Assembly (NCBI GenBank): GCA_024681475.1
Contig: JAILAT010000047.1
Span: forward strand, 21,635-85,634
Source of the DNA: Bacteroidales bacterium
Lineage (GTDB): Bacteria > Bacteroidota > Bacteroidia > Bacteroidales > P3
Reading direction: 5' to 3'
DNA: 64,000 bases
Shown here: in pieces, positions 1 to 64,000 of the stretch
Position numbering within the stretch: position 1 is the stretch's first letter
How the letters are laid out: each line of letters starts with the position of its first letter
Notes under the pieces: model-generated
Told to the model about the DNA's origin: nothing
Seen by the model: only the letters and a program-made list of their open reading frames with translations
The model's database searches: none
Translations under genes and position numbers: made by a program

Positions 1-258
1 CAGAATGTCGAAATCTGGGGTATGGACAACAACAACCAGATGCAGCAGATGCAGGGCATTAACTATGATTATTCATACGACGGCACCACACATACCGGTT
101 ATCTCGTAGGTCAGGACGATGACGGTAACCCTGCAAACCTCACCTTCACCTATGACGACAACGCCGACGCCATCACCTTCGTAATCCCCCTCTATCTGGC
201 CGAGGACACCGCAAACGTAATCAACTTCCCCTTGATTTACAACCGTGTCAACCAATAG
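1..258 (+). CDS. C-terminal fragment of an unknown protein, truncated by the window start
   Basis: Open frame continues from base 1 (Q N V E I W G M D N N...) to TAG at 256-258. Confidence 0.6.
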   Translation, partial: QNVEIWGMDNNNQMQQMQGINYDYSYDGTTHTGYLVGQDDDGNPANLTFTYDDNADAITFVIPLYLAEDTANVINFPLIYNRVNQ

Positions 259-285
259 TCAAAACGTTGTTTAATTGAAATAATG

Positions 286-317
286 AACAGGGCCGCCCCA
301 TGGGGCGGCCCTGTTTT
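286..317. terminator. Intrinsic terminator-like hairpin
   Basis: acagggccgcccc-atg-gggcggccctgtttt: near-perfect GC stem followed by T-run. Confidence 0.75.
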
Positions 318-334
318 CGTTGTCGGCAAGCGCT

Positions 335-1522
335 TCAGTTCACTCGCTGATAGTATTTCTGCCAGAGTTCGGGGACTTCGTTACGGGCGGCTTGTTGATA
401 GTCGGCATAGGTGCAGGGCACCAGCATGTGGCGCTGGTACTGCTCGCGCTGCTCGCCGAAATAGGGCACCTCCATCCACCAGCGGTCGCTCTTCTTGCTT
501 TTGTAGAAAGATATCTCCATGAGGGTGTCGCCGCTGTGCCCGTCGGATAGACTGACAATGAAACGGTTGTAGTTCTGCTTGTCGCGGTAGGGGAAGTCGG
601 CCATGCGGAAGAAGAATCCCTCGATGAAGTACCAGATGGCGTGGGCAATGAGGTGCGCCGTCTGGCCACGGTGGTCATAGAGGGGGTTGTACTCATAGAA
701 ACCTATGGTGCTGAGCTTGTCGCTGACGCCGGCGAAGCGTGCCAGACGGCATAGCTCCTCGCCATAGAAGCCGTGGGGCGAGCCTTCGGCCTGGCCAGGG
801 GCATCGGTGAGACGCACACTGCCGATGTCGACGGAGACCATGTCGGCGGCACGCACCAGGGTTTCGGCACGCTCCATATCGCTCTGGATGACACCCAGAC
901 GATAGGTGTCGAAATTGAGTTCGTCCATGAGTTTCACCAGCTCTTCGCCACAAAAATAGGTCTGATAGCCGATGTTGGAGAAATAGAAAAGATAGTTGGG
1001 CTGCTGCTGCACGACATGGCTGAGCCAGTTGGTGGAGGTGAGCCGGTCGCCGCCACCGATGTCGAAACGCGAGTCGATGCTGGCGATATTGATGACACGT
1101 CCCAACACCTCATAAGCCTTGTAGCAAGCCAGCGAGAGGTGCTGCCCGCCGCCCAGGACGATGACAGTGATGTTGCGTTCCATCAACTTGTACATCACCT
1201 CGGTGACAGCAAAAAGGGTGTCGTCGGGCGTAGCGCCGGCTGTGAGGTTGCCGAGGTCCACCATCTTGAACTGCTTGACGGGACGCGCCAAACGATAGAG
1301 GTAGTGGCGTATCTCGTCGGGAGCTTCGCGGCAGCCCTGGTTGGCGCCGCAGCCCGAGTCGTCGCAGACACCGATGAGTGCCAGCGTGGCACCCTCGAGC
1401 GAGGGAAAGTCGCCTTCATGGCTATAGATGTTGGTGTGGGAACCTATGGTTTCGCAGTAGTCGTCGTTGCCGAAGTTCAGTGCTTCGGGGCCTACTGGCT
1501 GAAAATATGCGCTTAAATCCAT
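335..1522 (-). CDS. Arginase/formimidoylglutamase (ureohydrolase) family protein with degenerate metal motifs
   Basis: 395 aa ORF; GGGQHLS, SIDSRFDIGG and MVSVDIGSVRLTDAPG are reminiscent of GGxHS, DAHxD and SxDxDxxDPxxxPG. Confidence 0.7.
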   Translation of the reverse strand: MDLSAYFQPVGPEALNFGNDDYCETIGSHTNIYSHEGDFPSLEGATLALIGVCDDSGCGANQGCREAPDEIRHYLYRLARPVKQFKMVDLGNLTAGATPDDTLFAVTEVMYKLMERNITVIVLGGGQHLSLACYKAYEVLGRVINIASIDSRFDIGGGDRLTSTNWLSHVVQQQPNYLFYFSNIGYQTYFCGEELVKLMDELNFDTYRLGVIQSDMERAETLVRAADMVSVDIGSVRLTDAPGQAEGSPHGFYGEELCRLARFAGVSDKLSTIGFYEYNPLYDHRGQTAHLIAHAIWYFIEGFFFRMADFPYRDKQNYNRFIVSLSDGHSGDTLMEISFYKSKKSDRWWMEVPYFGEQREQYQRHMLVPCTYADYQQAARNEVPELWQKYYQRVN

Positions 1523-1562
1523 ATATTTCTGTTTTTTTTATGTTATCAATAACCTGTCTGCT

Positions 1563-2387
1563 CTACATACCCCACATCAGTTTCTCGCGGATGGCGGAGA
1601 AGAAGTTCTGGTGCTCGATACGCACCAGCTGAGTGTGGTAGGAAGCCTTGGTGATGCCTATCTCGCAACCGCCGGTGAGCGTGAATGTGCTGGAGTCGAC
1701 ACCCAGCGTGAACGGCACGCCGCTCTCCTCGACACGCAAGATGATGTGCACACTGTCGCTGAGCACCACAGGGCGCTGTGTGAGGGTGTGGGCTGCGATG
1801 GGCGTCAGCACCAGACCGCCGGAGCCCGGTGCCAAGATGGGGCCGCCACAGCTCAGCGAATAGGCCGTGGAGCCCGTGGGCGTAGCCACGATGAGGCCGT
1901 CGGCGGCATAGGTGGCCACGGCGTCGCCATCCACCTCCACCTGCGTGTGCAGCAAGGGGCTGCTGTCGGTGCGGTGCAGATACACCTCGTTGAGCGCCGA
2001 GAGACGCATGGCGTTGCCCTCGTCGGACACGCTGCCTTTCTGCCCCAGACGCGCCGTCACCTCCAGCATGGTGCGCTGCTCGATGGTGTAGCGCTTGTCG
2101 CGCAGGCAGTCGGCCAGCTTTCCGATGTCGTCGCGGCCGGCAGTAGTGAGGAATCCCAGATGGCCAAAATTGATGCCCACCACGGGGATGCCGCGCTGTC
2201 CGATGAGATGTACGGCATTGAGCAGCGTGCCGTCGCCGCCAATGGAGATAAGGATGTCGATGGGCTCATGTTGCCAATCGTCGACCACCTCGATGCCACG
2301 TGCCTGCAGGGCCTTGACCAGCAATTCTTTGCCGGTCATGTGTTCGGTGGTCTGGTGTCGTGTGTGTATTGCGGTTCTCATTGTCAC
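1563..2387 (-). CDS. nadK: NAD kinase
   Basis: ISIGGDGTLLNAV, GINFGHLGFLT, ADGLIVATPTGSTAYSLSCGGPI motifs. Confidence 0.93.
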   Translation of the reverse strand: MTMRTAIHTRHQTTEHMTGKELLVKALQARGIEVVDDWQHEPIDILISIGGDGTLLNAVHLIGQRGIPVVGINFGHLGFLTTAGRDDIGKLADCLRDKRYTIEQRTMLEVTARLGQKGSVSDEGNAMRLSALNEVYLHRTDSSPLLHTQVEVDGDAVATYAADGLIVATPTGSTAYSLSCGGPILAPGSGGLVLTPIAAHTLTQRPVVLSDSVHIILRVEESGVPFTLGVDSSTFTLTGGCEIGITKASYHTQLVRIEHQNFFSAIREKLMWGM

Positions 2388-2402
2388 TGGTTTTATTACA
2401 TG

Positions 2403-4115
2403 TCAGCGCAGCAGCAGCACTGTGCCGGTCGTCTTCTGCGTGGTGCCGTCGTTCTGACGGTATGTTATCTGGTATACGTATACTCCTTGCGGCATGGGGT
2501 GCCCTCCTGCCGTGCCATCCCACGAGGCCATGGGGTCGCTGGTGGAAAACAGCTGATTGCCGCGACGGTCATAGACCATGAAGCGGTAGTCCACCGCGTC
2601 GACATAGGCGAAGACGGGGCCAAAACTGTTGTTGGCACTTTCCGCTGGGGTGAAGACGTTGGGCAGCCACATGTTGGTGCGGGGGCTGAAGGTCACTGCC
2701 GCACTCTGCAGCGTGTCGTCGCGCTGCCACTGCGAGTTGGCGGCTTCCCTGGCCACCACCTTGTAGAGGCGGGCACCGCCCAAAGCGTCGATGACCAGCG
2801 GCAGCTCTGTCGTCGCCGTGATGCCTTCTGCCTGCCAGAACGGCTCTTCAATACCGCGGCTCAGCACGGTGTAGCTTGTCGTGCCACTCCATCCGTCGTA
2901 GGCATTCCAGTGCAGCACAGCGTCGCTGCCCATGCCCTCAATCTCGGCACGCAGCGTGGAGGCCCGTTGGCTTTGGCGTCCGTCGCCGCCACAGCCGTCG
3001 TCCACGCCGATCCAATAGGTGTAGCCATGCTCGCGCGGCGTCGCGCTGTGGTCGGTCCAGGCAATTGTGCCGTCGCCCGAGGCATGCACGTTGGTCACCA
3101 CGGCGGTGCCGCTGGCGTCGGTCTGGCGGTAGATCCTATAGTCGTTCTGGGCAAAAGCAGGGTCGGTCTGCGCCACGAGCGTCACCGCTGTGGCGTCGTC
3201 GTCCACCGACACTTTGCGCATATAGAGATAGTCGGGACCCGCGATGGTGGAGAACACCACCTCGGCACGGTTTGAGAGTACCCGCGGCATAGGGCCACCC
3301 ACGGGGATGGCCTCGACAGTCACCGCCACACGCTGCGACTGGCTGCCGGCGTCGAATTCGGCATGCAGTTCATCGCCAGCGTTCACCTGCGCCACACGCA
3401 CTGCGGCGCCGCCATCTTCGCTGGCCCACACGTCGTAGCGCAACACACCGCCAGGCATCTCGTGGTAGACATTCCATTGCACCGTCACATGGTGGCTGCA
3501 CGTCTCGTTCTGGCAGTGCACCACGATGTTGTTGCACGACTCAGTCAGCGCGCTGGTCTGCCGGCACGAGTCGAAGGCGCAGATGCGGAAATGGTATTCT
3601 GTCGTCACGTCGTAGTTTGCTGGCGAATAGTGGGTAATCTCACGCCCGAACACCGTGTCGATAGCCATGCTCGGCGTGCCTTCGCACACCAGATAACCCA
3701 TAATGTCGGTGTCCGCGCTGGCCTCCCAGTGCAGCAGGATGGTCTGCGAGACCTCGTCGACGGTCACCACGCCCCATTCGGCGGGCGCCGTGGGTTCATT
3801 GTCGTCGACGTAGACAGCCACATTCCCGCTATCGATGCCTTGCACCACCTTGTAGCGCACCGTGTCGCCGCACACGCAACGTGCCAGGTGGTCGGTGTAG
3901 TGGCCTCCTGTCACGGTGCCCAGCGAGACGGCTGTGGAAGAAGGATATTGCCGAAAGAGTGTCGCCGTGCCGCCGCCCATGGCGGTCCAGTCCAGCTGCA
4001 CGGTGCGGCCGTCGAGCACGGTGGCCTGCATCGGTATCGTGTCGGCGCGTGCCGCCGTCAGCGTCGTCAGCAGCAACGCCACAGCCAGCATGCACTTCAG
4101 CATTGTCGCTCTCAT
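2403..4115 (-). CDS. Secreted Fn3-like protein with type B (gliding motility-associated) T9SS C-terminal domain
   Basis: Signal peptide MRATMLKCMLAVALLLTTLTAARA; C-terminus LPNVFTPAESANNSFGPVF...YDRRGNQLF...WDGTAGG..MPQGVYVYQI resembles the type B CTD. Confidence 0.8.
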   Translation of the reverse strand: MRATMLKCMLAVALLLTTLTAARADTIPMQATVLDGRTVQLDWTAMGGGTATLFRQYPSSTAVSLGTVTGGHYTDHLARCVCGDTVRYKVVQGIDSGNVAVYVDDNEPTAPAEWGVVTVDEVSQTILLHWEASADTDIMGYLVCEGTPSMAIDTVFGREITHYSPANYDVTTEYHFRICAFDSCRQTSALTESCNNIVVHCQNETCSHHVTVQWNVYHEMPGGVLRYDVWASEDGGAAVRVAQVNAGDELHAEFDAGSQSQRVAVTVEAIPVGGPMPRVLSNRAEVVFSTIAGPDYLYMRKVSVDDDATAVTLVAQTDPAFAQNDYRIYRQTDASGTAVVTNVHASGDGTIAWTDHSATPREHGYTYWIGVDDGCGGDGRQSQRASTLRAEIEGMGSDAVLHWNAYDGWSGTTSYTVLSRGIEEPFWQAEGITATTELPLVIDALGGARLYKVVAREAANSQWQRDDTLQSAAVTFSPRTNMWLPNVFTPAESANNSFGPVFAYVDAVDYRFMVYDRRGNQLFSTSDPMASWDGTAGGHPMPQGVYVYQITYRQNDGTTQKTTGTVLLLR

Positions 4116-5830
4116 CGCACCATCCTCCCCTCTTCGACGTTGAAGACATGTTCGCAACGCGCTATCGTTGCGGCGCGGTGGGCTATCACCACCATCGTGC
4201 GTCCGCTCAGCGCCTCGTGGACGGCGTCCATGAAATGCTGCTCTGTGGCGGCATCCAACGCCGCCGTGGCTTCGTCCATCACCACCACCTCGGGGTTGCC
4301 CACCAAGGCGCGTGCTATGCTCACACGTTGCCGCTCGCCGCCCGACAGCAGGCTACCGCCGTCGCCGATATTGGTGGCCAGACCTTCCGGTTTCGTGGCC
4401 AGCAAGGGCTCCACCTGCGCCATGCGCACCGCAGCGGCAATGTCGTCGTGGCTCACCCACGGACGCCCCAGACGGATGTTTTCTTCTATGGTGGCGTTGA
4501 AAAGCATGGGCTCTTGCGGGATGTAGGCTATGCGGCCACGGCGCTCGCTGCCTACGCTGCGCACGCCATTCACCAGCACGGCGCCCTCCTGGGCATCCAG
4601 CAGGCCCACCAGCATGCGTCCCAGCGTCGATTTGCCCGAGCCGCTCACGCCTGTCAGCGCCGTCTGGCGGTGCATGGGCAGCGGCCATGTGAGGTGCTGC
4701 AGCACACGATGCTCGCCATAGGCGAAGCACACATCTTGCAGCTCGATATTTTCAATGGGTTCTTGTTCAATGGTGTCCGCAGCCATCGGCTCATATTCGC
4801 CACTCAGGCTCTCGGCCAGACGCTCCTCGATGCCGCGCCCTTTCTTCAGCTGCGCGATGCCGTTGCTCAAATCCTTGATGGGTGTGAGCAGAAGCACATA
4901 GATCATCAGGTAGGAGACAAACAACGCCGGCGACAGCGTGGCCGCATCGCCCAGCACACGGTGTGCTCCCAGCAGCAGGATGGCCACGACGATGCAGTTG
5001 CCCACAAAGTCGCTCAGCGGCGAGGCGGCATAGATGCGTCGGTACAAACCGATGCGGCGCCGCGTAAACAGCTTGTTCTGGTTGCGCTGCCGCTCGTTGA
5101 CATAGTCGATGGCCGTCGCCGCCTTGATCTCTTTCAGCGACTCCAGGGTCTCCTGCGTGGTGCTCATCAGCTCGCCGTTGAGCGACTGCAGCTTCTTCGA
5201 CTGCCGCTTCAGCCGGCGGCTCACCGACAGTAGCCATGTGCCCAAGCCCATCACCGCCACCACCAGCAGCGTCAGTTTCCAGTCGATGTAGAACAGCATC
5301 ACCACAAAGATGAGTATCGTCAGCAGCGACTGCACTATCAATTTCACGCTCTCCAGCACATTGGCCTCATATTCTGCCATATCGTTGCTCATGCGCGACA
5401 GCCACTGTCCCTGCTGGTCGCGGCCCCATTCGCTGAAGGGGCGTCCCAGCACGGCACGGTGCAGCGCGTTGCGCACGTCGCTCAGCACTCCCACACTCAC
5501 GCCGGCAAAAGAGACCGACGACAGGTAGGAGCACACATTTTTGGAGCCATACAGCACCAGCAGCAGCAATGCGTAGAGCACCAGGGCACGCATCTGTCCA
5601 AACGACGCCAGCCACTCGTACACACGGCCCAGCAGATGCTCCATGGGGTTGACATGCAGCTGCACGCCACCCCCGGCACTCTCAAGCGCTGAAGGGAATA
5701 TCAGTTGCAGGAAATCGGTGACACTCAGCGCACACGCCATGGTGAGCAGCGCGGAAGCCGCCGAGGAGATCACAAAGACCCCCAGCAACCCTTTGCGGCG
5801 TCCCATCGCTTCGCGTGTCAGTCGTGCCAT
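4112..5830 (-). CDS. ABC transporter, fused permease/ATP-binding (MsbA-like)
   Basis: N-terminal TM helices; Walker A GVSGSGKST, LLSGGERQRVSIARAL, VVMDEATAALD. Confidence 0.92.
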   Translation of the reverse strand: MARLTREAMGRRKGLLGVFVISSAASALLTMACALSVTDFLQLIFPSALESAGGGVQLHVNPMEHLLGRVYEWLASFGQMRALVLYALLLLVLYGSKNVCSYLSSVSFAGVSVGVLSDVRNALHRAVLGRPFSEWGRDQQGQWLSRMSNDMAEYEANVLESVKLIVQSLLTILIFVVMLFYIDWKLTLLVVAVMGLGTWLLSVSRRLKRQSKKLQSLNGELMSTTQETLESLKEIKAATAIDYVNERQRNQNKLFTRRRIGLYRRIYAASPLSDFVGNCIVVAILLLGAHRVLGDAATLSPALFVSYLMIYVLLLTPIKDLSNGIAQLKKGRGIEERLAESLSGEYEPMAADTIEQEPIENIELQDVCFAYGEHRVLQHLTWPLPMHRQTALTGVSGSGKSTLGRMLVGLLDAQEGAVLVNGVRSVGSERRGRIAYIPQEPMLFNATIEENIRLGRPWVSHDDIAAAVRMAQVEPLLATKPEGLATNIGDGGSLLSGGERQRVSIARALVGNPEVVVMDEATAALDAATEQHFMDAVHEALSGRTMVVIAHRAATIARCEHVFNVEEGRMVR

Positions 5831-5856
5831 AGCGTCACCCCTCTCCTATTGGTTCA

Positions 5857-7200
5857 TTAGAATTCTTCGGCGTAGCCAAGATAGTTGTGTGGCGTGATGG
5901 CGCGCAGGCGCTCTTTCACCGCCGCGTCGACCTCCAGGCCGTCGATGAAGGCTGCCATCGTTGCTGCCGTCACCGTCTCGTTGGTGCGCGTCAGCTGTTT
6001 CAGCGCCTCATAGGGATTCGGATAGTCCACGCTGCGCAGCACCGTCTGGATGGCCTCGGCGGTCACCGCCCAGTTGTCCTCCAGGTCGGCGTGCAGCTTC
6101 GCCTCGTTCAGCAGCAGTTTGCCCAAGCCTTTCTGCAACGACTGCAAGGCCACCAGCGAGTGCGCCAGCGGCACACCGAGGTTGCGTATCACCGTCGAGT
6201 CGGTCAGGTCGCGTTGCATACGCGAGATGGGCAGCTTCATCGAGAAATGGGTAAACAGCGCGTCGGCCACACCCAAGTTGCCTTCGGCGTTCTCGAAGTC
6301 TATGGGATTCACCTTGTGCGGCATGGCCGAGCTTCCCACCTCGCCGGCCTTGATGCGCTGGCGGAAGTAGTTCATCGACACATAGGTCCACACGTCGCGG
6401 CACAGGTCTATGAGGATGGTGTTCATCCTTCGCATACCGTCCATGTAGGCCGCCAAATAGTCGTAGTTCTCAATCTGTGTCGTCAGCTGCTGGCGTTGCA
6501 GCCCCAGATGTTCCACGAGGAACATATCGCCAAACTTGCGCCAATCTATCTGAGGATAAGCCACTTTATGGGCATTGTAGTTGCCCGTGGCGCCACCGAA
6601 TTTGCCAGTGAAAGGCACCGCGTCGACGGTCTCGAGCTGCTGACGCAGACGATACACGAAGACCATCACCTCCTTGCCCAGTCCGGTGGGCGATGCCGGC
6701 TGCCCATGGGTGTGCGCCAGCATGGGGATGTTGCGCCACTCTTCGGCCAACGACTCCAGTTTCTCGATCAGCGCCACATAGGCGGGACGCATCACGGCAA
6801 GGTACGATTCGCGCATCATCATCGGGAAAGCAGTGTTGTTGATGTCCTGCGACGTCAGGCCGAAGTGCACCAGTTCGCGTGGCGTCGTGATGCCGCGGGC
6901 TTCAAGCTGCTCTTTGATGTAATACTCCACGGCCTTCACGTCGTGGTTCGTGGTGCGTTCAATCTCTTTCACACGCTCTGCGGCCGTCAGGGTCCATTCC
7001 TCGTAGATGCCGCGCAGCTTCTGCGCTGTGGCCTCGTCGCAGCCGCCGACACCCAGCTGTGCCATCAGTGCGATGTAGTATTCCACCTCCACGCGTACGC
7101 GGTAGCGTATCAGCGCCGATTCCGAAAAATATTCAGCCAGGCCTTCAGCCTTGCCCCTGTAACGCCCGTCGATAGGCGATATTGCTTCTAACGTATTCAT
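5857..7200 (-). CDS. purB: Adenylosuccinate lyase
   Basis: LEAISPIDGRYRGK start; GSSAMPHKVNPIDFENAEGN signature. Confidence 0.95.
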   Translation of the reverse strand: MNTLEAISPIDGRYRGKAEGLAEYFSESALIRYRVRVEVEYYIALMAQLGVGGCDEATAQKLRGIYEEWTLTAAERVKEIERTTNHDVKAVEYYIKEQLEARGITTPRELVHFGLTSQDINNTAFPMMMRESYLAVMRPAYVALIEKLESLAEEWRNIPMLAHTHGQPASPTGLGKEVMVFVYRLRQQLETVDAVPFTGKFGGATGNYNAHKVAYPQIDWRKFGDMFLVEHLGLQRQQLTTQIENYDYLAAYMDGMRRMNTILIDLCRDVWTYVSMNYFRQRIKAGEVGSSAMPHKVNPIDFENAEGNLGVADALFTHFSMKLPISRMQRDLTDSTVIRNLGVPLAHSLVALQSLQKGLGKLLLNEAKLHADLEDNWAVTAEAIQTVLRSVDYPNPYEALKQLTRTNETVTAATMAAFIDGLEVDAAVKERLRAITPHNYLGYAEEF

Positions 7201-7214
7201 ATTCTTGTGTTTAT

Positions 7215-7994
7215 TTATCTTACCAATTTCGCGTTCAGGAATTCTTCTTTCTCCATCAGCTTGATGATGCTTTTGTTCACCGAGGCGCGCCGTAGTCCTT
7301 CGCTGTAGGTGGTGTTGTGCATATCGGTGCCCAAGAATTCCACCCAGCCGTTCTCTATCATGGTGAACGCTTTCTTGCGCGCCGCGTCGCCATAGAAGCC
7401 TTCCAGCGACAAGATGTTCACCTGGAAGTAGACGCCGGCCTCCTTCAGCTGCTCCATCATCTTCGAGTTGCTGTCGTAATAGGGATAGCGCTCGGGGTGC
7501 GCCAATATCAGGTCGTAGCCTTCCATCTGGCGGTCGAAAAGCACATTCTCCACGCCCAGCATGGGCTGGTGCAGCGAGAACTCCACCAAAAGCAGCCCTT
7601 TGGGCGCCCCCTCGTCGGGGTCGGCAAAGTGGAACGTCAGCAGCTCCTTGCTACGGGCACGGTCGTCGAAACCGCTGTCCACACGGTATTCGCCCGACAC
7701 ACCCTTCAGCAGCGGCATCGCGCGCTCACCGCGGTGCTGGTCGACTTCGGCGCAGAAAGATTCAAAACGGCGCAGGATGTCCTGCTCCTCGTTGGGGAAG
7801 CGCGGATACTGGTAGTGTGGCGTTAGCCGTGCCTCTTCGAAGCCCACTTGCTTCATCATTGCCAACACCTCCATGGACATCTCCAACGAATTGCTGCCGT
7901 CGTCGACACGTGGCAGCAGATGGCTGTGCATGTCCGTCACCAGCGGCGCGAAGGTCGGCAGCACTTGGGGTTTCTTTTTCAGGAAATTGAACAT
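7215..7994 (-). CDS. PHP-type tyrosine-protein phosphatase (YwqE/CpsB-like)
   Basis: TDMHSHLLPRVDDGS, LTPHYQYPRFPN, LAHPERYPYY, FLGTDMHN motifs. Confidence 0.87.
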   Translation of the reverse strand: MFNFLKKKPQVLPTFAPLVTDMHSHLLPRVDDGSNSLEMSMEVLAMMKQVGFEEARLTPHYQYPRFPNEEQDILRRFESFCAEVDQHRGERAMPLLKGVSGEYRVDSGFDDRARSKELLTFHFADPDEGAPKGLLLVEFSLHQPMLGVENVLFDRQMEGYDLILAHPERYPYYDSNSKMMEQLKEAGVYFQVNILSLEGFYGDAARKKAFTMIENGWVEFLGTDMHNTTYSEGLRRASVNKSIIKLMEKEEFLNAKLVR

Positions 7995-8043
7995 ATCTCT
8001 TATTTCTACAATCGCTCCGGTTCAGTCGTGCTGAACGAAGAGG

Positions 8044-9411
8044 TTATTCGTTATTGATTCTCTTTATTCTTGCACCCAGCGCGTTGAGGCGCACCTCAAT
8101 CTGCTGGTATCCGCGGTCAATCTGCTCGATGTTGTCGATGCGGCTGGTGCCTTGGGCGGCCATAGCTGCGATGAGCAGTGCCACACCGGCGCGGATGTCG
8201 GGCGACGTCATGCGTACGGCGCGCAGCGGATGCTCGCGGCCCAGACCTATCACCGTGGCGCGGTGCGGGTCGCAGAGGATGATTTGCGCTCCCATGTCTA
8301 TCAACTTGTCGACAAAGAACAGACGGCTCTCGAACATCTTCTGGTGTATCAACACGCTGCCGCGCGCCTGGATGGCTGTCACCAGCGCGATGCTGATAAG
8401 GTCGGGAGTGAAGCCTGGCCACGGCGCGTCGCTGATGGTCAGGATGGAGCCGTCCATATAGCGCTCTATCTCGTACACTTTCTTGCTTGGCACACAAAGG
8501 TTGTCGCCCTGCTGCCATATCTCTATACCCAGACGTCGGAACATCTTCGGAATCAGACCCAGATGCTCCAGCGCCACATTGCTGATGGTGAGGTCGCTCT
8601 GCGTCATCGCCGCCATGCCGATGAAACTGCCCACCTCGATCATGTCGGGCAGCAGCCGGTGTGTGGTGCCGCCAAGCGTGTCCACCCCTTCGATGGTCAG
8701 CAGGTTGCTGCGCACGCCGCTGATTTTGGCACCCATGCGGTTCAGCATCTCGCACAGCTGGTACACGTAAGGCTCACAGGCTGCATTCATGATCGTGGTG
8801 CGGCCCCGGGCCATCACGGCGGCCATCACAATGTTGGCCGTACCTGTCACACTGGCCTCTTCCAGCAGCATATAGCAGCCCTTCATGCCCCCCTCGGGGA
8901 CTGTCAGACGGTAGCCGCCATAGGAGTAGCCCTTGCTCTCTTCGGTACGCGGCGACCGCAGCGTGAAATCTTCAATCTTCACACCCAGTGCCTCGAGGCC
9001 TATCAGGTGTGTGTCGATGCGACGGCGGCCGATCTTGTCGCCGCCAGGCTGCGGCACCACGGCCATGCCAAAACGGGCCAGCAGTGGACCCGCCAACATG
9101 ATACTGCCTCGCAGACTCGACGCCAGCGCACAGTATTCAGGCGAACCTATCTTCTCCACGTTCACCGCGTCGGCCTGGAAACGGTAGCTCTTGCCCACAC
9201 CGTCCCACGACAGTTCCTCGACCTTCACACCCAGCAGGCGCAACATATCTATCAGGTGGTTGATATCCCTGATGTCCGGCACATTCTCTATCACTACGGG
9301 CTCCGACGTCAGCAGCACAGCACACAGCACCTGCAACGCCTCGTTCTTGGCGCCCTGCGGAGCAATGGTGCCCTGCAGCCGGTAGCCACCTTCTATTTCA
9401 AAACTAGCCAT
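8044..9411 (-). CDS. murA: UDP-N-acetylglucosamine 1-carboxyvinyltransferase
   Basis: MurA architecture; QPGGDKIGRRRIDTHLIGLEALG aligns to the E. coli active-site loop LPGGCxIGARPVDLHI with Cys replaced by Asp. Confidence 0.92.
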   Translation of the reverse strand: MASFEIEGGYRLQGTIAPQGAKNEALQVLCAVLLTSEPVVIENVPDIRDINHLIDMLRLLGVKVEELSWDGVGKSYRFQADAVNVEKIGSPEYCALASSLRGSIMLAGPLLARFGMAVVPQPGGDKIGRRRIDTHLIGLEALGVKIEDFTLRSPRTEESKGYSYGGYRLTVPEGGMKGCYMLLEEASVTGTANIVMAAVMARGRTTIMNAACEPYVYQLCEMLNRMGAKISGVRSNLLTIEGVDTLGGTTHRLLPDMIEVGSFIGMAAMTQSDLTISNVALEHLGLIPKMFRRLGIEIWQQGDNLCVPSKKVYEIERYMDGSILTISDAPWPGFTPDLISIALVTAIQARGSVLIHQKMFESRLFFVDKLIDMGAQIILCDPHRATVIGLGREHPLRAVRMTSPDIRAGVALLIAAMAAQGTSRIDNIEQIDRGYQQIEVRLNALGARIKRINNE

Positions 9412-9447
9412 ATTACCTCCTTGTTTTCTACTTGCACAAAGACGGCG

Positions 9448-10086
9448 CTACACCATTTTGTTTTTTTTCTTGTCTTTCTTCTTTTTCTGCTTGGTCATCT
9501 CGGCAGGCAGACTGTTCTGGTTGATGTGGATGCCGGGGCCGTCCATCACTTGGCGCACCCGCGGGTCCTTCGACACCTCAAACATCTGCTCCACCACCAG
9601 GCGGTCGTCGGGCGTGTCGCCGTTCCAAATCATGTAGGTGCGCTTCGACTGCTGCGCCAGCAGCTTCAACAGCTCGTTGTATTCGGGCCCGTCGGGCACA
9701 TCTTTCAGTTTCCGCAGCATCGCCTCCAGGTGCTCTCCGAAGTGGCGGTGCTCGATGTTAACATTCTTGTAGCCCAACTCGGCGCTAGCGGTATTCTCGC
9801 TGTTCATGGCACGCATCTTCAATGCCTGCAAATCGCCAGGACTGTAGGGCCAGTATTTCTCCAACGAAAACAGCGATATCAGCATCAGATGGTCCCACAG
9901 CTTGCGCTGCGCCACCTCGTCTTTCTTCCCCGCTCCCGACACGTGGCCCATCATCTTCACCAATATCTCCACCATCTGCTTCTTCTCCTCGCCGTCCGGC
10001 AAATCGCAGATGTATTTCACTATCCGTTGCACATTACGCCCGTATTCGCGGAACTGCAACTCCTCACGTTGTGTATTATATTCCAT
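9448..10086 (-). CDS. DUF4290 family protein
   Basis: MEYNTQREELQFREYGRNVQ..., recalled as a Bacteroidetes DUF4290 N-terminus. Confidence 0.7.
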   Translation of the reverse strand: MEYNTQREELQFREYGRNVQRIVKYICDLPDGEEKKQMVEILVKMMGHVSGAGKKDEVAQRKLWDHLMLISLFSLEKYWPYSPGDLQALKMRAMNSENTASAELGYKNVNIEHRHFGEHLEAMLRKLKDVPDGPEYNELLKLLAQQSKRTYMIWNGDTPDDRLVVEQMFEVSKDPRVRQVMDGPGIHINQNSLPAEMTKQKKKKDKKKNKMV

Positions 10087-10120
10087 GTTTTGCTCTATAT
10101 TCTGTTAACTATTGCAATAC

Positions 10121-10190
10121 CTGTCCGCGCGCCAGCGCGCACATACATATATAACGCACAAGCGCGCGCAATAGTATATGGGACGCAAAA
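10121..10190. repeat. Intergenic repeat copy A (GCGCGC/ATATAACGCACAAGC element)
   Basis: ctgtccgcgcgccagcgcgcacatacatatataacgcacaagcgcgcgcaatagtatat aligns ungapped with 12041-12110. Confidence 0.8.
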
Positions 10191-10513
10191 CATTTTTCAA
10201 CCCAATAAGAATCAACCCTCTACACCTGCCAGCAGGAAGAATCTGGGCATGCAGGGAACCTCCAACTGGCGGGAGTCCAAAGCCGTGTAGTGATGGCCTG
10301 TTGTGGTGCAAAAACTTGTCAGTCCAGCGCCTCTCGCAACCAATGGCGAGTCGAGTCTTTGGATATTATGGGTAGCGTCAAGGGTGAAAAGCAGACTATC
10401 GTTATTGTAGGTTCCATACCAAACTCACTGTTCCCGTCATAAAACAGGTGTCAGAACGGCTAGTAGTATAATTTTTTTTCTTGGTTTTATTGTTTTATAG
10501 AGCATCGTGTTTT

Positions 10514-11914
10514 CTATTGCACCACCAGCTTGCGCACTGTTGTGCCGCGGGCGGTCTGCACGCGCACCATATAGGTGCCTCTCGGGATGTCCTCCAGTTT
10601 CAGCGTGTGGGCGTTGGTCTCCGTCGGCGATGCTTGCAGCACTGTGCGCCCTGCCATGTCGCACAACTCAATGGCAATCAGTGGCTCGTCGGCCACGATG
10701 CTCACCTCCTTGTGCGCCGGGTTGGGCTGCAGCCGCACGCCGCTGTTCTCCGCCACGACGATACCAGTCTCGCCGCCACCCTCTTCGGGACCGTCAGAGT
10801 AGAAGAACAGGCAGTTGCACCAGTTGCTGTAGTAGTCCATCTCGCCGTGGTAGTCGCACTCGTGATAGCAGTGGCGGCGGAAACAGATGGTGTGGTCGCC
10901 CTTCGCCAGACCCGTGAGCACCAGCGTGCTCAGCGAGTCGGTGAAGTCTATCAGCGTGCCCGCCTCGAAATTCAATCCGCCCGGATGGTCCAGCGATGCC
11001 TGGAAGTCCCCGTCGCCCAAGTGTATCCAGTCCAGCACCACCGTGTCGTGGCCCTGATATACAATGTTGAATGGATACATTACAGGGCATGGCGGCACCG
11101 TGTCGTCAGGCACCATCCGTGTGTCAGGCACCATGATGGGCCATATCGCAGGCACTTCCGATACTCTATTGAATTCGTATCCATGTACAATGGAAGGAAT
11201 ACTATCCTCAGGACTCAGTGTTACTATCGAATCACTATATTCCCACATTCCTATTCTTCTGCAGCCGTCCACAAAGCATGAATCACCATTTTCCCATGGA
11301 TCCCATGAACCATTAACTAGAATTGTGGGATAGAAGAAATAAGAGCCGAAATATTGAAAATCAACATAATTAGTATTGACTCCGTACCTAACATAGAAAT
11401 CCTCCCCACTGAAATCGTGGGGGGTATCAAAAAACACCTCCAACACATTAAATTGAAAGGTGTCTCCCGTCGGGGTGGTGTACACCAGCAACGAACTGTT
11501 GTCGGGTGTGTAGGGGGTGTTGGTATCGAAGACAACAATCTTTCTGTCTACCAAGTGAATTGTAGAATCAGTGGTATGTTGATAGAGATCAAAATTCCAT
11601 TGGCCATAAGGGATAAGTGGGTTGTAGGGAGAAAAACGATTGGCTGAAAGTGCAACGGCAACGCCATACACCTTTAGTTTATAGTTGTCATATCGATATT
11701 TCCAAAAAACACCATAAGGGAAACACCCTAGTGTTGTCTCGCAAGGTATCTTGTCATAGAATAGGTAGCGGTTGCTTTCACCATAGTTCACCACTATCTG
11801 GGTGTTCTGGGCTTGGAGACCGTTTGCTATTCCGACGAATATACAGCTCACCAGCAATACTGACAATAGCAATGCACGGTGTATCTTCGCTGATGAATAT
11901 TGGGTTGCTTTCAT
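10514..11914 (-). CDS. Secreted protein with type A T9SS C-terminal sorting domain
   Basis: N-terminal signal-like segment; C-terminus VRLQPNPAHKEVSI...ELCDMAGRTVLQ...GTYMVRVQTARGTTVRKLVVQ. Confidence 0.82.
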   Translation of the reverse strand: MKATQYSSAKIHRALLLSVLLVSCIFVGIANGLQAQNTQIVVNYGESNRYLFYDKIPCETTLGCFPYGVFWKYRYDNYKLKVYGVAVALSANRFSPYNPLIPYGQWNFDLYQHTTDSTIHLVDRKIVVFDTNTPYTPDNSSLLVYTTPTGDTFQFNVLEVFFDTPHDFSGEDFYVRYGVNTNYVDFQYFGSYFFYPTILVNGSWDPWENGDSCFVDGCRRIGMWEYSDSIVTLSPEDSIPSIVHGYEFNRVSEVPAIWPIMVPDTRMVPDDTVPPCPVMYPFNIVYQGHDTVVLDWIHLGDGDFQASLDHPGGLNFEAGTLIDFTDSLSTLVLTGLAKGDHTICFRRHCYHECDYHGEMDYYSNWCNCLFFYSDGPEEGGGETGIVVAENSGVRLQPNPAHKEVSIVADEPLIAIELCDMAGRTVLQASPTETNAHTLKLEDIPRGTYMVRVQTARGTTVRKLVVQ

Positions 11915-12040
11915 ATTGTATTTTCTTATGTTTATTTCTGATTTATGAACGACGGTCTGTATTAATCAATACAGGCAGGAAGAGCCAAATTGGAGAGTAT
12001 TCACAATATTTGTATGAACGGTTACTGTCGAGTAGAATAG

Positions 12041-12110
12041 TGTCCTCGCGCAAGCGCGCATATATGCATATAACGCACAAGCTCGTAGAATAGTATATAG
12101 AAAACAAAAA
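12041..12110. repeat. Intergenic repeat copy B
   Basis: gtgtcctcgcgcaagcgcgcatatatgcatataacgcacaagctcgtagaatagtatat; same orientation as copy A, upstream of the minus-strand T9SS cargo gene. Confidence 0.8.
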
Positions 12111-12319
12111 AAATACAATTCCTTGAAAACCACCAAGAAGGAACCTCATGATATCATTTTGGCTTTCTCGTGCATATGGCGGTGTCCATTTTCTGTTTTT
12201 TGCACCCAGAAATGAGTAAAATTTACACAAATAATCAATGGGGCAAGGAAAACAACCTAATCTATAAAGTTGAGAAACAGACAGCTGTGGCATTTTGATT
12301 GATCATTACGCAAAAAAAG

Positions 12320-12351
12320 TTTTGCCAATTCGGTATTGTGTTGTAATTTTG
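12320..12351 (+). promoter_or_regulatory. Putative Bacteroidetes-type promoter
   Basis: ttttgcc...tgtaattttgcg (TTTG / TAnnTTTG) upstream of the ATG at 12385. Confidence 0.5.
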
Positions 12352-12384
12352 CGTCATCATTACACAAAAGAAAAATCAATAGTT

Positions 12385-12804
12385 ATGGCTAATAACAAGA
12401 ATTATCTGAACCCCAGCGAGATCGCGCACCGCATGACACCAGATCATATCAGGGAGCTGAAGCCCGGCCAGGTCTTTGTCTTCGGCAGCAATGGCTACGG
12501 TGCTCACGGTGGCGGCGCCGCACGTCAGGCGCTTGAGCATTTCGGTGCCATCATGGGACAAGCCGAGGGCATGCAAGGCCAGAGCTACGCCATCAATTCG
12601 ATGGATGGTTTGGAGGAACTCGACGCGCAGGCCACTCGCTTCATCCTCTATGCCCAGGAACACCCCGAGAAAACATTCCTCGTCACCGCCATCGGCTGCG
12701 GCATAGCAGGCTACACTCCCCGCGAGGTGGCGCCGCTGTTCATCAAAGCTGTCGACGTGGCGAACATCTGGTTGCCCAAATCATTCTGGAATGAATTGGT
12801 ATAA
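12385..12804 (+). CDS. Macro-domain-like (A1S_2505-type) conserved protein
   Basis: PGQVFVFGSNGYGAHGGGAARQALEHFGAIMGQAEGMQGQSYAINSMDGL resembles the 'vFvFGSNlaGrHGgGAA...GqSYAIpT' family. Confidence 0.7.
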   Translation: MANNKNYLNPSEIAHRMTPDHIRELKPGQVFVFGSNGYGAHGGGAARQALEHFGAIMGQAEGMQGQSYAINSMDGLEELDAQATRFILYAQEHPEKTFLVTAIGCGIAGYTPREVAPLFIKAVDVANIWLPKSFWNELV

Positions 12805-12843
12805 TGTCTGGAGATAACTGCTCAGCTGATGGGCAACAAACAG

Positions 12844-12873
12844 AAACGGGGGCTGCAGCCCCCGTTTTTTATT
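12844..12873. terminator. Intrinsic terminator-like hairpin
   Basis: aacgggggctgcagcccccgtttttt. Confidence 0.8.
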
Positions 12874-13739
12874 CAGCTCACCACCAGATCGAACTCTTCT
12901 GGGATGCCCGTGTCGAAGCGCATCTCCTTGCCGGTCACTGGGTGAATGAAACAGAGCCGCATGGCATGCAGCGCCAGCCGCTTCATGGGCGAGCGGTCGT
13001 CGTCGTAGCCATACATGGGGTCCTTCAGTATGGGATGCCCGTTTTCGCGCATGTGCACTCGTATCTGGTTACGGCGCCCTGTCTCCAGTGAGAACTGCAC
13101 AAGGGCATATTTTCTGTTGTTCTTCAAAGTCTTGTAGTGGGTGATGGCTTTCTTGCCGCCGTTGTCGGTAGGCGACGACACGACGCTGTATTCACCATCC
13201 TTCAGCCACGACACGATGGTGCCCTGGCGTGGCACCGGTGTGCCCCAGGTAACACCGACATAGATGCGTTCCGTCACCTGCCCTTTCCAGTCGCGCTCCA
13301 GCGCCCGGGCCACCTCTTTGCTTTTCGCCACCAGCAGCAGACCCGATGTGTCGCGGTCCAGGCGGTGCACGATATGGGCGCGTTGGCGCGAACGGCGTTT
13401 TATCAGATATTCGTTGATCTCCGAGATGACGGTGATGTCGCGTTCTTCGGTGCTGTTGCTCAGCAAACCCGAAGGCTTGTTGACAACCATAAGGTAGCGG
13501 TCTTCGAAGACGATGGGCATCTTGCCACGTGCCGGCTTGCCGCGGTTTTCGTCGCCTTCGATGGTCACCTTCATGCCGGGCTTCAGCGGGTAGTCGTACT
13601 GTGTCACTCGGCGAGACTGTATCACCACACGATGTGCCAATATCTCTTTCTGGCTGGTGCGGCTGCTGTCGGGGAACAGCTGCCCTATCAGTTCCATCAG
13701 CGTCATTTCTTGCTCTACGGTCTTTTCTATCGTTTTCAT
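12873..13739 (-). CDS. RluA-family pseudouridine synthase
   Basis: HIVHRLDRDTSGLLLVAKSKEVARAL and GRRNQIRVHMRENGHPILKDPMYG motifs. Confidence 0.93.
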   Translation of the reverse strand: MKTIEKTVEQEMTLMELIGQLFPDSSRTSQKEILAHRVVIQSRRVTQYDYPLKPGMKVTIEGDENRGKPARGKMPIVFEDRYLMVVNKPSGLLSNSTEERDITVISEINEYLIKRRSRQRAHIVHRLDRDTSGLLLVAKSKEVARALERDWKGQVTERIYVGVTWGTPVPRQGTIVSWLKDGEYSVVSSPTDNGGKKAITHYKTLKNNRKYALVQFSLETGRRNQIRVHMRENGHPILKDPMYGYDDDRSPMKRLALHAMRLCFIHPVTGKEMRFDTGIPEEFDLVVS

Positions 13740-13759
13740 CTCTCTTGTTGTTTTCTTGT

Positions 13760-14782
13760 TTATTGTATCGGTGCCAGACTCATATTTCGTCCGGCAAGGC
13801 TGTCGTCGACGGTGAAACGCACCGTGCTGTAGCGTTCCTGCAGCCAGCGTTTGTTGCTGCCTCCGTAGCCTACAGCAGCGTTCATGTTTTCGCGCGAGGT
13901 GCGGACCTCCACAGCATGGATGTCTTTCGGCAACTGGTTTGCGGCGGCCTCCAGTGCGTCGTGTGCCATGGCACTCTCCACCAATTCACGAAACGACACA
14001 TGGAAGGGTCCCGCCAAATAGTCGGCGCCACTGATGAATCCTTCCGTTGGATGCAGACCCACACGCAACACCCTTACACCACCAGCTTCGAAAACCGGCA
14101 GCAGACGTTTAGTCCACTGCACCGCCTCGTCCAACGACAGGGGGGTGTATTCGCCACGTCGCCACAGGGCCTCCAGTGCTGTGTCTTTCACCACCAGCGT
14201 AGGATAGATACGGGTGTTGGTGGCGCCGGCGGCAACGATTTTCTGTGCTGTCTGCAGCGCCTTGTTGCTAGTGTCGCCCGGCAGGCCTATCATCATCTGC
14301 ATTCCCACCTCCATACCGCTGTGTTGTATGAGCTCCGCGGCGGCATAGACCTGCCGGGCTGTGTAGCCACGCCGCGTCTGCTGCAGCACCTCGTCGTCCA
14401 GCGACTGTACGCCCAACTCCACGTTGCCCACATGGTAACGTCGCAACAAGGCCACACGCTCCGCATCGATATAGTCGGGCCGCGTCGAGAGGGTTACACC
14501 TTCCACCAGGCCACGCTCCACATATTCGGACACCACACGCAGCAGCCGTTCCTGTTCCGCCAATGGCAACCCTGTGAAGGTACCGCCGAAAAAGCCTACC
14601 TGCACAACGCTGCCATCGCGCTGCGTAGCCAGGTAGGTCTCGATAGTTTTCATCACCGCCGCGTCGCTCAGCTGCTGGCTACTGCCAGTAATGACCGTCT
14701 GGTTACAGTAGATGCATCGGAACGGACAGGCCATTTCGGGCATGAAAATCGGGATGGTGCTATGTCGTTGCTTCAAGGACAT
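13760..14782 (-). CDS. Elp3-like radical SAM protein
   Basis: CPFRCIYCNQ cluster motif, GFFGGTFTGLP, STRPDYI, VELGVQSLDDEVL. Confidence 0.85.
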   Translation of the reverse strand: MSLKQRHSTIPIFMPEMACPFRCIYCNQTVITGSSQQLSDAAVMKTIETYLATQRDGSVVQVGFFGGTFTGLPLAEQERLLRVVSEYVERGLVEGVTLSTRPDYIDAERVALLRRYHVGNVELGVQSLDDEVLQQTRRGYTARQVYAAAELIQHSGMEVGMQMMIGLPGDTSNKALQTAQKIVAAGATNTRIYPTLVVKDTALEALWRRGEYTPLSLDEAVQWTKRLLPVFEAGGVRVLRVGLHPTEGFISGADYLAGPFHVSFRELVESAMAHDALEAAANQLPKDIHAVEVRTSRENMNAAVGYGGSNKRWLQERYSTVRFTVDDSLAGRNMSLAPIQ

Positions 14783-14796
14783 TATCAACACGGGAA

Positions 14797-14812
14797 TGTT
14801 ACACGTGAAACA
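14797..14812. promoter_or_regulatory. parS-like ParB-binding site
   Basis: tgttacacgtgaaaca = exact match to TGTTNCACGTGAAACA. Confidence 0.75.
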
Positions 14813-14938
14813 ATGCTATATAATATTATAAATCAATTCTCTAAATATTTTTTATTATCAACATCGTCGGCGAGGTTATCAACAGCGGTCGACGGGTATT
14901 TTTCTGCTTTCAACAGTCTCGGTCGTTTTATCAACCTT

Positions 14939-15439
14939 TCAATAGATTTTCAACACCTCGTAGGGGTTGCCAATCTGTTCGATGAAGCGGCGCATGTCAT
15001 CACCGCTGATTACCAGCGAGGCGCGGTTGTCGTTGGGGTGGAAACTGACCTTCCCGGCTTTCATCAGCTGCTCGTCGACGAAGAGCGTCACCTCGTGCTG
15101 CTCGTCATTGACCAGGCAGAAGAGACTCACCGAGCCGGGTTTCACACCCAGATAACGCATCATGCGCTCGGGCGAGGCGAAGCTGAGCTTGCCTTGGTGC
15201 AGCATCTTCTCCAGCGAATGAATATCCATCTCGTGACGGCTGTCCATGATGACCAGATAGTGCCGATTGCCTTTGTGGTTGCGAAAGAAGAGATTCTTGC
15301 AGAGGGTAGTGCCCTCGCCACGATAGAACTGTGCGGCAATCTCGATGGTCGGTGCCTCGGGATGCTCATAGTAGTCGAAGGCGATGTCCATCGCAGCCAA
15401 GGTGTCGTAAACACGCTGCTGTCCAATCATGCTGCTCAT
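14939..15439 (-). CDS. Prolyl-tRNA editing protein ProX / YbaK family aminoacyl-tRNA deacylase
   Basis: TLCKNLFFRNHKGNRHYLVIMD...GVKPGSVSLFCLVND...FHPNDNRASLVIS. Confidence 0.88.
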   Translation of the reverse strand: MSSMIGQQRVYDTLAAMDIAFDYYEHPEAPTIEIAAQFYRGEGTTLCKNLFFRNHKGNRHYLVIMDSRHEMDIHSLEKMLHQGKLSFASPERMMRYLGVKPGSVSLFCLVNDEQHEVTLFVDEQLMKAGKVSFHPNDNRASLVISGDDMRRFIEQIGNPYEVLKIY

Positions 15440-16383
15440 TTGATGATGCCCAGTTCGCGCGACATGTCCAGCATCCTCACTATCGGCTTGCGCGCCTTTT
15501 CAATCACTTCGTCGCTCAGCGTAATCTCGGGCGTCTCGTCGCGCAGACAGCGGTACAACTTCTCAAGCGTGTTCATCTTCATGAAAGCGCAGTCCGAGCA
15601 GGCACATTCGCCATTATTGGGCACGGCGATGAACTCCTTGTCGGGATTGTTGTTGCGCATCTCGTAAAGTATGCCCGTCTCTGTGGCCACGATGAAACGT
15701 TTCTTATCCGAGGCGTTGATGAATTTCAACATCGCCTTGGTGGAGCCGACAAAATCGGCCACCTGCAGCACAGCGGCATTGCACTCGGGATGCGCCACTA
15801 CCAGCGCGTCGGGATTTTCCATCTTGAGGTTGAGGATGGTGTCGGCCTCCATGGCGTCGTGCACAGTGCAGACACCGTTCCACAGCAACATCTCACGCCC
15901 GGTCTTGTTGTTGATATAGCCACCGAGATTCTTGTCGGGAGCGAAGATGATTTTCTGATCCTTGGGCAAGGCGTTGATGAGCTGCTCGGCATTGCCCGAC
16001 GTGCAGATGAGGTCAGACAGAGCCTTCACCTCGGCGGTGCAATTGATGTAGCTTACCACGATATGGTCAGGATGCTCGGCTTTGAAACGCGCCAAGTCCG
16101 GGCCGGCACACGATTCTGCCAGCGAGCAGGAAGCCTCCAGGTCGGGCAGCAGAACTTTACGCGTAGGATTCAGGATCTTGGCAGTCTCAGCCATAAAATG
16201 CACGCCACAGAAGACAATGATAGGCGCGTCGGCCTGTTGCGCCTTCTGGGCCAACTCCAAACTGTCGCCTATATGGTCGGAGAGGGCCTGTATCTCGTCA
16301 ATCTGATAGTAATGGCCCAATATGATAGCGTTCTTCTCAGCTTTGAGACGCTTTATTTCATTTATCAGCTCTGTATTTGTCAT
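15436..16383 (-). CDS. nadA: Quinolinate synthase
   Basis: AIILGHYYQIDEIQALSDHIGDSLELAQ; FCGVHFMAETAKIL; conserved Cys residues. Confidence 0.95.
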   Translation of the reverse strand: MTNTELINEIKRLKAEKNAIILGHYYQIDEIQALSDHIGDSLELAQKAQQADAPIIVFCGVHFMAETAKILNPTRKVLLPDLEASCSLAESCAGPDLARFKAEHPDHIVVSYINCTAEVKALSDLICTSGNAEQLINALPKDQKIIFAPDKNLGGYINNKTGREMLLWNGVCTVHDAMEADTILNLKMENPDALVVAHPECNAAVLQVADFVGSTKAMLKFINASDKKRFIVATETGILYEMRNNNPDKEFIAVPNNGECACSDCAFMKMNTLEKLYRCLRDETPEITLSDEVIEKARKPIVRMLDMSRELGIIK

Positions 16384-17353
16384 CGCTTTGTTTATTTGGT
16401 TATCAAAGATTGTGGCCAGTAAATCGCCCATTACAGTTTAACTACTGGAAATAAGAGAGTTACCGACTATTAAACTAATACCTTACAAAATGCAAAGATA
16501 CAACAAATCCACCAATTATGCAAAGCATAATTCCAGAATTTGATTGTTGCCGGTTGCCCGACTGTTTTCAACATTCAAATTATTATTTCTATTCCTTTAT
16601 TTTAATAAAATTCTTTTTCTTAATTTTAATGCGTGTTCATTTGTTGATAACCCTTGTTTTCACTGCAGTTTGGAATAATTTTATTCACGTCAATCACCCC
16701 CTTTATCACCGTCTAAAACCATCCCTTTCACCATTTTCCAATGTTATCAACATATAGTGAATTGTCCATTGAACACGCTTTTGTTGATAGCCTTTCCACG
16801 ACTGAAAACTTCCATTTTTCTGTGTAAAAACGGCTGAAATTTTTGGCCTTTTTTCACTCTCAACAACTCCGTTTTTTTATCCCCATTTTCTCCACTCAGT
16901 TATCAGTTCCATTTCAACCAAGTAATTAACAATTTGCCTTGATTATACAATTGTAATTAAAGTAACAGTTTGATTTATAATATATAATTTTTTCTCCTAT
17001 TGTTGATAAGTTTTACTTCTGTAAGATTTCACAGTTCTAATTTTTCCGCTAGGGAATACATTCCCGAGAAGGGTTGTCATTACCCTCTTTTTCTCTTTTT
17101 TGTCTGCGTTAGGATTGTGAATTTGGGTTCTCTCCCCCACCCCGAAGGTTGTCCACAATTTTACAATTCTAAAAACTATGGGTAGTAAAAAGAGGACTTG
17201 TATGTTATCAAAAGTATGAATATCAGTCGACTATGGTGTATTTGTTACAATTGGTGATAACTATTTGATAATTTTTGCGGTGAAGTGAGCCCTCTTTTTA
17301 TTATTTATTGTATTTTTGCACATGTTTTTGTTGTAAAATCAAAGCTAAACATC
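16384..17353. other. Candidate chromosomal replication origin (oriC): AT-rich divergent intergenic region with DnaA-box-like motifs
   Basis: TTATCAACA or its complement at 16642-16650, 16744-16752 and 17001-17009; TGTTGATAG 16782-16790; TTGTCCACA 17149-17157. Gene orientation switches here from mostly minus (left) to mostly plus (right). Confidence 0.6.
16491..16500 (-). promoter_or_regulatory. Putative -7 element for nadA
   Basis: tgcaaagata = TATCTTTGCA on the minus strand. Confidence 0.5.
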
Positions 17354-17800
17354 ATGGAAAAACAGATAATTCCCATCGCTTCCGACCATGCCGGATATGA
17401 GCTGAAAGAGAAGGTGAAAGAACATTTGGCTGCCAAGGGCTATGAGATGCGCGATTTCGGCACCTTCACGTCAGACAGTGTTGACTACCCCGATTTTGCC
17501 CATCAGGTGGGCACTGTTATCAACAAAGGCGAGTATCCATTGGGTATCGTGATCTGCGGCTCGGGCAACGGCGTGCAGATGACCGTGAACAAATACCCCA
17601 ATGTGCGCTGCGCGCTCTGCTGGTGCGAAGAGATCGCCAAGCTGGCCCGCCAGCATAACGACGCCAACATCCTTTCGATGCCTGCCCGCTTCATCGACGA
17701 GGCTACCGCCATGTGCATCGTCGACGCTTTCTTCACCACCTCTTTCGAGGGCGGCCGTCACCAGCGCCGTGTGGAGAAAATCAACAAACTGCTCTCCTAA
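17354..17800 (+). CDS. rpiB: Ribose 5-phosphate isomerase B
   Basis: PIASDHAGYELKEKVKEHL; YPDFAHQVG; GIVICGSGNGVQMTVNKYPNVRCALCW. Confidence 0.95.
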   Translation: MEKQIIPIASDHAGYELKEKVKEHLAAKGYEMRDFGTFTSDSVDYPDFAHQVGTVINKGEYPLGIVICGSGNGVQMTVNKYPNVRCALCWCEEIAKLARQHNDANILSMPARFIDEATAMCIVDAFFTTSFEGGRHQRRVEKINKLLS

Positions 17801-17820
17801 AAACAACACCGTCGTGGGCC

Positions 17821-18969
17821 ATGGATACAAAACATTACTATAACTTTCTGGACACCGCCGAGGAGGCCATTGATGCCAACCGTCGCAGTGCCACTTTCGC
17901 CCTCAAGGCTGAAGATTCGCAGATGCCGATGCCCGATGTGCGCGAACTGGCAGTGTTGCGCACTACTCTCGACAGGACTATCGAGAATCTGGATGCCGAG
18001 CTGAGCCGCTTCGAGCAACATTTTGCCGGCAGCCACAACCAGCTATTCTGGGCCCGCGACTACAACGATGTCTTCGACGGCATCCGCAAAATAGCCAAGA
18101 AGCAAAAAGCCAAGACAGCACGTCTGCCCAAGATGGAGAATTCCTTCATCTTCCGCGAGTTGGGCATGAAATTTTTTTTGCGTGACGAAAACATCAGTCT
18201 CAGCGACGATGGAGACTTGCAGTTTTTCTATGTCGACCTGATGCTGGCCGACGCAGGGTCGCTACTGCTGCTCAACAGCGGCAGCCGCGCGCAGGAAAAG
18301 CTCTCCAACAGCCGCACCAATATTTTCATCTCCAGCATTGACCGTGTCCTGGCCAACAGCGACTTGGTGGACACCTACCGTCAGCTGCTGGCCTACAAGT
18401 ACGGCGCCGGCAGTCAGGACTTTCTGCTCTTCAAAGGGTCGCCCAACTGTGAGAGCTATCTCTTCGTCGTCGACAACCAGCGCACCGCCCTGATGGCTGC
18501 CAAGTCGCAGCGCCGTGTGCTGGCCTGTCTGCATTGCGGCCGTTGCAACGACGTATGCCCTGTGCTGCAGAGCATCGGCGAAGAGCCTTACAACAATGTC
18601 TTCGTCGGCCCTGTGGCCAACATCATGTTGCCCTATCTGGAGAGTCAGGAGACCGACGGTCATGTCATCCATGCCTGCACGCTCTGTGGCCGCTGCGAAG
18701 AGGTTTGCCCCATCGCGCTGCCCATCCGCGACATGATTGTCGATGCGCGCCAGACAGCCTTCGTCAGCAAGACGATGGACAAAAAAGACCGCAAGTCGCT
18801 GCTCAGCCTCCGCAAGCTGCTCACCAGCCGCGCCAAGATGAACAAGGGACGCCGCACAAAAGGCTACATCATGCGCAAACACCAGCTCAAGGAGCTGCGT
18901 CACCGCCGCAAGATGCCGCAGTTCGCCAAGATACCTTTTGCCAAGATGTATGCCGGCGAGGAACGGTAG
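17821..18969 (+). CDS. LutB-like LUD-domain / 4Fe-4S ferredoxin protein
   Basis: CLHCGRCNDVCPV and CTLCGRCEEVCPI cluster motifs with an N-terminal LUD-like region. Confidence 0.8.
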   Translation: MDTKHYYNFLDTAEEAIDANRRSATFALKAEDSQMPMPDVRELAVLRTTLDRTIENLDAELSRFEQHFAGSHNQLFWARDYNDVFDGIRKIAKKQKAKTARLPKMENSFIFRELGMKFFLRDENISLSDDGDLQFFYVDLMLADAGSLLLLNSGSRAQEKLSNSRTNIFISSIDRVLANSDLVDTYRQLLAYKYGAGSQDFLLFKGSPNCESYLFVVDNQRTALMAAKSQRRVLACLHCGRCNDVCPVLQSIGEEPYNNVFVGPVANIMLPYLESQETDGHVIHACTLCGRCEEVCPIALPIRDMIVDARQTAFVSKTMDKKDRKSLLSLRKLLTSRAKMNKGRRTKGYIMRKHQLKELRHRRKMPQFAKIPFAKMYAGEER

Positions 18970-18987
18970 ACTAAAAACACCACGATT

Positions 18988-19758
18988 ATGGATTTCACGA
19001 CCAACGATATAGACAAACTCAAAAGACTGTTCGGCTGCATTGACAACACATCGCTCGGCACCACCGACACGCCGCAGACTATCGCGGCGCTGTGCGACGC
19101 CTCGGTAGCCATGCAAGGTGGAGCGCAGGGCATACCCCATGTGGCGTCGGTGTGTGTCTACCCCCCATTCGTCGAGCAGGCCAAGCAACGGCTCTCGGGC
19201 ACCGGCATCCGAGTGGCCAGCGTGGCCGGTGCCTTCCCCTCGGGAAAACTGCCGCTGGAGTTGAAATACCACGAAATACGCTATGTTGTGGAGCATGGCG
19301 CCGACGAGGTGGATATGGTGATAGACCGTGGCCGCTTTTTGGCCGAAGGCCCCGATGCCGTCTACGACGAGGTGGTGCACTGCAGGCATGCCTGCGGCGC
19401 GGCGACACTCAAGGTGATACTGGAAACCTGCGATTTGCCCTCATCCGACGCCATCTATCAGGCTTCCATGGCGGCGCTGGAGGCCAGTGCCGATTTCATC
19501 AAGACCTCCACCGGCAAGGGGCTCCAGGGTGCCACGCCCGAAGCGGCCGAGGCTATGCTCCGCGCATTGTCCGATTTTCATAAAAAAAGCGTAAAAAAGG
19601 TTGGTTTCAAAGCCGCAGGAGGCATATCCACGGCCCATGACGCACTTTTTTATTACAATCTCTTCGAAAAGTATCTCCCAGGTGAACACATTAGTAATGA
19701 GGTTTTTAGAATAGGTGCCAGCCGCCTCACCAAGCGGATCTTCGAATTATTAACATAA
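18988..19758 (+). CDS. deoC: Deoxyribose-phosphate aldolase
   Basis: ADEVDMVIDRGRFL; LKVILETCDL; ADFIKTSTGKG; VGFKAAGGIST. Confidence 0.93.
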   Translation: MDFTTNDIDKLKRLFGCIDNTSLGTTDTPQTIAALCDASVAMQGGAQGIPHVASVCVYPPFVEQAKQRLSGTGIRVASVAGAFPSGKLPLELKYHEIRYVVEHGADEVDMVIDRGRFLAEGPDAVYDEVVHCRHACGAATLKVILETCDLPSSDAIYQASMAALEASADFIKTSTGKGLQGATPEAAEAMLRALSDFHKKSVKKVGFKAAGGISTAHDALFYYNLFEKYLPGEHISNEVFRIGASRLTKRIFELLT

Positions 19759-19860
19759 TTTTTTTTTACGCATATCACACTTTTTTTCTATTTTTGCAAT
19801 TTAATATAATTTAATATAATTCGGGTCAAGCCCTGCTGAATAATAAAACATCGTAATTTT

Positions 19861-21045
19861 ATGAAACCGCTCCAACAAAAACTAGCCAAATATCGTGAAC
19901 CTCAGATGGTCAAGGCCAAAGGTGTGTATCCCTATTTCCGCACCATATCGAGCGACCAGGACACAGAGGTGCTGATGAATGGCAAGAAGGTACTGATGCT
20001 CGGTTCCAACAGTTATCTGGGACTTACTAACCATCCAAAAATCAAAGAGGCCGCCAAGGCTGCCATCGACAAATATGGTACCGGCTGCGCCGGCTCGCCG
20101 TTTCTCAACGGCACTCTCGACCTGCACCAGCAGCTCGAGGCAGTGCTGGCCGATTTTTTGGGCAAGGACGGCGTCATGCTGTTCTCCGCAGGCTTCCAGG
20201 CCAACTCCGGTGTTATCCCCTGTATCACAGGACGCAACGATTATGTCATCTACGACGAACTGGACCACGCCTCCATCATCGAGGGACGTCGTCTCACCTT
20301 TGCTACTACGTTGAAATACAAACACAGCGATATGGCCGACCTGGAGCGTGTGCTGCAGAAGTGTCCTATCGATGCCGCCAAGCTGGTGGTCACCGACGGT
20401 GTATTCAGCATGGAAGGCGACGTGGCCAAACTGCCTGAGATGCAGGCGCTGTGCGACAAATATCAGGCCACCCTCATGGTCGACGAAGCCCATGGCCTCG
20501 GCGTCTTTGGCCGCGAAGGCCGCGGAGTGACCGACCATTTCGGCCTGCTCGACAAGACAGAACTCATCATGGGCACCTTCTCCAAGTCGCTGGCATCGGT
20601 GGGCGGTTTCATCGCCGCCGACAGCGACACCATCAACTGGATGCGCCACAACGTGCGTCCCTATATCTTCACGGCCAGTATCCTGCCGTCGGCTACCGCA
20701 TCGGTGCTCGCCGCCCTCGAGATTATGCGTTCCGAACCCGAACGCCAGGAGAATCTGTGGAAGGTGACGCGTTATGCCCTCAAGTCGTTCCGTGAGGCCG
20801 GCTTCGAGATCGGCAACACCGAGACGCCTATCATCCCGCTCTATGTGCGCGACAACGAGAAGACCTTCATTGTGACCCACATGCTCCTCGAAGAGGGCGT
20901 GTTCGTCAATCCCGTCATCGCTCCCGCGGTGCCACCCGAGGACACCCTCATCCGCCTGGCATGGATGGCAACACACACCATGGAGCAGGTGGACTTCGCC
21001 GTGGAGAAGACGGTAAAGTGCTTCAAGAAACTCAACTTATTGTAG
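19861..21045 (+). CDS. spt: Serine palmitoyltransferase (alpha-oxoamine synthase family)
   Basis: VKAKGVYPYFRTI...GSNSYLGLTNHP...GCAGSPFLNGTLDLHQQLE; PLP Lys region MGTFSKSLASVGGF. Confidence 0.85.
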   Translation: MKPLQQKLAKYREPQMVKAKGVYPYFRTISSDQDTEVLMNGKKVLMLGSNSYLGLTNHPKIKEAAKAAIDKYGTGCAGSPFLNGTLDLHQQLEAVLADFLGKDGVMLFSAGFQANSGVIPCITGRNDYVIYDELDHASIIEGRRLTFATTLKYKHSDMADLERVLQKCPIDAAKLVVTDGVFSMEGDVAKLPEMQALCDKYQATLMVDEAHGLGVFGREGRGVTDHFGLLDKTELIMGTFSKSLASVGGFIAADSDTINWMRHNVRPYIFTASILPSATASVLAALEIMRSEPERQENLWKVTRYALKSFREAGFEIGNTETPIIPLYVRDNEKTFIVTHMLLEEGVFVNPVIAPAVPPEDTLIRLAWMATHTMEQVDFAVEKTVKCFKKLNLL

Positions 21046-21102
21046 TAAAATGATAGCGGAGGAAGGTGCGAGCCTTACCTCCGCAAATAATAATATTTCC
21101 AC

Positions 21103-22224
21103 ATGAACACCATCGTAATCAAGCCTGTGCAAAGCCGGCGCGACCTCAACAAGTTCATTGCTTTTCCCAACAAGTTGTTCAAGAATGCCCCCACCTACGT
21201 TCCTCCCCTGAATTCCGACGAACGCAAGCTGCTGACCAAGAAGAATCCATCGCTGGAGCATGCCGACTGCCAGACTTTCTTGGCGTTGCGCGACGGCAAG
21301 GTGGTGGGCCGTGTGGCCGCCATCATCAACTACTCGGTCAACGAGCGCTGGGAGAAGAAGGCGGTGCGTTTCGGCTGGTTCGATTTCATCGATGATTTCG
21401 AGGTGTGCAAGGCGCTGTTCGACACCGTGGTGGAGTGGGGCAAAGCCAAAGGCATGACGGAGATAGAGGGTCCCTTCGGCTTCACCGATATGGACAAGGA
21501 GTGCTGGGTCATCGAGGGCTTCAACGAGCGCCAGAACATGAGCACACTCTACAATCCCGAATACTACATCGACTTCATCCAGAAGCTGGGCTGCACCATC
21601 AAATGCCGCTGGCAGCAGTACCGTATGCCGGCCAGCCAGCCCATCCCCGACAAGGTGGAAAGGCTCAACGGCCTTATCATGAAGAAATACGATCTCAAGC
21701 TGCTGCACTTCAAGTCGCGCAAAGAGATATACCCCTATGCTCACAAATTTTTCAACACGCTGAACGGCGCTTTCAAGGACCTCTACGACTTCGTACCCCT
21801 GACGGAGAAGGAGATAGATGTCTACATCAAGGAATATTTCCCCTTTGTGAACCTCGAATTTGCCAATTTTGTGGTCGACAAGGACGACAACCTGGTGGCC
21901 TTTGGCCTCAGCATTCCGAGCCTCACCGAGGCATACAAGAAAGCCAACGGACGCCTCTTCCCCTTCGGATGGTATCATCTGCTACGTGCTTTGAAACATT
22001 ACGACACTATCGACTTGCTGCTCAACGGTGTGCACCCCGACTGGCAGAAACGTGGCGTACACTCCATCTACTATGCCGAGATGAACCGCAACGCCATCAA
22101 GAACCATGTGACGTGGGCCTACACCAACCCGCAAATCATTGGCAACGAGGCAGAAAAGTTGTGGGGCACCACATACGATGTCACCCCGCTGATGACCCGT
22201 GCGGTATTCGGGAAAAGCATCTGA
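21103..22224 (+). CDS. GNAT-like N-acetyltransferase family protein
   Basis: TFLALRDGKVVGRVAAIINYSVNE...GFFGF-like GPFGFTDMDKECWVIEG; next to spt in the same direction. Confidence 0.6.
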   Translation: MNTIVIKPVQSRRDLNKFIAFPNKLFKNAPTYVPPLNSDERKLLTKKNPSLEHADCQTFLALRDGKVVGRVAAIINYSVNERWEKKAVRFGWFDFIDDFEVCKALFDTVVEWGKAKGMTEIEGPFGFTDMDKECWVIEGFNERQNMSTLYNPEYYIDFIQKLGCTIKCRWQQYRMPASQPIPDKVERLNGLIMKKYDLKLLHFKSRKEIYPYAHKFFNTLNGAFKDLYDFVPLTEKEIDVYIKEYFPFVNLEFANFVVDKDDNLVAFGLSIPSLTEAYKKANGRLFPFGWYHLLRALKHYDTIDLLLNGVHPDWQKRGVHSIYYAEMNRNAIKNHVTWAYTNPQIIGNEAEKLWGTTYDVTPLMTRAVFGKSI

Positions 22225-22312
22225 GGCCTTCACCCTGCGAGTTTGTCATGACCCTTTGTACAATAAATATGGCGCTCTGGCGTTATTGTTAGAAATATAA
22301 AACCACTTAACT

Positions 22313-24421
22313 ATGGGTACACGAAAGAAAAAAAAGCTTGTCATTGTCTTGATTGCCGTGGTGTTGGTAGCAGCCATTGGCACCGGTCTGTGGTTTTGGC
22401 TACGGCCTAATAAAGTCAGCACCGAAGACTATCAGCCAATAGAAGAGTTCAAGGAAGCCTACGAGGCGTTGGAGACCAAGCAGAAGGCTCCCGACTACGA
22501 CTTGGAGAAGACCATTCGTGTCATCAATAGTATGGAAGTGGCTCAGAGTCAGTCCAAAGACTTCGACCAGTTTCTTGAATATCTGGCTCGTCAGGACTAT
22601 GAGGGCGTAGCCCCCGAAGTCCTTGAGGCCAAGAAGAAGATGATGCCTGTGCTGCAGGAGATCTATCTGCTGCAGAAAGAGCACGACGAGCTGAACTTCT
22701 GGACGCCGCTGGTGCAGCAGCTGTGTACCGACCCGGCAGCCAGCAACATGGTCCGCGACGCCTTCACAGGTCAGGGCATCGGCGCCATGCTGCAGTTCAA
22801 CGTTGTGGCCAACCAGATTTTCGAGCAGTACAAGAAAGAGCAGGAGCTCAAGGGTGAGCTGAAGCGAAAGATACAGGAAATCCGCAAGGACTATCTGGCC
22901 TATGTCGAGGAATTCACCCCTGTCTATGTGAAATATATGACAGAATGGGACAAGCTCTGCATCGACAAGGACAAAGCCTATATCGACCTCTACACCAACC
23001 AGCCCGACGCAGTGGTGAAGGACTGCGAGAAGATTCTGGCCAACTATCCCACCAACCGCGAAGCCCTGCTGCTCAGAGCTTTGGGCCTCATCCTCTCCAG
23101 CAAGCAGCACGACAGCCAGGAGATGTTCAACTTTGCGGGTATCTCCGACACCAACATCCTCACCCAGCGCGACATCATGCTCACCGAAGCACAGCAGACC
23201 CTCAACTATTATATGGATCTCTACCCTGCGCAATCGGCACCGGCGCTGGTGGTACAGGGCTTGTTGCTCGACTATCAGGGCGACCACCAGCAGGCCTTCT
23301 CACACTACGAGCAGGCTGCCGTGGAGTACCCTCGCCAGTCGGAGCAGCTCACCGACCTTCTCAATTGCTATCGCTCCCGTACCTACCTCAACAACAGTCG
23401 TGAAGGCCTCTACCTGCTGACGCTCTACAAGTCCACCATGGAAGGCTTCGGCTTCTTCAGCCCCAACCTCATCAAGGCGGCCTACTACGACCAGGTGGGC
23501 GACTACGACAACTGCAGCAAGGAGATATACAACCACTTCTTCCGCCGCAGCAACCAGACCTCCTACGACTGCCTGCTGGCCGACATGCGCCTCTGCGAGG
23601 AGACTCTGCCCATCAGCTTCAACCGTCTGCTGCCCGAGCGCTGCTACATCGATGTCACCTTCGGCAAACAGGACAAGCTGCTGGGCCTGTCGTCCGACGA
23701 CCAGCAAATCAAGGTCACCGTCGAGAACCGTTCCGACCACGATTTGGAGAACCTGCGCGTGTTCCTTTGCATCCATTTCACCGATATGTATGCCGATGAC
23801 TACCATGTCGTCAAGCTGCCCACCTTCAACCGCATCACTGTGCGCTCCAAGGCTGATGTCAGCAACATTGATCTGAACTATATGGACAAGAACTTCGACC
23901 ATATTTCCAGTGTCCGCGCCATTGCGATGACCGACAATAGCATCTGCTGGATCGACAACGTCTACAACTCCACCGACAATATCGACTACAACCCGGCACA
24001 CCAGATCGATTTTGCACAGCTCTCAAAGGCTTTGGACAGCAACGCCATGCGCTCGCGCGACGCCTATCTCTCCGCCATCAAGAAGAGCGACGAGACATTC
24101 CGTCAGTCCATTTTGCACAACACCCGTGTCACCTCGTCGAAGGACAGCGGCTTGCTGAAAAAGACACGCAACTATATCTCCATCGAGCTGCCCCGCGAAC
24201 TCATACTCCTGAATCCCACTTTCAACTGGCAACAACAACTTTCGCCCACCGAGAACTACCTGAAAGGCAGCTATATCCACCTCTCGTTTGACACCGAGAT
24301 ACCCGAAGGCCACCGCCAAAAGCTTTACATCGCCACGCCCTATCTCAACTATGCCGTCACTATCCAGAACGCTGGTGGCCGATTGGCAGTGGTCGAGGTC
24401 AAGAATATGGCTGCAAAGTAA
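22313..24421 (+). CDS. Membrane-anchored large protein of unknown function
   Basis: 702 aa; N-terminal TM segment KKKLVIVLIAVVLVAAIGTGLWFWL, helical TPR-like middle. Confidence 0.75.
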   Translation: MGTRKKKKLVIVLIAVVLVAAIGTGLWFWLRPNKVSTEDYQPIEEFKEAYEALETKQKAPDYDLEKTIRVINSMEVAQSQSKDFDQFLEYLARQDYEGVAPEVLEAKKKMMPVLQEIYLLQKEHDELNFWTPLVQQLCTDPAASNMVRDAFTGQGIGAMLQFNVVANQIFEQYKKEQELKGELKRKIQEIRKDYLAYVEEFTPVYVKYMTEWDKLCIDKDKAYIDLYTNQPDAVVKDCEKILANYPTNREALLLRALGLILSSKQHDSQEMFNFAGISDTNILTQRDIMLTEAQQTLNYYMDLYPAQSAPALVVQGLLLDYQGDHQQAFSHYEQAAVEYPRQSEQLTDLLNCYRSRTYLNNSREGLYLLTLYKSTMEGFGFFSPNLIKAAYYDQVGDYDNCSKEIYNHFFRRSNQTSYDCLLADMRLCEETLPISFNRLLPERCYIDVTFGKQDKLLGLSSDDQQIKVTVENRSDHDLENLRVFLCIHFTDMYADDYHVVKLPTFNRITVRSKADVSNIDLNYMDKNFDHISSVRAIAMTDNSICWIDNVYNSTDNIDYNPAHQIDFAQLSKALDSNAMRSRDAYLSAIKKSDETFRQSILHNTRVTSSKDSGLLKKTRNYISIELPRELILLNPTFNWQQQLSPTENYLKGSYIHLSFDTEIPEGHRQKLYIATPYLNYAVTIQNAGGRLAVVEVKNMAAK

Positions 24422-24508
24422 ATGAAGAACACTACGTACAACTATCATTCATAGGTATGCGTAGTGATTTTGCAGAAAAGCAACAAATGCAATAATAAAT
24501 AACGGGCA

Positions 24509-24955
24509 ATGAAAAGAATCAAGAAAACAGGGTTAGCCCTGGTGGGAATTGCTATCCTGATGATGGCTTTCCAATGTGGCAAAGACTATACTAATCCTTT
24601 TAACATCTTCAATATCCATCATTCTGCTTGTCTGTCTTATACTGATGCCGATGCCAAAGGATATGAATCCCCCGACAGTGTCAGTGTGGAGTATCAGAAC
24701 GGAACGGTTCATGTCACCCACCATAACCTACTGGTTAACTGTGGCACGGCCGAAATGGAGGGCGGCATCATGGTCACATGCATCCGCGAGGGTATGACCA
24801 TTCATATCTACGAAGAGGAAACTGGAAACAACCCGGCCGATTGTATGTGCGAAGTGGACAACGAGTTTGACTTCTACTGCCTGGAGCGTGGTACCTTCAC
24901 ATTCGTGTTCCACAACTGGTATCCCGAAGCACAATCGTTCACTTTTACATTCTAA
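24509..24955 (+). CDS. Small Cys-containing predicted lipoprotein
   Basis: MKRIKKTGLALVGIAILMMAFQCGKD lipobox-like N-terminus; 148 aa. Confidence 0.65.
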   Translation: MKRIKKTGLALVGIAILMMAFQCGKDYTNPFNIFNIHHSACLSYTDADAKGYESPDSVSVEYQNGTVHVTHHNLLVNCGTAEMEGGIMVTCIREGMTIHIYEEETGNNPADCMCEVDNEFDFYCLERGTFTFVFHNWYPEAQSFTFTF

Positions 24956-24977
24956 TAAAGCTTAGTAGCTCCAACAA

Positions 24978-25021
24978 CAACAACGGATGTTATCCTTTGG
25001 ATAGCATCCGTTGTTGTTTTA
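24978..25021. terminator. Intrinsic terminator-like hairpin
   Basis: caacaacggatgttatcc-ttt-ggatagcatccgttgttgtttt. Confidence 0.8.
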
Positions 25022-25159
25022 GAGCATCAAATCAATCTGTCCTGTTGTTTTTTATCTTATTTGTTTGGATTCAATTAGTTGCTTTTGTTTGAGAATGTGC
25101 GTAAAGCGATTCAAAAAGGGTAGAGATGGGAATGTCAATATCTTCTGTCGCCCCGTTTC

Positions 25160-25966
25160 TTACACCTTGTAATAGCTCCGCAGCGTGGAGACGAACCAGT
25201 TGCCGGGGATCAGCTTTTTCAGCAGCACCGAGAGGCGTTGTTCGAAGTTGGCGACCACATAGCGCAGATGGGGATGGCTCGACTCGATGATCTTTACCAC
25301 CTTTTTGGCCAGAAAATCGGGCTTCAGGCCGCCGTTCTCCTCTTTCTCGATGAGTGACAGCGAGCGGGCAAAACTAGCGCCGTAGGCGTCGCTTTTTGCC
25401 GTCGCCTCGGAGTTGCGTCGGCTGGCGGTGAAGCCGGTGGCAAAATCGCCAGGCTCGACCATCGATACCTTGATGCCGAAGCCGCGCACCTCGGCGGCCA
25501 GCGCCTCGGTGAAGCCTTCGATGGCAAATTTCGACGCCGAATAGAAGCCTTGGTATGGCAGACCCATGACGCCGCCGATGGAGCTGATGTTGACGATGCG
25601 TCCGCCGCCCTGGGCACGCAGGGTGGGCAGCACCTCCTGACAGACGTTGACACAGCCACGGAAGTTGGTATCCATCTGGATGTCAATCTCTTCGTCGGTA
25701 GCCAGCTCCAAGGAGCCGCCGATGCCCATGCCGGCATTGTTGACAACCACGTCGATGCGTCCCTGCTCGGCCAGCAGCTGCGCCACGGCGGCCTTGACCG
25801 ACGCCCGTTGACGGACGTCCATGACAAGATAATGTATTCCGTTGTCGTTCTGTCCGATAGCTTTGCGGCTGGTGCCGTAGACGATGTAGCCCTTGGCGGC
25901 AAGACGGCGGGCGATGGCTTGGCCAAATCCCGACGAGGCTCCAGTGATAAGTACGACTTTCTTCAT
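25160..25966 (-). CDS. Short-chain dehydrogenase/reductase
   Basis: MKKVVLITGASSGFGQAIARRL; VVNNAGMGIGG; YSASKFAIEGF. The listed 606-aa ORF is a 5' over-extension. Confidence 0.93.
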   Translation of the reverse strand: MKKVVLITGASSGFGQAIARRLAAKGYIVYGTSRKAIGQNDNGIHYLVMDVRQRASVKAAVAQLLAEQGRIDVVVNNAGMGIGGSLELATDEEIDIQMDTNFRGCVNVCQEVLPTLRAQGGGRIVNISSIGGVMGLPYQGFYSASKFAIEGFTEALAAEVRGFGIKVSMVEPGDFATGFTASRRNSEATAKSDAYGASFARSLSLIEKEENGGLKPDFLAKKVVKIIESSHPHLRYVVANFEQRLSVLLKKLIPGNWFVSTLRSYYKV

Positions 25967-26176
25967 GATTATTAGTCTGTTGGCTGTGTGATAATGCTTT
26001 TTTGATTTTGCAAAGATAGCATTTTTTCCGCATTTGTGCGCTTTTCTTTTTTTCGCGGCACTCCCCCACCCCATTTCTTCGTCGGCATAGTTGCCTAGTT
26101 CACAATTATTAAGAAAAATAATCTGCCAGATATATTTATTTATTGTATCTTTGTAAATTATTTCAACGACCCCGTT

Positions 26177-29100
26177 GTGATGCCAACTGAAAGTAACATA
26201 GTTGATAAACTGGACCGTTTCATACGGAAATACTACAAGAATCGCCTGCTGAAGGGCGCCTTGCTCGCCGTCGCGTTGCTGGTGGGGCTCTATCTGGTGA
26301 TGGTGCTGTTGGAGCATTTCGGTTGGTTTGGCACGGGGGTGCGCACGCTGCTGTTCTGGGGCTTCATCGCCGCCACCGTTGCGGTGTTGGCCTACTATGT
26401 GGTCACCCCTTTGTTGAAAATGAGGGGCTTGGGCCGACGTATCTCCTACGACGAGGCGGCGCGCATCATCGGTGAGCATTTCCCCGAGGTGAAGGATAAG
26501 CTGCTGAATCTCTTGCAGCTGCAGAGCTCGCAAGCGGGTGGCGCCACACCCGACGGCGCCAGCGCCGAGCTGCTGCGCGCCAGCATCGACCAGAAGACCG
26601 CCAGCCTCTCGCCGGTGCCGTTCCAGAAAGCCATCGATTTGTCGAAGAACCGCCGCTATGTGAAATATGCCGCCATCCCGCTGGTGCTGCTGGTGGCAGG
26701 ATTGCTGATAGCGCCGTCGCTCATCACCGACCCGTCGCAGCGTCTGCTGAACCACAACACCCAGTATGAGCGTCCTGCGCCGTTCACTTTTGTGCTGGAG
26801 AACAGCGACTTGACGGCTACGCAGCAGGACGACTACACGGTGCGTGTGGCGCTCGAAGGCGACGCCATCCCTAAGGATGTGTCGATTGTCGTCGAAGGCA
26901 CCACCCTGCGGATGCAGCAGGTCGACAAGCTGCACTACAGCTACACTTTCAAGAATATACAGCGCTCGCAGCGTTTCCATTTCTCCGCTGTGGGCGTCAA
27001 CTCAGCAGAGTACGAGGTGGAGGTCAACCCCAAGCCCGCCGTGGTGGCGTTCCAAGCCACGGTGACCTATCCCGCCTACATAGGCCGCGACGCCGAAACC
27101 TTCAGCAACAACGGCGACCTGGTGGTGCCCAAAGGCTCGCGTATTGCCTGGAGTTTCCAGACCAAGGATGCCGACTCGCTGGCCTTTCTGGTGGGCGACA
27201 GCAACGCATGGCGCGCCATGGCAATGCAGCCCAACGCCAACGGCCGCACCACCCATACGCTCCGCGCCAACACGTCGTTCCAGTATGCCTTCTGCGTCAG
27301 CAACCGCTACGTGGACTCCGACACCATAGGCTATGCCGTCTCGGTCATCGAGGATGCCTATCCGATGATAGTGGTGATGTCCATGACCGACAGCACCGCG
27401 CCCGACAGGCTCTTCTTCCGTGGCAATATCAAGGACGACTACGGCTTCGCCAAGCTGGAGTTCGTCATCGAGCGCACCAATGTCCGCGACACGTCGCAAC
27501 ATTCGCGCGAGCTGCGCCAGATAGCCATCACCGGCGAGGCATCGCAGGAATTCTACTATTCGCTTGATTTCTCGACGCTGGAGCAGGAGCCCGGTGACGA
27601 ATTCAAATACTGGTTCCGCGTGTGGGACAACGACGGCGTGAACGGCAGCAAGATGACGGAATCGAACAGTTTCGCCACCCATGTGCCCACCGAAGAGGAG
27701 ATTGACGACATCATCCAAAGCCGCTCCGACGACATACGCCAGCAGGGCGAACTGTCGATGAACGAGCTGCGCAAGCTGCAGGAGGAAATCAACGACCTGA
27801 TGCGCAAGCTGGTGGACAAGAAAGAACTCACCTGGCAGGACAAAAAGCAGCTGGAGGAGCTGCAGAAGAAGCAGCAGGAGGTGAAGGAGATGCTGCAGCA
27901 GATGCGCAACCAGATGCAGGAAAACAACCGCATGGAGGAGAAATACCGCGAGCAGAGCGAGCAAATAATCGAGAAACAGAAGGAACTCGACAAACTCTTC
28001 GACCAGGTGATGAGCGATGAGATCAAGGAGATGATGAAGGAGATGGAGAAGCTGATGAACGAGATGGACAAGAAAAAGGTACAGGAGGAGCTGGAGAACC
28101 TGAAAATGAAGAATGAAGACCTCGAAAAACAGCTGGATCAGAACATCGAGCTGATGAAGCGTCTGGAGCTGGAGAAGAAGGTGGAACAGGCTGTCAACAA
28201 GGCTGAAGAGCTGGGCAAAAAACAGGCTGAGCTGTCCGAGAAAAGCGAGCAGAAAGGCGCCGACAAGGAGCAGCTGATGAAGGAACAGCAGAAGCTCTCC
28301 GAGCAGTTTCAGGAGCTGAAAAAGGATATCGACCAGATACAGAAAGACTACAAAAACTTGTCGGACCCGCAGGATTTCAAAGTCAGCGAGGAACTCCAGA
28401 AAAGCATCGAGCAGAATCAGCAGAACGCCCAGAACCAGCTGAACAAAGGCAAGCAGAAAGACGCCTCCAAGTCGCAGAAAGAGGCCGCAGAGAAGCTGGA
28501 ACAGCTCTCCGAGCAGCTGGCCCAAGAGCAGATGGACATGGAACAGGAGGAACTCTCTGAGGATGCTGAGGAGGTGCGCCGATTGCTGAAAAACCTTGTG
28601 CAGCTCTCCATCGACCAGGAGTCGCTCATCGGCACGCTGAATACAGTCAGCATCAACGACCCCAAATACCAGCAGATTATCGTCGACCAGAACAAGATCA
28701 AGTCCGATTTCCGCAACGTCGAGGACTCGCTGCGCGCCCTGGCACGTCGCCAAATCAAGGTGGCCGCCATGGTCAACAAGGAGCTTGGGGAGGTGAACAG
28801 CAACATGAGCAAGTCGCTCTCCGGCCTGCTGGAATTCAACCAGTCGTTCTATGCCAACTACAGGAACACACAGTCGGCACGCTCGATGCAATACACCATG
28901 ACCTCGCTGAACAATCTGGCCCTGGTGCTGGCCGAGTCGCTCGACCAGATGCAGAACCAGATGCGTCAGAACCAGCAGCAGAAGAAGAGCGGCAGCTGCA
29001 AGCGGACAGGCAAAAAGAGCGGCAGTTGCAGCAATCCCGGCAAAGGCAAGCCGTCGCCCAAATCGATGCGGCAGATGCAGGAGGAGCTCAACAAGCAGAT

Positions 29101-29605
29101 GAAACAACTCAAGGAGGAGCTCGACAAGAAGGGTAACAAGCCAGGCTCACGCACGAAGATTGGCGACCACAACACGATGAGTTCCGAGTTTGCCCGCATG
29201 GCGGCACAGCAGGAGCAGATTCGCCGCATGATGCAGGAATATGGTCAGGAATTGAAGCAGCAGAACGCCGGAAACAGCAAGCTGGCCAAGGAGATAGACG
29301 AGATGATGAAGCAGATGGAACAGACCGAGACAGACCTCGTCAACAAGACCATCACCAAGCAGACCATCAACCGTCAGCAACAGATACTCACCCGTCTCCT
29401 GCAACACGAGAAAGCGGAGATGCAGCGTGAGAAGGAGGAACGTCGCGAAAGCCGGGAGGCGCAAGAGCAATACCAGCCTTCACAGGGCGATCTGGAAAAA
29501 TATCAGCGTCTGCAGGAGCAGAACATCGAACTTTTCCACACCACGCCTCCCAACATGAATAATTTCTACAAAAACAAGGTGAACGGCTATTTCTTCAAGT
29601 TCTAG
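26177..29605 (+). CDS. DUF4175 family membrane/coiled-coil protein
   Basis: 1142 aa; two N-terminal TM helices; long Q/E/K-rich coiled coil. Confidence 0.8.
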   Translation: MMPTESNIVDKLDRFIRKYYKNRLLKGALLAVALLVGLYLVMVLLEHFGWFGTGVRTLLFWGFIAATVAVLAYYVVTPLLKMRGLGRRISYDEAARIIGEHFPEVKDKLLNLLQLQSSQAGGATPDGASAELLRASIDQKTASLSPVPFQKAIDLSKNRRYVKYAAIPLVLLVAGLLIAPSLITDPSQRLLNHNTQYERPAPFTFVLENSDLTATQQDDYTVRVALEGDAIPKDVSIVVEGTTLRMQQVDKLHYSYTFKNIQRSQRFHFSAVGVNSAEYEVEVNPKPAVVAFQATVTYPAYIGRDAETFSNNGDLVVPKGSRIAWSFQTKDADSLAFLVGDSNAWRAMAMQPNANGRTTHTLRANTSFQYAFCVSNRYVDSDTIGYAVSVIEDAYPMIVVMSMTDSTAPDRLFFRGNIKDDYGFAKLEFVIERTNVRDTSQHSRELRQIAITGEASQEFYYSLDFSTLEQEPGDEFKYWFRVWDNDGVNGSKMTESNSFATHVPTEEEIDDIIQSRSDDIRQQGELSMNELRKLQEEINDLMRKLVDKKELTWQDKKQLEELQKKQQEVKEMLQQMRNQMQENNRMEEKYREQSEQIIEKQKELDKLFDQVMSDEIKEMMKEMEKLMNEMDKKKVQEELENLKMKNEDLEKQLDQNIELMKRLELEKKVEQAVNKAEELGKKQAELSEKSEQKGADKEQLMKEQQKLSEQFQELKKDIDQIQKDYKNLSDPQDFKVSEELQKSIEQNQQNAQNQLNKGKQKDASKSQKEAAEKLEQLSEQLAQEQMDMEQEELSEDAEEVRRLLKNLVQLSIDQESLIGTLNTVSINDPKYQQIIVDQNKIKSDFRNVEDSLRALARRQIKVAAMVNKELGEVNSNMSKSLSGLLEFNQSFYANYRNTQSARSMQYTMTSLNNLALVLAESLDQMQNQMRQNQQQKKSGSCKRTGKKSGSCSNPGKGKPSPKSMRQMQEELNKQMKQLKEELDKKGNKPGSRTKIGDHNTMSSEFARMAAQQEQIRRMMQEYGQELKQQNAGNSKLAKEIDEMMKQMEQTETDLVNKTITKQTINRQQQILTRLLQHEKAEMQREKEERRESREAQEQYQPSQGDLEKYQRLQEQNIELFHTTPPNMNNFYKNKVNGYFFKF

Positions 29606-29627
29606 CCCCTACCCTACCTGATGAATG

Positions 29628-30212
29628 TTATGGTATCTGCAGCATTTTGTGGGTCTGCAGCGAGAGTCGCCATTGGGGATGCCCTTTGATGTAATCTACT
29701 GTTTGGGCAGCGATGGCACTGTTTTTTTGAGGGTCTCCAGTGTCGCAGGGCTGCAGAAAGCGGGCGTGCGACACCTCGATTTCGCTGTATTCTGGTGGCT
29801 GATGCTGTCCGTCGAACACCACCTTTATCTCGTCGACGCGGCGCAGAACGACCTGGGCGGTGGCACCCAGGAAAAGGTCTTTGGGCGATAGTGTTATCCA
29901 GTCGACATTGGCCGGAAGTGGCCTGGTTCCGTTGGTTTCCACGGCCACCCTCCTGCCGATGCTGTGCAGTGCATCCACCAGGTTTTCCGTCAGCTGCAAT
30001 GCGGGCTCCCCGCCGGTGATGACGACGTGTTTGGCAGGGTATTGCATCACTTCGCCGACAATCTCCGCCTCGCTCATGGTGCGCCCGTCGTTGTGCTTCG
30101 TGTCACAAAAAGGGCATTGCAGATTGCAGCCTGCGAAACGCACAAAGACAGCGGCGGTGCCGGTGTGGAAGCCTTCGCCTTGCAACGAATAGAATATCTC
30201 GTTGATTTTCAT
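29628..30212 (-). CDS. queE: 7-carboxy-7-deazaguanine synthase
   Basis: MKINEIFYSLQGEGFHTGTAAVFVRFAGCNLQCPFCDT radical SAM motif. Confidence 0.94.
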   Translation of the reverse strand: MKINEIFYSLQGEGFHTGTAAVFVRFAGCNLQCPFCDTKHNDGRTMSEAEIVGEVMQYPAKHVVITGGEPALQLTENLVDALHSIGRRVAVETNGTRPLPANVDWITLSPKDLFLGATAQVVLRRVDEIKVVFDGQHQPPEYSEIEVSHARFLQPCDTGDPQKNSAIAAQTVDYIKGHPQWRLSLQTHKMLQIP

Positions 30213-30215
30213 CGT

Positions 30216-30548
30216 TCAGTCGCGCTCGTAGGTGGCCATGTTGCCGCTGCTCTCCTGCACGTCGACACGGTAGCAGTGGGGTATCTGTTCGCAGCACCAG
30301 CGTGCCAGGTTTTCCGCCGTGGGGTTGTCGGGAATCACGTCGTTGAGCACTTTGTGATCCAGCGGGTCGGCGATACGGCGCTTGATTTCTGCGAAATCGA
30401 CAATCATGCCGTTGCGGTCCAGTTCCTGCGCTTTGCAGTACACGGTGATGGTCCAGTTGTGGCCATGGATGGCGGTGCATTTGCTGGGATAGTCAAGCTC
30501 CAGACGGTGCGCCCCCGATATTTCCAATGTTTTCTTGAGGTAGTACAT
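30216..30548 (-). CDS. queD: 6-carboxytetrahydropterin synthase
   Basis: KCTAIHGHNW motif; gene order queC-queD-queE. Confidence 0.92.
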   Translation of the reverse strand: MYYLKKTLEISGAHRLELDYPSKCTAIHGHNWTITVYCKAQELDRNGMIVDFAEIKRRIADPLDHKVLNDVIPDNPTAENLARWCCEQIPHCYRVDVQESSGNMATYERD

Positions 30549-30578
30549 GTCTATTTTTATGATGTGATGATTTGTTGT

Positions 30579-31265
30579 TCAATCTGCGTAATGTGTAGGA
30601 TCTGCCACCCCTGCGAGGGCAAAAGCCTCTTTGCGCTCCTGGCAGGTGCCGCACTTGCCGCAGTGCTTTTCGCCGCCTTTGTAGCAGGAATAGGTGGTGG
30701 AGTAATCGATGCCCATCTGCGCCCCTCTCTTCACTATGTCGCTCTTGCTCAGGTGAGTATAGGGAGCCAGGATATCCACACCTATGTAGGTGCCTTCGCG
30801 CATGGCCTGGCTCATGGCGTCGATGAACGGCGCGCGGCAGTCGGGATAGATGGCGTGGTCGCCGCCATGGTTGGCGATGAGCACGTGGCGCAGATTGCGA
30901 CTTTCGGCGATGCCACACGCGATGGACATCATAATGCCGTTGCGGAACGGCACCACCGTAGAGCGCATGCTCTCTTCGTTGTAGCCTCCTTCGGGTATTG
31001 CCTCGGCGCTGTCGATGAGCGACGAGGTGAAGTGTGTCTTCACGAAAGGCAGCTGTATGATCAGCTGCTCGATACCCAGCAGTTTGCAATGCTTTTCGGC
31101 GCAAGCAATCTCACGCTGTGCATGATTGCTGCCATAGTCGAATGTCACTGCCAGCGCAATGCGTTGCTGCTCTTCGTAGAGCAGCGTGGTCGAATCTAAG
31201 CCACCTGAGTAAATTATCACCGAGTCCTTGGCCTCTGGCGATGCAGATAATTCATTGTATATCAT
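30579..31265 (-). CDS. queC: 7-cyano-7-deazaguanine synthase
   Basis: IIYSGGLDSTTLLYE; Zn motif CYKGGEKHCGKCGTC. Confidence 0.95.
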   Translation of the reverse strand: MIYNELSASPEAKDSVIIYSGGLDSTTLLYEEQQRIALAVTFDYGSNHAQREIACAEKHCKLLGIEQLIIQLPFVKTHFTSSLIDSAEAIPEGGYNEESMRSTVVPFRNGIMMSIACGIAESRNLRHVLIANHGGDHAIYPDCRAPFIDAMSQAMREGTYIGVDILAPYTHLSKSDIVKRGAQMGIDYSTTYSCYKGGEKHCGKCGTCQERKEAFALAGVADPTHYAD

Positions 31266-31311
31266 GTCCTTGTTTTGTTAAAGGGGGTTGTCAAGTACCC
31301 CTGTTCGGCAC

Positions 31312-31321
31312 TGCAAAAATA
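31312..31321 (-). promoter_or_regulatory. Putative -7 element for queCDE
   Basis: tgcaaaaata = TATTTTTGCA on the minus strand. Confidence 0.5.
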
Positions 31322-31494
31322 CACATATCCTTCAACATGGCCAAACTTTTCTTTGCCAATACCTTACTTTCATGGCTGTGTGTTTTGTGGGGAGCCTCCT
31401 CTCCCCTACCCTGTGTGCATTTTTTTTAGCTCTGTTGTCTTGCCATTCAGCTTTTTTTTGTATCTTTGTAGTTGCGAACCTAGTGCTCGATTTT

Positions 31495-31947
31495 ATGGAA
31501 CAAGTTGTAATACAATCTGATATGGCTAATCTTCAAGAAGTGGAATGCTTCTTGGACCACGTTTGCGACACCTATAACATTAATAATTATGCTGCCACCA
31601 TCTCCATGTCGCTCCTTCAGGCTGTGGAGAACGCAATCGTTCATGGCAATGGCTGCGATGTGCAGAAAAATGTGACTGTCACAGCAGACACCTGCCGCGG
31701 AGGCATCGAATTTATTGTCGAAGACCAAGGTGAAGGGTTCGAATACCAGCAATTTGGCGCACTTCCCCAGCAGGGCAGGGGAGAGGGCCTCTTCGTGATG
31801 AAGTCCCTTTCCGACCAGCTCACTTTCGAGAACGGCGGCAGTCGCGTCAGGATGCGTTTTGTCATCAGCGGCATCGAGCCGTCGAAGGCATTGGAGCGCA
31901 TCGTCATCCTCAACAACTTTTATGCCCGCCATCATGCCATGGCGTGA
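31495..31947 (+). CDS. RsbW-like anti-sigma/ATP-binding (HATPase) protein
   Basis: SLLQAVENAIVHGN; IEFIVEDQGEGFEYQQ; GRGEGLFVMKSLSD (N, G1, G2 boxes). Confidence 0.82.
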   Translation: MEQVVIQSDMANLQEVECFLDHVCDTYNINNYAATISMSLLQAVENAIVHGNGCDVQKNVTVTADTCRGGIEFIVEDQGEGFEYQQFGALPQQGRGEGLFVMKSLSDQLTFENGGSRVRMRFVISGIEPSKALERIVILNNFYARHHAMA

Positions 31948-32215
31948 CAGCATCACCTTGTCGACAATGGTTCGCCCCACTAGTTTCGCATCGCAACTTT
32001 TCCTGACCTGCCGCGTCCGTTGTCGAACCATCATTGACCTCTCATGGCTGCCAAATTCGGCGACCACCTATCCAAAAAACGTCAACCGCTCGATTCTCAT
32101 TGAGGAATAAATCGTCTGTTTTAACTATAAAACATTGATTATCAATCATTCTACTAGCTAGACGCAAACAACAATATCAAGACTCCAAAAAATCAATTAA
32201 CCCCCCCCTTGCAAT

Positions 32216-32683
32216 ATGGCTATCACGTTCACCAACCAAAATGTGAATTTTTCACTGAAAAATAAGATGCTCATCAAAAAATGGCTCAAGCAGCTTGTTG
32301 AGAGTTATGGCAAACGGATGGGTGATGTCGCTTATTCGTTTTGCGACGATGATTACATCCTTGACGTGAACCGCACCTATCTTGACCACGACACTTACAC
32401 CGACATCATCACATTCGACTATGTCGAGGACAATCTCATTTCGGGCGACATACTGATTAGCATTGAGCGCGTGGCCGATAATGCAGCACAATTTGGGGTT
32501 ACTTTTGAGCAGGAGCTGTGTCGTGTTCTCAGCCATGGAGTGCTCCATCTGCTGGGCTTTAAGGACAAGAGCAAGCGCGATGCCGCGACGATGCGAAACA
32601 AGGAAGAAGAGGCCTTAAAGCTCTTGGAAACAGTACGTAAGGCCAATTGTTCCACGTGGAACACTATTGTCTACCATCGCTAA
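32216..32683 (+). CDS. ybeY: Endoribonuclease YbeY
   Basis: NRTYLDHDTYTDIITFDY and LSHGVLHLLGFKDKSKRD metal motif. Confidence 0.95.
   Translation: MAITFTNQNVNFSLKNKMLIKKWLKQLVESYGKRMGDVAYSFCDDDYILDVNRTYLDHDTYTDIITFDYVEDNLISGDILISIERVADNAAQFGVTFEQELCRVLSHGVLHLLGFKDKSKRDAATMRNKEEEALKLLETVRKANCSTWNTIVYHR
32648..32663. promoter_or_regulatory. parS-like palindrome inside the 3' end of ybeY
   Basis: tgttccacgtggaaca, perfect 16-bp palindrome matching TGTTYCACGTGRAACA. Confidence 0.65.
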
Positions 32684-32708
32684 TTTGCACATTGGGAGAA
32701 CAGGAATC

Positions 32709-34589
32709 ATGCAGTTTGAACCTTATGAAATAGTCGTTGTCGGCGGAGGCCATGCAGGAGCGGAAGCGGCTTCTGCTGCCGCCCATCTGGGCTGCAAGAC
32801 GCTGCTCGTCACCCAAAATATCGACACCATCTGTCAGATGTCGTGCAATCCTGCAATGGGTGGCGTGGCGAAAGGACAGATAGTCCGCGAGATCGACGCT
32901 CTTGGCGGCGTCTCGGGTGTGATGACGGATATGGCCACCATCCAGTTTCGCATGCTGAACCGCTCCAAGGGTCCTGCCATGTGGAGCCCCAGGGCGCAGT
33001 GCGACAAGGCGCTCTTCTCACGCAACTGGATTCATCAGCTGCAGAACACACCCAATCTGGCAATCTGGCAGGACGAGGTGGTGGACCTCCTTGTCGAGGG
33101 TGGTGCCGTCAGCGCCGTTGTGACACGGATGGGCATCACCATTCCCGCCCAGGCAGTGGTGCTCACCAACGGTACTTTCCTGAATGGTACCATCTTTATC
33201 GGTGAGACCTCTTTTGGCGGCGGCAGGATAGGGGAGAGGGCCGCCGTTGGATTGTCCGACAGACTGCGCGACATGGGTTTTGAGGTCGAGAAGCTGAAGA
33301 CCGGCACCCCTGTACGTATCGACGGCCGTACCATCGATTTTTCGCAGCTGGAGGTGCAGCCTGGCGATGAGGAGCCCATGCATTTTTCTTTCGACCCGAC
33401 AGTGCCAAAACTGAGCGAGCAGGTGCCCTGCTACATCGCCAACACCAACGAGCGGACCCACGACATTCTCCGTACAGGTTTCTCGCGATCACCGATGTTC
33501 ACTGGCCGTATCCAAGGACGCGGTCCACGCTACTGCCCTTCCATCGAGGACAAGATTGACCGTTTTGCCGGCAAGGACCACCATCAGCTGTTTGTGGAGC
33601 CGGAAGGACTCCGGGTCAACTCCTATTATCTCAACGGATTCTCCTCGTCGTTGCCGCTGGAGGTGCAACTTGAGGCTCTCAACAGTATTCGTGGCTTCGG
33701 GCAGGCGCAGATATTCAAGCCCGGCTACGCCATAGAGTATGACTATTTCCCTCCTACGCAGCTGACGTATACCCTTGAGACCAAGAAGGTTGAGAACCTG
33801 TATTTTGCAGGTCAGATTAATGGCACTACAGGTTATGAGGAGGCGGCATGCCAAGGTTTGATGGCAGGCATCAATGCAGCGTTGAAACTACGCGGACAGC
33901 AACCTTTTGTGTTGCGTCGCACCGATGCCTACATCGGCGTCCTTATTGACGACCTGGTGACGAAAGGTGTCGACGAGCCCTACCGCATGTTCACCTCCCG
34001 TGCTGAATACCGCATCCTGCTACGGCAGGACAATGCCGACGAGCGCCTGACGCCCCTTGCTCATGCGATAGGCTTGGCCTCCGACGCCCGCATGCGTCGT
34101 GTCGACGAGAAGAGAGGTTATGTTGCACAGCTTGAAGAGACTTTCCGCCAAGTCTCCGTGCTGCCGTCGGAAGTCAACGGTTTCCTGGATGAGCACCAGT
34201 CGGCCCCCATTCAGCAGAAGCTGCGTCTGCACAATCTGCTGCTGCGTCCTGAACTCAATATGGCGATGTTGTTGCCACTCTCTGACGAGGTGAAGAATTG
34301 TGTCGACCATTTTCCTGACGACCTACGCCAGGAGGTGTGCGACGAGGCGGAGATACTGATCAAATATAGCCGCTATATCGAGAAGGAGCGTACCGTGGCA
34401 GAGAAGATTTTGAAATACGAGGAGCTGCCCATTCCCGCCCATTTCGACTACCAGCATTTCCAGGCGCTCTCGTTCGAGGCGCGCGAAAAGCTGTCCTCGT
34501 TGCGTCCCGTCACCATCGGTCAGGCCAGCCGTGTCAGCGGCGTGTCGCCGGCCGACATCTCGATCCTGCTCATCGCGCTAGGCTTCTAG
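32709..34589 (+). CDS. mnmG: tRNA uridine-5-carboxymethylaminomethyl modification enzyme
   Basis: YEIVVVGGGHAGAEAASAAAHLGCKTLLVT...CNPAMGGVAKGQIVREIDALGG. Confidence 0.96.
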   Translation: MQFEPYEIVVVGGGHAGAEAASAAAHLGCKTLLVTQNIDTICQMSCNPAMGGVAKGQIVREIDALGGVSGVMTDMATIQFRMLNRSKGPAMWSPRAQCDKALFSRNWIHQLQNTPNLAIWQDEVVDLLVEGGAVSAVVTRMGITIPAQAVVLTNGTFLNGTIFIGETSFGGGRIGERAAVGLSDRLRDMGFEVEKLKTGTPVRIDGRTIDFSQLEVQPGDEEPMHFSFDPTVPKLSEQVPCYIANTNERTHDILRTGFSRSPMFTGRIQGRGPRYCPSIEDKIDRFAGKDHHQLFVEPEGLRVNSYYLNGFSSSLPLEVQLEALNSIRGFGQAQIFKPGYAIEYDYFPPTQLTYTLETKKVENLYFAGQINGTTGYEEAACQGLMAGINAALKLRGQQPFVLRRTDAYIGVLIDDLVTKGVDEPYRMFTSRAEYRILLRQDNADERLTPLAHAIGLASDARMRRVDEKRGYVAQLEETFRQVSVLPSEVNGFLDEHQSAPIQQKLRLHNLLLRPELNMAMLLPLSDEVKNCVDHFPDDLRQEVCDEAEILIKYSRYIEKERTVAEKILKYEELPIPAHFDYQHFQALSFEAREKLSSLRPVTIGQASRVSGVSPADISILLIALGF

Positions 34590-34633
34590 GAGAGGGTAGG
34601 GGAGACGCCCCTTTCCCCCCGTTTTATTCCCCT

Positions 34634-34649
34634 CGTTTCACGTGAAACA
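34634..34649. promoter_or_regulatory. parS-like site
   Basis: cgtttcacgtgaaaca, 15/16 to TGTTTCACGTGAAACA. Confidence 0.65.
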
Positions 34650-34657
34650 ATGTTTGT

Positions 34658-34769
34658 AACTATCATGGTCTATGATAGTTGGGTGCTGATTTTGTTGATA
34701 ACCCCCTTTTTGGAGGCTAAAATGGGAGGGAAAAGAATCCATCGCGGTCTAAATATCATAGACCATGAT
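34658..34769. repeat. Nested palindrome and 15-bp inverted repeat in a convergent intergenic region
   Basis: aactatcat-ggtct-atgatagtt (34658-34680); atcatggtctatgat (34662-34676) is inverted to atcatagaccatgat (34755-34769). Confidence 0.75.
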
Positions 34770-35445
34770 TTTTAGCAGCCAGCAGTCGGAGGTAGTCGCT
34801 GGCTTCGGGACCGAGATTGAAAAGCAGGTCGAGGCAGCTGACATTGGGGATGAAATCCATACGGTCGGCGAACACCTGCTGGTATTCTGGAAAGACGATT
34901 GTTTCGTCGGGGTGCTTGTACGAAAAGTCTCCACGATGATCACTGGAAGTGTTTTCGGCAGCCAAATAATCGGTGGAGTAGCTGATGGCGACATCGGCTT
35001 TCAGCGCCTTCAGCAGGAACAGGAGACAGGCTTCGTCGAGTTCCCAAAGATACTGGTATCGGCGATTGAGAATGTCTATTATCTTGTCGCAATAGTAGAG
35101 GTAGAATGGCGACGAGTTGTAGGCGGTCTCAATGGCGCGCAGATGGAGGGTGTTCCACCGCTCGGTGTAGGCGATCTCTATGTCTCCACTGATGGTATGG
35201 TTGCCGTTTGTGCGCACCACGGGCACCGACAGCGTCATCGGCCCGTTGGCGGTCACGATTACTGTCCGGTTGCGCAGCGTCTGTTTCGGAAATGTTTCGT
35301 GTAGCTCCAGCACCACGTCGCTCTGTGCGACAAGTGATGCCATGTAGGCGATGGGCGGGAAATAGGCGATAGGATAGCGCGTGGCTTGCATAGCCGTAGG
35401 TTCTGCCATGGTGCTGTTTTCGGGGTGGTGTTCTTCGGTTTTCAT
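34756..35445 (-). CDS. WbqC family protein
   Basis: YFPPIAYMASLVAQSDVVLELHETFPKQTLRNRTVI...AYNSSPFYLYYCDKI. Confidence 0.85.
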   Translation of the reverse strand: MKTEEHHPENSTMAEPTAMQATRYPIAYFPPIAYMASLVAQSDVVLELHETFPKQTLRNRTVIVTANGPMTLSVPVVRTNGNHTISGDIEIAYTERWNTLHLRAIETAYNSSPFYLYYCDKIIDILNRRYQYLWELDEACLLFLLKALKADVAISYSTDYLAAENTSSDHRGDFSYKHPDETIVFPEYQQVFADRMDFIPNVSCLDLLFNLGPEASDYLRLLAAKNHGL

Positions 35446-35855
35446 TGTCCGAAGGCCACGGAGATCAGGTCGTCGTCTTCGAAGTAAAAATCGATATTGC
35501 CTTCGGGGAAGGTGATGCGGCGCTCGCCCCAGTCTTCCTGGTCGGCATCCTCTTCGAAATAATTGGCGGCAATCATCAGCTGGACAATCTCTTTCTCGCC
35601 CATGTCGAAAATGGCCTTTCCGAACAGCGTCGTCTCGTCCACTGAGATGTCGATGCACTGCAGCTTGGGGCTGTCGCCTTCGCAGAAAAGGGTCAGCTCG
35701 CCGTCGTTATAGTGCAGCACGGTGGTCATCTCATCGCAGGCGTTGTCGATGGTCTCTATCTCTTCGGGAGGGCCCATGATGGCCACGATGTCTTCGATGG
35801 GCATGTCGAAGTTGATGTCTCCCAGACCTTTTTTGATGTCAATATTGTATTCCAT
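35442..35855 (-). CDS. Conserved hypothetical acidic protein, translationally overlapping the WbqC gene
   Basis: 137 aa ORF, 4-nt overlap with the next gene. Confidence 0.7.
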   Translation of the reverse strand: MEYNIDIKKGLGDINFDMPIEDIVAIMGPPEEIETIDNACDEMTTVLHYNDGELTLFCEGDSPKLQCIDISVDETTLFGKAIFDMGEKEIVQLMIAANYFEEDADQEDWGERRITFPEGNIDFYFEDDDLISVAFGQ

Positions 35856-36248
35856 TGGTTATGCTTTTTAATGATGTTGTATTTTGTTTTTCGATGTCAC
35901 AAAATTACACAAAAAATACGATACCTGCAAATAATATTTTATTTTTCTTTGTAAGTTGCTTATTATCAGGGCGAAATATTTTTGCTGCTCTTTGTGGAAT
36001 ACATGATTATTCGCTGTTTTTTGATTGGTAGGCATCCTTGTTTTGTATCCTTGGGTGCCGCCAGGATGCCGGGACCCGAAACCGCCAGGAATGAGTGAAG
36101 AAAAATGCTCCGATTTTGAGTTTTTTGCCATGAAATACAATGGTTTTTTGCACGAGAAATGACGAGCAATGACGATGTAGTGTTTAGGTGTAATAAGTTG
36201 ATTGACAGCTAGTAGTGTTTTTGTAAGATAATACTTTTCAAAAATTAT

Positions 36249-36280
36249 TTTGTTGAGAAAGGAAAATGTTGTATTTTTGC
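36249..36280 (+). promoter_or_regulatory. Putative promoter for the tRNA-Lys pair
   Basis: ttttgttgag...gttgtatttttgc. Confidence 0.55.
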
Positions 36281-36313
36281 AAACTCATTTTGCGAGCGTA
36301 TAGGCTTACAAAT

Positions 36314-36386
36314 GACTCAGTAGCTCAGCAGGTAGAGCACATCCCTTTTAAGGATGGGGTCCTGGGTTCGAGCCCCAGCTGGGTCA
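36314..36386 (+). tRNA. tRNA-Lys (anticodon TTT)
   Basis: GACTCAG/CTGGGTC acceptor, CATCC-CTTTTAA-GGATG anticodon arm, GGTTCGAGCC T arm. Confidence 0.95.
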
Positions 36387-36405
36387 CCGAATATTAACGC
36401 TTGCA

Positions 36406-36478
36406 GACTCAGTAGCTCAGCAGGTAGAGCACATCCCTTTTAAGGATGGGGTCCTGGGTTCGAGCCCCAGCTGGGTCA
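36406..36478 (+). tRNA. tRNA-Lys (anticodon TTT), identical second copy
   Basis: Sequence identical to 36314-36386. Confidence 0.95.
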
Positions 36479-36480
36479 CA

Positions 36481-36510
36481 AAAGAGGGTTGCCATGGCAG
36501 CCCTCTTTTG
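36481..36510. terminator. Intrinsic terminator-like hairpin
   Basis: aaagagggttgccatggcagccctcttttgtt. Confidence 0.7.
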
Positions 36511-36606
36511 TTGCAATAGGTGCTCGGAGGGGTGCGGCGCCGATGCCTTTTTTGCTTGCCGCCACACAATTTTTTTGTTTCCTCTGCGTTGTTGCTGTTG
36601 ACAATA

Positions 36607-38475
36607 ATGATCATGATGACGACGAAGCTAAGATATAGAAGCTGTTTGATGGCCTTGGTGGCGCTACTGCTGCTGGCTGGGGCCCCGACGGCTATGGCTC
36701 AGCAGAACGACGAGCAGATGGCTTCGTATTACTATCAGCATGGCGAATTCGACAAAGCCATCGAGCTCTACGAGCCGCTCTACAACAAGACCCAGAATCT
36801 CTTCTACTATCAGATGCTCTACAAGTCGTATCGTGAGCTGGGACGGCTGAAAGATGCCGAAAAGCTGGCCGAGAAGCGGCTGAAAAAGAATCCCAAGGAG
36901 CTGGCGCTGTATGTCGACCTCGGCGAGGTGCAGATGCAGCAAGGCGACAAAAAGAAGGCCGAGAAGAGTTTCGCCTCGGCGCTGGAGAAGGTCTCCTATG
37001 ACATGAAGGCGGTCAACAATCTGGCAATGGCCTTCGAGAACGTGGGGCGGATGGACTACGCCGTGCGCACCTACACCACCGCGCGCGAGCGCACGCAAAA
37101 TCCTTATGCCTATGTCATGGAACTGGCCACGCTCTACCAGAAGCAGGGCGATTACGAGAAGATGACGGCGGAATATTTCGGCCTCATCGACCAGCAGCCA
37201 GGCCAGGTGGGCAATGTGAAGCTGGCGTTGCAACGTGCTCTTAACGAGACCTCTAACCCCAAACTCGCCGAAGGCCTCAAAAAGACCCTGGCGGCGCGTA
37301 TCCGTCAGAATCCCAACAATCGTCAGAATCTGGATATGATGATATGGTTCTCTCTGCAGCAGAAGGACTTCCGCTTCGCCCTCACCCAGGCCAAAGCCGT
37401 CGATGCCCGTTTTCCCGAAGAGGGGTCGGAGCAGGTGTTGCATGTGGCGCAGATAGCGCAGAACAACGAGGACTATGAGGTGGCTTCCGACGCCTATAAC
37501 TATCTGATAGCAAAGGGGAAAGATGGCAAATACTACTATGAGAGCAGGGTAGGGGCGCTGCTGGTGAAGCAGGCAGTGGTGGACCGCAACCATGCGTTGA
37601 CTACCAAGGAGCTGCAGACCCTTGAAAATGAATACGAACAGACCCTCGCCGAGCTGGGCAAGACACAGCAGACGGTGCCCATCATGCGCAACTATGCCCA
37701 CCTGCTGGCCTACTATGACACTCAGGTGCAGAAAGCCGCTGATCTGCTTTACGACATCATCGAGATGCCACGGCTTCCCAACAAGACTGTCAGCGAGGTG
37801 AAGCTCGACTTGGGCGACCTGCTGCTGTTCTCCGGCGAGATATGGGACGCCTCACTCATCTACAGTCAGGTGGAGAAGGCCAACAAGAACGAGGTGATTG
37901 GCGCTCAGGCAAAATACAAGAATGCGCTGCTTTCGTATTATAACAACGACTTCGATTGGGCCAAGTCGCAGCTCGATGTGCTCCGCGCCTCGACATCCAA
38001 GCTTGTCGCCAACGACGCTATGCAGTTGTCGCTGATAATCAGTGACAATATGGAGGATGACAGCACCTACGACATGCTCTCCCTCTATGCTGCCGGCGAC
38101 CTCTATCTCTACCGTAACCAGCTCGATTCCGCCTGGGCCATGTACGACGCGGTCAACCAGCGCTCGCTGTCGCACGCCCTGTTCGACGAGATACTGATGC
38201 AAAAAGCCAAAATACGCTTGAAACAAGGCCGTTACGCCGAAGCTGACTCCCTGTTGCAGCGTGTCGTGGACCACTATGCCGAAGACATCCTTGCCGACGA
38301 CGCGCTGTGGATGCTCGCCGAGCTGAACGAGGGCCCCCTGAACGACTCAGTCAAGGCGCGCGAATGCTATGAGAAGTTGATACTCGACTATCCTACCAGC
38401 CTCTACGTCGACCGCGCACGCAAGCGGCTGGCGGTTCTGCGCGGCAAAGAGAAAATGATTGACAATAAGCTATAA
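36607..38475 (+). CDS. Secreted tetratricopeptide-repeat protein
   Basis: Signal peptide ...CLMALVALLLLAGAPTAMAQQ; TPR-like helices throughout. Confidence 0.82.
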   Translation: MIMMTTKLRYRSCLMALVALLLLAGAPTAMAQQNDEQMASYYYQHGEFDKAIELYEPLYNKTQNLFYYQMLYKSYRELGRLKDAEKLAEKRLKKNPKELALYVDLGEVQMQQGDKKKAEKSFASALEKVSYDMKAVNNLAMAFENVGRMDYAVRTYTTARERTQNPYAYVMELATLYQKQGDYEKMTAEYFGLIDQQPGQVGNVKLALQRALNETSNPKLAEGLKKTLAARIRQNPNNRQNLDMMIWFSLQQKDFRFALTQAKAVDARFPEEGSEQVLHVAQIAQNNEDYEVASDAYNYLIAKGKDGKYYYESRVGALLVKQAVVDRNHALTTKELQTLENEYEQTLAELGKTQQTVPIMRNYAHLLAYYDTQVQKAADLLYDIIEMPRLPNKTVSEVKLDLGDLLLFSGEIWDASLIYSQVEKANKNEVIGAQAKYKNALLSYYNNDFDWAKSQLDVLRASTSKLVANDAMQLSLIISDNMEDDSTYDMLSLYAAGDLYLYRNQLDSAWAMYDAVNQRSLSHALFDEILMQKAKIRLKQGRYAEADSLLQRVVDHYAEDILADDALWMLAELNEGPLNDSVKARECYEKLILDYPTSLYVDRARKRLAVLRGKEKMIDNKL

Positions 38476-38492
38476 ACGAATACATTTCCACC

Positions 38493-39305
38493 ATGGAGCA
38501 GGTTAGGGCAAAGAAGTTTTTGGGACAACACTTCCTGAAGGATGAAGGCATTGCGCAACGCATTGTCCAGAGTCTGACAGGGTCGACCGCCAACCTGCTG
38601 GAGATAGGCCCTGGCATGGGCGTGCTGACCAAATATCTGGTCGACGACAGCCGCTATCATTTCAAGGTGGTGGAAATTGACATGGAATCAGTCGATTATC
38701 TCCATCGCTACTACCCTTCGCTGGAGGTGATAGAGGGCGACTTCCTCAGACTGGACCTAACCACTTTGTTCCATGATGATTGTGGCGCGTCGGAGCCCTT
38801 TGCAGTGATTGGCAATTTCCCCTACAATATCTCCTCGCAGATTCTCTTCCGTGTCTTCGAGGCACGCCAGCAGGTCCCCGAGGTGGTGGGCATGTTCCAG
38901 AAAGAGGTGGCCGAGCGTGTCGCCGCCAAGCCGGGCAGCAAGACTTATGGTATATTAAGCGTCTTGTTATCAGCTTTCTACGATATCGAGTATCTCTTCA
39001 CCGTGCCGGAGTATGTCTTCAATCCCCCTCCCAAGGTGAAATCGGCTGTCATCCGTCTGCTTCGCAACGACGTAACCTCCTTGGAATGTGACGAAAAGCT
39101 CTTTGTGCAGGTCGTCAAGACGGGCTTCAACCAACGCCGCAAGACGTTGCGCAACGCGCTGCGTCCCATGGGGTTGCCGCTCGATGAGTTGCCCGCCGAG
39201 ATACTGCAGGCCCGAGCCGAGCAGCTGTCGGTGGCCGACTTTGTGGACATCACCCGGATACTGGAGAGGCAACGTGCTGCCATGAACGACGTAAACAACA
39301 TGTAA
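38493..39305 (+). CDS. rsmA: 16S rRNA dimethyladenosine transferase
   Basis: KKFLGQHFLKDEGIAQRIV; LEIGPGMGVLTKYL; VIGNFPYNISSQILF. Confidence 0.95.
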   Translation: MEQVRAKKFLGQHFLKDEGIAQRIVQSLTGSTANLLEIGPGMGVLTKYLVDDSRYHFKVVEIDMESVDYLHRYYPSLEVIEGDFLRLDLTTLFHDDCGASEPFAVIGNFPYNISSQILFRVFEARQQVPEVVGMFQKEVAERVAAKPGSKTYGILSVLLSAFYDIEYLFTVPEYVFNPPPKVKSAVIRLLRNDVTSLECDEKLFVQVVKTGFNQRRKTLRNALRPMGLPLDELPAEILQARAEQLSVADFVDITRILERQRAAMNDVNNM

Positions 39306-39315
39306 TAAGAATATT

Positions 39316-39915
39316 ATGACAATAGTAGAATACATCCTGCTGGCCATCGTGCTGACTTTCGAATACTTGCTGGTGATGCAAGTGTGTGCGGCCAAACATC
39401 CTGTCGCCCTGACCAAGGGACTTGCCGAGTCGCTAGTTGTGGCTCTCATTGGCGGTGCGATGATTGCCCTGGGGATGTTTCTAGGTCATTTCATGCGCTT
39501 TACACCCGATGTGCTGGACCCCACCACCGCAGCGCAGAATGCGTGGCAGCAGCAGACCGACAAGATGATTTATGTGGGCTTGATGGTTGTGGTGGCGCTG
39601 CGCATACTTCTCACTGCATGGTCCAAAAAGCAGGAGGCTCCTGCCTATGACATCTCGCAGTGGGGCACCGCCATGATGTTGTCCGTAGTGCTGGGTATCA
39701 ATGTTTTTCTGGCTGGTTTGGCGCTGGGATTCTATGTCTCGTTCAGCACCGACGTATGGGAGGCTGTCGTCCCTATCGCGGTCTGCGCGCTGCTGTTCTC
39801 CTTCGTGGGCATCATGTTCGGCCGTCAGCATGTCGCACTCCGTACTCGTCGCTGGAAGCTGATTATCGCGCTCTTCGTGCTCATCTTTGCCTTTAAGGTG
39901 CTGGTGTGGAGATAA
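39316..39915 (+). CDS. Multi-pass membrane protein, possibly MntP-like
   Basis: Six hydrophobic segments; only weak family resemblance. Confidence 0.5.
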   Translation: MTIVEYILLAIVLTFEYLLVMQVCAAKHPVALTKGLAESLVVALIGGAMIALGMFLGHFMRFTPDVLDPTTAAQNAWQQQTDKMIYVGLMVVVALRILLTAWSKKQEAPAYDISQWGTAMMLSVVLGINVFLAGLALGFYVSFSTDVWEAVVPIAVCALLFSFVGIMFGRQHVALRTRRWKLIIALFVLIFAFKVLVWR

Positions 39916-39936
39916 TTGTTCCTGTATTGTTACTTC

Positions 39937-40722
39937 TTATGTGGTAAACCACTGTTTGAATTCGGCCACTTTGGCGCGGCTGACGATGATTTTTTGTGGG
40001 GTGTCGACCGTCAGGGTGATGGCCAGCTTGCTGATGGGCCATACGGCTATCTCTTTAATGGCTTGGCGTGCAATGATATACTGTCGGTTGGCGCGGAAGA
40101 ACTGCTTGGGGTTCAGCTCGCCCATGATGGTGTCCAGTGGGCGGTCGATGACTTTCTCGTGGCCGTCGTTGAAGACGATGCGCGTCAGACGGTCTTCGAG
40201 GTAAAGGCATGCCACGTCGCTGACCACGATGGGTATCAGCTTGTCGCCCATGGGTATCAGGAAGTTGGTGCGGTATTGTTTTTGGGCGTTCAGTTGCTGG
40301 AGCAGGTTGCGTAGAGTGTTGGCGTCGATGCCTGTGGGTATCGTGGCCCCGTTGTGGTCGAAATGCGAATGATATTTGTCCAGGCTTCGCTTAAGATCCT
40401 CTTTACTAATGGGTTTCAGGATGTAGTCAATGCTGTTCACCTTGAAGGCGTCGATGGCATACTGGTCGTAGGCGGTGGTGAAGACGATGGGGCAGTTCAC
40501 CTCCACCTGGTCGAAGATGCGGAACGACAGTCCGTCGCTGAGGCGTATGTCCATCATGCAGAGGTCGGGCATGGGGTTGTTGGAGAAATATTCCACACTC
40601 TCCTCGATACTTTGCAGGGTGCCTATCACTGTGGCTTCGGGAGCCAATTCGCCGAGCAGCCTTTCGAGGTGCATGGCTGCTATCTGTTCGTCCTCTATTA
40701 TCAGTATTGTACGTAATGCCAT
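39937..40722 (-). CDS. LytTR-family response regulator
   Basis: Receiver (ILIIEDEQIAA...LCMDIRLSDG...PIVFTTAYDQYAIDAF) plus LytTR domain. Confidence 0.93.
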   Translation of the reverse strand: MALRTILIIEDEQIAAMHLERLLGELAPEATVIGTLQSIEESVEYFSNNPMPDLCMMDIRLSDGLSFRIFDQVEVNCPIVFTTAYDQYAIDAFKVNSIDYILKPISKEDLKRSLDKYHSHFDHNGATIPTGIDANTLRNLLQQLNAQKQYRTNFLIPMGDKLIPIVVSDVACLYLEDRLTRIVFNDGHEKVIDRPLDTIMGELNPKQFFRANRQYIIARQAIKEIAVWPISKLAITLTVDTPQKIIVSRAKVAEFKQWFTT

Positions 40723-40733
40723 GATTCTATGCT

Positions 40734-41786
40734 TTATATGACGGGTATCTCAACCGAGAAATTCTCTTCGGTCTGAACGATGTTGATCTCTTTCGAGAAG
40801 ACGATGCTGTATCGCTGCGCCAAGTTGATGAGTCCGATGCCGCTCGATTCCTCCTGGTCCGATTTGGGCTGTATGGTGTTGGAGACGATGATGGTCTTCT
40901 CGGGAGTGGTGCGGATGTCGATGGTCAGTGGGTGGCGTGCCGAGATAATGTTGTGTTTTATAGCGTTTTCCACCAAGAGCTGCAGGCTGATGGGCACCAC
41001 CTGATAGTGCAGCAGCGCGCTGTCGATGTTGAGGTTGATTTTCAGATAGTCGCCGTGGCGTATCTGCATCAGGTAGATGTATGCCTTGGTGAATTCCAGC
41101 TCTTGCTCCAGCGTCACCACCTTTTCTTTCTGCATGATATAGCGGAATGTGGTGGCCAGCTGCTGCAAGTAGTTGTGAGCCTTCTCGTCGTCGACACCTA
41201 TCAGTCCGTTGAGCGTGTTCAGCGAGTTGAAAAGGAAGTGAGGTTGCACCTGGCGCTCCAGCGTCTCGTAGTGTATCAGCATATTCTCGGCCTGGAGATG
41301 TTCGTTCTCAATCACTTGCTGCTGATATTGCATGATATTGTAGAGCAGCATGGCCACGAGAAACGAGATCACGGCGAAGGTGCTGTCCACCACGAACGAG
41401 ATGGACAGCGAAAACGATGTGGCGCCGGTGCCGTAGAACAGGGGCTCGATGGCGTGGCTGAGGAGGGTAAAGAGCGACGAGATGGCAAAAGAGCCGAAGA
41501 GACAGCAGAGTATGATGGCCACGCGTTTCAGCGCGGTACGGATGATCCAGAAGTTGTAGATGAACAGTGCCAGAAACAGCAGGATGTTGGTCAACGTGAT
41601 GTAAATCACATGGAAATTGCTTTCCAGCGTGAGGGTGTCAGGGGTTATGGCGCCGATAATCATCACGATGGAGACGACGATGCCGGCGCCCACAGCTACC
41701 CAAACGGCGCGTGATGTGCGGTAGGTCTCTATCAGATGGATGATGCGCTGACGTTCCAGCCGCTTGTGGTTGACCAATATCTTCAT
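40734..41786 (-). CDS. LytS-like sensor histidine kinase
   Basis: LERQVQPHFLFNSLNTLNGLI (His_kinase motif); LQLLVENAIKHN. Confidence 0.92.
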   Translation of the reverse strand: MKILVNHKRLERQRIIHLIETYRTSRAVWVAVGAGIVVSIVMIIGAITPDTLTLESNFHVIYITLTNILLFLALFIYNFWIIRTALKRVAIILCCLFGSFAISSLFTLLSHAIEPLFYGTGATSFSLSISFVVDSTFAVISFLVAMLLYNIMQYQQQVIENEHLQAENMLIHYETLERQVQPHFLFNSLNTLNGLIGVDDEKAHNYLQQLATTFRYIMQKEKVVTLEQELEFTKAYIYLMQIRHGDYLKINLNIDSALLHYQVVPISLQLLVENAIKHNIISARHPLTIDIRTTPEKTIIVSNTIQPKSDQEESSGIGLINLAQRYSIVFSKEINIVQTEENFSVEIPVI

Positions 41787-41805
41787 AATGTTAATCTATT
41801 ATTAA

Positions 41806-42993
41806 TCAAATTTTTTCATGCCACCTGATGTAGCGTAGCGAGTAGATGGAGAAGACGAAATAGAAGGCTGCCTGGATCCATAGCGCCATGTATTCGCTGC
41901 GCACTTCGGCCAGCGAGGCGCCTGTCGAGGCAATGTGTACAAATCCCTGGATGCCAGGTGTCGACGGGAAGATGTAGCTGAATGCCAGCCAGAAGCGGGG
42001 CATGTTGCTCTGAGGCCATACGACACCCGACAGGAAGAACAGCACCACGCTGAAACAGAGGCAGCACAGCATGATGGTTGTCTTCTGGCGCACGAAGAAG
42101 TTGCCGAAGGTCTGGGCGAAGAAGATGACAGCCAGCAGGAACGGCAGCAGAAACATCACCAAGTCGTGGACGGTGCCCAGCTGCGGGAGACGGAACCAGT
42201 GGGGGACAATCCACAGCACGTAGCCTGTCACCGGTATGTAGAGCAGCATATAGCAGAGCGCCCGACCGAATGTGACGCGGTGCAAGCTCTTATTTCTCAG
42301 TCGTTTGGGTATGTAGTGCAGCGCTTTGCGGTCTTCGTTGGCTTCGCCGCAGAGGATGCCGATGCCGAAGAAGAGTGTCTGGTGTATCACCACCATCAGC
42401 AATGCCTGGATGAAGAAGCTGGAGAATCCGCCCGAGGGGTTGAAGAGCCTGATGTCGTCGTAGACTACGGGCTTCACCATCGCCTCTGCCGTCTCGCCGG
42501 TGATGCCTGCGGCGGCATAGCGCTCCTCTTCGATGGTGTGCAGCTCGTCGACCTGCACGCTGCTGGCCCCGGTGGCAACACTCTTGTAGTAGAGGAAGGT
42601 GCTCATGTCGCAGAATAGTTCGATATGGCCAGTCTCCATGTGTTCGACACTTTGGGTGAAGTCTCTTGGAATCAGGTAGATGGCGTGTATCTTGTGGTCG
42701 CGCATCAGCTGTTCGGCCTCGCGCATATTGTCGCAGCGGTAATCCACCCGTATCTCCGGTGTTGCGTCGAGTTTGCGGATAATCCTGCGTGTCATGGTGC
42801 TAGGCTTCTCGTCGATGACAGCCACAGGGACATCGTTCACCACCTCTTTGGAGTAGATGGCGCCGAAAATGATCGGGTAGAGGAGGGGGGCCACATAGAA
42901 GACCAGCAACGTCATCTTGTTGCTGAACACGCGGCGTATCTCCATGGTGGTCACCTCCCAGATGTCCAGGAGCCACATCCTGATGCGGTTCAT
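41806..42993 (-). CDS. ABC-2 type transporter permease
   Basis: N-terminal TM, long soluble loop, five C-terminal TMs. Confidence 0.87.
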   Translation of the reverse strand: MNRIRMWLLDIWEVTTMEIRRVFSNKMTLLVFYVAPLLYPIIFGAIYSKEVVNDVPVAVIDEKPSTMTRRIIRKLDATPEIRVDYRCDNMREAEQLMRDHKIHAIYLIPRDFTQSVEHMETGHIELFCDMSTFLYYKSVATGASSVQVDELHTIEEERYAAAGITGETAEAMVKPVVYDDIRLFNPSGGFSSFFIQALLMVVIHQTLFFGIGILCGEANEDRKALHYIPKRLRNKSLHRVTFGRALCYMLLYIPVTGYVLWIVPHWFRLPQLGTVHDLVMFLLPFLLAVIFFAQTFGNFFVRQKTTIMLCCLCFSVVLFFLSGVVWPQSNMPRFWLAFSYIFPSTPGIQGFVHIASTGASLAEVRSEYMALWIQAAFYFVFSIYSLRYIRWHEKI

Positions 42994-44210
42994 TCATCAC
43001 CTCCTTTCTCCTTCTTTTCCAGTGTTTTCGAAGAAGGTACCAGCAGCCCGCGGTCGAAATTGTGCTGGAAGCGCCAGGCGCCAATCAGCCACAGCACGCC
43101 GAAGCCTATCAGCGCACACATCGACGGCCAGCAGTGTTCCAGACCGTTGCCGAAGAAGGCGATGTCGCGGTAGTTCAAGAAGTAGTGCCGTGCGGGGTAT
43201 ATCAGTGATATGCCGTTGAAAATGCGAGGCATATGTTCTACCGGGAAGGAGAATCCGCTGAGCGAGAAGCTCAGGGCGCCATAGATGCCGCCCACACCCA
43301 TCGAGAAGGGTGCGTCGGGCAGACAGCCGGCAATCATCACGCCGGCGCACTGCGCGGCAAAAACCAGCAGCATGGTGTTGGCCATCATCAGCAGCCAGCT
43401 GCCGTTCATGGGATAGTGCATGGGGCCGAACATGATGAGGTTGAAGATGAGTGCCAAAAGGCTGAACCAGAACCAGTAAGGGAACAGCTTCCCTGCCAGG
43501 GCCACCACGGCGTTGTTGTGTGCGTGGCGCATCAGGCGGTTCACGCCCTTGGTCTCCACCTCACGGCCAATCAGGTAGACTGTCAGCAATATCACTATGA
43601 ATGATACGGCAACGGGAACGATGGTCGTCATCAGATATATCCTGTAGCTGGTCCAGGGGTTGCCGATCTGGTGTGTGGTCATGTTCACAGGCTGTATGAG
43701 GCCTTGTATCGCGTTGTCGTCGTAGCCTTTCTTGCGTAGCACTTCGCGCTGCACGGCGCCGGCTGCCAGCATTCCCAGTCGCGCCAACTGCTTGTAGCTC
43801 AGCATACCGGCCAGAAGATAGGCCGTGTTGGAGTAGAGCCCGAAATGCGGTGAGCGGAAGTTCAGCAGGTCGTTGTACATCCCCTCGGGGATCTCGTAGA
43901 AAGCGAAGATCTCACCGCGTTGCATCGCTTTGCGGGCTTCGGTGTGGTTGTTGTATATCGCTACCACCTCCACCGACTGTGTGGCGTTGAGCTCGTGGCA
44001 CAGCCTGCGCGACAGGTAGCTACCGTCGAGATCCACCACCGCCACGGGCAGCTTCTCGGGTATCCCTTCGTGCATCATGGTGGCGAAGAAGGTGAAGATG
44101 AGTGTCGCCAGGAGCGTGAGGATGATGACATAGCGCGGCTGGCGTCTTACACGTCGCAGCTCGCGCACCATCACGCGTTGGAAGGTCAGGATCTGTTCCT
44201 TGAAATTCAT
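42990..44210 (-). CDS. ABC-2 type transporter permease
   Basis: Same architecture as its neighbour; 4-nt overlap. Confidence 0.87.
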   Translation of the reverse strand: MNFKEQILTFQRVMVRELRRVRRQPRYVIILTLLATLIFTFFATMMHEGIPEKLPVAVVDLDGSYLSRRLCHELNATQSVEVVAIYNNHTEARKAMQRGEIFAFYEIPEGMYNDLLNFRSPHFGLYSNTAYLLAGMLSYKQLARLGMLAAGAVQREVLRKKGYDDNAIQGLIQPVNMTTHQIGNPWTSYRIYLMTTIVPVAVSFIVILLTVYLIGREVETKGVNRLMRHAHNNAVVALAGKLFPYWFWFSLLALIFNLIMFGPMHYPMNGSWLLMMANTMLLVFAAQCAGVMIAGCLPDAPFSMGVGGIYGALSFSLSGFSFPVEHMPRIFNGISLIYPARHYFLNYRDIAFFGNGLEHCWPSMCALIGFGVLWLIGAWRFQHNFDRGLLVPSSKTLEKKEKGGDE

Positions 44211-44255
44211 GTCGTTTGCTTTGGACTATCGTACCGGCAGTTACCTCTTTTTGTG

Positions 44256-45239
44256 CTAATCGTCCAGAATGGCTGTCATGCCGGGGCGCAAGCCCTCGAT
44301 ACCTTCAGCAGGCACCACCTTGACGTCGAAGCTTTTCACGTCATATTGTCCGGCCGTCTTGGTGGCGCGCCATGTGGCGTAGCTCATCATGGCCTGTATC
44401 TTTTTCACCGTGCACTGATATTTCTGGTCGCCCAAAGCGGGAATTTTCACTGTCACTTCGGAGCCCACCTTCACATCTTTCAGCTTGTCCTCGCGGATGC
44501 TGAACGATATCCATTGGTCGCTCATGTCCAGAATCGACATCACCGGCGAGCCCGTGCCTATCAGGTCACCCATCTTGGCATACACCTCGGTCACCTCGCC
44601 GTCGCTGGGCGCTATCAGCCAACTGTCGTCAAGGTAGCTCTGCACCTCGGCCACGGCGCCGCCAGCCTGGTTTACCAGTGCTGCAGCTGCTGCAATATCC
44701 TCAGTCTGAGCACCTTCTTTAGCCATCAGGTACTGCTGCTCGGCGGCCAGCGCGTCGCTCTGCGAGACTTTATACTGCGCCTCCACTTCGTCGAACTTCT
44801 GTGCCGACACCACGCCCTTCTCGTAGAGACCTTTCACACGCTCATACGATTTGCGGTACACCTCCTGGGCTGCCAGCGCTTTCTGCCACACCTGGTAGGC
44901 CATCTCCACCTGCTGGTTGCGGGCGCCGTTGTTGGCTTTGCGGCTCTGTGCCGCCGCGGCGCTGCGCGCCGCAGCAGCCTGCTGCATCTTGGCGTCGACC
45001 TGCGGACTGTTGATGTGTGCCAGCGTATCGCCGGCATGTACCATATCGCCCTCTTGCACAAAAAGTTCGTCGATGCGGCCAGGCACCTTGTTCGACACGC
45101 GATACTCCGTGGCGTTGGCTTCGCCGGTAACAATCTCGGGCACAGGGCGTATTGCGAACAAGCCCACCAAGGCCACCACCACTACGGCAGCCACCACTAC
45201 GGCAAGTCCTACCATTAACGATTTGATGTTTTCTTTCAT
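44256..45239 (-). CDS. HlyD-family membrane fusion protein
   Basis: Single N-terminal TM, VSNKVPGRIDELFVQEGDMVHAGDTLAHI, coiled coil, SWLIAPSDGEVTEVYAKMGDLIGTGSPV. Confidence 0.92.
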   Translation of the reverse strand: MKENIKSLMVGLAVVVAAVVVVALVGLFAIRPVPEIVTGEANATEYRVSNKVPGRIDELFVQEGDMVHAGDTLAHINSPQVDAKMQQAAAARSAAAAQSRKANNGARNQQVEMAYQVWQKALAAQEVYRKSYERVKGLYEKGVVSAQKFDEVEAQYKVSQSDALAAEQQYLMAKEGAQTEDIAAAAALVNQAGGAVAEVQSYLDDSWLIAPSDGEVTEVYAKMGDLIGTGSPVMSILDMSDQWISFSIREDKLKDVKVGSEVTVKIPALGDQKYQCTVKKIQAMMSYATWRATKTAGQYDVKSFDVKVVPAEGIEGLRPGMTAILDD

Positions 45240-45299
45240 ATCGGTTATCTCTTATATTATTATCAATCAGTTTGTTGTTTCAATTTCGGGGTTCCTTTT

Positions 45300-46778
45300 T
45301 CATTCGCCCATCATCATGCGTAGGGTCGTTTTGCCCAGCTCTATCTCTATCGTGGCGTCGATCACCTCGCCTTCGGCTTTCATCCATGCTGTCTGCGCAG
45401 CCATCAGGTCGCTGCTGCTGCACATGCCCGATTTGTAGCTCTCGTCGGCCAGCCGCAGGTTTTCCTCGGCGTGTGCCAAGTTGCTCTCGGCCTGCACTTT
45501 CTTCTTGTACGACAGTTCCAGTTCGCAGCGAGTCTTCTCCACCTGCAGCTCTATCATCTCTTCGGCCTCCTTCATCTGGTAGCCTATCTCGCGCCGTTTG
45601 GCCTTGGCAGCCTTCACGGCGTAGGCGCCGCCCGGGTGGAAGATGGGGATGTTCACCGCCACGCCTGCTGTCAGCGTGCCGTTGAACTCGTTCTTGAAGC
45701 CGTCGAACATATTGGGGTTTGTCGCCAAGTATCCGCCCGTGGCTACGATGTTGGGTTTCAGCGACGAAGCCGCCATCCTGACACCCTGCTGGGCGATAGT
45801 GTCGCTGATGCGCAGCATCTTCATCTCGGCGCGGTGGGCCCACACGGAGTCCATATTGGCGCGGGGGATGGTCACCTCGCCGGCGTCGTCCATCATGTCG
45901 TCGCGAGCCAGCGAAACGACTTCGAAATCAGTGTTCAGCGGCATTCCGCAACGCTGTGCCAACAGCATTTTGGCCAGCACCAGACCGTTGGTGGCGTTGG
46001 TCAGCTGCATCTCCGCTTCGTTCAGTTTCACGCGCACCTGCGCCAAGTCGCCTTGCGTGGCCATCTCGGCAGCCACCATCTCCTCCACGTTGCCGTTCAG
46101 TGTGCGCAGCAGCTGGGCGTATTGTTCGGCCAACGCCTTTTTGTGCGTCACCGACACCACCTGCCAGTAGGCTTCGTCGACTTGTAGCAGCAAGTCGTCA
46201 CGTTGCTTATCGTATTGTATACCACTGAGTTCGTTCAGCATCTGCGTGGTGCGGTATGCCGCGCGCAGCTTGCCGCCGAGATAGATGGGCTGGGTCACCG
46301 TCACGGTACCCACCATCACGTTCGACATGTCCAGCTGCATCGCCGAGGTGATGTCGTGGCCCACGCCGTTGAGCGTGGTTTCCAGACGGGTATTGTTCAA
46401 TGTTCCGTTGATGATGCTTTCCAGCAGTTCGCTGGGCAGCCCCAGACCCGACAGCTGCTCAATCAGCGAATTGTTGATGCTGCCTTGGGCCGTGGTGCCC
46501 AAGTTGTTTATGCGGTCTTGCTGCTCCTGACTCAGCAGATGGATATTCTTGTCCATCCACATGTATGCGCCGTTGGCACTCACTTTGGGCAGCATCTGCC
46601 AGAGGGCGACCTTCTCAAGAGCCTCTGTTTCAATCTTTTTCTCCTCGGCTCTCTTCATGCTGTAGTTAGCCTCGAGCGCCATCTGGTGGCATTCCTCCAG
46701 CGTCAGCACCTGCTGTGCCATTGCTCCCCAACATAGTGCCGTCAGGATCAACAATATAATCAACTTCCTCATTGCCAT
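45300..46778 (-). CDS. TolC-family outer membrane efflux protein
   Basis: Signal peptide; LTLEECHQMALEANYSMKRAEEKK start, repeated helical domain. Confidence 0.92.
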   Translation of the reverse strand: MAMRKLIILLILTALCWGAMAQQVLTLEECHQMALEANYSMKRAEEKKIETEALEKVALWQMLPKVSANGAYMWMDKNIHLLSQEQQDRINNLGTTAQGSINNSLIEQLSGLGLPSELLESIINGTLNNTRLETTLNGVGHDITSAMQLDMSNVMVGTVTVTQPIYLGGKLRAAYRTTQMLNELSGIQYDKQRDDLLLQVDEAYWQVVSVTHKKALAEQYAQLLRTLNGNVEEMVAAEMATQGDLAQVRVKLNEAEMQLTNATNGLVLAKMLLAQRCGMPLNTDFEVVSLARDDMMDDAGEVTIPRANMDSVWAHRAEMKMLRISDTIAQQGVRMAASSLKPNIVATGGYLATNPNMFDGFKNEFNGTLTAGVAVNIPIFHPGGAYAVKAAKAKRREIGYQMKEAEEMIELQVEKTRCELELSYKKKVQAESNLAHAEENLRLADESYKSGMCSSSDLMAAQTAWMKAEGEVIDATIEIELGKTTLRMMMGE

Positions 46779-46821
46779 TATTATTTTTGTCTCTTATTCT
46801 TATTATTAGCTCTTAAATGGC

Positions 46822-46831
46822 TGCAAAAATA
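46822..46831 (-). promoter_or_regulatory. Putative -7 element for the efflux operon
   Basis: tgcaaaaata on plus = TATTTTTGCA on minus. Confidence 0.5.
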
Positions 46832-47106
46832 CTAATCTCTCGTCGTTAATGGTCACATTGTGCTTCCGAAATGTTAAAAACCGCCGCTGAAGCGTCTTTT
46901 TTAGCTTTCGAAAGAATCTCCCCGTTCCTGTTCTTTTTGTCTTTTTCACATTCAATCTCTGCTAATTAAGGCCTGTCTCTCCAGTCATTTTTCAGGGTGC
47001 AAAAATATATCTTTTTTGAGGAATGGCAATCCTGATGAGCCAACTTTATGTTTTATTAAGAATAGAGCAATGTTTTTTCTATGTCTACAGACTGGGGATA
47101 ATACAA

Positions 47107-47137
47107 ACATACGGGGCGGCTTGGCCGCCCCGTATGT
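47107..47137. terminator. Intrinsic terminator-like hairpin
   Basis: acatacggggcggc-ttg-gccgccccgtatgt perfect stem. Confidence 0.75.
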
Positions 47138-47171
47138 TATTGATATAGCTGTGCGTTATAGCGTTAGCTGT

Positions 47172-48212
47172 TTATTTGTTCTTGCGCTGGCACTCTTTGG
47201 GGGTTACGCAGGTACCCGTGGCGCGGCACACGAGGATTTTCTCCTCGAGCACGTCGGCGGCGCTGGCATTGATGTCGGGACGTGTCTTGATGACCTTGTA
47301 AGCCTCGAAGGACATCTTGCGCGACGTGTTGCCCACATGGGTGATTTCGCCGTAAGCCTCGATGTAGTCGCCGGCGTAGACGGGAGCCTTGAATTCCACC
47401 ATGTCGTAGGCGCAGAAGAGGCCTTCGTCGCCGTCCTGGATAATCAACAGCTCGGTAGCCACGTCGCCGAAGAGGTGCAGCATGTGGGCACCGTCAACGA
47501 GGTTGCCGCCGTAGTGTGCATCCTTTGCGCTCATGCGTACGCGCAGCATGGATTTCACTTTCACCTCTTTCTGGATGATGTAGTCCACGAAGAGGGCAGG
47601 GGTCTTCACGTTCTCGGGAGCAATGCTGCCTGTGGGGACAATCTCCTGAGGTTCAACTATCACCATGTCGGCTGCCGTAGCCATCATGGGGCAGAAGTTC
47701 TGCGAGGTGCCTTTGTAAACCAGGTTGCCGTCCTCGTCGCAGATGTTGGCGCCGATGATGGCCACGTCGGCATGCACGGGTTTCTCGAGGAGATACTCCT
47801 TGCCGTCGACGGTGACTTTTTCCTTGCCGTTCTCCACGATGGTGCCCAGACCCGTCTGGGTCAGCACTCCGCCGAGGCCTGCGCCGGCGGCGCGGATCTG
47901 CTCAGCCAAGGTGCCCTGGGGCTGCAGCGTGACGTTCAGCTCGCCAGCGTTCATCTGGTCGATGGTGTTGTTGTTGGTGCCGATGTGGGTGGCAATCAGG
48001 TTCTTGACCTGATGGTTGGTGATGAGCTTGCCCACGCCGACCTCAGGATAGGCGGTGTCGTTGCAGATGATGGTCAAATCCTTGACGCCTTTTTCAACCA
48101 GGGCGTCGATGAGGGTGATGGGGTTGCCTACACCCAAAAATCCGCCGACCATGATGGTCATGCCGTCGTGAATTTTTTCAGCAGCTTGCTGTACAGTAAC
48201 GAATTTGTTCAT
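47172..48212 (-). CDS. Fusion: CoA-transferase alpha subunit (AtoD-like) + 3-aminobutyryl-CoA ammonia-lyase-like (Kal) hotdog domain
   Basis: N-terminal [38 protein letters not shown]-terminal [69 protein letters not shown]. Confidence 0.82.
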
Positions 48213-48409
48213 ATTTACACTATTTTTATTGTTTATCGAAATGTTGTAATCTACTGGCATACAGTTACGTGAGAGGAGATAACCCCCTCTTTCGGCTCCT
48301 GGTTTGCCGACTGCAAATATAACATTTTTTTTGTAATTGTCTTTTTTTACATAATATTTTCATCCCTTTTTCGTTATGGCGAGAGATTAATTTGGTGCAT
48401 TGGGAAAAA

Positions 48410-48424
48410 TGTAGTATTTTTGCA
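48410..48424 (+). promoter_or_regulatory. Putative -7 region
   Basis: gtagtatttttgcaa upstream of the ATG at 48447. Confidence 0.5.
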
Positions 48425-48446
48425 ATGCCAAAATAGAACGTTTGTT

Positions 48447-49079
48447 ATGAAGAAATTAACCCTTATTCTGGGCCTTACTATGCTGATTTCCAGTGCTGCG
48501 ATGGCTCAGGAATATGTTGTTCCCGAAGAGGTGTGGTACCACACCGAAGTGATGGGAAGTAACTACCACGGCTATGTTTTCAACAAGGATTGGGAGGTCG
48601 ACATTCTGGTGGAAAACCAGGACGGCCGCTTCACGCCCGACGACATCGACATCGCCAAGGCCGAGAAGATGATGCAGAAAAAGATAGCCTATCTGAACCG
48701 CGAGCATGAGAACCAGGAAGGCATGTGCCCCATCATCGACGAGCACCTCACCAAATACACCCGCCAGTATGTAGGCTTCACCGACATCCATGGCTATAAG
48801 ATTGTGTGGATCAACGGTGTGTGGGACGAAAAGATGAGCAAGCAACTGTCGCAGGACTTGGTGTTGGCATCGGGTGGCTGCGGTCACTATTGGCATATCA
48901 AAGTGAACCTCGACACCGAGAAGGTGTATGGCTTGGAAGTGAACGAAGACGGTGACATCCAGTACATTCCGCGCAAGAAGAAACCGGGTCCCCGCATCTC
49001 CAAACCCAAGAACGACTACAAAGTGCAGCGCATCCGCAAGACGGGCATCATGCACAACGCCGACGAAAAGAAGTTCTAA
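48447..49079 (+). CDS. Secreted hypothetical protein
   Basis: Signal peptide MKKLTLILGLTMLISSAAMAQE. Confidence 0.75.
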   Translation: MKKLTLILGLTMLISSAAMAQEYVVPEEVWYHTEVMGSNYHGYVFNKDWEVDILVENQDGRFTPDDIDIAKAEKMMQKKIAYLNREHENQEGMCPIIDEHLTKYTRQYVGFTDIHGYKIVWINGVWDEKMSKQLSQDLVLASGGCGHYWHIKVNLDTEKVYGLEVNEDGDIQYIPRKKKPGPRISKPKNDYKVQRIRKTGIMHNADEKKF

Positions 49080-49085
49080 CCTGCG

Positions 49086-49508
49086 ATGCCACTGCTGTTT
49101 TCCACCGCCTCACTGCTTGAGAAGGCTTTCCTGTTGCGCTTCCTGCGTTTCTGCGTGGTCGGAGTCTCTGGCACCGCTGTCGATTTTGGCCTCACCTGGT
49201 TCTTCAAGGAGATTGTCAAAGTGCCCAAATTCCTGGCCAACACCATCGGTTTTGTCTGCGCCGCCACGAGCAACTATTTCCTCAACCGCATCTGGACATG
49301 GAACTCCGACAACCCCAATGTGGGCACCGAGTATCTCAAATTCTTTATTGTGTCGCTTCTGGGTCTTGGTCTCAACACGTTGATTCTGTGGCTTTGCAAC
49401 GAGAAGCTGAAGCTCAACTTCTATTTCTCCAAGGTGCTGGCCACGGGCGTGGTGATGCTGTGGAACTTCTTCGCCAACAATTTCTTTACCTTCGCCGCTG
49501 TGGCGTAG
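49086..49508 (+). CDS. GtrA family membrane protein
   Basis: FLRFCVVGVSGTAVDFGLTWFF...TSNYFLNRIWTW...NFFANNFFTF. Confidence 0.9.
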   Translation: MPLLFSTASLLEKAFLLRFLRFCVVGVSGTAVDFGLTWFFKEIVKVPKFLANTIGFVCAATSNYFLNRIWTWNSDNPNVGTEYLKFFIVSLLGLGLNTLILWLCNEKLKLNFYFSKVLATGVVMLWNFFANNFFTFAAVA

Positions 49509-49547
49509 CATATTATATTGAACAACAGAATAATTGGAGATTGCTTC

Positions 49548-50798
49548 ATGAAAAGACTGATACTTTTTCTTGCCTCTTTCGCCCTGGTGACGGCAAGCCA
49601 GGCACAACTGAAACCGCGTTCCGACGCCTTCCCTTGGGTGCCGGAGCCTGAACCCAAGGTGGTCAACATGGCCTCAAGCGTCGAGCAGATGGCCAATTGG
49701 AATCGCTATCCCACCTACAGCACCTATCTGGCCATGATGCAGCAGTGGGCCGAGAACTATCCGAATCTTTGTTCGGTCGACACCATAGGAACCTCGACGA
49801 AAGGCCGTTTGGTGCTGGCCATGCACATCGTCCCCCACGATGATGCCGACATTGTCCGTCCGCAGTTTTTCTACTCCTCCACCATCCATGGCGACGAGGT
49901 GACGGGCTTTGTGATGATGCTGCGTCTCATCGACACCCTGCTCAAAGGCTATGGCACCAATCCCGACTACACGCAGCTGATGAACCACGTGGACATCACC
50001 ATCAATCCCCTGGCCAATCCCGACGGCACCTACAGAGGCGGCGACAATACCCTTTCCGGCGCCATGCGCTACAACGGAAACTATGTCGACTTGAATCGCA
50101 ATTTCCCCGACCCATTCGGCACGCCGCCCATCGACGCGCAGCAGAAAGAGGTGACCGACATGATTGCCTATTTCTCCTCCCGCCACTTTGTCCTCTCGGC
50201 CAACCTCCACGGCGGCGCCGAGGTGATGAACTATCCTTGGGACAGCTTCACGTCGTCGCAGAATTTACACCCCTATCATGAGTGGTGGAGAGATGTCTGC
50301 AAGCGTTTTATCGACACCACGCGCAGCTTCAGCAACTCCCATTTCCGCGACGTGACCAGCGAGGGCTATATCGTTGGCGGCGACTGGTATGTGATTCCCA
50401 ACGGCCGACAAGATTACGTCAACTATGTGCACAACTGTCTGGAAATGACCATGGAAATCTCCGTCGACAAGAAACTGTCGAGCGACGAGTTGCCCGAATA
50501 CTGGCGTTTCCTGCAGCATTCGCTGGTCAATTATATCCGCGAGATTCTCACGCTGCCCAATACGGTCGACATCGTTCAGCCCTCTGACAGCATGGCGTTT
50601 AGCTGCTATCCCAACCCCACAAGCAGCTGGGTGCGGCTGAGCGCCCCTGCCCCCTACGAGGTGATGCTCTTCAGCGCCAACGGCGCTCTTGTCCAGCGCC
50701 TGCCAGCCGGCACGGAATATGTTGATATGCAGTCGCTCCACAAGGGCGTCTACCTGCTGCGTTGCGGAGGCCATACCGCTAAAATCGTCAAACAGTGA
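49548..50798 (+). CDS. M14 family zinc carboxypeptidase with T9SS type A C-terminus
   Basis: STIHGDEVTG, NPLANPDGTYRGG, VDLNRNFPDPFG; SCYPNPTSSWVRLSAP...GVYLLRCGGHTAKIVKQ. Confidence 0.9.
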   Translation: MKRLILFLASFALVTASQAQLKPRSDAFPWVPEPEPKVVNMASSVEQMANWNRYPTYSTYLAMMQQWAENYPNLCSVDTIGTSTKGRLVLAMHIVPHDDADIVRPQFFYSSTIHGDEVTGFVMMLRLIDTLLKGYGTNPDYTQLMNHVDITINPLANPDGTYRGGDNTLSGAMRYNGNYVDLNRNFPDPFGTPPIDAQQKEVTDMIAYFSSRHFVLSANLHGGAEVMNYPWDSFTSSQNLHPYHEWWRDVCKRFIDTTRSFSNSHFRDVTSEGYIVGGDWYVIPNGRQDYVNYVHNCLEMTMEISVDKKLSSDELPEYWRFLQHSLVNYIREILTLPNTVDIVQPSDSMAFSCYPNPTSSWVRLSAPAPYEVMLFSANGALVQRLPAGTEYVDMQSLHKGVYLLRCGGHTAKIVKQ

Positions 50799-52027
50799 GT
50801 CGTTACAGCCACTTGGCTGTGGCCATCCCCATGATGGCCGAGCGCGACAATATTGCCGCGTTGCTCGACAATCTTCGTCGTCAGACGCTCCATCATTTTA
50901 CCGTCTATTGTTGTGTCAACAACCCCGAGGGATGGGCGAATAGCGCAGACCCCTGGGATCATGATGTTTACGAGCAGAATCAGGACACCCTCGCTATGCT
51001 GCGCGGCGCGGGCGACATCACGCTGAAGGTGATGGATTGCAGCAGCCCGGGCTGTGGGCAGTCTTCCAAGCAGCGCGGCGTGGGCTGGGCTCGAAAGCGC
51101 CTCTTCGAGCAAGTCTGCGAGGATTGCCGGGCAACCCTGACCGACGACAGTACGCTGATAGTCAGTATGGATGCCGACACGGCTTTCCCTGTTTCCTATT
51201 TGGAATCTGTGCTGGCCACCATGAGCGGCAACCCCGCTCTGGCCGCTTTGGCGGTGCCCTACTATCATCCTTTGAGTGGCCACGAGGCTTCTGACCGTGC
51301 CATGTTGCGCTATGAGCTGTATATGCGTCACTACGCCATAAGTCTCATGGAATCAGGCATTCCCTATTGCTTCACTGCGCTGGGCAGCGCGATGGTCTTC
51401 CCCGTGTGGGCTTACCGCCGTGTCGGCGGCATCACCCCCTTGCAGGGAGGCGAGGACTTCTATCTGATGCAGAAATTCGCCAAGACGGGGCATATTGGAC
51501 TCTGGCTATCAGACGCTTCCGATTCCAGCGGTGCGACACCCTGCTGCGTCCGTCCCCAGGGCCGCCCGTCGTGCAGAGTCCCTTTCGGCACAGGTCCCGC
51601 TATCGCCAAAGGCCTTGATTCCATAGAAGATAGCTATCCTTTCTATCCAGCCGAAGGTTTCGCTGCGGTGCGCGACACCTACGCGCTGTTTCCACAATTG
51701 TACGACGCTGAGGTGGAGACTCCAATGAGTGCTTTTCTCCGTCAGCAGCTGAAGACGGAAAACCTCTGGCAGCCGCTGCGTAAAAATTTTAGAACAAGAG
51801 AGTTGTTCGTCCACGCGTGCCAAGAGCGCGTCGACGGACTCCGTATACTCCAATACCTGAAGACCTTTCCCCTCCGCATGGCCGAAGAGGAGCTTGGCGC
51901 ATTCTGCCGTAAGCATAATATCCCGATAGCGCCGTCCTTCAGTTTCAAAATCACGCCGATATCCGACATCAACAATCTCCGCGACGCCTTCTTTGCGCTG
52001 GAATGCCGTCTCCGGAAGCGGTTGTAA
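50795..52027 (+). CDS. Glycosyltransferase family 2-like protein
   Basis: HLAVAIPMMAERDNIAALLDNLRRQTL; SMDADTAFPVSYLE. Confidence 0.78.
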   Translation: MSRYSHLAVAIPMMAERDNIAALLDNLRRQTLHHFTVYCCVNNPEGWANSADPWDHDVYEQNQDTLAMLRGAGDITLKVMDCSSPGCGQSSKQRGVGWARKRLFEQVCEDCRATLTDDSTLIVSMDADTAFPVSYLESVLATMSGNPALAALAVPYYHPLSGHEASDRAMLRYELYMRHYAISLMESGIPYCFTALGSAMVFPVWAYRRVGGITPLQGGEDFYLMQKFAKTGHIGLWLSDASDSSGATPCCVRPQGRPSCRVPFGTGPAIAKGLDSIEDSYPFYPAEGFAAVRDTYALFPQLYDAEVETPMSAFLRQQLKTENLWQPLRKNFRTRELFVHACQERVDGLRILQYLKTFPLRMAEEELGAFCRKHNIPIAPSFSFKITPISDINNLRDAFFALECRLRKRL

Positions 52028-52170
52028 CAGCACGAAATGGGCAAAAAGTCAAAATAATTTTGCCATTTCACTAAAAATGTGTATTTTTGCAATTCGAAAT
52101 AGCCTGCAAAGGGCTCTGTTGAATCATGCTGTTATTGCATGTAATGAATAATTTATAAAGTATTAAAGAT

Positions 52171-53916
52171 ATGGCACAAACGACACTCGACGCCACGACG
52201 CTGGCGAATGTGAAAACTTGGCTCGAAGGGGCTTACGACGAAGATACCAAAGCGGCCATCCGCAAGATGCAGGCCGAGAACCCTGAGGAACTGAACGAGA
52301 GCTTCTATCGCAATCTGGAGTTCGGCACTGGCGGACTGCGCGGCATCATGGGTGTGGGCACCAACCGTATGAACCGCTACACGGTGGGCATGGCCACACA
52401 AGGCCTGGCAAACTATGTAAAGAGCTGTTTCCAAGGCGAGAAAGAGCTGCGTGCAGCCATCTCGCACGACAGCCGCAACCACAGCCGCGAGTTTGCTGAA
52501 ATCACCGCCAACGTGCTGGCCGCCAACGGCTTCACGGTCTATCTGTTTGAGGACCTGCGTCCGACCCCCGAACTCTCGTATGCCGTGCGCTACTTCAAAT
52601 GCCACACGGGCGTTATGTTGACGGCGTCGCACAACCCCAAGGAGTATAACGGCTACAAGGCCTACTGGAACGACGGATGCCAACTGACGGCGCCGCACGA
52701 CACCAACGTCATCGACGAGGTGCTGAAAATCAAGGAGCTCAGCGACGTGTGCTGGGAGGGTGGCAACGGCAAGATTGTCACCATCGGCCAGGAGGTCGAC
52801 GAGGCCTTCATGCGCGAAGTGGAGAAGAACGTGCTGCACCCCGAGTGCATCCGTGAGCACCACGACCTGAAAATCGTCTACACGCCGCTGCACGGTACGG
52901 GTATCACCATGATTCCGAAGATGTTGGAGCGTCTGGGCTTCACCAATGTCAACGTGGTGAAGGAGCAGGCTACCCCCGACGGTAACTTCCCCACCACACC
53001 GTCGCCCAACCCCGAGGAGCACGCCGCCATGAAGATGGCCGTAGACCTGGCCAAGCAGATTGACGCCGACATTGTCTTTGCCAGCGACCCCGATGCCGAC
53101 CGCGTGGGTGTGGCCGTGAAGAAACCCGACGGCGAATGGATGCTGCTCAACGGCAACCAGACCCTCAGCGTCATCATCTACTACCTGCTGAAAGAGTGGA
53201 AAGAGAAAGGCAAACTTACTGGCAAAGAGTATATTATCAAAACCATCGTCACCAGCGAGCTGCCTGCCGACATCGCCAAGCGCTATGGCGCCAAGGTCTA
53301 CGATGTGCTGACAGGCTTCAAATGGATCGGTGCCAAGATCCGTGAGCTGGAAGGCAAGGAACTCTATATCGGTGGCGGCGAAGAGAGCTACGGCTACATG
53401 ATTGGCGACTTTGTGCGCGACAAGGATGCCGTGGGCGCCTGCGCCATGATTGCCGAGATAGCAGCCTGGGCCGCCTCGCAGGGCAAGACATTCTTCGACG
53501 TGCTCGTCGACCTCTACAAAGAATTCGGTTTCTACAAGGAGGGTCTGCTCAGCGTGGTGCGCAAAGGCAAGAGCGGCGCCGAGGAAATCCAGCAGATGAT
53601 GAAAGACTACCGCGAGAACCCGCCGGCCGAAATCAACGGCAGCAAGGTGGTGTGCATCAAGGACTACAAGCTCCTCGAAAGCAAGGATATGGCTACCGGT
53701 GCCACGGAGAAGATAACCCTGCCGGCCAGCAATGTGCTGCAGTTCTTCACCGCCGACGGCAACAAGGTGACGGTGCGCCCCAGCGGCACGGAGCCGAAAA
53801 TCAAGTTCTACTTCGGCGTGAAGGGCGACCTGTGCTGCAAAGAGCGTTTCGACGAGACAAACGCAGCCCTCGACGGAAAGATAGAAGCAATCAAGAAGTC
53901 TATGGGGCTGGTGTAA
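52171..53916 (+). CDS. pgm: Phosphoglucomutase/phosphomannomutase
   Basis: GTGGLRGIMGVGTNRMN; GVMLTASHNPKEYNGYKAYW; FASDPDADRVGVA; VRPSGTEPKIKFY. Confidence 0.95.
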   Translation: MAQTTLDATTLANVKTWLEGAYDEDTKAAIRKMQAENPEELNESFYRNLEFGTGGLRGIMGVGTNRMNRYTVGMATQGLANYVKSCFQGEKELRAAISHDSRNHSREFAEITANVLAANGFTVYLFEDLRPTPELSYAVRYFKCHTGVMLTASHNPKEYNGYKAYWNDGCQLTAPHDTNVIDEVLKIKELSDVCWEGGNGKIVTIGQEVDEAFMREVEKNVLHPECIREHHDLKIVYTPLHGTGITMIPKMLERLGFTNVNVVKEQATPDGNFPTTPSPNPEEHAAMKMAVDLAKQIDADIVFASDPDADRVGVAVKKPDGEWMLLNGNQTLSVIIYYLLKEWKEKGKLTGKEYIIKTIVTSELPADIAKRYGAKVYDVLTGFKWIGAKIRELEGKELYIGGGEESYGYMIGDFVRDKDAVGACAMIAEIAAWAASQGKTFFDVLVDLYKEFGFYKEGLLSVVRKGKSGAEEIQQMMKDYRENPPAEINGSKVVCIKDYKLLESKDMATGATEKITLPASNVLQFFTADGNKVTVRPSGTEPKIKFYFGVKGDLCCKERFDETNAALDGKIEAIKKSMGLV

Positions 53917-53936
53917 ACCAATAGATTACATGATAA

Positions 53937-53976
53937 AGGTGGCCAAACTGTCATAGCTTGGCCACCTTTTTTTTCG
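53937..53976. terminator. Intrinsic terminator-like hairpin
   Basis: aaggtggccaa-actgtcatag-cttggccacctttttttt. Confidence 0.85.
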
Positions 53977-54078
53977 ACGTGTGGAGGTCGGAAACCGTCC
54001 CGCCCCGATAACAGCCTCATGGAGAACCAATTAATGCACTTGGCGAAAAAATAATTTCCCCAATCCGATTTTTTTGTG

Positions 54079-54086
54079 TATCTTTG
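54079..54086 (+). promoter_or_regulatory. Putative -7 element (TATCTTTG) of tnaA
   Basis: tgtgtatctttgca; no convincing -33 partner. Confidence 0.45.
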
Positions 54087-54101
54087 CAAAAGTAAACCAC
54101 G

Positions 54102-54137
54102 ATGTTGAATCGTCTTTTTTGGGTTCGATGTTATTGA
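54102..54137 (+). CDS. Candidate Trp-containing leader peptide MLNRLFWVRCY upstream of tnaA
   Basis: atg ttg aat cgt ctt ttt tgg gtt cga tgt tat tga, a few bases downstream of the predicted promoter. Confidence 0.3.
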   Translation: MLNRLFWVRCY

Positions 54138-54345
54138 TACACAATAGAATATCGTGAAAAACGCTATCGACATAAACGTTCGTAACCTTTTCTTGAACAT
54201 CAAGAAAAGAGACGTTTATTGTCTTCTCTAGAGGCTTTCCTTCGAATGCCCGTCGACACTGACACATGGCCCCACACCGTGTGTTTCTTCTGTTTGTGTG
54301 GACCGAAATCAATTAATTTAATTACATAACTAAAACAATATTATT

Positions 54346-55722
54346 ATGGAACTTCCATTTGCAGAATCTTGGAAAATTAAGATGGTGGAACCCATTAAGA
54401 AATCCACCCGCGAACAGCGTGAGAAATGGCTGAACGAAGCTCACCAGAATGTGTTCATGCTGAAGAGCGACTATGTGTACATCGACCTGCTGACCGATAG
54501 CGGTACGGGCGCACAGAGCGACCGCCAGTGGGCTGCCATGATGATGGGCGACGAGAGCTACGGCGGTGCCCGCTCGTTCTACCACATGAAGGATACCATC
54601 ACCGAGCTGACTGGTTTCGAGTATGTTATCCCCACCCACCAGGGCCGTGCTGCCGAGAACGTGCTGTTCAGCTACCTGGTGAAACCCGGCAATGTCATCC
54701 CCGGCAATGCCCATTTCGACACCACCAAGGGTCATATCGAGAGCCGCAAGGCTTTCGCCATCGACGTGACGGTCCCCGAGGCCTACGACACCCAGCTTGA
54801 GGTGCCTTTCAAAGGCAACGTCAGCCTCGAGAAACTGGAGAAGGTGCTGCAGGAAAACAAAGGTAACGTGCCTTTCATGGTGCTCACCGTGACCAACAAC
54901 ACCGTTGGCGGCCAGCCTGTTTCGATGCAGAACATCCGCGAGACCTGCGAACTGTGCCACAAATATGGCGTGCCCGTCAACGTCGACTCGGCCCGCTTCA
55001 TCGAGAACGCCTACTTCATCAAGACCCGTGAGAAAGGTTACGAGAACAAGACCCTGCGCGAGATAGCCCTGGAGATGTTCAGCTATGCCGACAGCATGAC
55101 GATGAGCGCCAAGAAGGACGGCCTCGTGAACATGGGCGGCTTCATCGCCACCAACAAGAAAGACTGGTACGAAGGTGCCAAGCTGTTCTGCATCCCCTTC
55201 GAGGGCTTCCTGACCTATGGCGGTATGAACGGCCGCGACATGGACGCTCTGGCCGTCGGTCTGAAGGAGAACATTGAGTTCGAGATGGTTGAGACCCGTA
55301 TCAAACAGGTCCACTACCTGGCTTCCAAGCTCGACGAGTACGGCATCCCCTATCAGCGTCCCGCCGGTGGCCACGCCATCTTCGTCGACGCCGACAAGGT
55401 GTTGACCCGCATCCCCAAAGAGGAGTTTCCTGCCCAGACGCTGACTTGCGAGCTGTATCTTGAGGCCGGTATCCGCGCCTGCGAGATTGGCTACGTGCTG
55501 GCCGACCGCGACCCCGTGACGCGCGAGAACCGCTTTGGCGGCAACGACTTCGTGCGCCTGTGCATCCCGCGCCGCGTGTACACCAACAACCACATGGACG
55601 TCATCGCCGCTGCCCTGAAGAATGTCTTCGACCGTCGCGATCAGATCACCCGCGGTCTGGAGATCACCTGGGAGGCCGAGTTGATGCGCCACTTCACCTG
55701 CCAGTTCCGTCGCTTGGGTTAA
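54346..55722 (+). CDS. tnaA: Tryptophanase
   Basis: MELPFAESWKIKMVEPI; YIDLLTDSGTGAQSDRQWAAMMMGDESY; MTMSAKKDGLVNMGGF (PLP Lys). Confidence 0.92.
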   Translation: MELPFAESWKIKMVEPIKKSTREQREKWLNEAHQNVFMLKSDYVYIDLLTDSGTGAQSDRQWAAMMMGDESYGGARSFYHMKDTITELTGFEYVIPTHQGRAAENVLFSYLVKPGNVIPGNAHFDTTKGHIESRKAFAIDVTVPEAYDTQLEVPFKGNVSLEKLEKVLQENKGNVPFMVLTVTNNTVGGQPVSMQNIRETCELCHKYGVPVNVDSARFIENAYFIKTREKGYENKTLREIALEMFSYADSMTMSAKKDGLVNMGGFIATNKKDWYEGAKLFCIPFEGFLTYGGMNGRDMDALAVGLKENIEFEMVETRIKQVHYLASKLDEYGIPYQRPAGGHAIFVDADKVLTRIPKEEFPAQTLTCELYLEAGIRACEIGYVLADRDPVTRENRFGGNDFVRLCIPRRVYTNNHMDVIAAALKNVFDRRDQITRGLEITWEAELMRHFTCQFRRLG

Positions 55723-55750
55723 TAGCCTGAGGCGAAAGCAGATAAATGTT

Positions 55751-55786
55751 GCAGGCGGCGCCCCATCGGGGCGCCGCCTGCTGTTT
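55751..55786. terminator. Intrinsic terminator-like hairpin
   Basis: gcaggcggcgcccc-atc-ggggcgccgcctgctgtttg. Confidence 0.85.
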
Positions 55787-56099
55787 GTTCTGCCCCTGAC
55801 AGACCAGGGAAAAAGTAACACGCGGAAGTCCAATTCTTCCAATAACTTATCTTGGACGGCGGAGAAAGGCCTCCTCGCCGCTCCCTGCCCTCTTCCTGAC
55901 GGTCTCCCCAAGTGCGGTGCTTTGGGGCCAATCTGTTAGCCCGCAACCTCCCCTAGCGGACTCCAAAACGGCCTTGCGATACGGCAAAATGGTTGTATAC
56001 TTGCACTCGAAAACGGGACGGAAACATGCCACGCCGGCAGGCAGAAAGCCGAAGCGTTTTCAGCAACACATTATTATTAACCTTTTAATACTTACAACC

Positions 56100-56768
56100 A
56101 TGTTCACTTTAGACAACGACAGCCAGTCGTTAATGGCAAAAATCAACACGGGTATCCTCGGCGGCTTCAACGGCCCGCTGGGTCCTGTGGTAGGCTATGC
56201 CTGGAAGGGCAAGGCGTGCATGCGCACCAAGGCCCTCTCTGTTCTCAACCCCAACACCGAGGCGCAGCAGATGTGGCGCTATCGCTTCAAGGTCATCACC
56301 CAGCTGGGTGCTTCGTGTCTCACCTTCATCCACACCGGCTTCCACCAGCAGGCCAAGGAGATGACCGAGAGCAACGTCTTCATGGCGAAGAACATCTGCG
56401 ATGTCTTCACGGGCACCTGGCCCAACCTGACGCTGGCCTACTCGAAGCTTGTCTTCGCCGCAGGCTCGCTCGACCTCCCCTTCAACCCCGCCGCCACGGC
56501 GTCGGAGACCGCCATCACCTTCACCTGGACCGACAACTCGGGCGTGGGCAACGCTTCCGCCACCGACAAGGCCAACGTGCTTATCTACAACAAGTCGCAG
56601 CACACCGCACAGACCGTGATGGAGGCTGCTGCACGCACCGCTGCCACTTTCTCCTACACCTTTCCCACGGCGTGGGCCGGCGACGAGGTGGAACTCTACT
56701 TCTACATGTCCAACGCCGCCGCCACCAACAACTCGCCGTCGGTGTACCTTGGCAACATCACGCTCTGA
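56100..56768 (+). CDS. DUF6266 family protein
   Basis: MAKINTGILGGFNGPLGPVVGYAWKGKACMRTK N-terminal pattern. Confidence 0.72.
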   Translation: MFTLDNDSQSLMAKINTGILGGFNGPLGPVVGYAWKGKACMRTKALSVLNPNTEAQQMWRYRFKVITQLGASCLTFIHTGFHQQAKEMTESNVFMAKNICDVFTGTWPNLTLAYSKLVFAAGSLDLPFNPAATASETAITFTWTDNSGVGNASATDKANVLIYNKSQHTAQTVMEAAARTAATFSYTFPTAWAGDEVELYFYMSNAAATNNSPSVYLGNITL

Positions 56769-56799
56769 CACTCCACTCCCCCATGGTGGGGAACTCCCG

Positions 56800-56832
56800 G
56801 CCCCTTGGGGCGGCGCAGCCGCCCCAAGGGGC
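56800..56832. terminator. Strong hairpin
   Basis: gccccttggggcggc-gca-gccgccccaaggggc perfect 15-bp stem. Confidence 0.7.
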
Positions 56833-56874
56833 TTTCCATAAGAAAAAGATAATCATAAGTATAATACATAATGA

Positions 56875-56940
56875 GGACTTCTATCAATAGCCTCGGAGAG
56901 GCTAACTCTCAATAGCCCCGCACAAGGAACGCAGTGTGGG
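56875..56940 (+). repeat. 66-bp structured repeat, copy 1
   Basis: ggacttctatcaatagcctcggagaggctaactctcaatagccccgcacaaggaacgcagtgtggg; ~60/66 identical to the reverse complement of 62590-62655. Confidence 0.88.
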
Positions 56941-57012
56941 GTAACAAGATAGGAACAATAAGCGTCTTGGAGAGACGCGCTCACAAAGAATAAATAGAAC
57001 CCACCATATATT

Positions 57013-57579
57013 ATGTCCAAGAAAACATTTTTCCCCACCAAGTATTTCCAGGCGCTGGTGATGGCCTACGACCCTTTCACGCCGCTGGCCGAGAGTGCCG
57101 AGGAGCTGGAATGGCAGTCGCTGCTGCTGGCCCAGGAGTCCGAGCCGTTGCTGGAGGTGGTGCGTCCGGCTTTCGTGTCGACGCGCCCCGACGCTGCCTC
57201 GCAGTGCCGCTTCGACGCGTTGATGAGTGTGGCCATGGATGTGGGCGTCGAGATGCTGCAGAGCTTCCCGCTACTGGAGCTTGTGGCACAAGGAGCGCCG
57301 AAAAGCCAGGTGCAGCGTGCCCTGATGGCCATGCCCGAATGCTTTGGCACGTTGCGACCTTTTCTGGCCGACGAGCTGCGCAGCTATGGTCTGCCCCAGC
57401 ACAACCGCCGCTACTATGAGGCACAACTCTATGCCGGCCATGTCACTTTTGTCGTCGGGCGGCGGCTGCCACCCGGCGTGCCGACGGGCACGCGGGTAGT
57501 GACTGAACGCCGCGACTTATACTTCCGATTCGGCCCATCGGTGTTGCACCCTTTTCTGCAGTTTTTCTGCCGCCATTAG
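57013..57579 (+). CDS. Hypothetical protein
   Basis: 188 aa ORF with coding-like composition; no family recognised. Confidence 0.6.
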   Translation: MSKKTFFPTKYFQALVMAYDPFTPLAESAEELEWQSLLLAQESEPLLEVVRPAFVSTRPDAASQCRFDALMSVAMDVGVEMLQSFPLLELVAQGAPKSQVQRALMAMPECFGTLRPFLADELRSYGLPQHNRRYYEAQLYAGHVTFVVGRRLPPGVPTGTRVVTERRDLYFRFGPSVLHPFLQFFCRH

Positions 57580-57910
57580 GCTGCCGTTCCGGTATCCGGA
57601 AAGTTATGAACAATAGGGGAGGAAAGGGTGCCATATCTAAATTAACAAATTGATAATCAATAGTGATGTTATGTTTATAAAAAATTAAGAAAAAAAATTT
57701 TGGAGGTTCGGTGAAATGTTGTAACTTTGCAGCAAGTTTTCTTCCCAAAACGCTGTCGCCATGCGGCTGTCGAGAGCAGACAGAGAACGGGTTAGCCCTT
57801 CCGGCGCCCCTCGGCCCAAGACCCATGTTGGCGACAGCGGACACCCTGACTCCCGAGCGCTGCGGAGTGGACATAGAGCTCCGACAATATCATGCAAAAC
57901 CATAACCATC

Positions 57911-58816
57911 ATGTCAACGACGAAGCAACATATACAGCCAAGCTCTACGGAGGGACTAGCCCAGGAAAAGGGACAGTCCGCTGTTTCGTTGCCGTCGGCA
58001 CCGTCGTTGGCACCACCGCAGCCTGAGGTGCCTCCATCCTTCCACACCAATGGCCCCCCCAACTGTTCACAGCCCTTCCCGAATCTGGCCTCAGACGATT
58101 TGCTGGTGCGTCTGAAGGCCTTGGAACAAGAAAACCAGCAACTGAAAGACGACAAGCGAGTCCTGCAGAAAGAGAGGCAGGTCATACTAGAAGAGAATAC
58201 CTCAATAAGAAAAGAGAACACATCGCTGAGAGATGAGAATACTTCCATAAGAGACGAAAACACGAAGCTGCGTAAAAAAAACGCCAAGCAGCAGGACCTC
58301 ATCGACGCTTTGCGCAATCAAACGTCGCAGCCCGTCGACGCCCCTGCACAAAGAAATCCTGAAAACCAGTACTATATTCCTCCGCAATCCGCCACATTGC
58401 CATCCCCCCAGCCCCCCACCAACAATCCTTTTGCCCAAGACGACAAGGCCTACAAGAAGACTTACCGCAAGCCTCATGCCGACCGTGTGCTCACCCCCGA
58501 AGACAGCGAGCGCGCCCTGCTGCGCAAAAAGTGCCTGAACTCCGTCTACACAACTCGGCGTGCCACCCGTTTCTGGGACGCCCTCATCGACGAGCATATT
58601 GTCGACAAGAACTATCAGCCGCTGTGTTCGCGCTCACAGATGGGCGAGATAGCCTACTGCCTGTCGAAGCTGAACATCAACAACAACGGGCGCACCGATT
58701 GGAAGACCTTCGAGGATCTGTGGGGGCTGCACAATCTCTGCGCCGATTGGCGCCGCCTGGAGAAAAACGAGACGGCCGACCGCATCCGCCAGCTCTTCGA
58801 GGCCACCGCCAGTTAG
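57911..58816 (+). CDS. Hypothetical coiled-coil protein with heptad tandem repeats
   Basis: EENTSIRKENTSLRDENTSIRDENTKLRKKN; conserved-looking C-terminal domain. Confidence 0.68.
   Translation: MSTTKQHIQPSSTEGLAQEKGQSAVSLPSAPSLAPPQPEVPPSFHTNGPPNCSQPFPNLASDDLLVRLKALEQENQQLKDDKRVLQKERQVILEENTSIRKENTSLRDENTSIRDENTKLRKKNAKQQDLIDALRNQTSQPVDAPAQRNPENQYYIPPQSATLPSPQPPTNNPFAQDDKAYKKTYRKPHADRVLTPEDSERALLRKKCLNSVYTTRRATRFWDALIDEHIVDKNYQPLCSRSQMGEIAYCLSKLNINNNGRTDWKTFEDLWGLHNLCADWRRLEKNETADRIRQLFEATAS
58193..58278 (+). repeat. About four degenerate 21-bp tandem units within CDS
   Basis: gagaatacctcaataagaaaa / gagaacacatcgctgagagat / gagaatacttccataagagac / gaaaacacgaagctgcgtaaa. Confidence 0.75.
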
Positions 58817-58966
58817 CTGCTGAGCACAAAAACATTGAGCTCCCGCTGATCCATTGGTATTGTTATTATTATGGATAAAAAAGTAAGGTTGCTGCAGCCA
58901 AAAATAAAATCAAGACAATGAAACGTTAAGCCGACGGCTTCAGGGACATGGGGATTACCGGAGGAT

Positions 58967-59209
58967 ATGTCGAAAACCACACTCCGAAAGTATAAAGAGG
59001 ACGAAAGCGACTATCATACTTGCAGTTGGCTGACCACCTCGGAATTCCGTGAATGTATCGACCACGCTAACAAAGCTGCGGAGGAACTCGAGGTAACCTT
59101 CTCCCCTCGGTTCGACCCGCGCCCAGATTACGAGCGCATCTACCAGTATATGAAGGAAGGTGACGAGGCAGGAGAACCGTCAAGAATTGTCTTTTGGTTC
59201 GACAATTGA
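58967..59209 (+). CDS. Small hypothetical protein
   Basis: 80 aa ORF MSKTTLRKYKEDESDYHTCSWLTTSEFRECIDH... Confidence 0.5.
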   Translation: MSKTTLRKYKEDESDYHTCSWLTTSEFRECIDHANKAAEELEVTFSPRFDPRPDYERIYQYMKEGDEAGEPSRIVFWFDN

Positions 59210-59258
59210 AAAATATTTCGTATTTTTGCACTTTAAATACAAAGTAAATAACAATAAT

Positions 59259-61070
59259 ATGGCAGAGAAATATAATGTTGAGAACAAGCCATTAGAGCAA
59301 GTTCTTGGTTTTATCAAATCGGGTCAAATTGCCATCCCGGAAATACAAAGGCCATTTGTATGGAAACCCGTACAAGTTCGAGATTTGATTGACTCCTTAT
59401 ATATGGGTTACCCTACAGGTTATCTTATTGTGTCTCAAAGCCCATCGATGAAACTAAAAGACGGCACCACATCATCGGGAAAGCAAATAATGATAGATGG
59501 CCAACAGCGTGTAACTGCATTGATGACTGCCATTGTCGGGACGGAAGTGTCTGATTCCAACTTTAAAAAGCATCGAATAATAATTTCCTTCAATCCGCTT
59601 GCTCCTGATGATGATGAAGAAAAATTCAAAGTGCAAACACCTGCAGTAATAAAAGATAAGCGATGGATTGCTGATATTGCAGATGTGTTTAAAACGGATT
59701 TTGACAGTTTTGAATTTGTTCAGAACTACTGTGCTGAAAACAATGACATATCCCCCAAGGAGTTGAATAAAATCATCATGCGTTTGATAGATATCAAAAA
59801 CAGACAAATTGGTATCATCAAGCTCAATGAGGATGTCACAATCGATGAAGTTACAGAGATTTTTATACGTATCAACAGCCAAGGGACAAAACTCAACCAA
59901 GCAGATTTCGCCATGTCACGTATGGCAGCAAACGAGAAGTATGGTGGGAATGCATTACGTAAGGCAATTGAATATTTCTCTCATTTGGCCATCTCTCCGG
60001 ATTGGTACAACGATATGTGCAAAGATGAGGGATTTATGCAGACACCATTTGCAACAAAGATGTCGTGGTTGCGTAATGACAAGGAGGCAATTTATGATCC
60101 CGACTACAATGACATCTTGCGAGTTTCTTTCATGTACAAATTTGGGCGTGCAAAGATGAAAGACCTCGTTGCGTTGCTTGAAGGACGCAATTTTGAAACC
60201 AGAGAAAATGAAGAATGGATTTCTGAAGAAACGTTTCAAAGATTGCAAGAAAGCGTACTGGAGTTTATGAACCAGTATAGTTTTACTAACTTTATCCTTG
60301 CAATCAAATCAGCAGGTTTCATAAGCACAAAACTCATCAACTCACAGATGACTTTGGACTTTGCTTATACGCTATATCTCATCCTGCACAATGACCCGCA
60401 AATCGACAAGTCTCAAATCAAGCATTATGTTCAGCGTTGGTATCTGCTTTCAACGCTAACAAGCCGTTATATTACATCCCCTGAAAGCGTGATGGATTAT
60501 GATATAAAGCGTATCAAAGAGCGTGGATTCCTGGCATATTTTAATGAAATAGAACCTGCTGAGTTGTCAGAGACGTTTTGGGTGACACAACTTCCCCAGA
60601 GACTTGAATCAGCGTCTGTTAGCAGCCCATTCCTAAATGTTTTCTTTGCAGCGCAGATATTTGGCAACGATAACTCGCTATTCTGTAAAGGTATTCGAAT
60701 TGGGGATTTAATAGATATTGTAGGAGATGTACACCATATCTTCCCGAGGAAATATCTTATGCACAATGATATTAAGGAGCGTAACCGTTATAATCAGATA
60801 GCCAACTTTACATATCTTGACACAGTCGTAAACAAGCTTATATCTGATGACGCGCCCAATGTATATTTCCATAAAGCAGAGGAGGCTTGCAAAAATGGGG
60901 AACCCCTTTACGGAAATATTGACAATATGAATGAACTAAAAGAAAACCTAAAAACCAACTGCATACCAGAGAATGTCAGTGACATGAGTTTTGAGGATTA
61001 TGACAACTTCTTGGATATTCGTCGCAAGATGATGGCGGGGAAAATACGACAGTATTACTACTCATTATAA
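59259..61070 (+). CDS. DUF262 (GmrS-like) protein with C-terminal HNH-like motif
   Basis: IPEIQRPFVWKPVQVRDLIDSLYMGYPTG; IDGQQRVTALM; FIRINSQGTKLNQADFAMSR; DVHHIFPRKYL. Promoter-like tcgtatttttgcac just upstream. Confidence 0.88.
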   Translation: MAEKYNVENKPLEQVLGFIKSGQIAIPEIQRPFVWKPVQVRDLIDSLYMGYPTGYLIVSQSPSMKLKDGTTSSGKQIMIDGQQRVTALMTAIVGTEVSDSNFKKHRIIISFNPLAPDDDEEKFKVQTPAVIKDKRWIADIADVFKTDFDSFEFVQNYCAENNDISPKELNKIIMRLIDIKNRQIGIIKLNEDVTIDEVTEIFIRINSQGTKLNQADFAMSRMAANEKYGGNALRKAIEYFSHLAISPDWYNDMCKDEGFMQTPFATKMSWLRNDKEAIYDPDYNDILRVSFMYKFGRAKMKDLVALLEGRNFETRENEEWISEETFQRLQESVLEFMNQYSFTNFILAIKSAGFISTKLINSQMTLDFAYTLYLILHNDPQIDKSQIKHYVQRWYLLSTLTSRYITSPESVMDYDIKRIKERGFLAYFNEIEPAELSETFWVTQLPQRLESASVSSPFLNVFFAAQIFGNDNSLFCKGIRIGDLIDIVGDVHHIFPRKYLMHNDIKERNRYNQIANFTYLDTVVNKLISDDAPNVYFHKAEEACKNGEPLYGNIDNMNELKENLKTNCIPENVSDMSFEDYDNFLDIRRKMMAGKIRQYYYSL

Positions 61071-61425
61071 AACTTGAATAAGTCTGCGCTATGACTATCC
61101 GCCAATTATAACAGACATTCATCAATATGGAGTCGGCACCTTGCCCTTTGACCGACAGGCATGTTAGTGCTGGCTATCAGCAGCAGAGTGGCGGATATAT
61201 CGACTGAGCCAAACGGGAGGGTGTAGAGGTGGATTATCACAAGTGCTCTCCTTCCCAATACTGGCACCTGATTACCTTCTGCGACAGTAAGAATCCCGAC
61301 GACAAATTCCGGTCGGTCGTGTGCGGTGAACTTATCTTTTGGATGGCAGAAGTTCTCGGTTGTGTCGACAACCAGGAGATGGACCGACTTGTTTTTTCGC
61401 GGAAGAACTGTTGACATTAAGAGCA

Positions 61426-61640
61426 TGATGAATATAGATATTAAGGATATGAAAAAAACAAAACATGGTATTCAGAAAAGGCTTAGTGACGCTTTTTCAC
61501 AAGCAGATGATGTTTTGTTAGAAGTGTCGGATACGATACCATTCAACTGGGTTGTTAGTGCTATCTATGGAAAATTGAAATCATGCAAACATAAACACAT
61601 AGTCTATTTAAAGTTCGGAAACAAATTATACACATACTAA
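61426..61640 (+). pseudogene. Possible C-terminal remnant of a CdiA/MuF-type polymorphic toxin
   Basis: KKTKHGIQKRLSDAFSQADDVLLEVSDTIPFNWVVSAIYGKLKSCKHKHIVYLKFGNKLYTY; resembles toxin C-termini by recollection only. Confidence 0.35.
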
Positions 61641-61731
61641 AAAACCAGCCTTGTGGGACTGGTGGCGGTAGGAGTCTCTTGTGAGGCTCTAACCGATTGC
61701 AAAAATATAAAATATTTCTGATACAGCAAAT

Positions 61732-61974
61732 TTATTTTTTTCTTTTCATAATTTTTTGTGTCTCTTCAAGTGTGGTAAAGCGGCATTCATAGCCTTTTTC
61801 TGTTTGATTTACATATATATATATAGGAAATCCATAGATAGTCCGTTTTAATGCCTCGCTTGTAGCATTGTATGTAGGATAGCCGTCAAATTTGCCTACA
61901 TAAGTGACAATATCAAGGTTTTTTGACTTTGCAAACCGTTCCGCTGCTTTTCGTGTTTTTTCATTTGCTTCCAT
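61732..61974 (-). CDS. Small hypothetical protein with Shine-Dalgarno-like AAAGGAG
   Basis: 80 aa ORF; minus strand reads aaaggagttgtacggatATG. Confidence 0.5.
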   Translation of the reverse strand: MEANEKTRKAAERFAKSKNLDIVTYVGKFDGYPTYNATSEALKRTIYGFPIYIYVNQTEKGYECRFTTLEETQKIMKRKK

Positions 61975-61993
61975 ATCCGTACAACTCCTTTCT

Positions 61994-62323
61994 GTCTGTT
62001 TTATTGTTCTAAAACGATAATTTTTGTTGCTTCTATCTCAAACCATTCTCCAATTGCAGCATCGCAATTTATCATAGGAATATCCAAAACATGTCCGTCC
62101 GTAAATCTATCACAATAAAGAATTGCAATGTGTTCTAAATATTCGTCGTTACTTCCCTTTTTTCTGTATCTTAGAGCATATTTATCTCCAAGTGTTGTTT
62201 CTTCATAAGGAAGGCGAATTGAAAGCTTGTTCGACCTGCTCTAATTCGTAATCAAAGCCGTGCTGTTTGGCGGCACGTTTTAATTCAATAAGGTACTTTT
62301 TAATCTCTTTCCAGTCAGACATA
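61994..62323 (-). pseudogene. Frameshifted small protein, possibly immunity-like
   Basis: Reads MSDWKEIKKYLIELKRAAKQHGFDYELEQVEQAFNS... then in another frame KLSIRLPYEETTLGDKYALRYRKKGSNDEYLEHIAILYCDRFTDGHVLDIPMINCDAAIGEWFEIEATKIIVLEQ*. Confidence 0.5.
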
Positions 62324-62502
62324 TCCGTAAAGTTTGGAACAGAGAATTGTGGAGTAGAAACAAGCAGCGTTCTTTGCTCACTGATAGCTGCAAGTAACTA
62401 GGTGACATAATGAGTTCTTTCTCATCGTTATCAGCGGTATATCATGTGTTTCAAGAAATGGCATTATTACCATGGTTTGAAAAGAATATTTTTTGAGCGA
62501 GG

Positions 62503-62585
62503 ATTCGTTGGAAAAAAGCGTTATTATGGCAAAAAGTCGTTGGAAAAATGACGTAAATTTTATAAAAAGTCACTGGAAAAATAAC
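62503..62585. repeat. Degenerate ~33-bp direct repeats (three units)
   Basis: attcgttggaaaaaagcg... / agtcgttggaaaaatgacg... / agtcactggaaaaataac. Confidence 0.65.
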
Positions 62586-62589
62586 AAAT

Positions 62590-62655
62590 CCCACACTGCG
62601 TTCCTTGTGTGGGGCTATAGAGAGTTGGCCTCTCCGAGGCAATAAATAGAAGTCC
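62590..62655 (-). repeat. 66-bp structured repeat, copy 2 (inverted)
   Basis: Reverse complement matches 56875-56940 at ~60/66 positions. Confidence 0.88.
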
Positions 62656-62874
62656 CTATTGGTTGTTTCACGGCGTTACGGATTGGGTGATGACAAAAGA
62701 TTGCTTCAAATAGTGCTATGTGGTAAAAAAAACGTACCTTTGCATTTGGAGGAATGGGCGAAAAATTGGGGATGGACCAGGTAATGTTGCTGTTATACAG
62801 TGCGATACGAGCCCTTTTTCTCCTTGCGCAGGGGCGCAAATTATTATTTGTTTGAACGAAAAAATGAGACGATT

Positions 62875-64000
62875 ATGACCTATACTGACAAAGAAAAACA
62901 ATACAAACGATATACCGTCACTTCGGCGTTGCCTTACGCCAACGGTCCTGTACATATCGGCCATCTGGCTGGCGTCTATGTGCCTGCCGACATCTATGTG
63001 CGCTATCTGCGCGCCGCCGGCGAGGAGGTGATGTTCATCGGCGGCAGCGACGAGCACGGCGTGCCCATCACCATCAAGGCCCGCAATGAGGGCTGCACTC
63101 CGCAGGACATCGTGGACCGCTACCACAAAATCATCAAGGACAGTTTCGCCGAGCTGGGCATCTCGTTCGACATCTACAGCCGCACCTCCAGCAAGGAGCA
63201 CCACGAGACGGCGGCAGCCTACTTCAAGAAGCTCTACGAGGAAGGCAAATTCATCGAGAAGACCTCCATGCAGTACTACGACGAGGAGGCCCATCAGTTC
63301 CTCGCCGATCGCTACATCACCGGCACCTGCCCGCACTGCGGTAACGAACGCGCCTATGGCGACCAGTGCGAAGCCTGCGGCACCTCGCTGAATGCCACCG
63401 ACTTGATCAACCCCAAGAGCGCCCTCAGCGGCGCCAAGCCCGTGCTGCGCGAGACGAAGCACTGGTTCCTGCCGCTGGACCAGGACGAGCCCTGGCTGCG
63501 CCAATGGATTCTGGAGAGCCACAAAGATGACTGGAAGACCAACGTCTACGGCCAGTGCAAGTCGTGGATTGACGCCGGCCTGCAGCCCCGCGCCGTCACG
63601 CGCGACCTCGACTGGGGCGTCAAGGTGCCCCTCGAAGGCACCGACGGCAAGGTGCTCTACGTCTGGTTCGACGCACCCATCGGCTACATCTCCTTCACCA
63701 AGCAGCTCAAAGGCGACGACTGGGAACGCTGGTGGAAAGAGAAGGATACCAAGCTGGTGCACTTCATCGGCAAGGACAACATCGTCTTCCACTGCATCAT
63801 CTTCCCCTCGATGCTCCACGCCGACGGCTCCTACATCCTGCCCGCCAACGTACCCGCCAACGAGTTCCTCAACCTCGAGGGCGACAAGATAAGCACCTCG
63901 CGCAATTGGGCCGTATGGCTGCACGAATACCTGCGCGACTTCCCCGGCAAGCAAGACGTGCTGCGCTACACCCTTTGCTCCAACGCTCCCGAGACCAAGG
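62875..64000 (+). CDS. metG: Methionyl-tRNA synthetase, 5' part (runs off the window)
   Basis: Hand translation [69 protein letters not shown]...; Zn-type [25 protein letters not shown]. Absent from the ORF list because it has no stop in the window. Confidence 0.95.

Follow-up and report, generated by a model that had tools for sequence, protein, structure and literature searches.

A candidate chromosomal replication origin in the nadA–rpiB gap of a Bacteroidales bacterium

Replication origins distant from dnaA are common in Bacteroidetes, according to a report on Prevotella intermedia OMA14, whose chromosome I has a predicted oriC that is rich in DnaA boxes, lies at a GC-skew transition and is far from dnaA (PMC4755523). 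In a Hi-C study of gut bacteria, including Bacteroides caecimuris and Muribaculum intestinale, origins were placed using GC skew together with parS clusters and were supported by read coverage; they did not coincide systematically with dnaA (PMC10197239). In the bipartite oriCs of Helicobacter pylori and Bacillus subtilis, two box clusters split by coding DNA flank dnaA, with unwinding DNA located beside the boxes (PMC8235120).

Here, we analyzed a stretch of 64 kb (hereafter, the window) from a gut-type Bacteroidales bacterium, in which a preliminary description had proposed the gap between nadA and rpiB as a candidate oriC. Our analysis of the sequence and its relatives indicates that this gap is very probably the chromosomal origin of replication. 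The locus resembles the oriC of P. intermedia OMA14 and other Bacteroidetes origins in DoriC in its box-rich region, its skew transition and its distance from dnaA; unlike the nadA/parS setting described below, the passages of that report drawn on here do not name neighboring genes or describe a link to parS (PMC4755523). It shares parS marking and separation from dnaA with the gut origins located by Hi-C and parS, for which we found neither a sequence-level account nor gene neighbors in the passages of the paper drawn on here; both are given below (PMC10197239). As in H. pylori and B. subtilis, two box clusters are split by coding DNA and predicted unwinding DNA lies beside boxes, but the clusters flank ybaK–nadA instead of dnaA, and the second subregion is putative (PMC8235120). 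The dnaA gene of this genome is on another contig (C11), outside the window, and the locus therefore lacks the dnaA-flanking arrangement of a dnaA-linked bipartite oriC. As off-dnaA origins were previously reported in Bacteroidetes, the origin belongs to an already known type; what is new is a well-anchored origin together with a neighbor rule usable in fragmented genomes. Our literature search found no link between oriC and nadA for Bacteroidales, which is weak evidence, as few subscription papers were covered and DoriC may list such sites; a match to nadA in an Elizabethkingia paper proved to be the name of an author.

The nadA–rpiB gap and its DnaA boxes

The gap spans 970 bp and is bounded by the start codons of two divergent genes, nadA (ATG at 16383, minus strand) and rpiB (ATG at 17354, plus strand). 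Its GC content is 32–35%, compared with ~54% in the surroundings. Both genes were confirmed by Pfam, and the AT-rich non-coding gap between them had been described correctly, with exact borders. The main features are as follows.

16384 to 17353, no strand: proposed oriC, main box-bearing intergenic region (9 boxes against 1.05 expected; conserved in 34 gaps)
15436 to 16383, minus strand: nadA, quinolinate synthase (Pfam NadA, 405 bits)
17354 to 17800, plus strand: rpiB, ribose-5-phosphate isomerase B (Pfam LacAB_rpiB, 195 bits)
14939 to 15439, minus strand: ybaK-like aminoacyl-tRNA editing gene (Pfam tRNA_edit, 101 bits)
16492 to 16500, minus strand: probable nadA promoter −7 element TATCTTTGC (9-mer in 19 of 34 gaps, against 0.4 expected)
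17311 to 17318, plus strand: probable rpiB promoter −7 element TATTTTTG (GTA..TTTGCA near rpiB conserved in the alignment)

The left side is minus-strand, as had been stated, whereas the plus-strand bias reported on the right gives way to mixed orientation past ~25 kb. An Rfam search detected two tRNAs only and no RNA match inside the gap; the tRNAs are tRNA-Lys(TTT) genes with identical Rfam scores, located 17 bp apart at 36314–36479. Elsewhere in the window, large ORFs without a Pfam match were found at 22313–24421 (702 aa), 27002–29107 (701 aa; strongly AT-skewed and containing tandem repeats of 21 bp) and 21103–22224 (373 aa). Type IX secretion domains were present in window proteins and are one basis for the assignment to Bacteroidales. 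An AT-rich island at 58900–62700 (~39–40% GC versus 54%) carries a GmrSD-type restriction endonuclease gene (59160–61070), followed by ~1.6 kb containing short ORFs only. This island may be a recently acquired defense island.

At up to one mismatch, the gap contains nine DnaA boxes, including three exact copies of TTATCAACA. These are listed below, together with a further box inside rpiB.

16565 to 16573, plus strand: DnaA box TTTTCAACA, one mismatch; lies across the proposed unwinding element from the core box, with six possible DnaA-trios after it
16642 to 16650, minus strand: core DnaA box TTATCAACA, exact; adjoins the proposed unwinding element; conserved core motif TGTT(A/C)AT...GTTGATAA
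16744 to 16752, plus strand: DnaA box TTATCAACA, exact
16782 to 16790, minus strand: DnaA box CTATCAACA, one mismatch
16877 to 16885, plus strand: DnaA box TTATCCCCA, one mismatch
17001 to 17009, minus strand: DnaA box TTATCAACA, exact
17149 to 17157, plus strand: DnaA box TTGTCCACA, one mismatch
17205 to 17213, plus strand: DnaA box TTATCAAAA, one mismatch
17252 to 17260, minus strand: DnaA box TTATCACCA, one mismatch
17517 to 17525, plus strand: exact DnaA box within the rpiB coding sequence; may be coincidental

Each of the three exact motifs named in the preliminary description (16642, 16744 and 17001) is an exact box, and its sites at 16782 and 17149 were also correctly placed. By contrast, the near-matches assigned to 17203 and 17253 were off by 2 and 1 bases (17205 and 17252), and the list omitted the one-mismatch boxes at 16565 and 16877 as well as a cluster at 14782–14955.

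A comparison with shuffled background had been proposed as a check, along with the objection that box density might be no higher than in other AT-rich DNA. When the gap was shuffled 5,000 times with dinucleotide composition preserved, the number of exact boxes averaged 0.05 with a maximum of 2 (3 observed), and that of boxes with up to one mismatch averaged 1.05 with a maximum of 6 (9 observed). AT-rich (<42% GC) 1-kb stretches elsewhere in the window held 0–2 boxes at the latter threshold, compared with up to 10 at the gap. Across the 2.38 Mb of this genome that was analyzed, 49 exact TTATCAACA sites were found, 7 of them inside 2,744 bp here (Poisson p ~3e-13; ~3e-10 when corrected for the genome-wide scan), and no second comparable cluster was seen. 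Together, the shuffles, the AT-rich stretches and the genome-wide cluster count answer the density objection. The gap is an above-background cluster of DnaA boxes in non-coding DNA, as is required of an oriC. The low GC content of the gap relative to nearby DNA might have suggested chance enrichment of an AT-rich motif, but counts were at background in the dinucleotide shuffles, in AT-rich stretches elsewhere in the window and in the 1 kb downstream of nadA (see below). The shuffles and the conservation of the boxes already refute this explanation, to which we assign practically no likelihood.

Predicted unwinding element and a second cluster with parS-like sites

Helix stability was predicted by a nearest-neighbor scan of 50-mers over the whole 64 kb. 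The three least stable 50-mers (starting at 16579, 14808 and 16942) all lie within two box clusters, the gap itself and a second cluster to its left.

16579 to 16628, no strand: proposed DNA-unwinding element, T-rich, least stable 50-mer of the 64 kb
14808 to 14857, no strand: second least stable 50-mer, overlapping the ends of a parS-like site and of the box at 14855
16942 to 16991, no strand: another AT-rich stretch of low stability in the gap, ranking third among the least stable 50-mers

In most relatives, the nadA–rpiB gap contains the stretch that ranks lowest or second lowest in stability at the locus, and a T-rich tract is found beside the GTTGATAA box. The conserved core in the alignment consists of the T-rich tract, then TGTT(A/C)AT, then GTTGATAA, corresponding to 16579–16650 in the window. 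The proposed unwinding element lies to the left of TGTTGATAA, the same orientation that the DUE has relative to R1 in E. coli. On predicted stability, the gap thus appears to combine an AT-rich unwinding element with an adjacent DnaA box, as expected of an oriC.

We also considered whether the locus contains a BUS, defined as a DnaA box, a spacer of 0–16 bp and at least three DnaA-trios. The box at 16565 resembles the described BUS in having a box, a 6-bp spacer and six possible trios, which run into the proposed unwinding element; unlike it, trio runs across relatives were no longer than in shuffles or fell on the wrong flank of the boxes (PMC8287927). We therefore do not claim a BUS.

The second cluster is located ~1.7 kb to the left of the gap, between a radical-SAM gene and the ybaK-like gene. 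It contains five boxes at up to one mismatch, three of which are exact, and neither count was reached in any of 5,000 dinucleotide-preserving shuffles. Using the parS consensus TGTTTCACGTGAAACA as in PMC10197239 and allowing up to two mismatches, we detected four parS-like sites in the 2.38 Mb analyzed, three of them in the window, while the reversed control pattern gave no match in the same search.

14782 to 14955, plus strand: second cluster of DnaA boxes, all in plus orientation; those at 14782, 14855 and 14876 are exact, those at 14928 and 14947 have one mismatch
14797 to 14812, plus strand: parS-like site TGTTACACGTGAAACA, one mismatch, inside the second DnaA-box cluster
32648 to 32663, plus strand: parS-like site TGTTCCACGTGGAACA, two mismatches, at the 5' end of mnmG/gidA
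34634 to 34649, plus strand: parS-like site CGTTTCACGTGAAACA, one mismatch, directly after mnmG/gidA

The parS-like site at the ybaK junction was present in all 19 relatives that have ybaK there, mostly with a DnaA box within a few tens of bp, and many family members repeat the order of parS followed by a nearby box at the junction. In 9 of the 11 other genomes searched, a parS-like site was found 2–63 kb from nadA. A ParB gene is located on contig C13. The locus and genome thus appear to hold both parts expected of a ParABS centromere, namely an origin-proximal parS palindrome and a gene for ParB.

The genes ybeY and mnmG/gidA occupy 32216–34701, 15 kb to the right of the gap, with an exact DnaA box at 34693. 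mnmG/gidA frequently neighbors origins. This region, with parS-like sites flanking mnmG, is an origin-proximal neighborhood.

Conservation of the locus and GC skew

The divergent order of nadA, gap and rpiB was found in the 20 family members that were read completely, as well as at two further loci (L002 and L003). For comparison of the gaps, we used 34 distinct sequences, including that of the window, after removal of duplicates. Exact boxes numbered 49, where 1.2 were expected; at up to one mismatch there were 222, where 29 were expected, and at least four boxes of the latter kind were present in 32 of the 34. A k-mer scan of the same gaps that was naive to DnaA returned GTTGATAA/TTATCAAC as the most enriched 8-mer. 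Conservation of the gap, another check originally suggested for the candidate, thus extended to both gene order and box enrichment. The other enriched word of the scan was TATCTTTGC, which sits at the gene-proximal ends of the gaps and which we take to match the TAnnTTTG −7 promoter element of Bacteroidetes. From its sequence and position, it looks like the −7 element of nadA and rpiB, and TATTTTTG is the probable −7 element of the rpiB promoter.

In a wider sample of 30 Bacteroidales genomes, one from each other family, we examined 1 kb on each side of nadA. The upstream segments contained 30 exact boxes (1.3 expected), compared with 2 (1.1 expected) in the downstream control. Half of these families had no exact box upstream of nadA, and in two genomes (G240 and G392) the sole close pair of boxes was located away from nadA. 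As an exact box was found in only half of the 30 families, the link with nadA is common but not universal.

GC skew was determined in complete chromosomes of three other families (G282, G336 and G329) using twenty 20-kb samples each. Skew was negative to the left and positive to the right of nadA, with the expected sign in 18, 16 and 19 of 19 flank samples in G282, G336 and G329, respectively, and the opposite switch occurred about half a chromosome from nadA in all three. When the origin position was scanned every 10 kb with the terminus set opposite, no position performed better than nadA in any of these chromosomes, the switch being localized only to tens of kb. In G282, nadA and rpiB are adjacent, while in G336 and G329 boxes are present 5' of nadA and rpiB is far away. 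The latter two chromosomes weigh most, because the origin signal follows nadA even though rpiB sits elsewhere.

These two chromosomes also bear on the view that the gap is a long divergent promoter at which DnaA acts as a transcriptional regulator of nadA and rpiB, with the origin elsewhere. The genes are indeed divergent, and promoter-like −7 elements are conserved at both edges of the gap. However, G336 and G329 keep the boxes and the skew switch 5' of nadA with rpiB far off, and regulation leaves the skew, the parS-like sites and the unique box density unexplained, so that the chance of this view being correct is very slim.

The distance between dnaA and nadA was ~2.3 Mb in G282, 0.6 Mb in G336 and 1.3 Mb in G329. 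The earlier statement that dnaA is absent from the window, and that an origin remote from it is plausible, agrees with the placement of dnaA on contig C11 and with these distances. On the 4.8-Mb chromosome of G282, dnaA lies nearly at the terminus (L074, G282:C1 position 412, against L085).

The contig containing the window (C22, 85.6 kb) showed a GC skew of −0.0099 both to the left and to the right of the gap, with its cumulative minimum at 27.5 kb of the window, ~10 kb to the right of the gap. In a 360-kb contig from the same family (G002:C2), skew turned only locally at the gap and was lower again 120 kb away; in G022, the 200-kb left flank had mostly negative skew, a weak fit, and the right side was almost lacking. 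As skew tracks gene orientation at the scale of a few tens of kb, the values from the window's own contig and from G002 neither support nor strongly contradict an origin at the gap.

The minimum at 27.5 kb would fit another possibility, in which the two clusters are origin-proximal, datA-like sites for DnaA titration and the true origin lies at a distance of a few to tens of kb, for instance in the region of mnmG/gidA. The parS-like sites flanking that gene (32648 and 34634) and the box at 34693 point the same way, and the resolution of the skew switch in complete relatives leaves room for such a distance. On the other hand, there is a single exact box near mnmG/gidA, and the conserved low-stability element with its box core sits in the nadA–rpiB gap. 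We give titration a slim chance.

Proposed mechanism and significance

The conserved gap and boxes, the sign change of GC skew at nadA in the three complete chromosomes, the parS-like sites and the lowest-stability DNA of the window all support the initial reading of the nadA–rpiB gap as an oriC, and from them we infer origin activity in this strain. In the proposed mechanism, DnaA encoded on the other contig would bind the TTATCAACA boxes in the gap, and the resulting complex would melt the T-rich element at a predicted point around 16579–16628, bracketed by the boxes at 16565 and 16642. Helicase would then be loaded at the melted element, and two forks would depart in opposite directions, with the putative nadA and rpiB promoters at opposite edges of the gap. 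Approximately 2 kb to the left, ParB may bind the parS-like site, which has its own DnaA boxes, and thereby mark and segregate the newly copied origin.

A two-part origin is conceivable but rather doubtful. In such an arrangement, the gap and the parS-bearing ybaK cluster would cooperate, with DnaA looping out ybaK–nadA, and initiation and centromere functions would form one 2.5-kb module. In several relatives, the ybaK-side cluster is minimal, consisting of parS and one box in <100 bp, and this bareness argues that the nadA–rpiB gap is the essential part.

Searching for dnaA fails to locate the origins of Bacteroidales. The neighbor rule, which combines the 5' side of nadA with DnaA boxes and a nearby parS, can point to origins in gut metagenome assemblies that are too fragmented for GC skew to work. 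It would be useful for coverage-based estimates of growth rate, for genome finishing and for choosing Bacteroidales origins to test. Furthermore, with parS conserved next to DnaA boxes, the locus provides a simple setting in which to ask how replication initiation and segregation are coupled.
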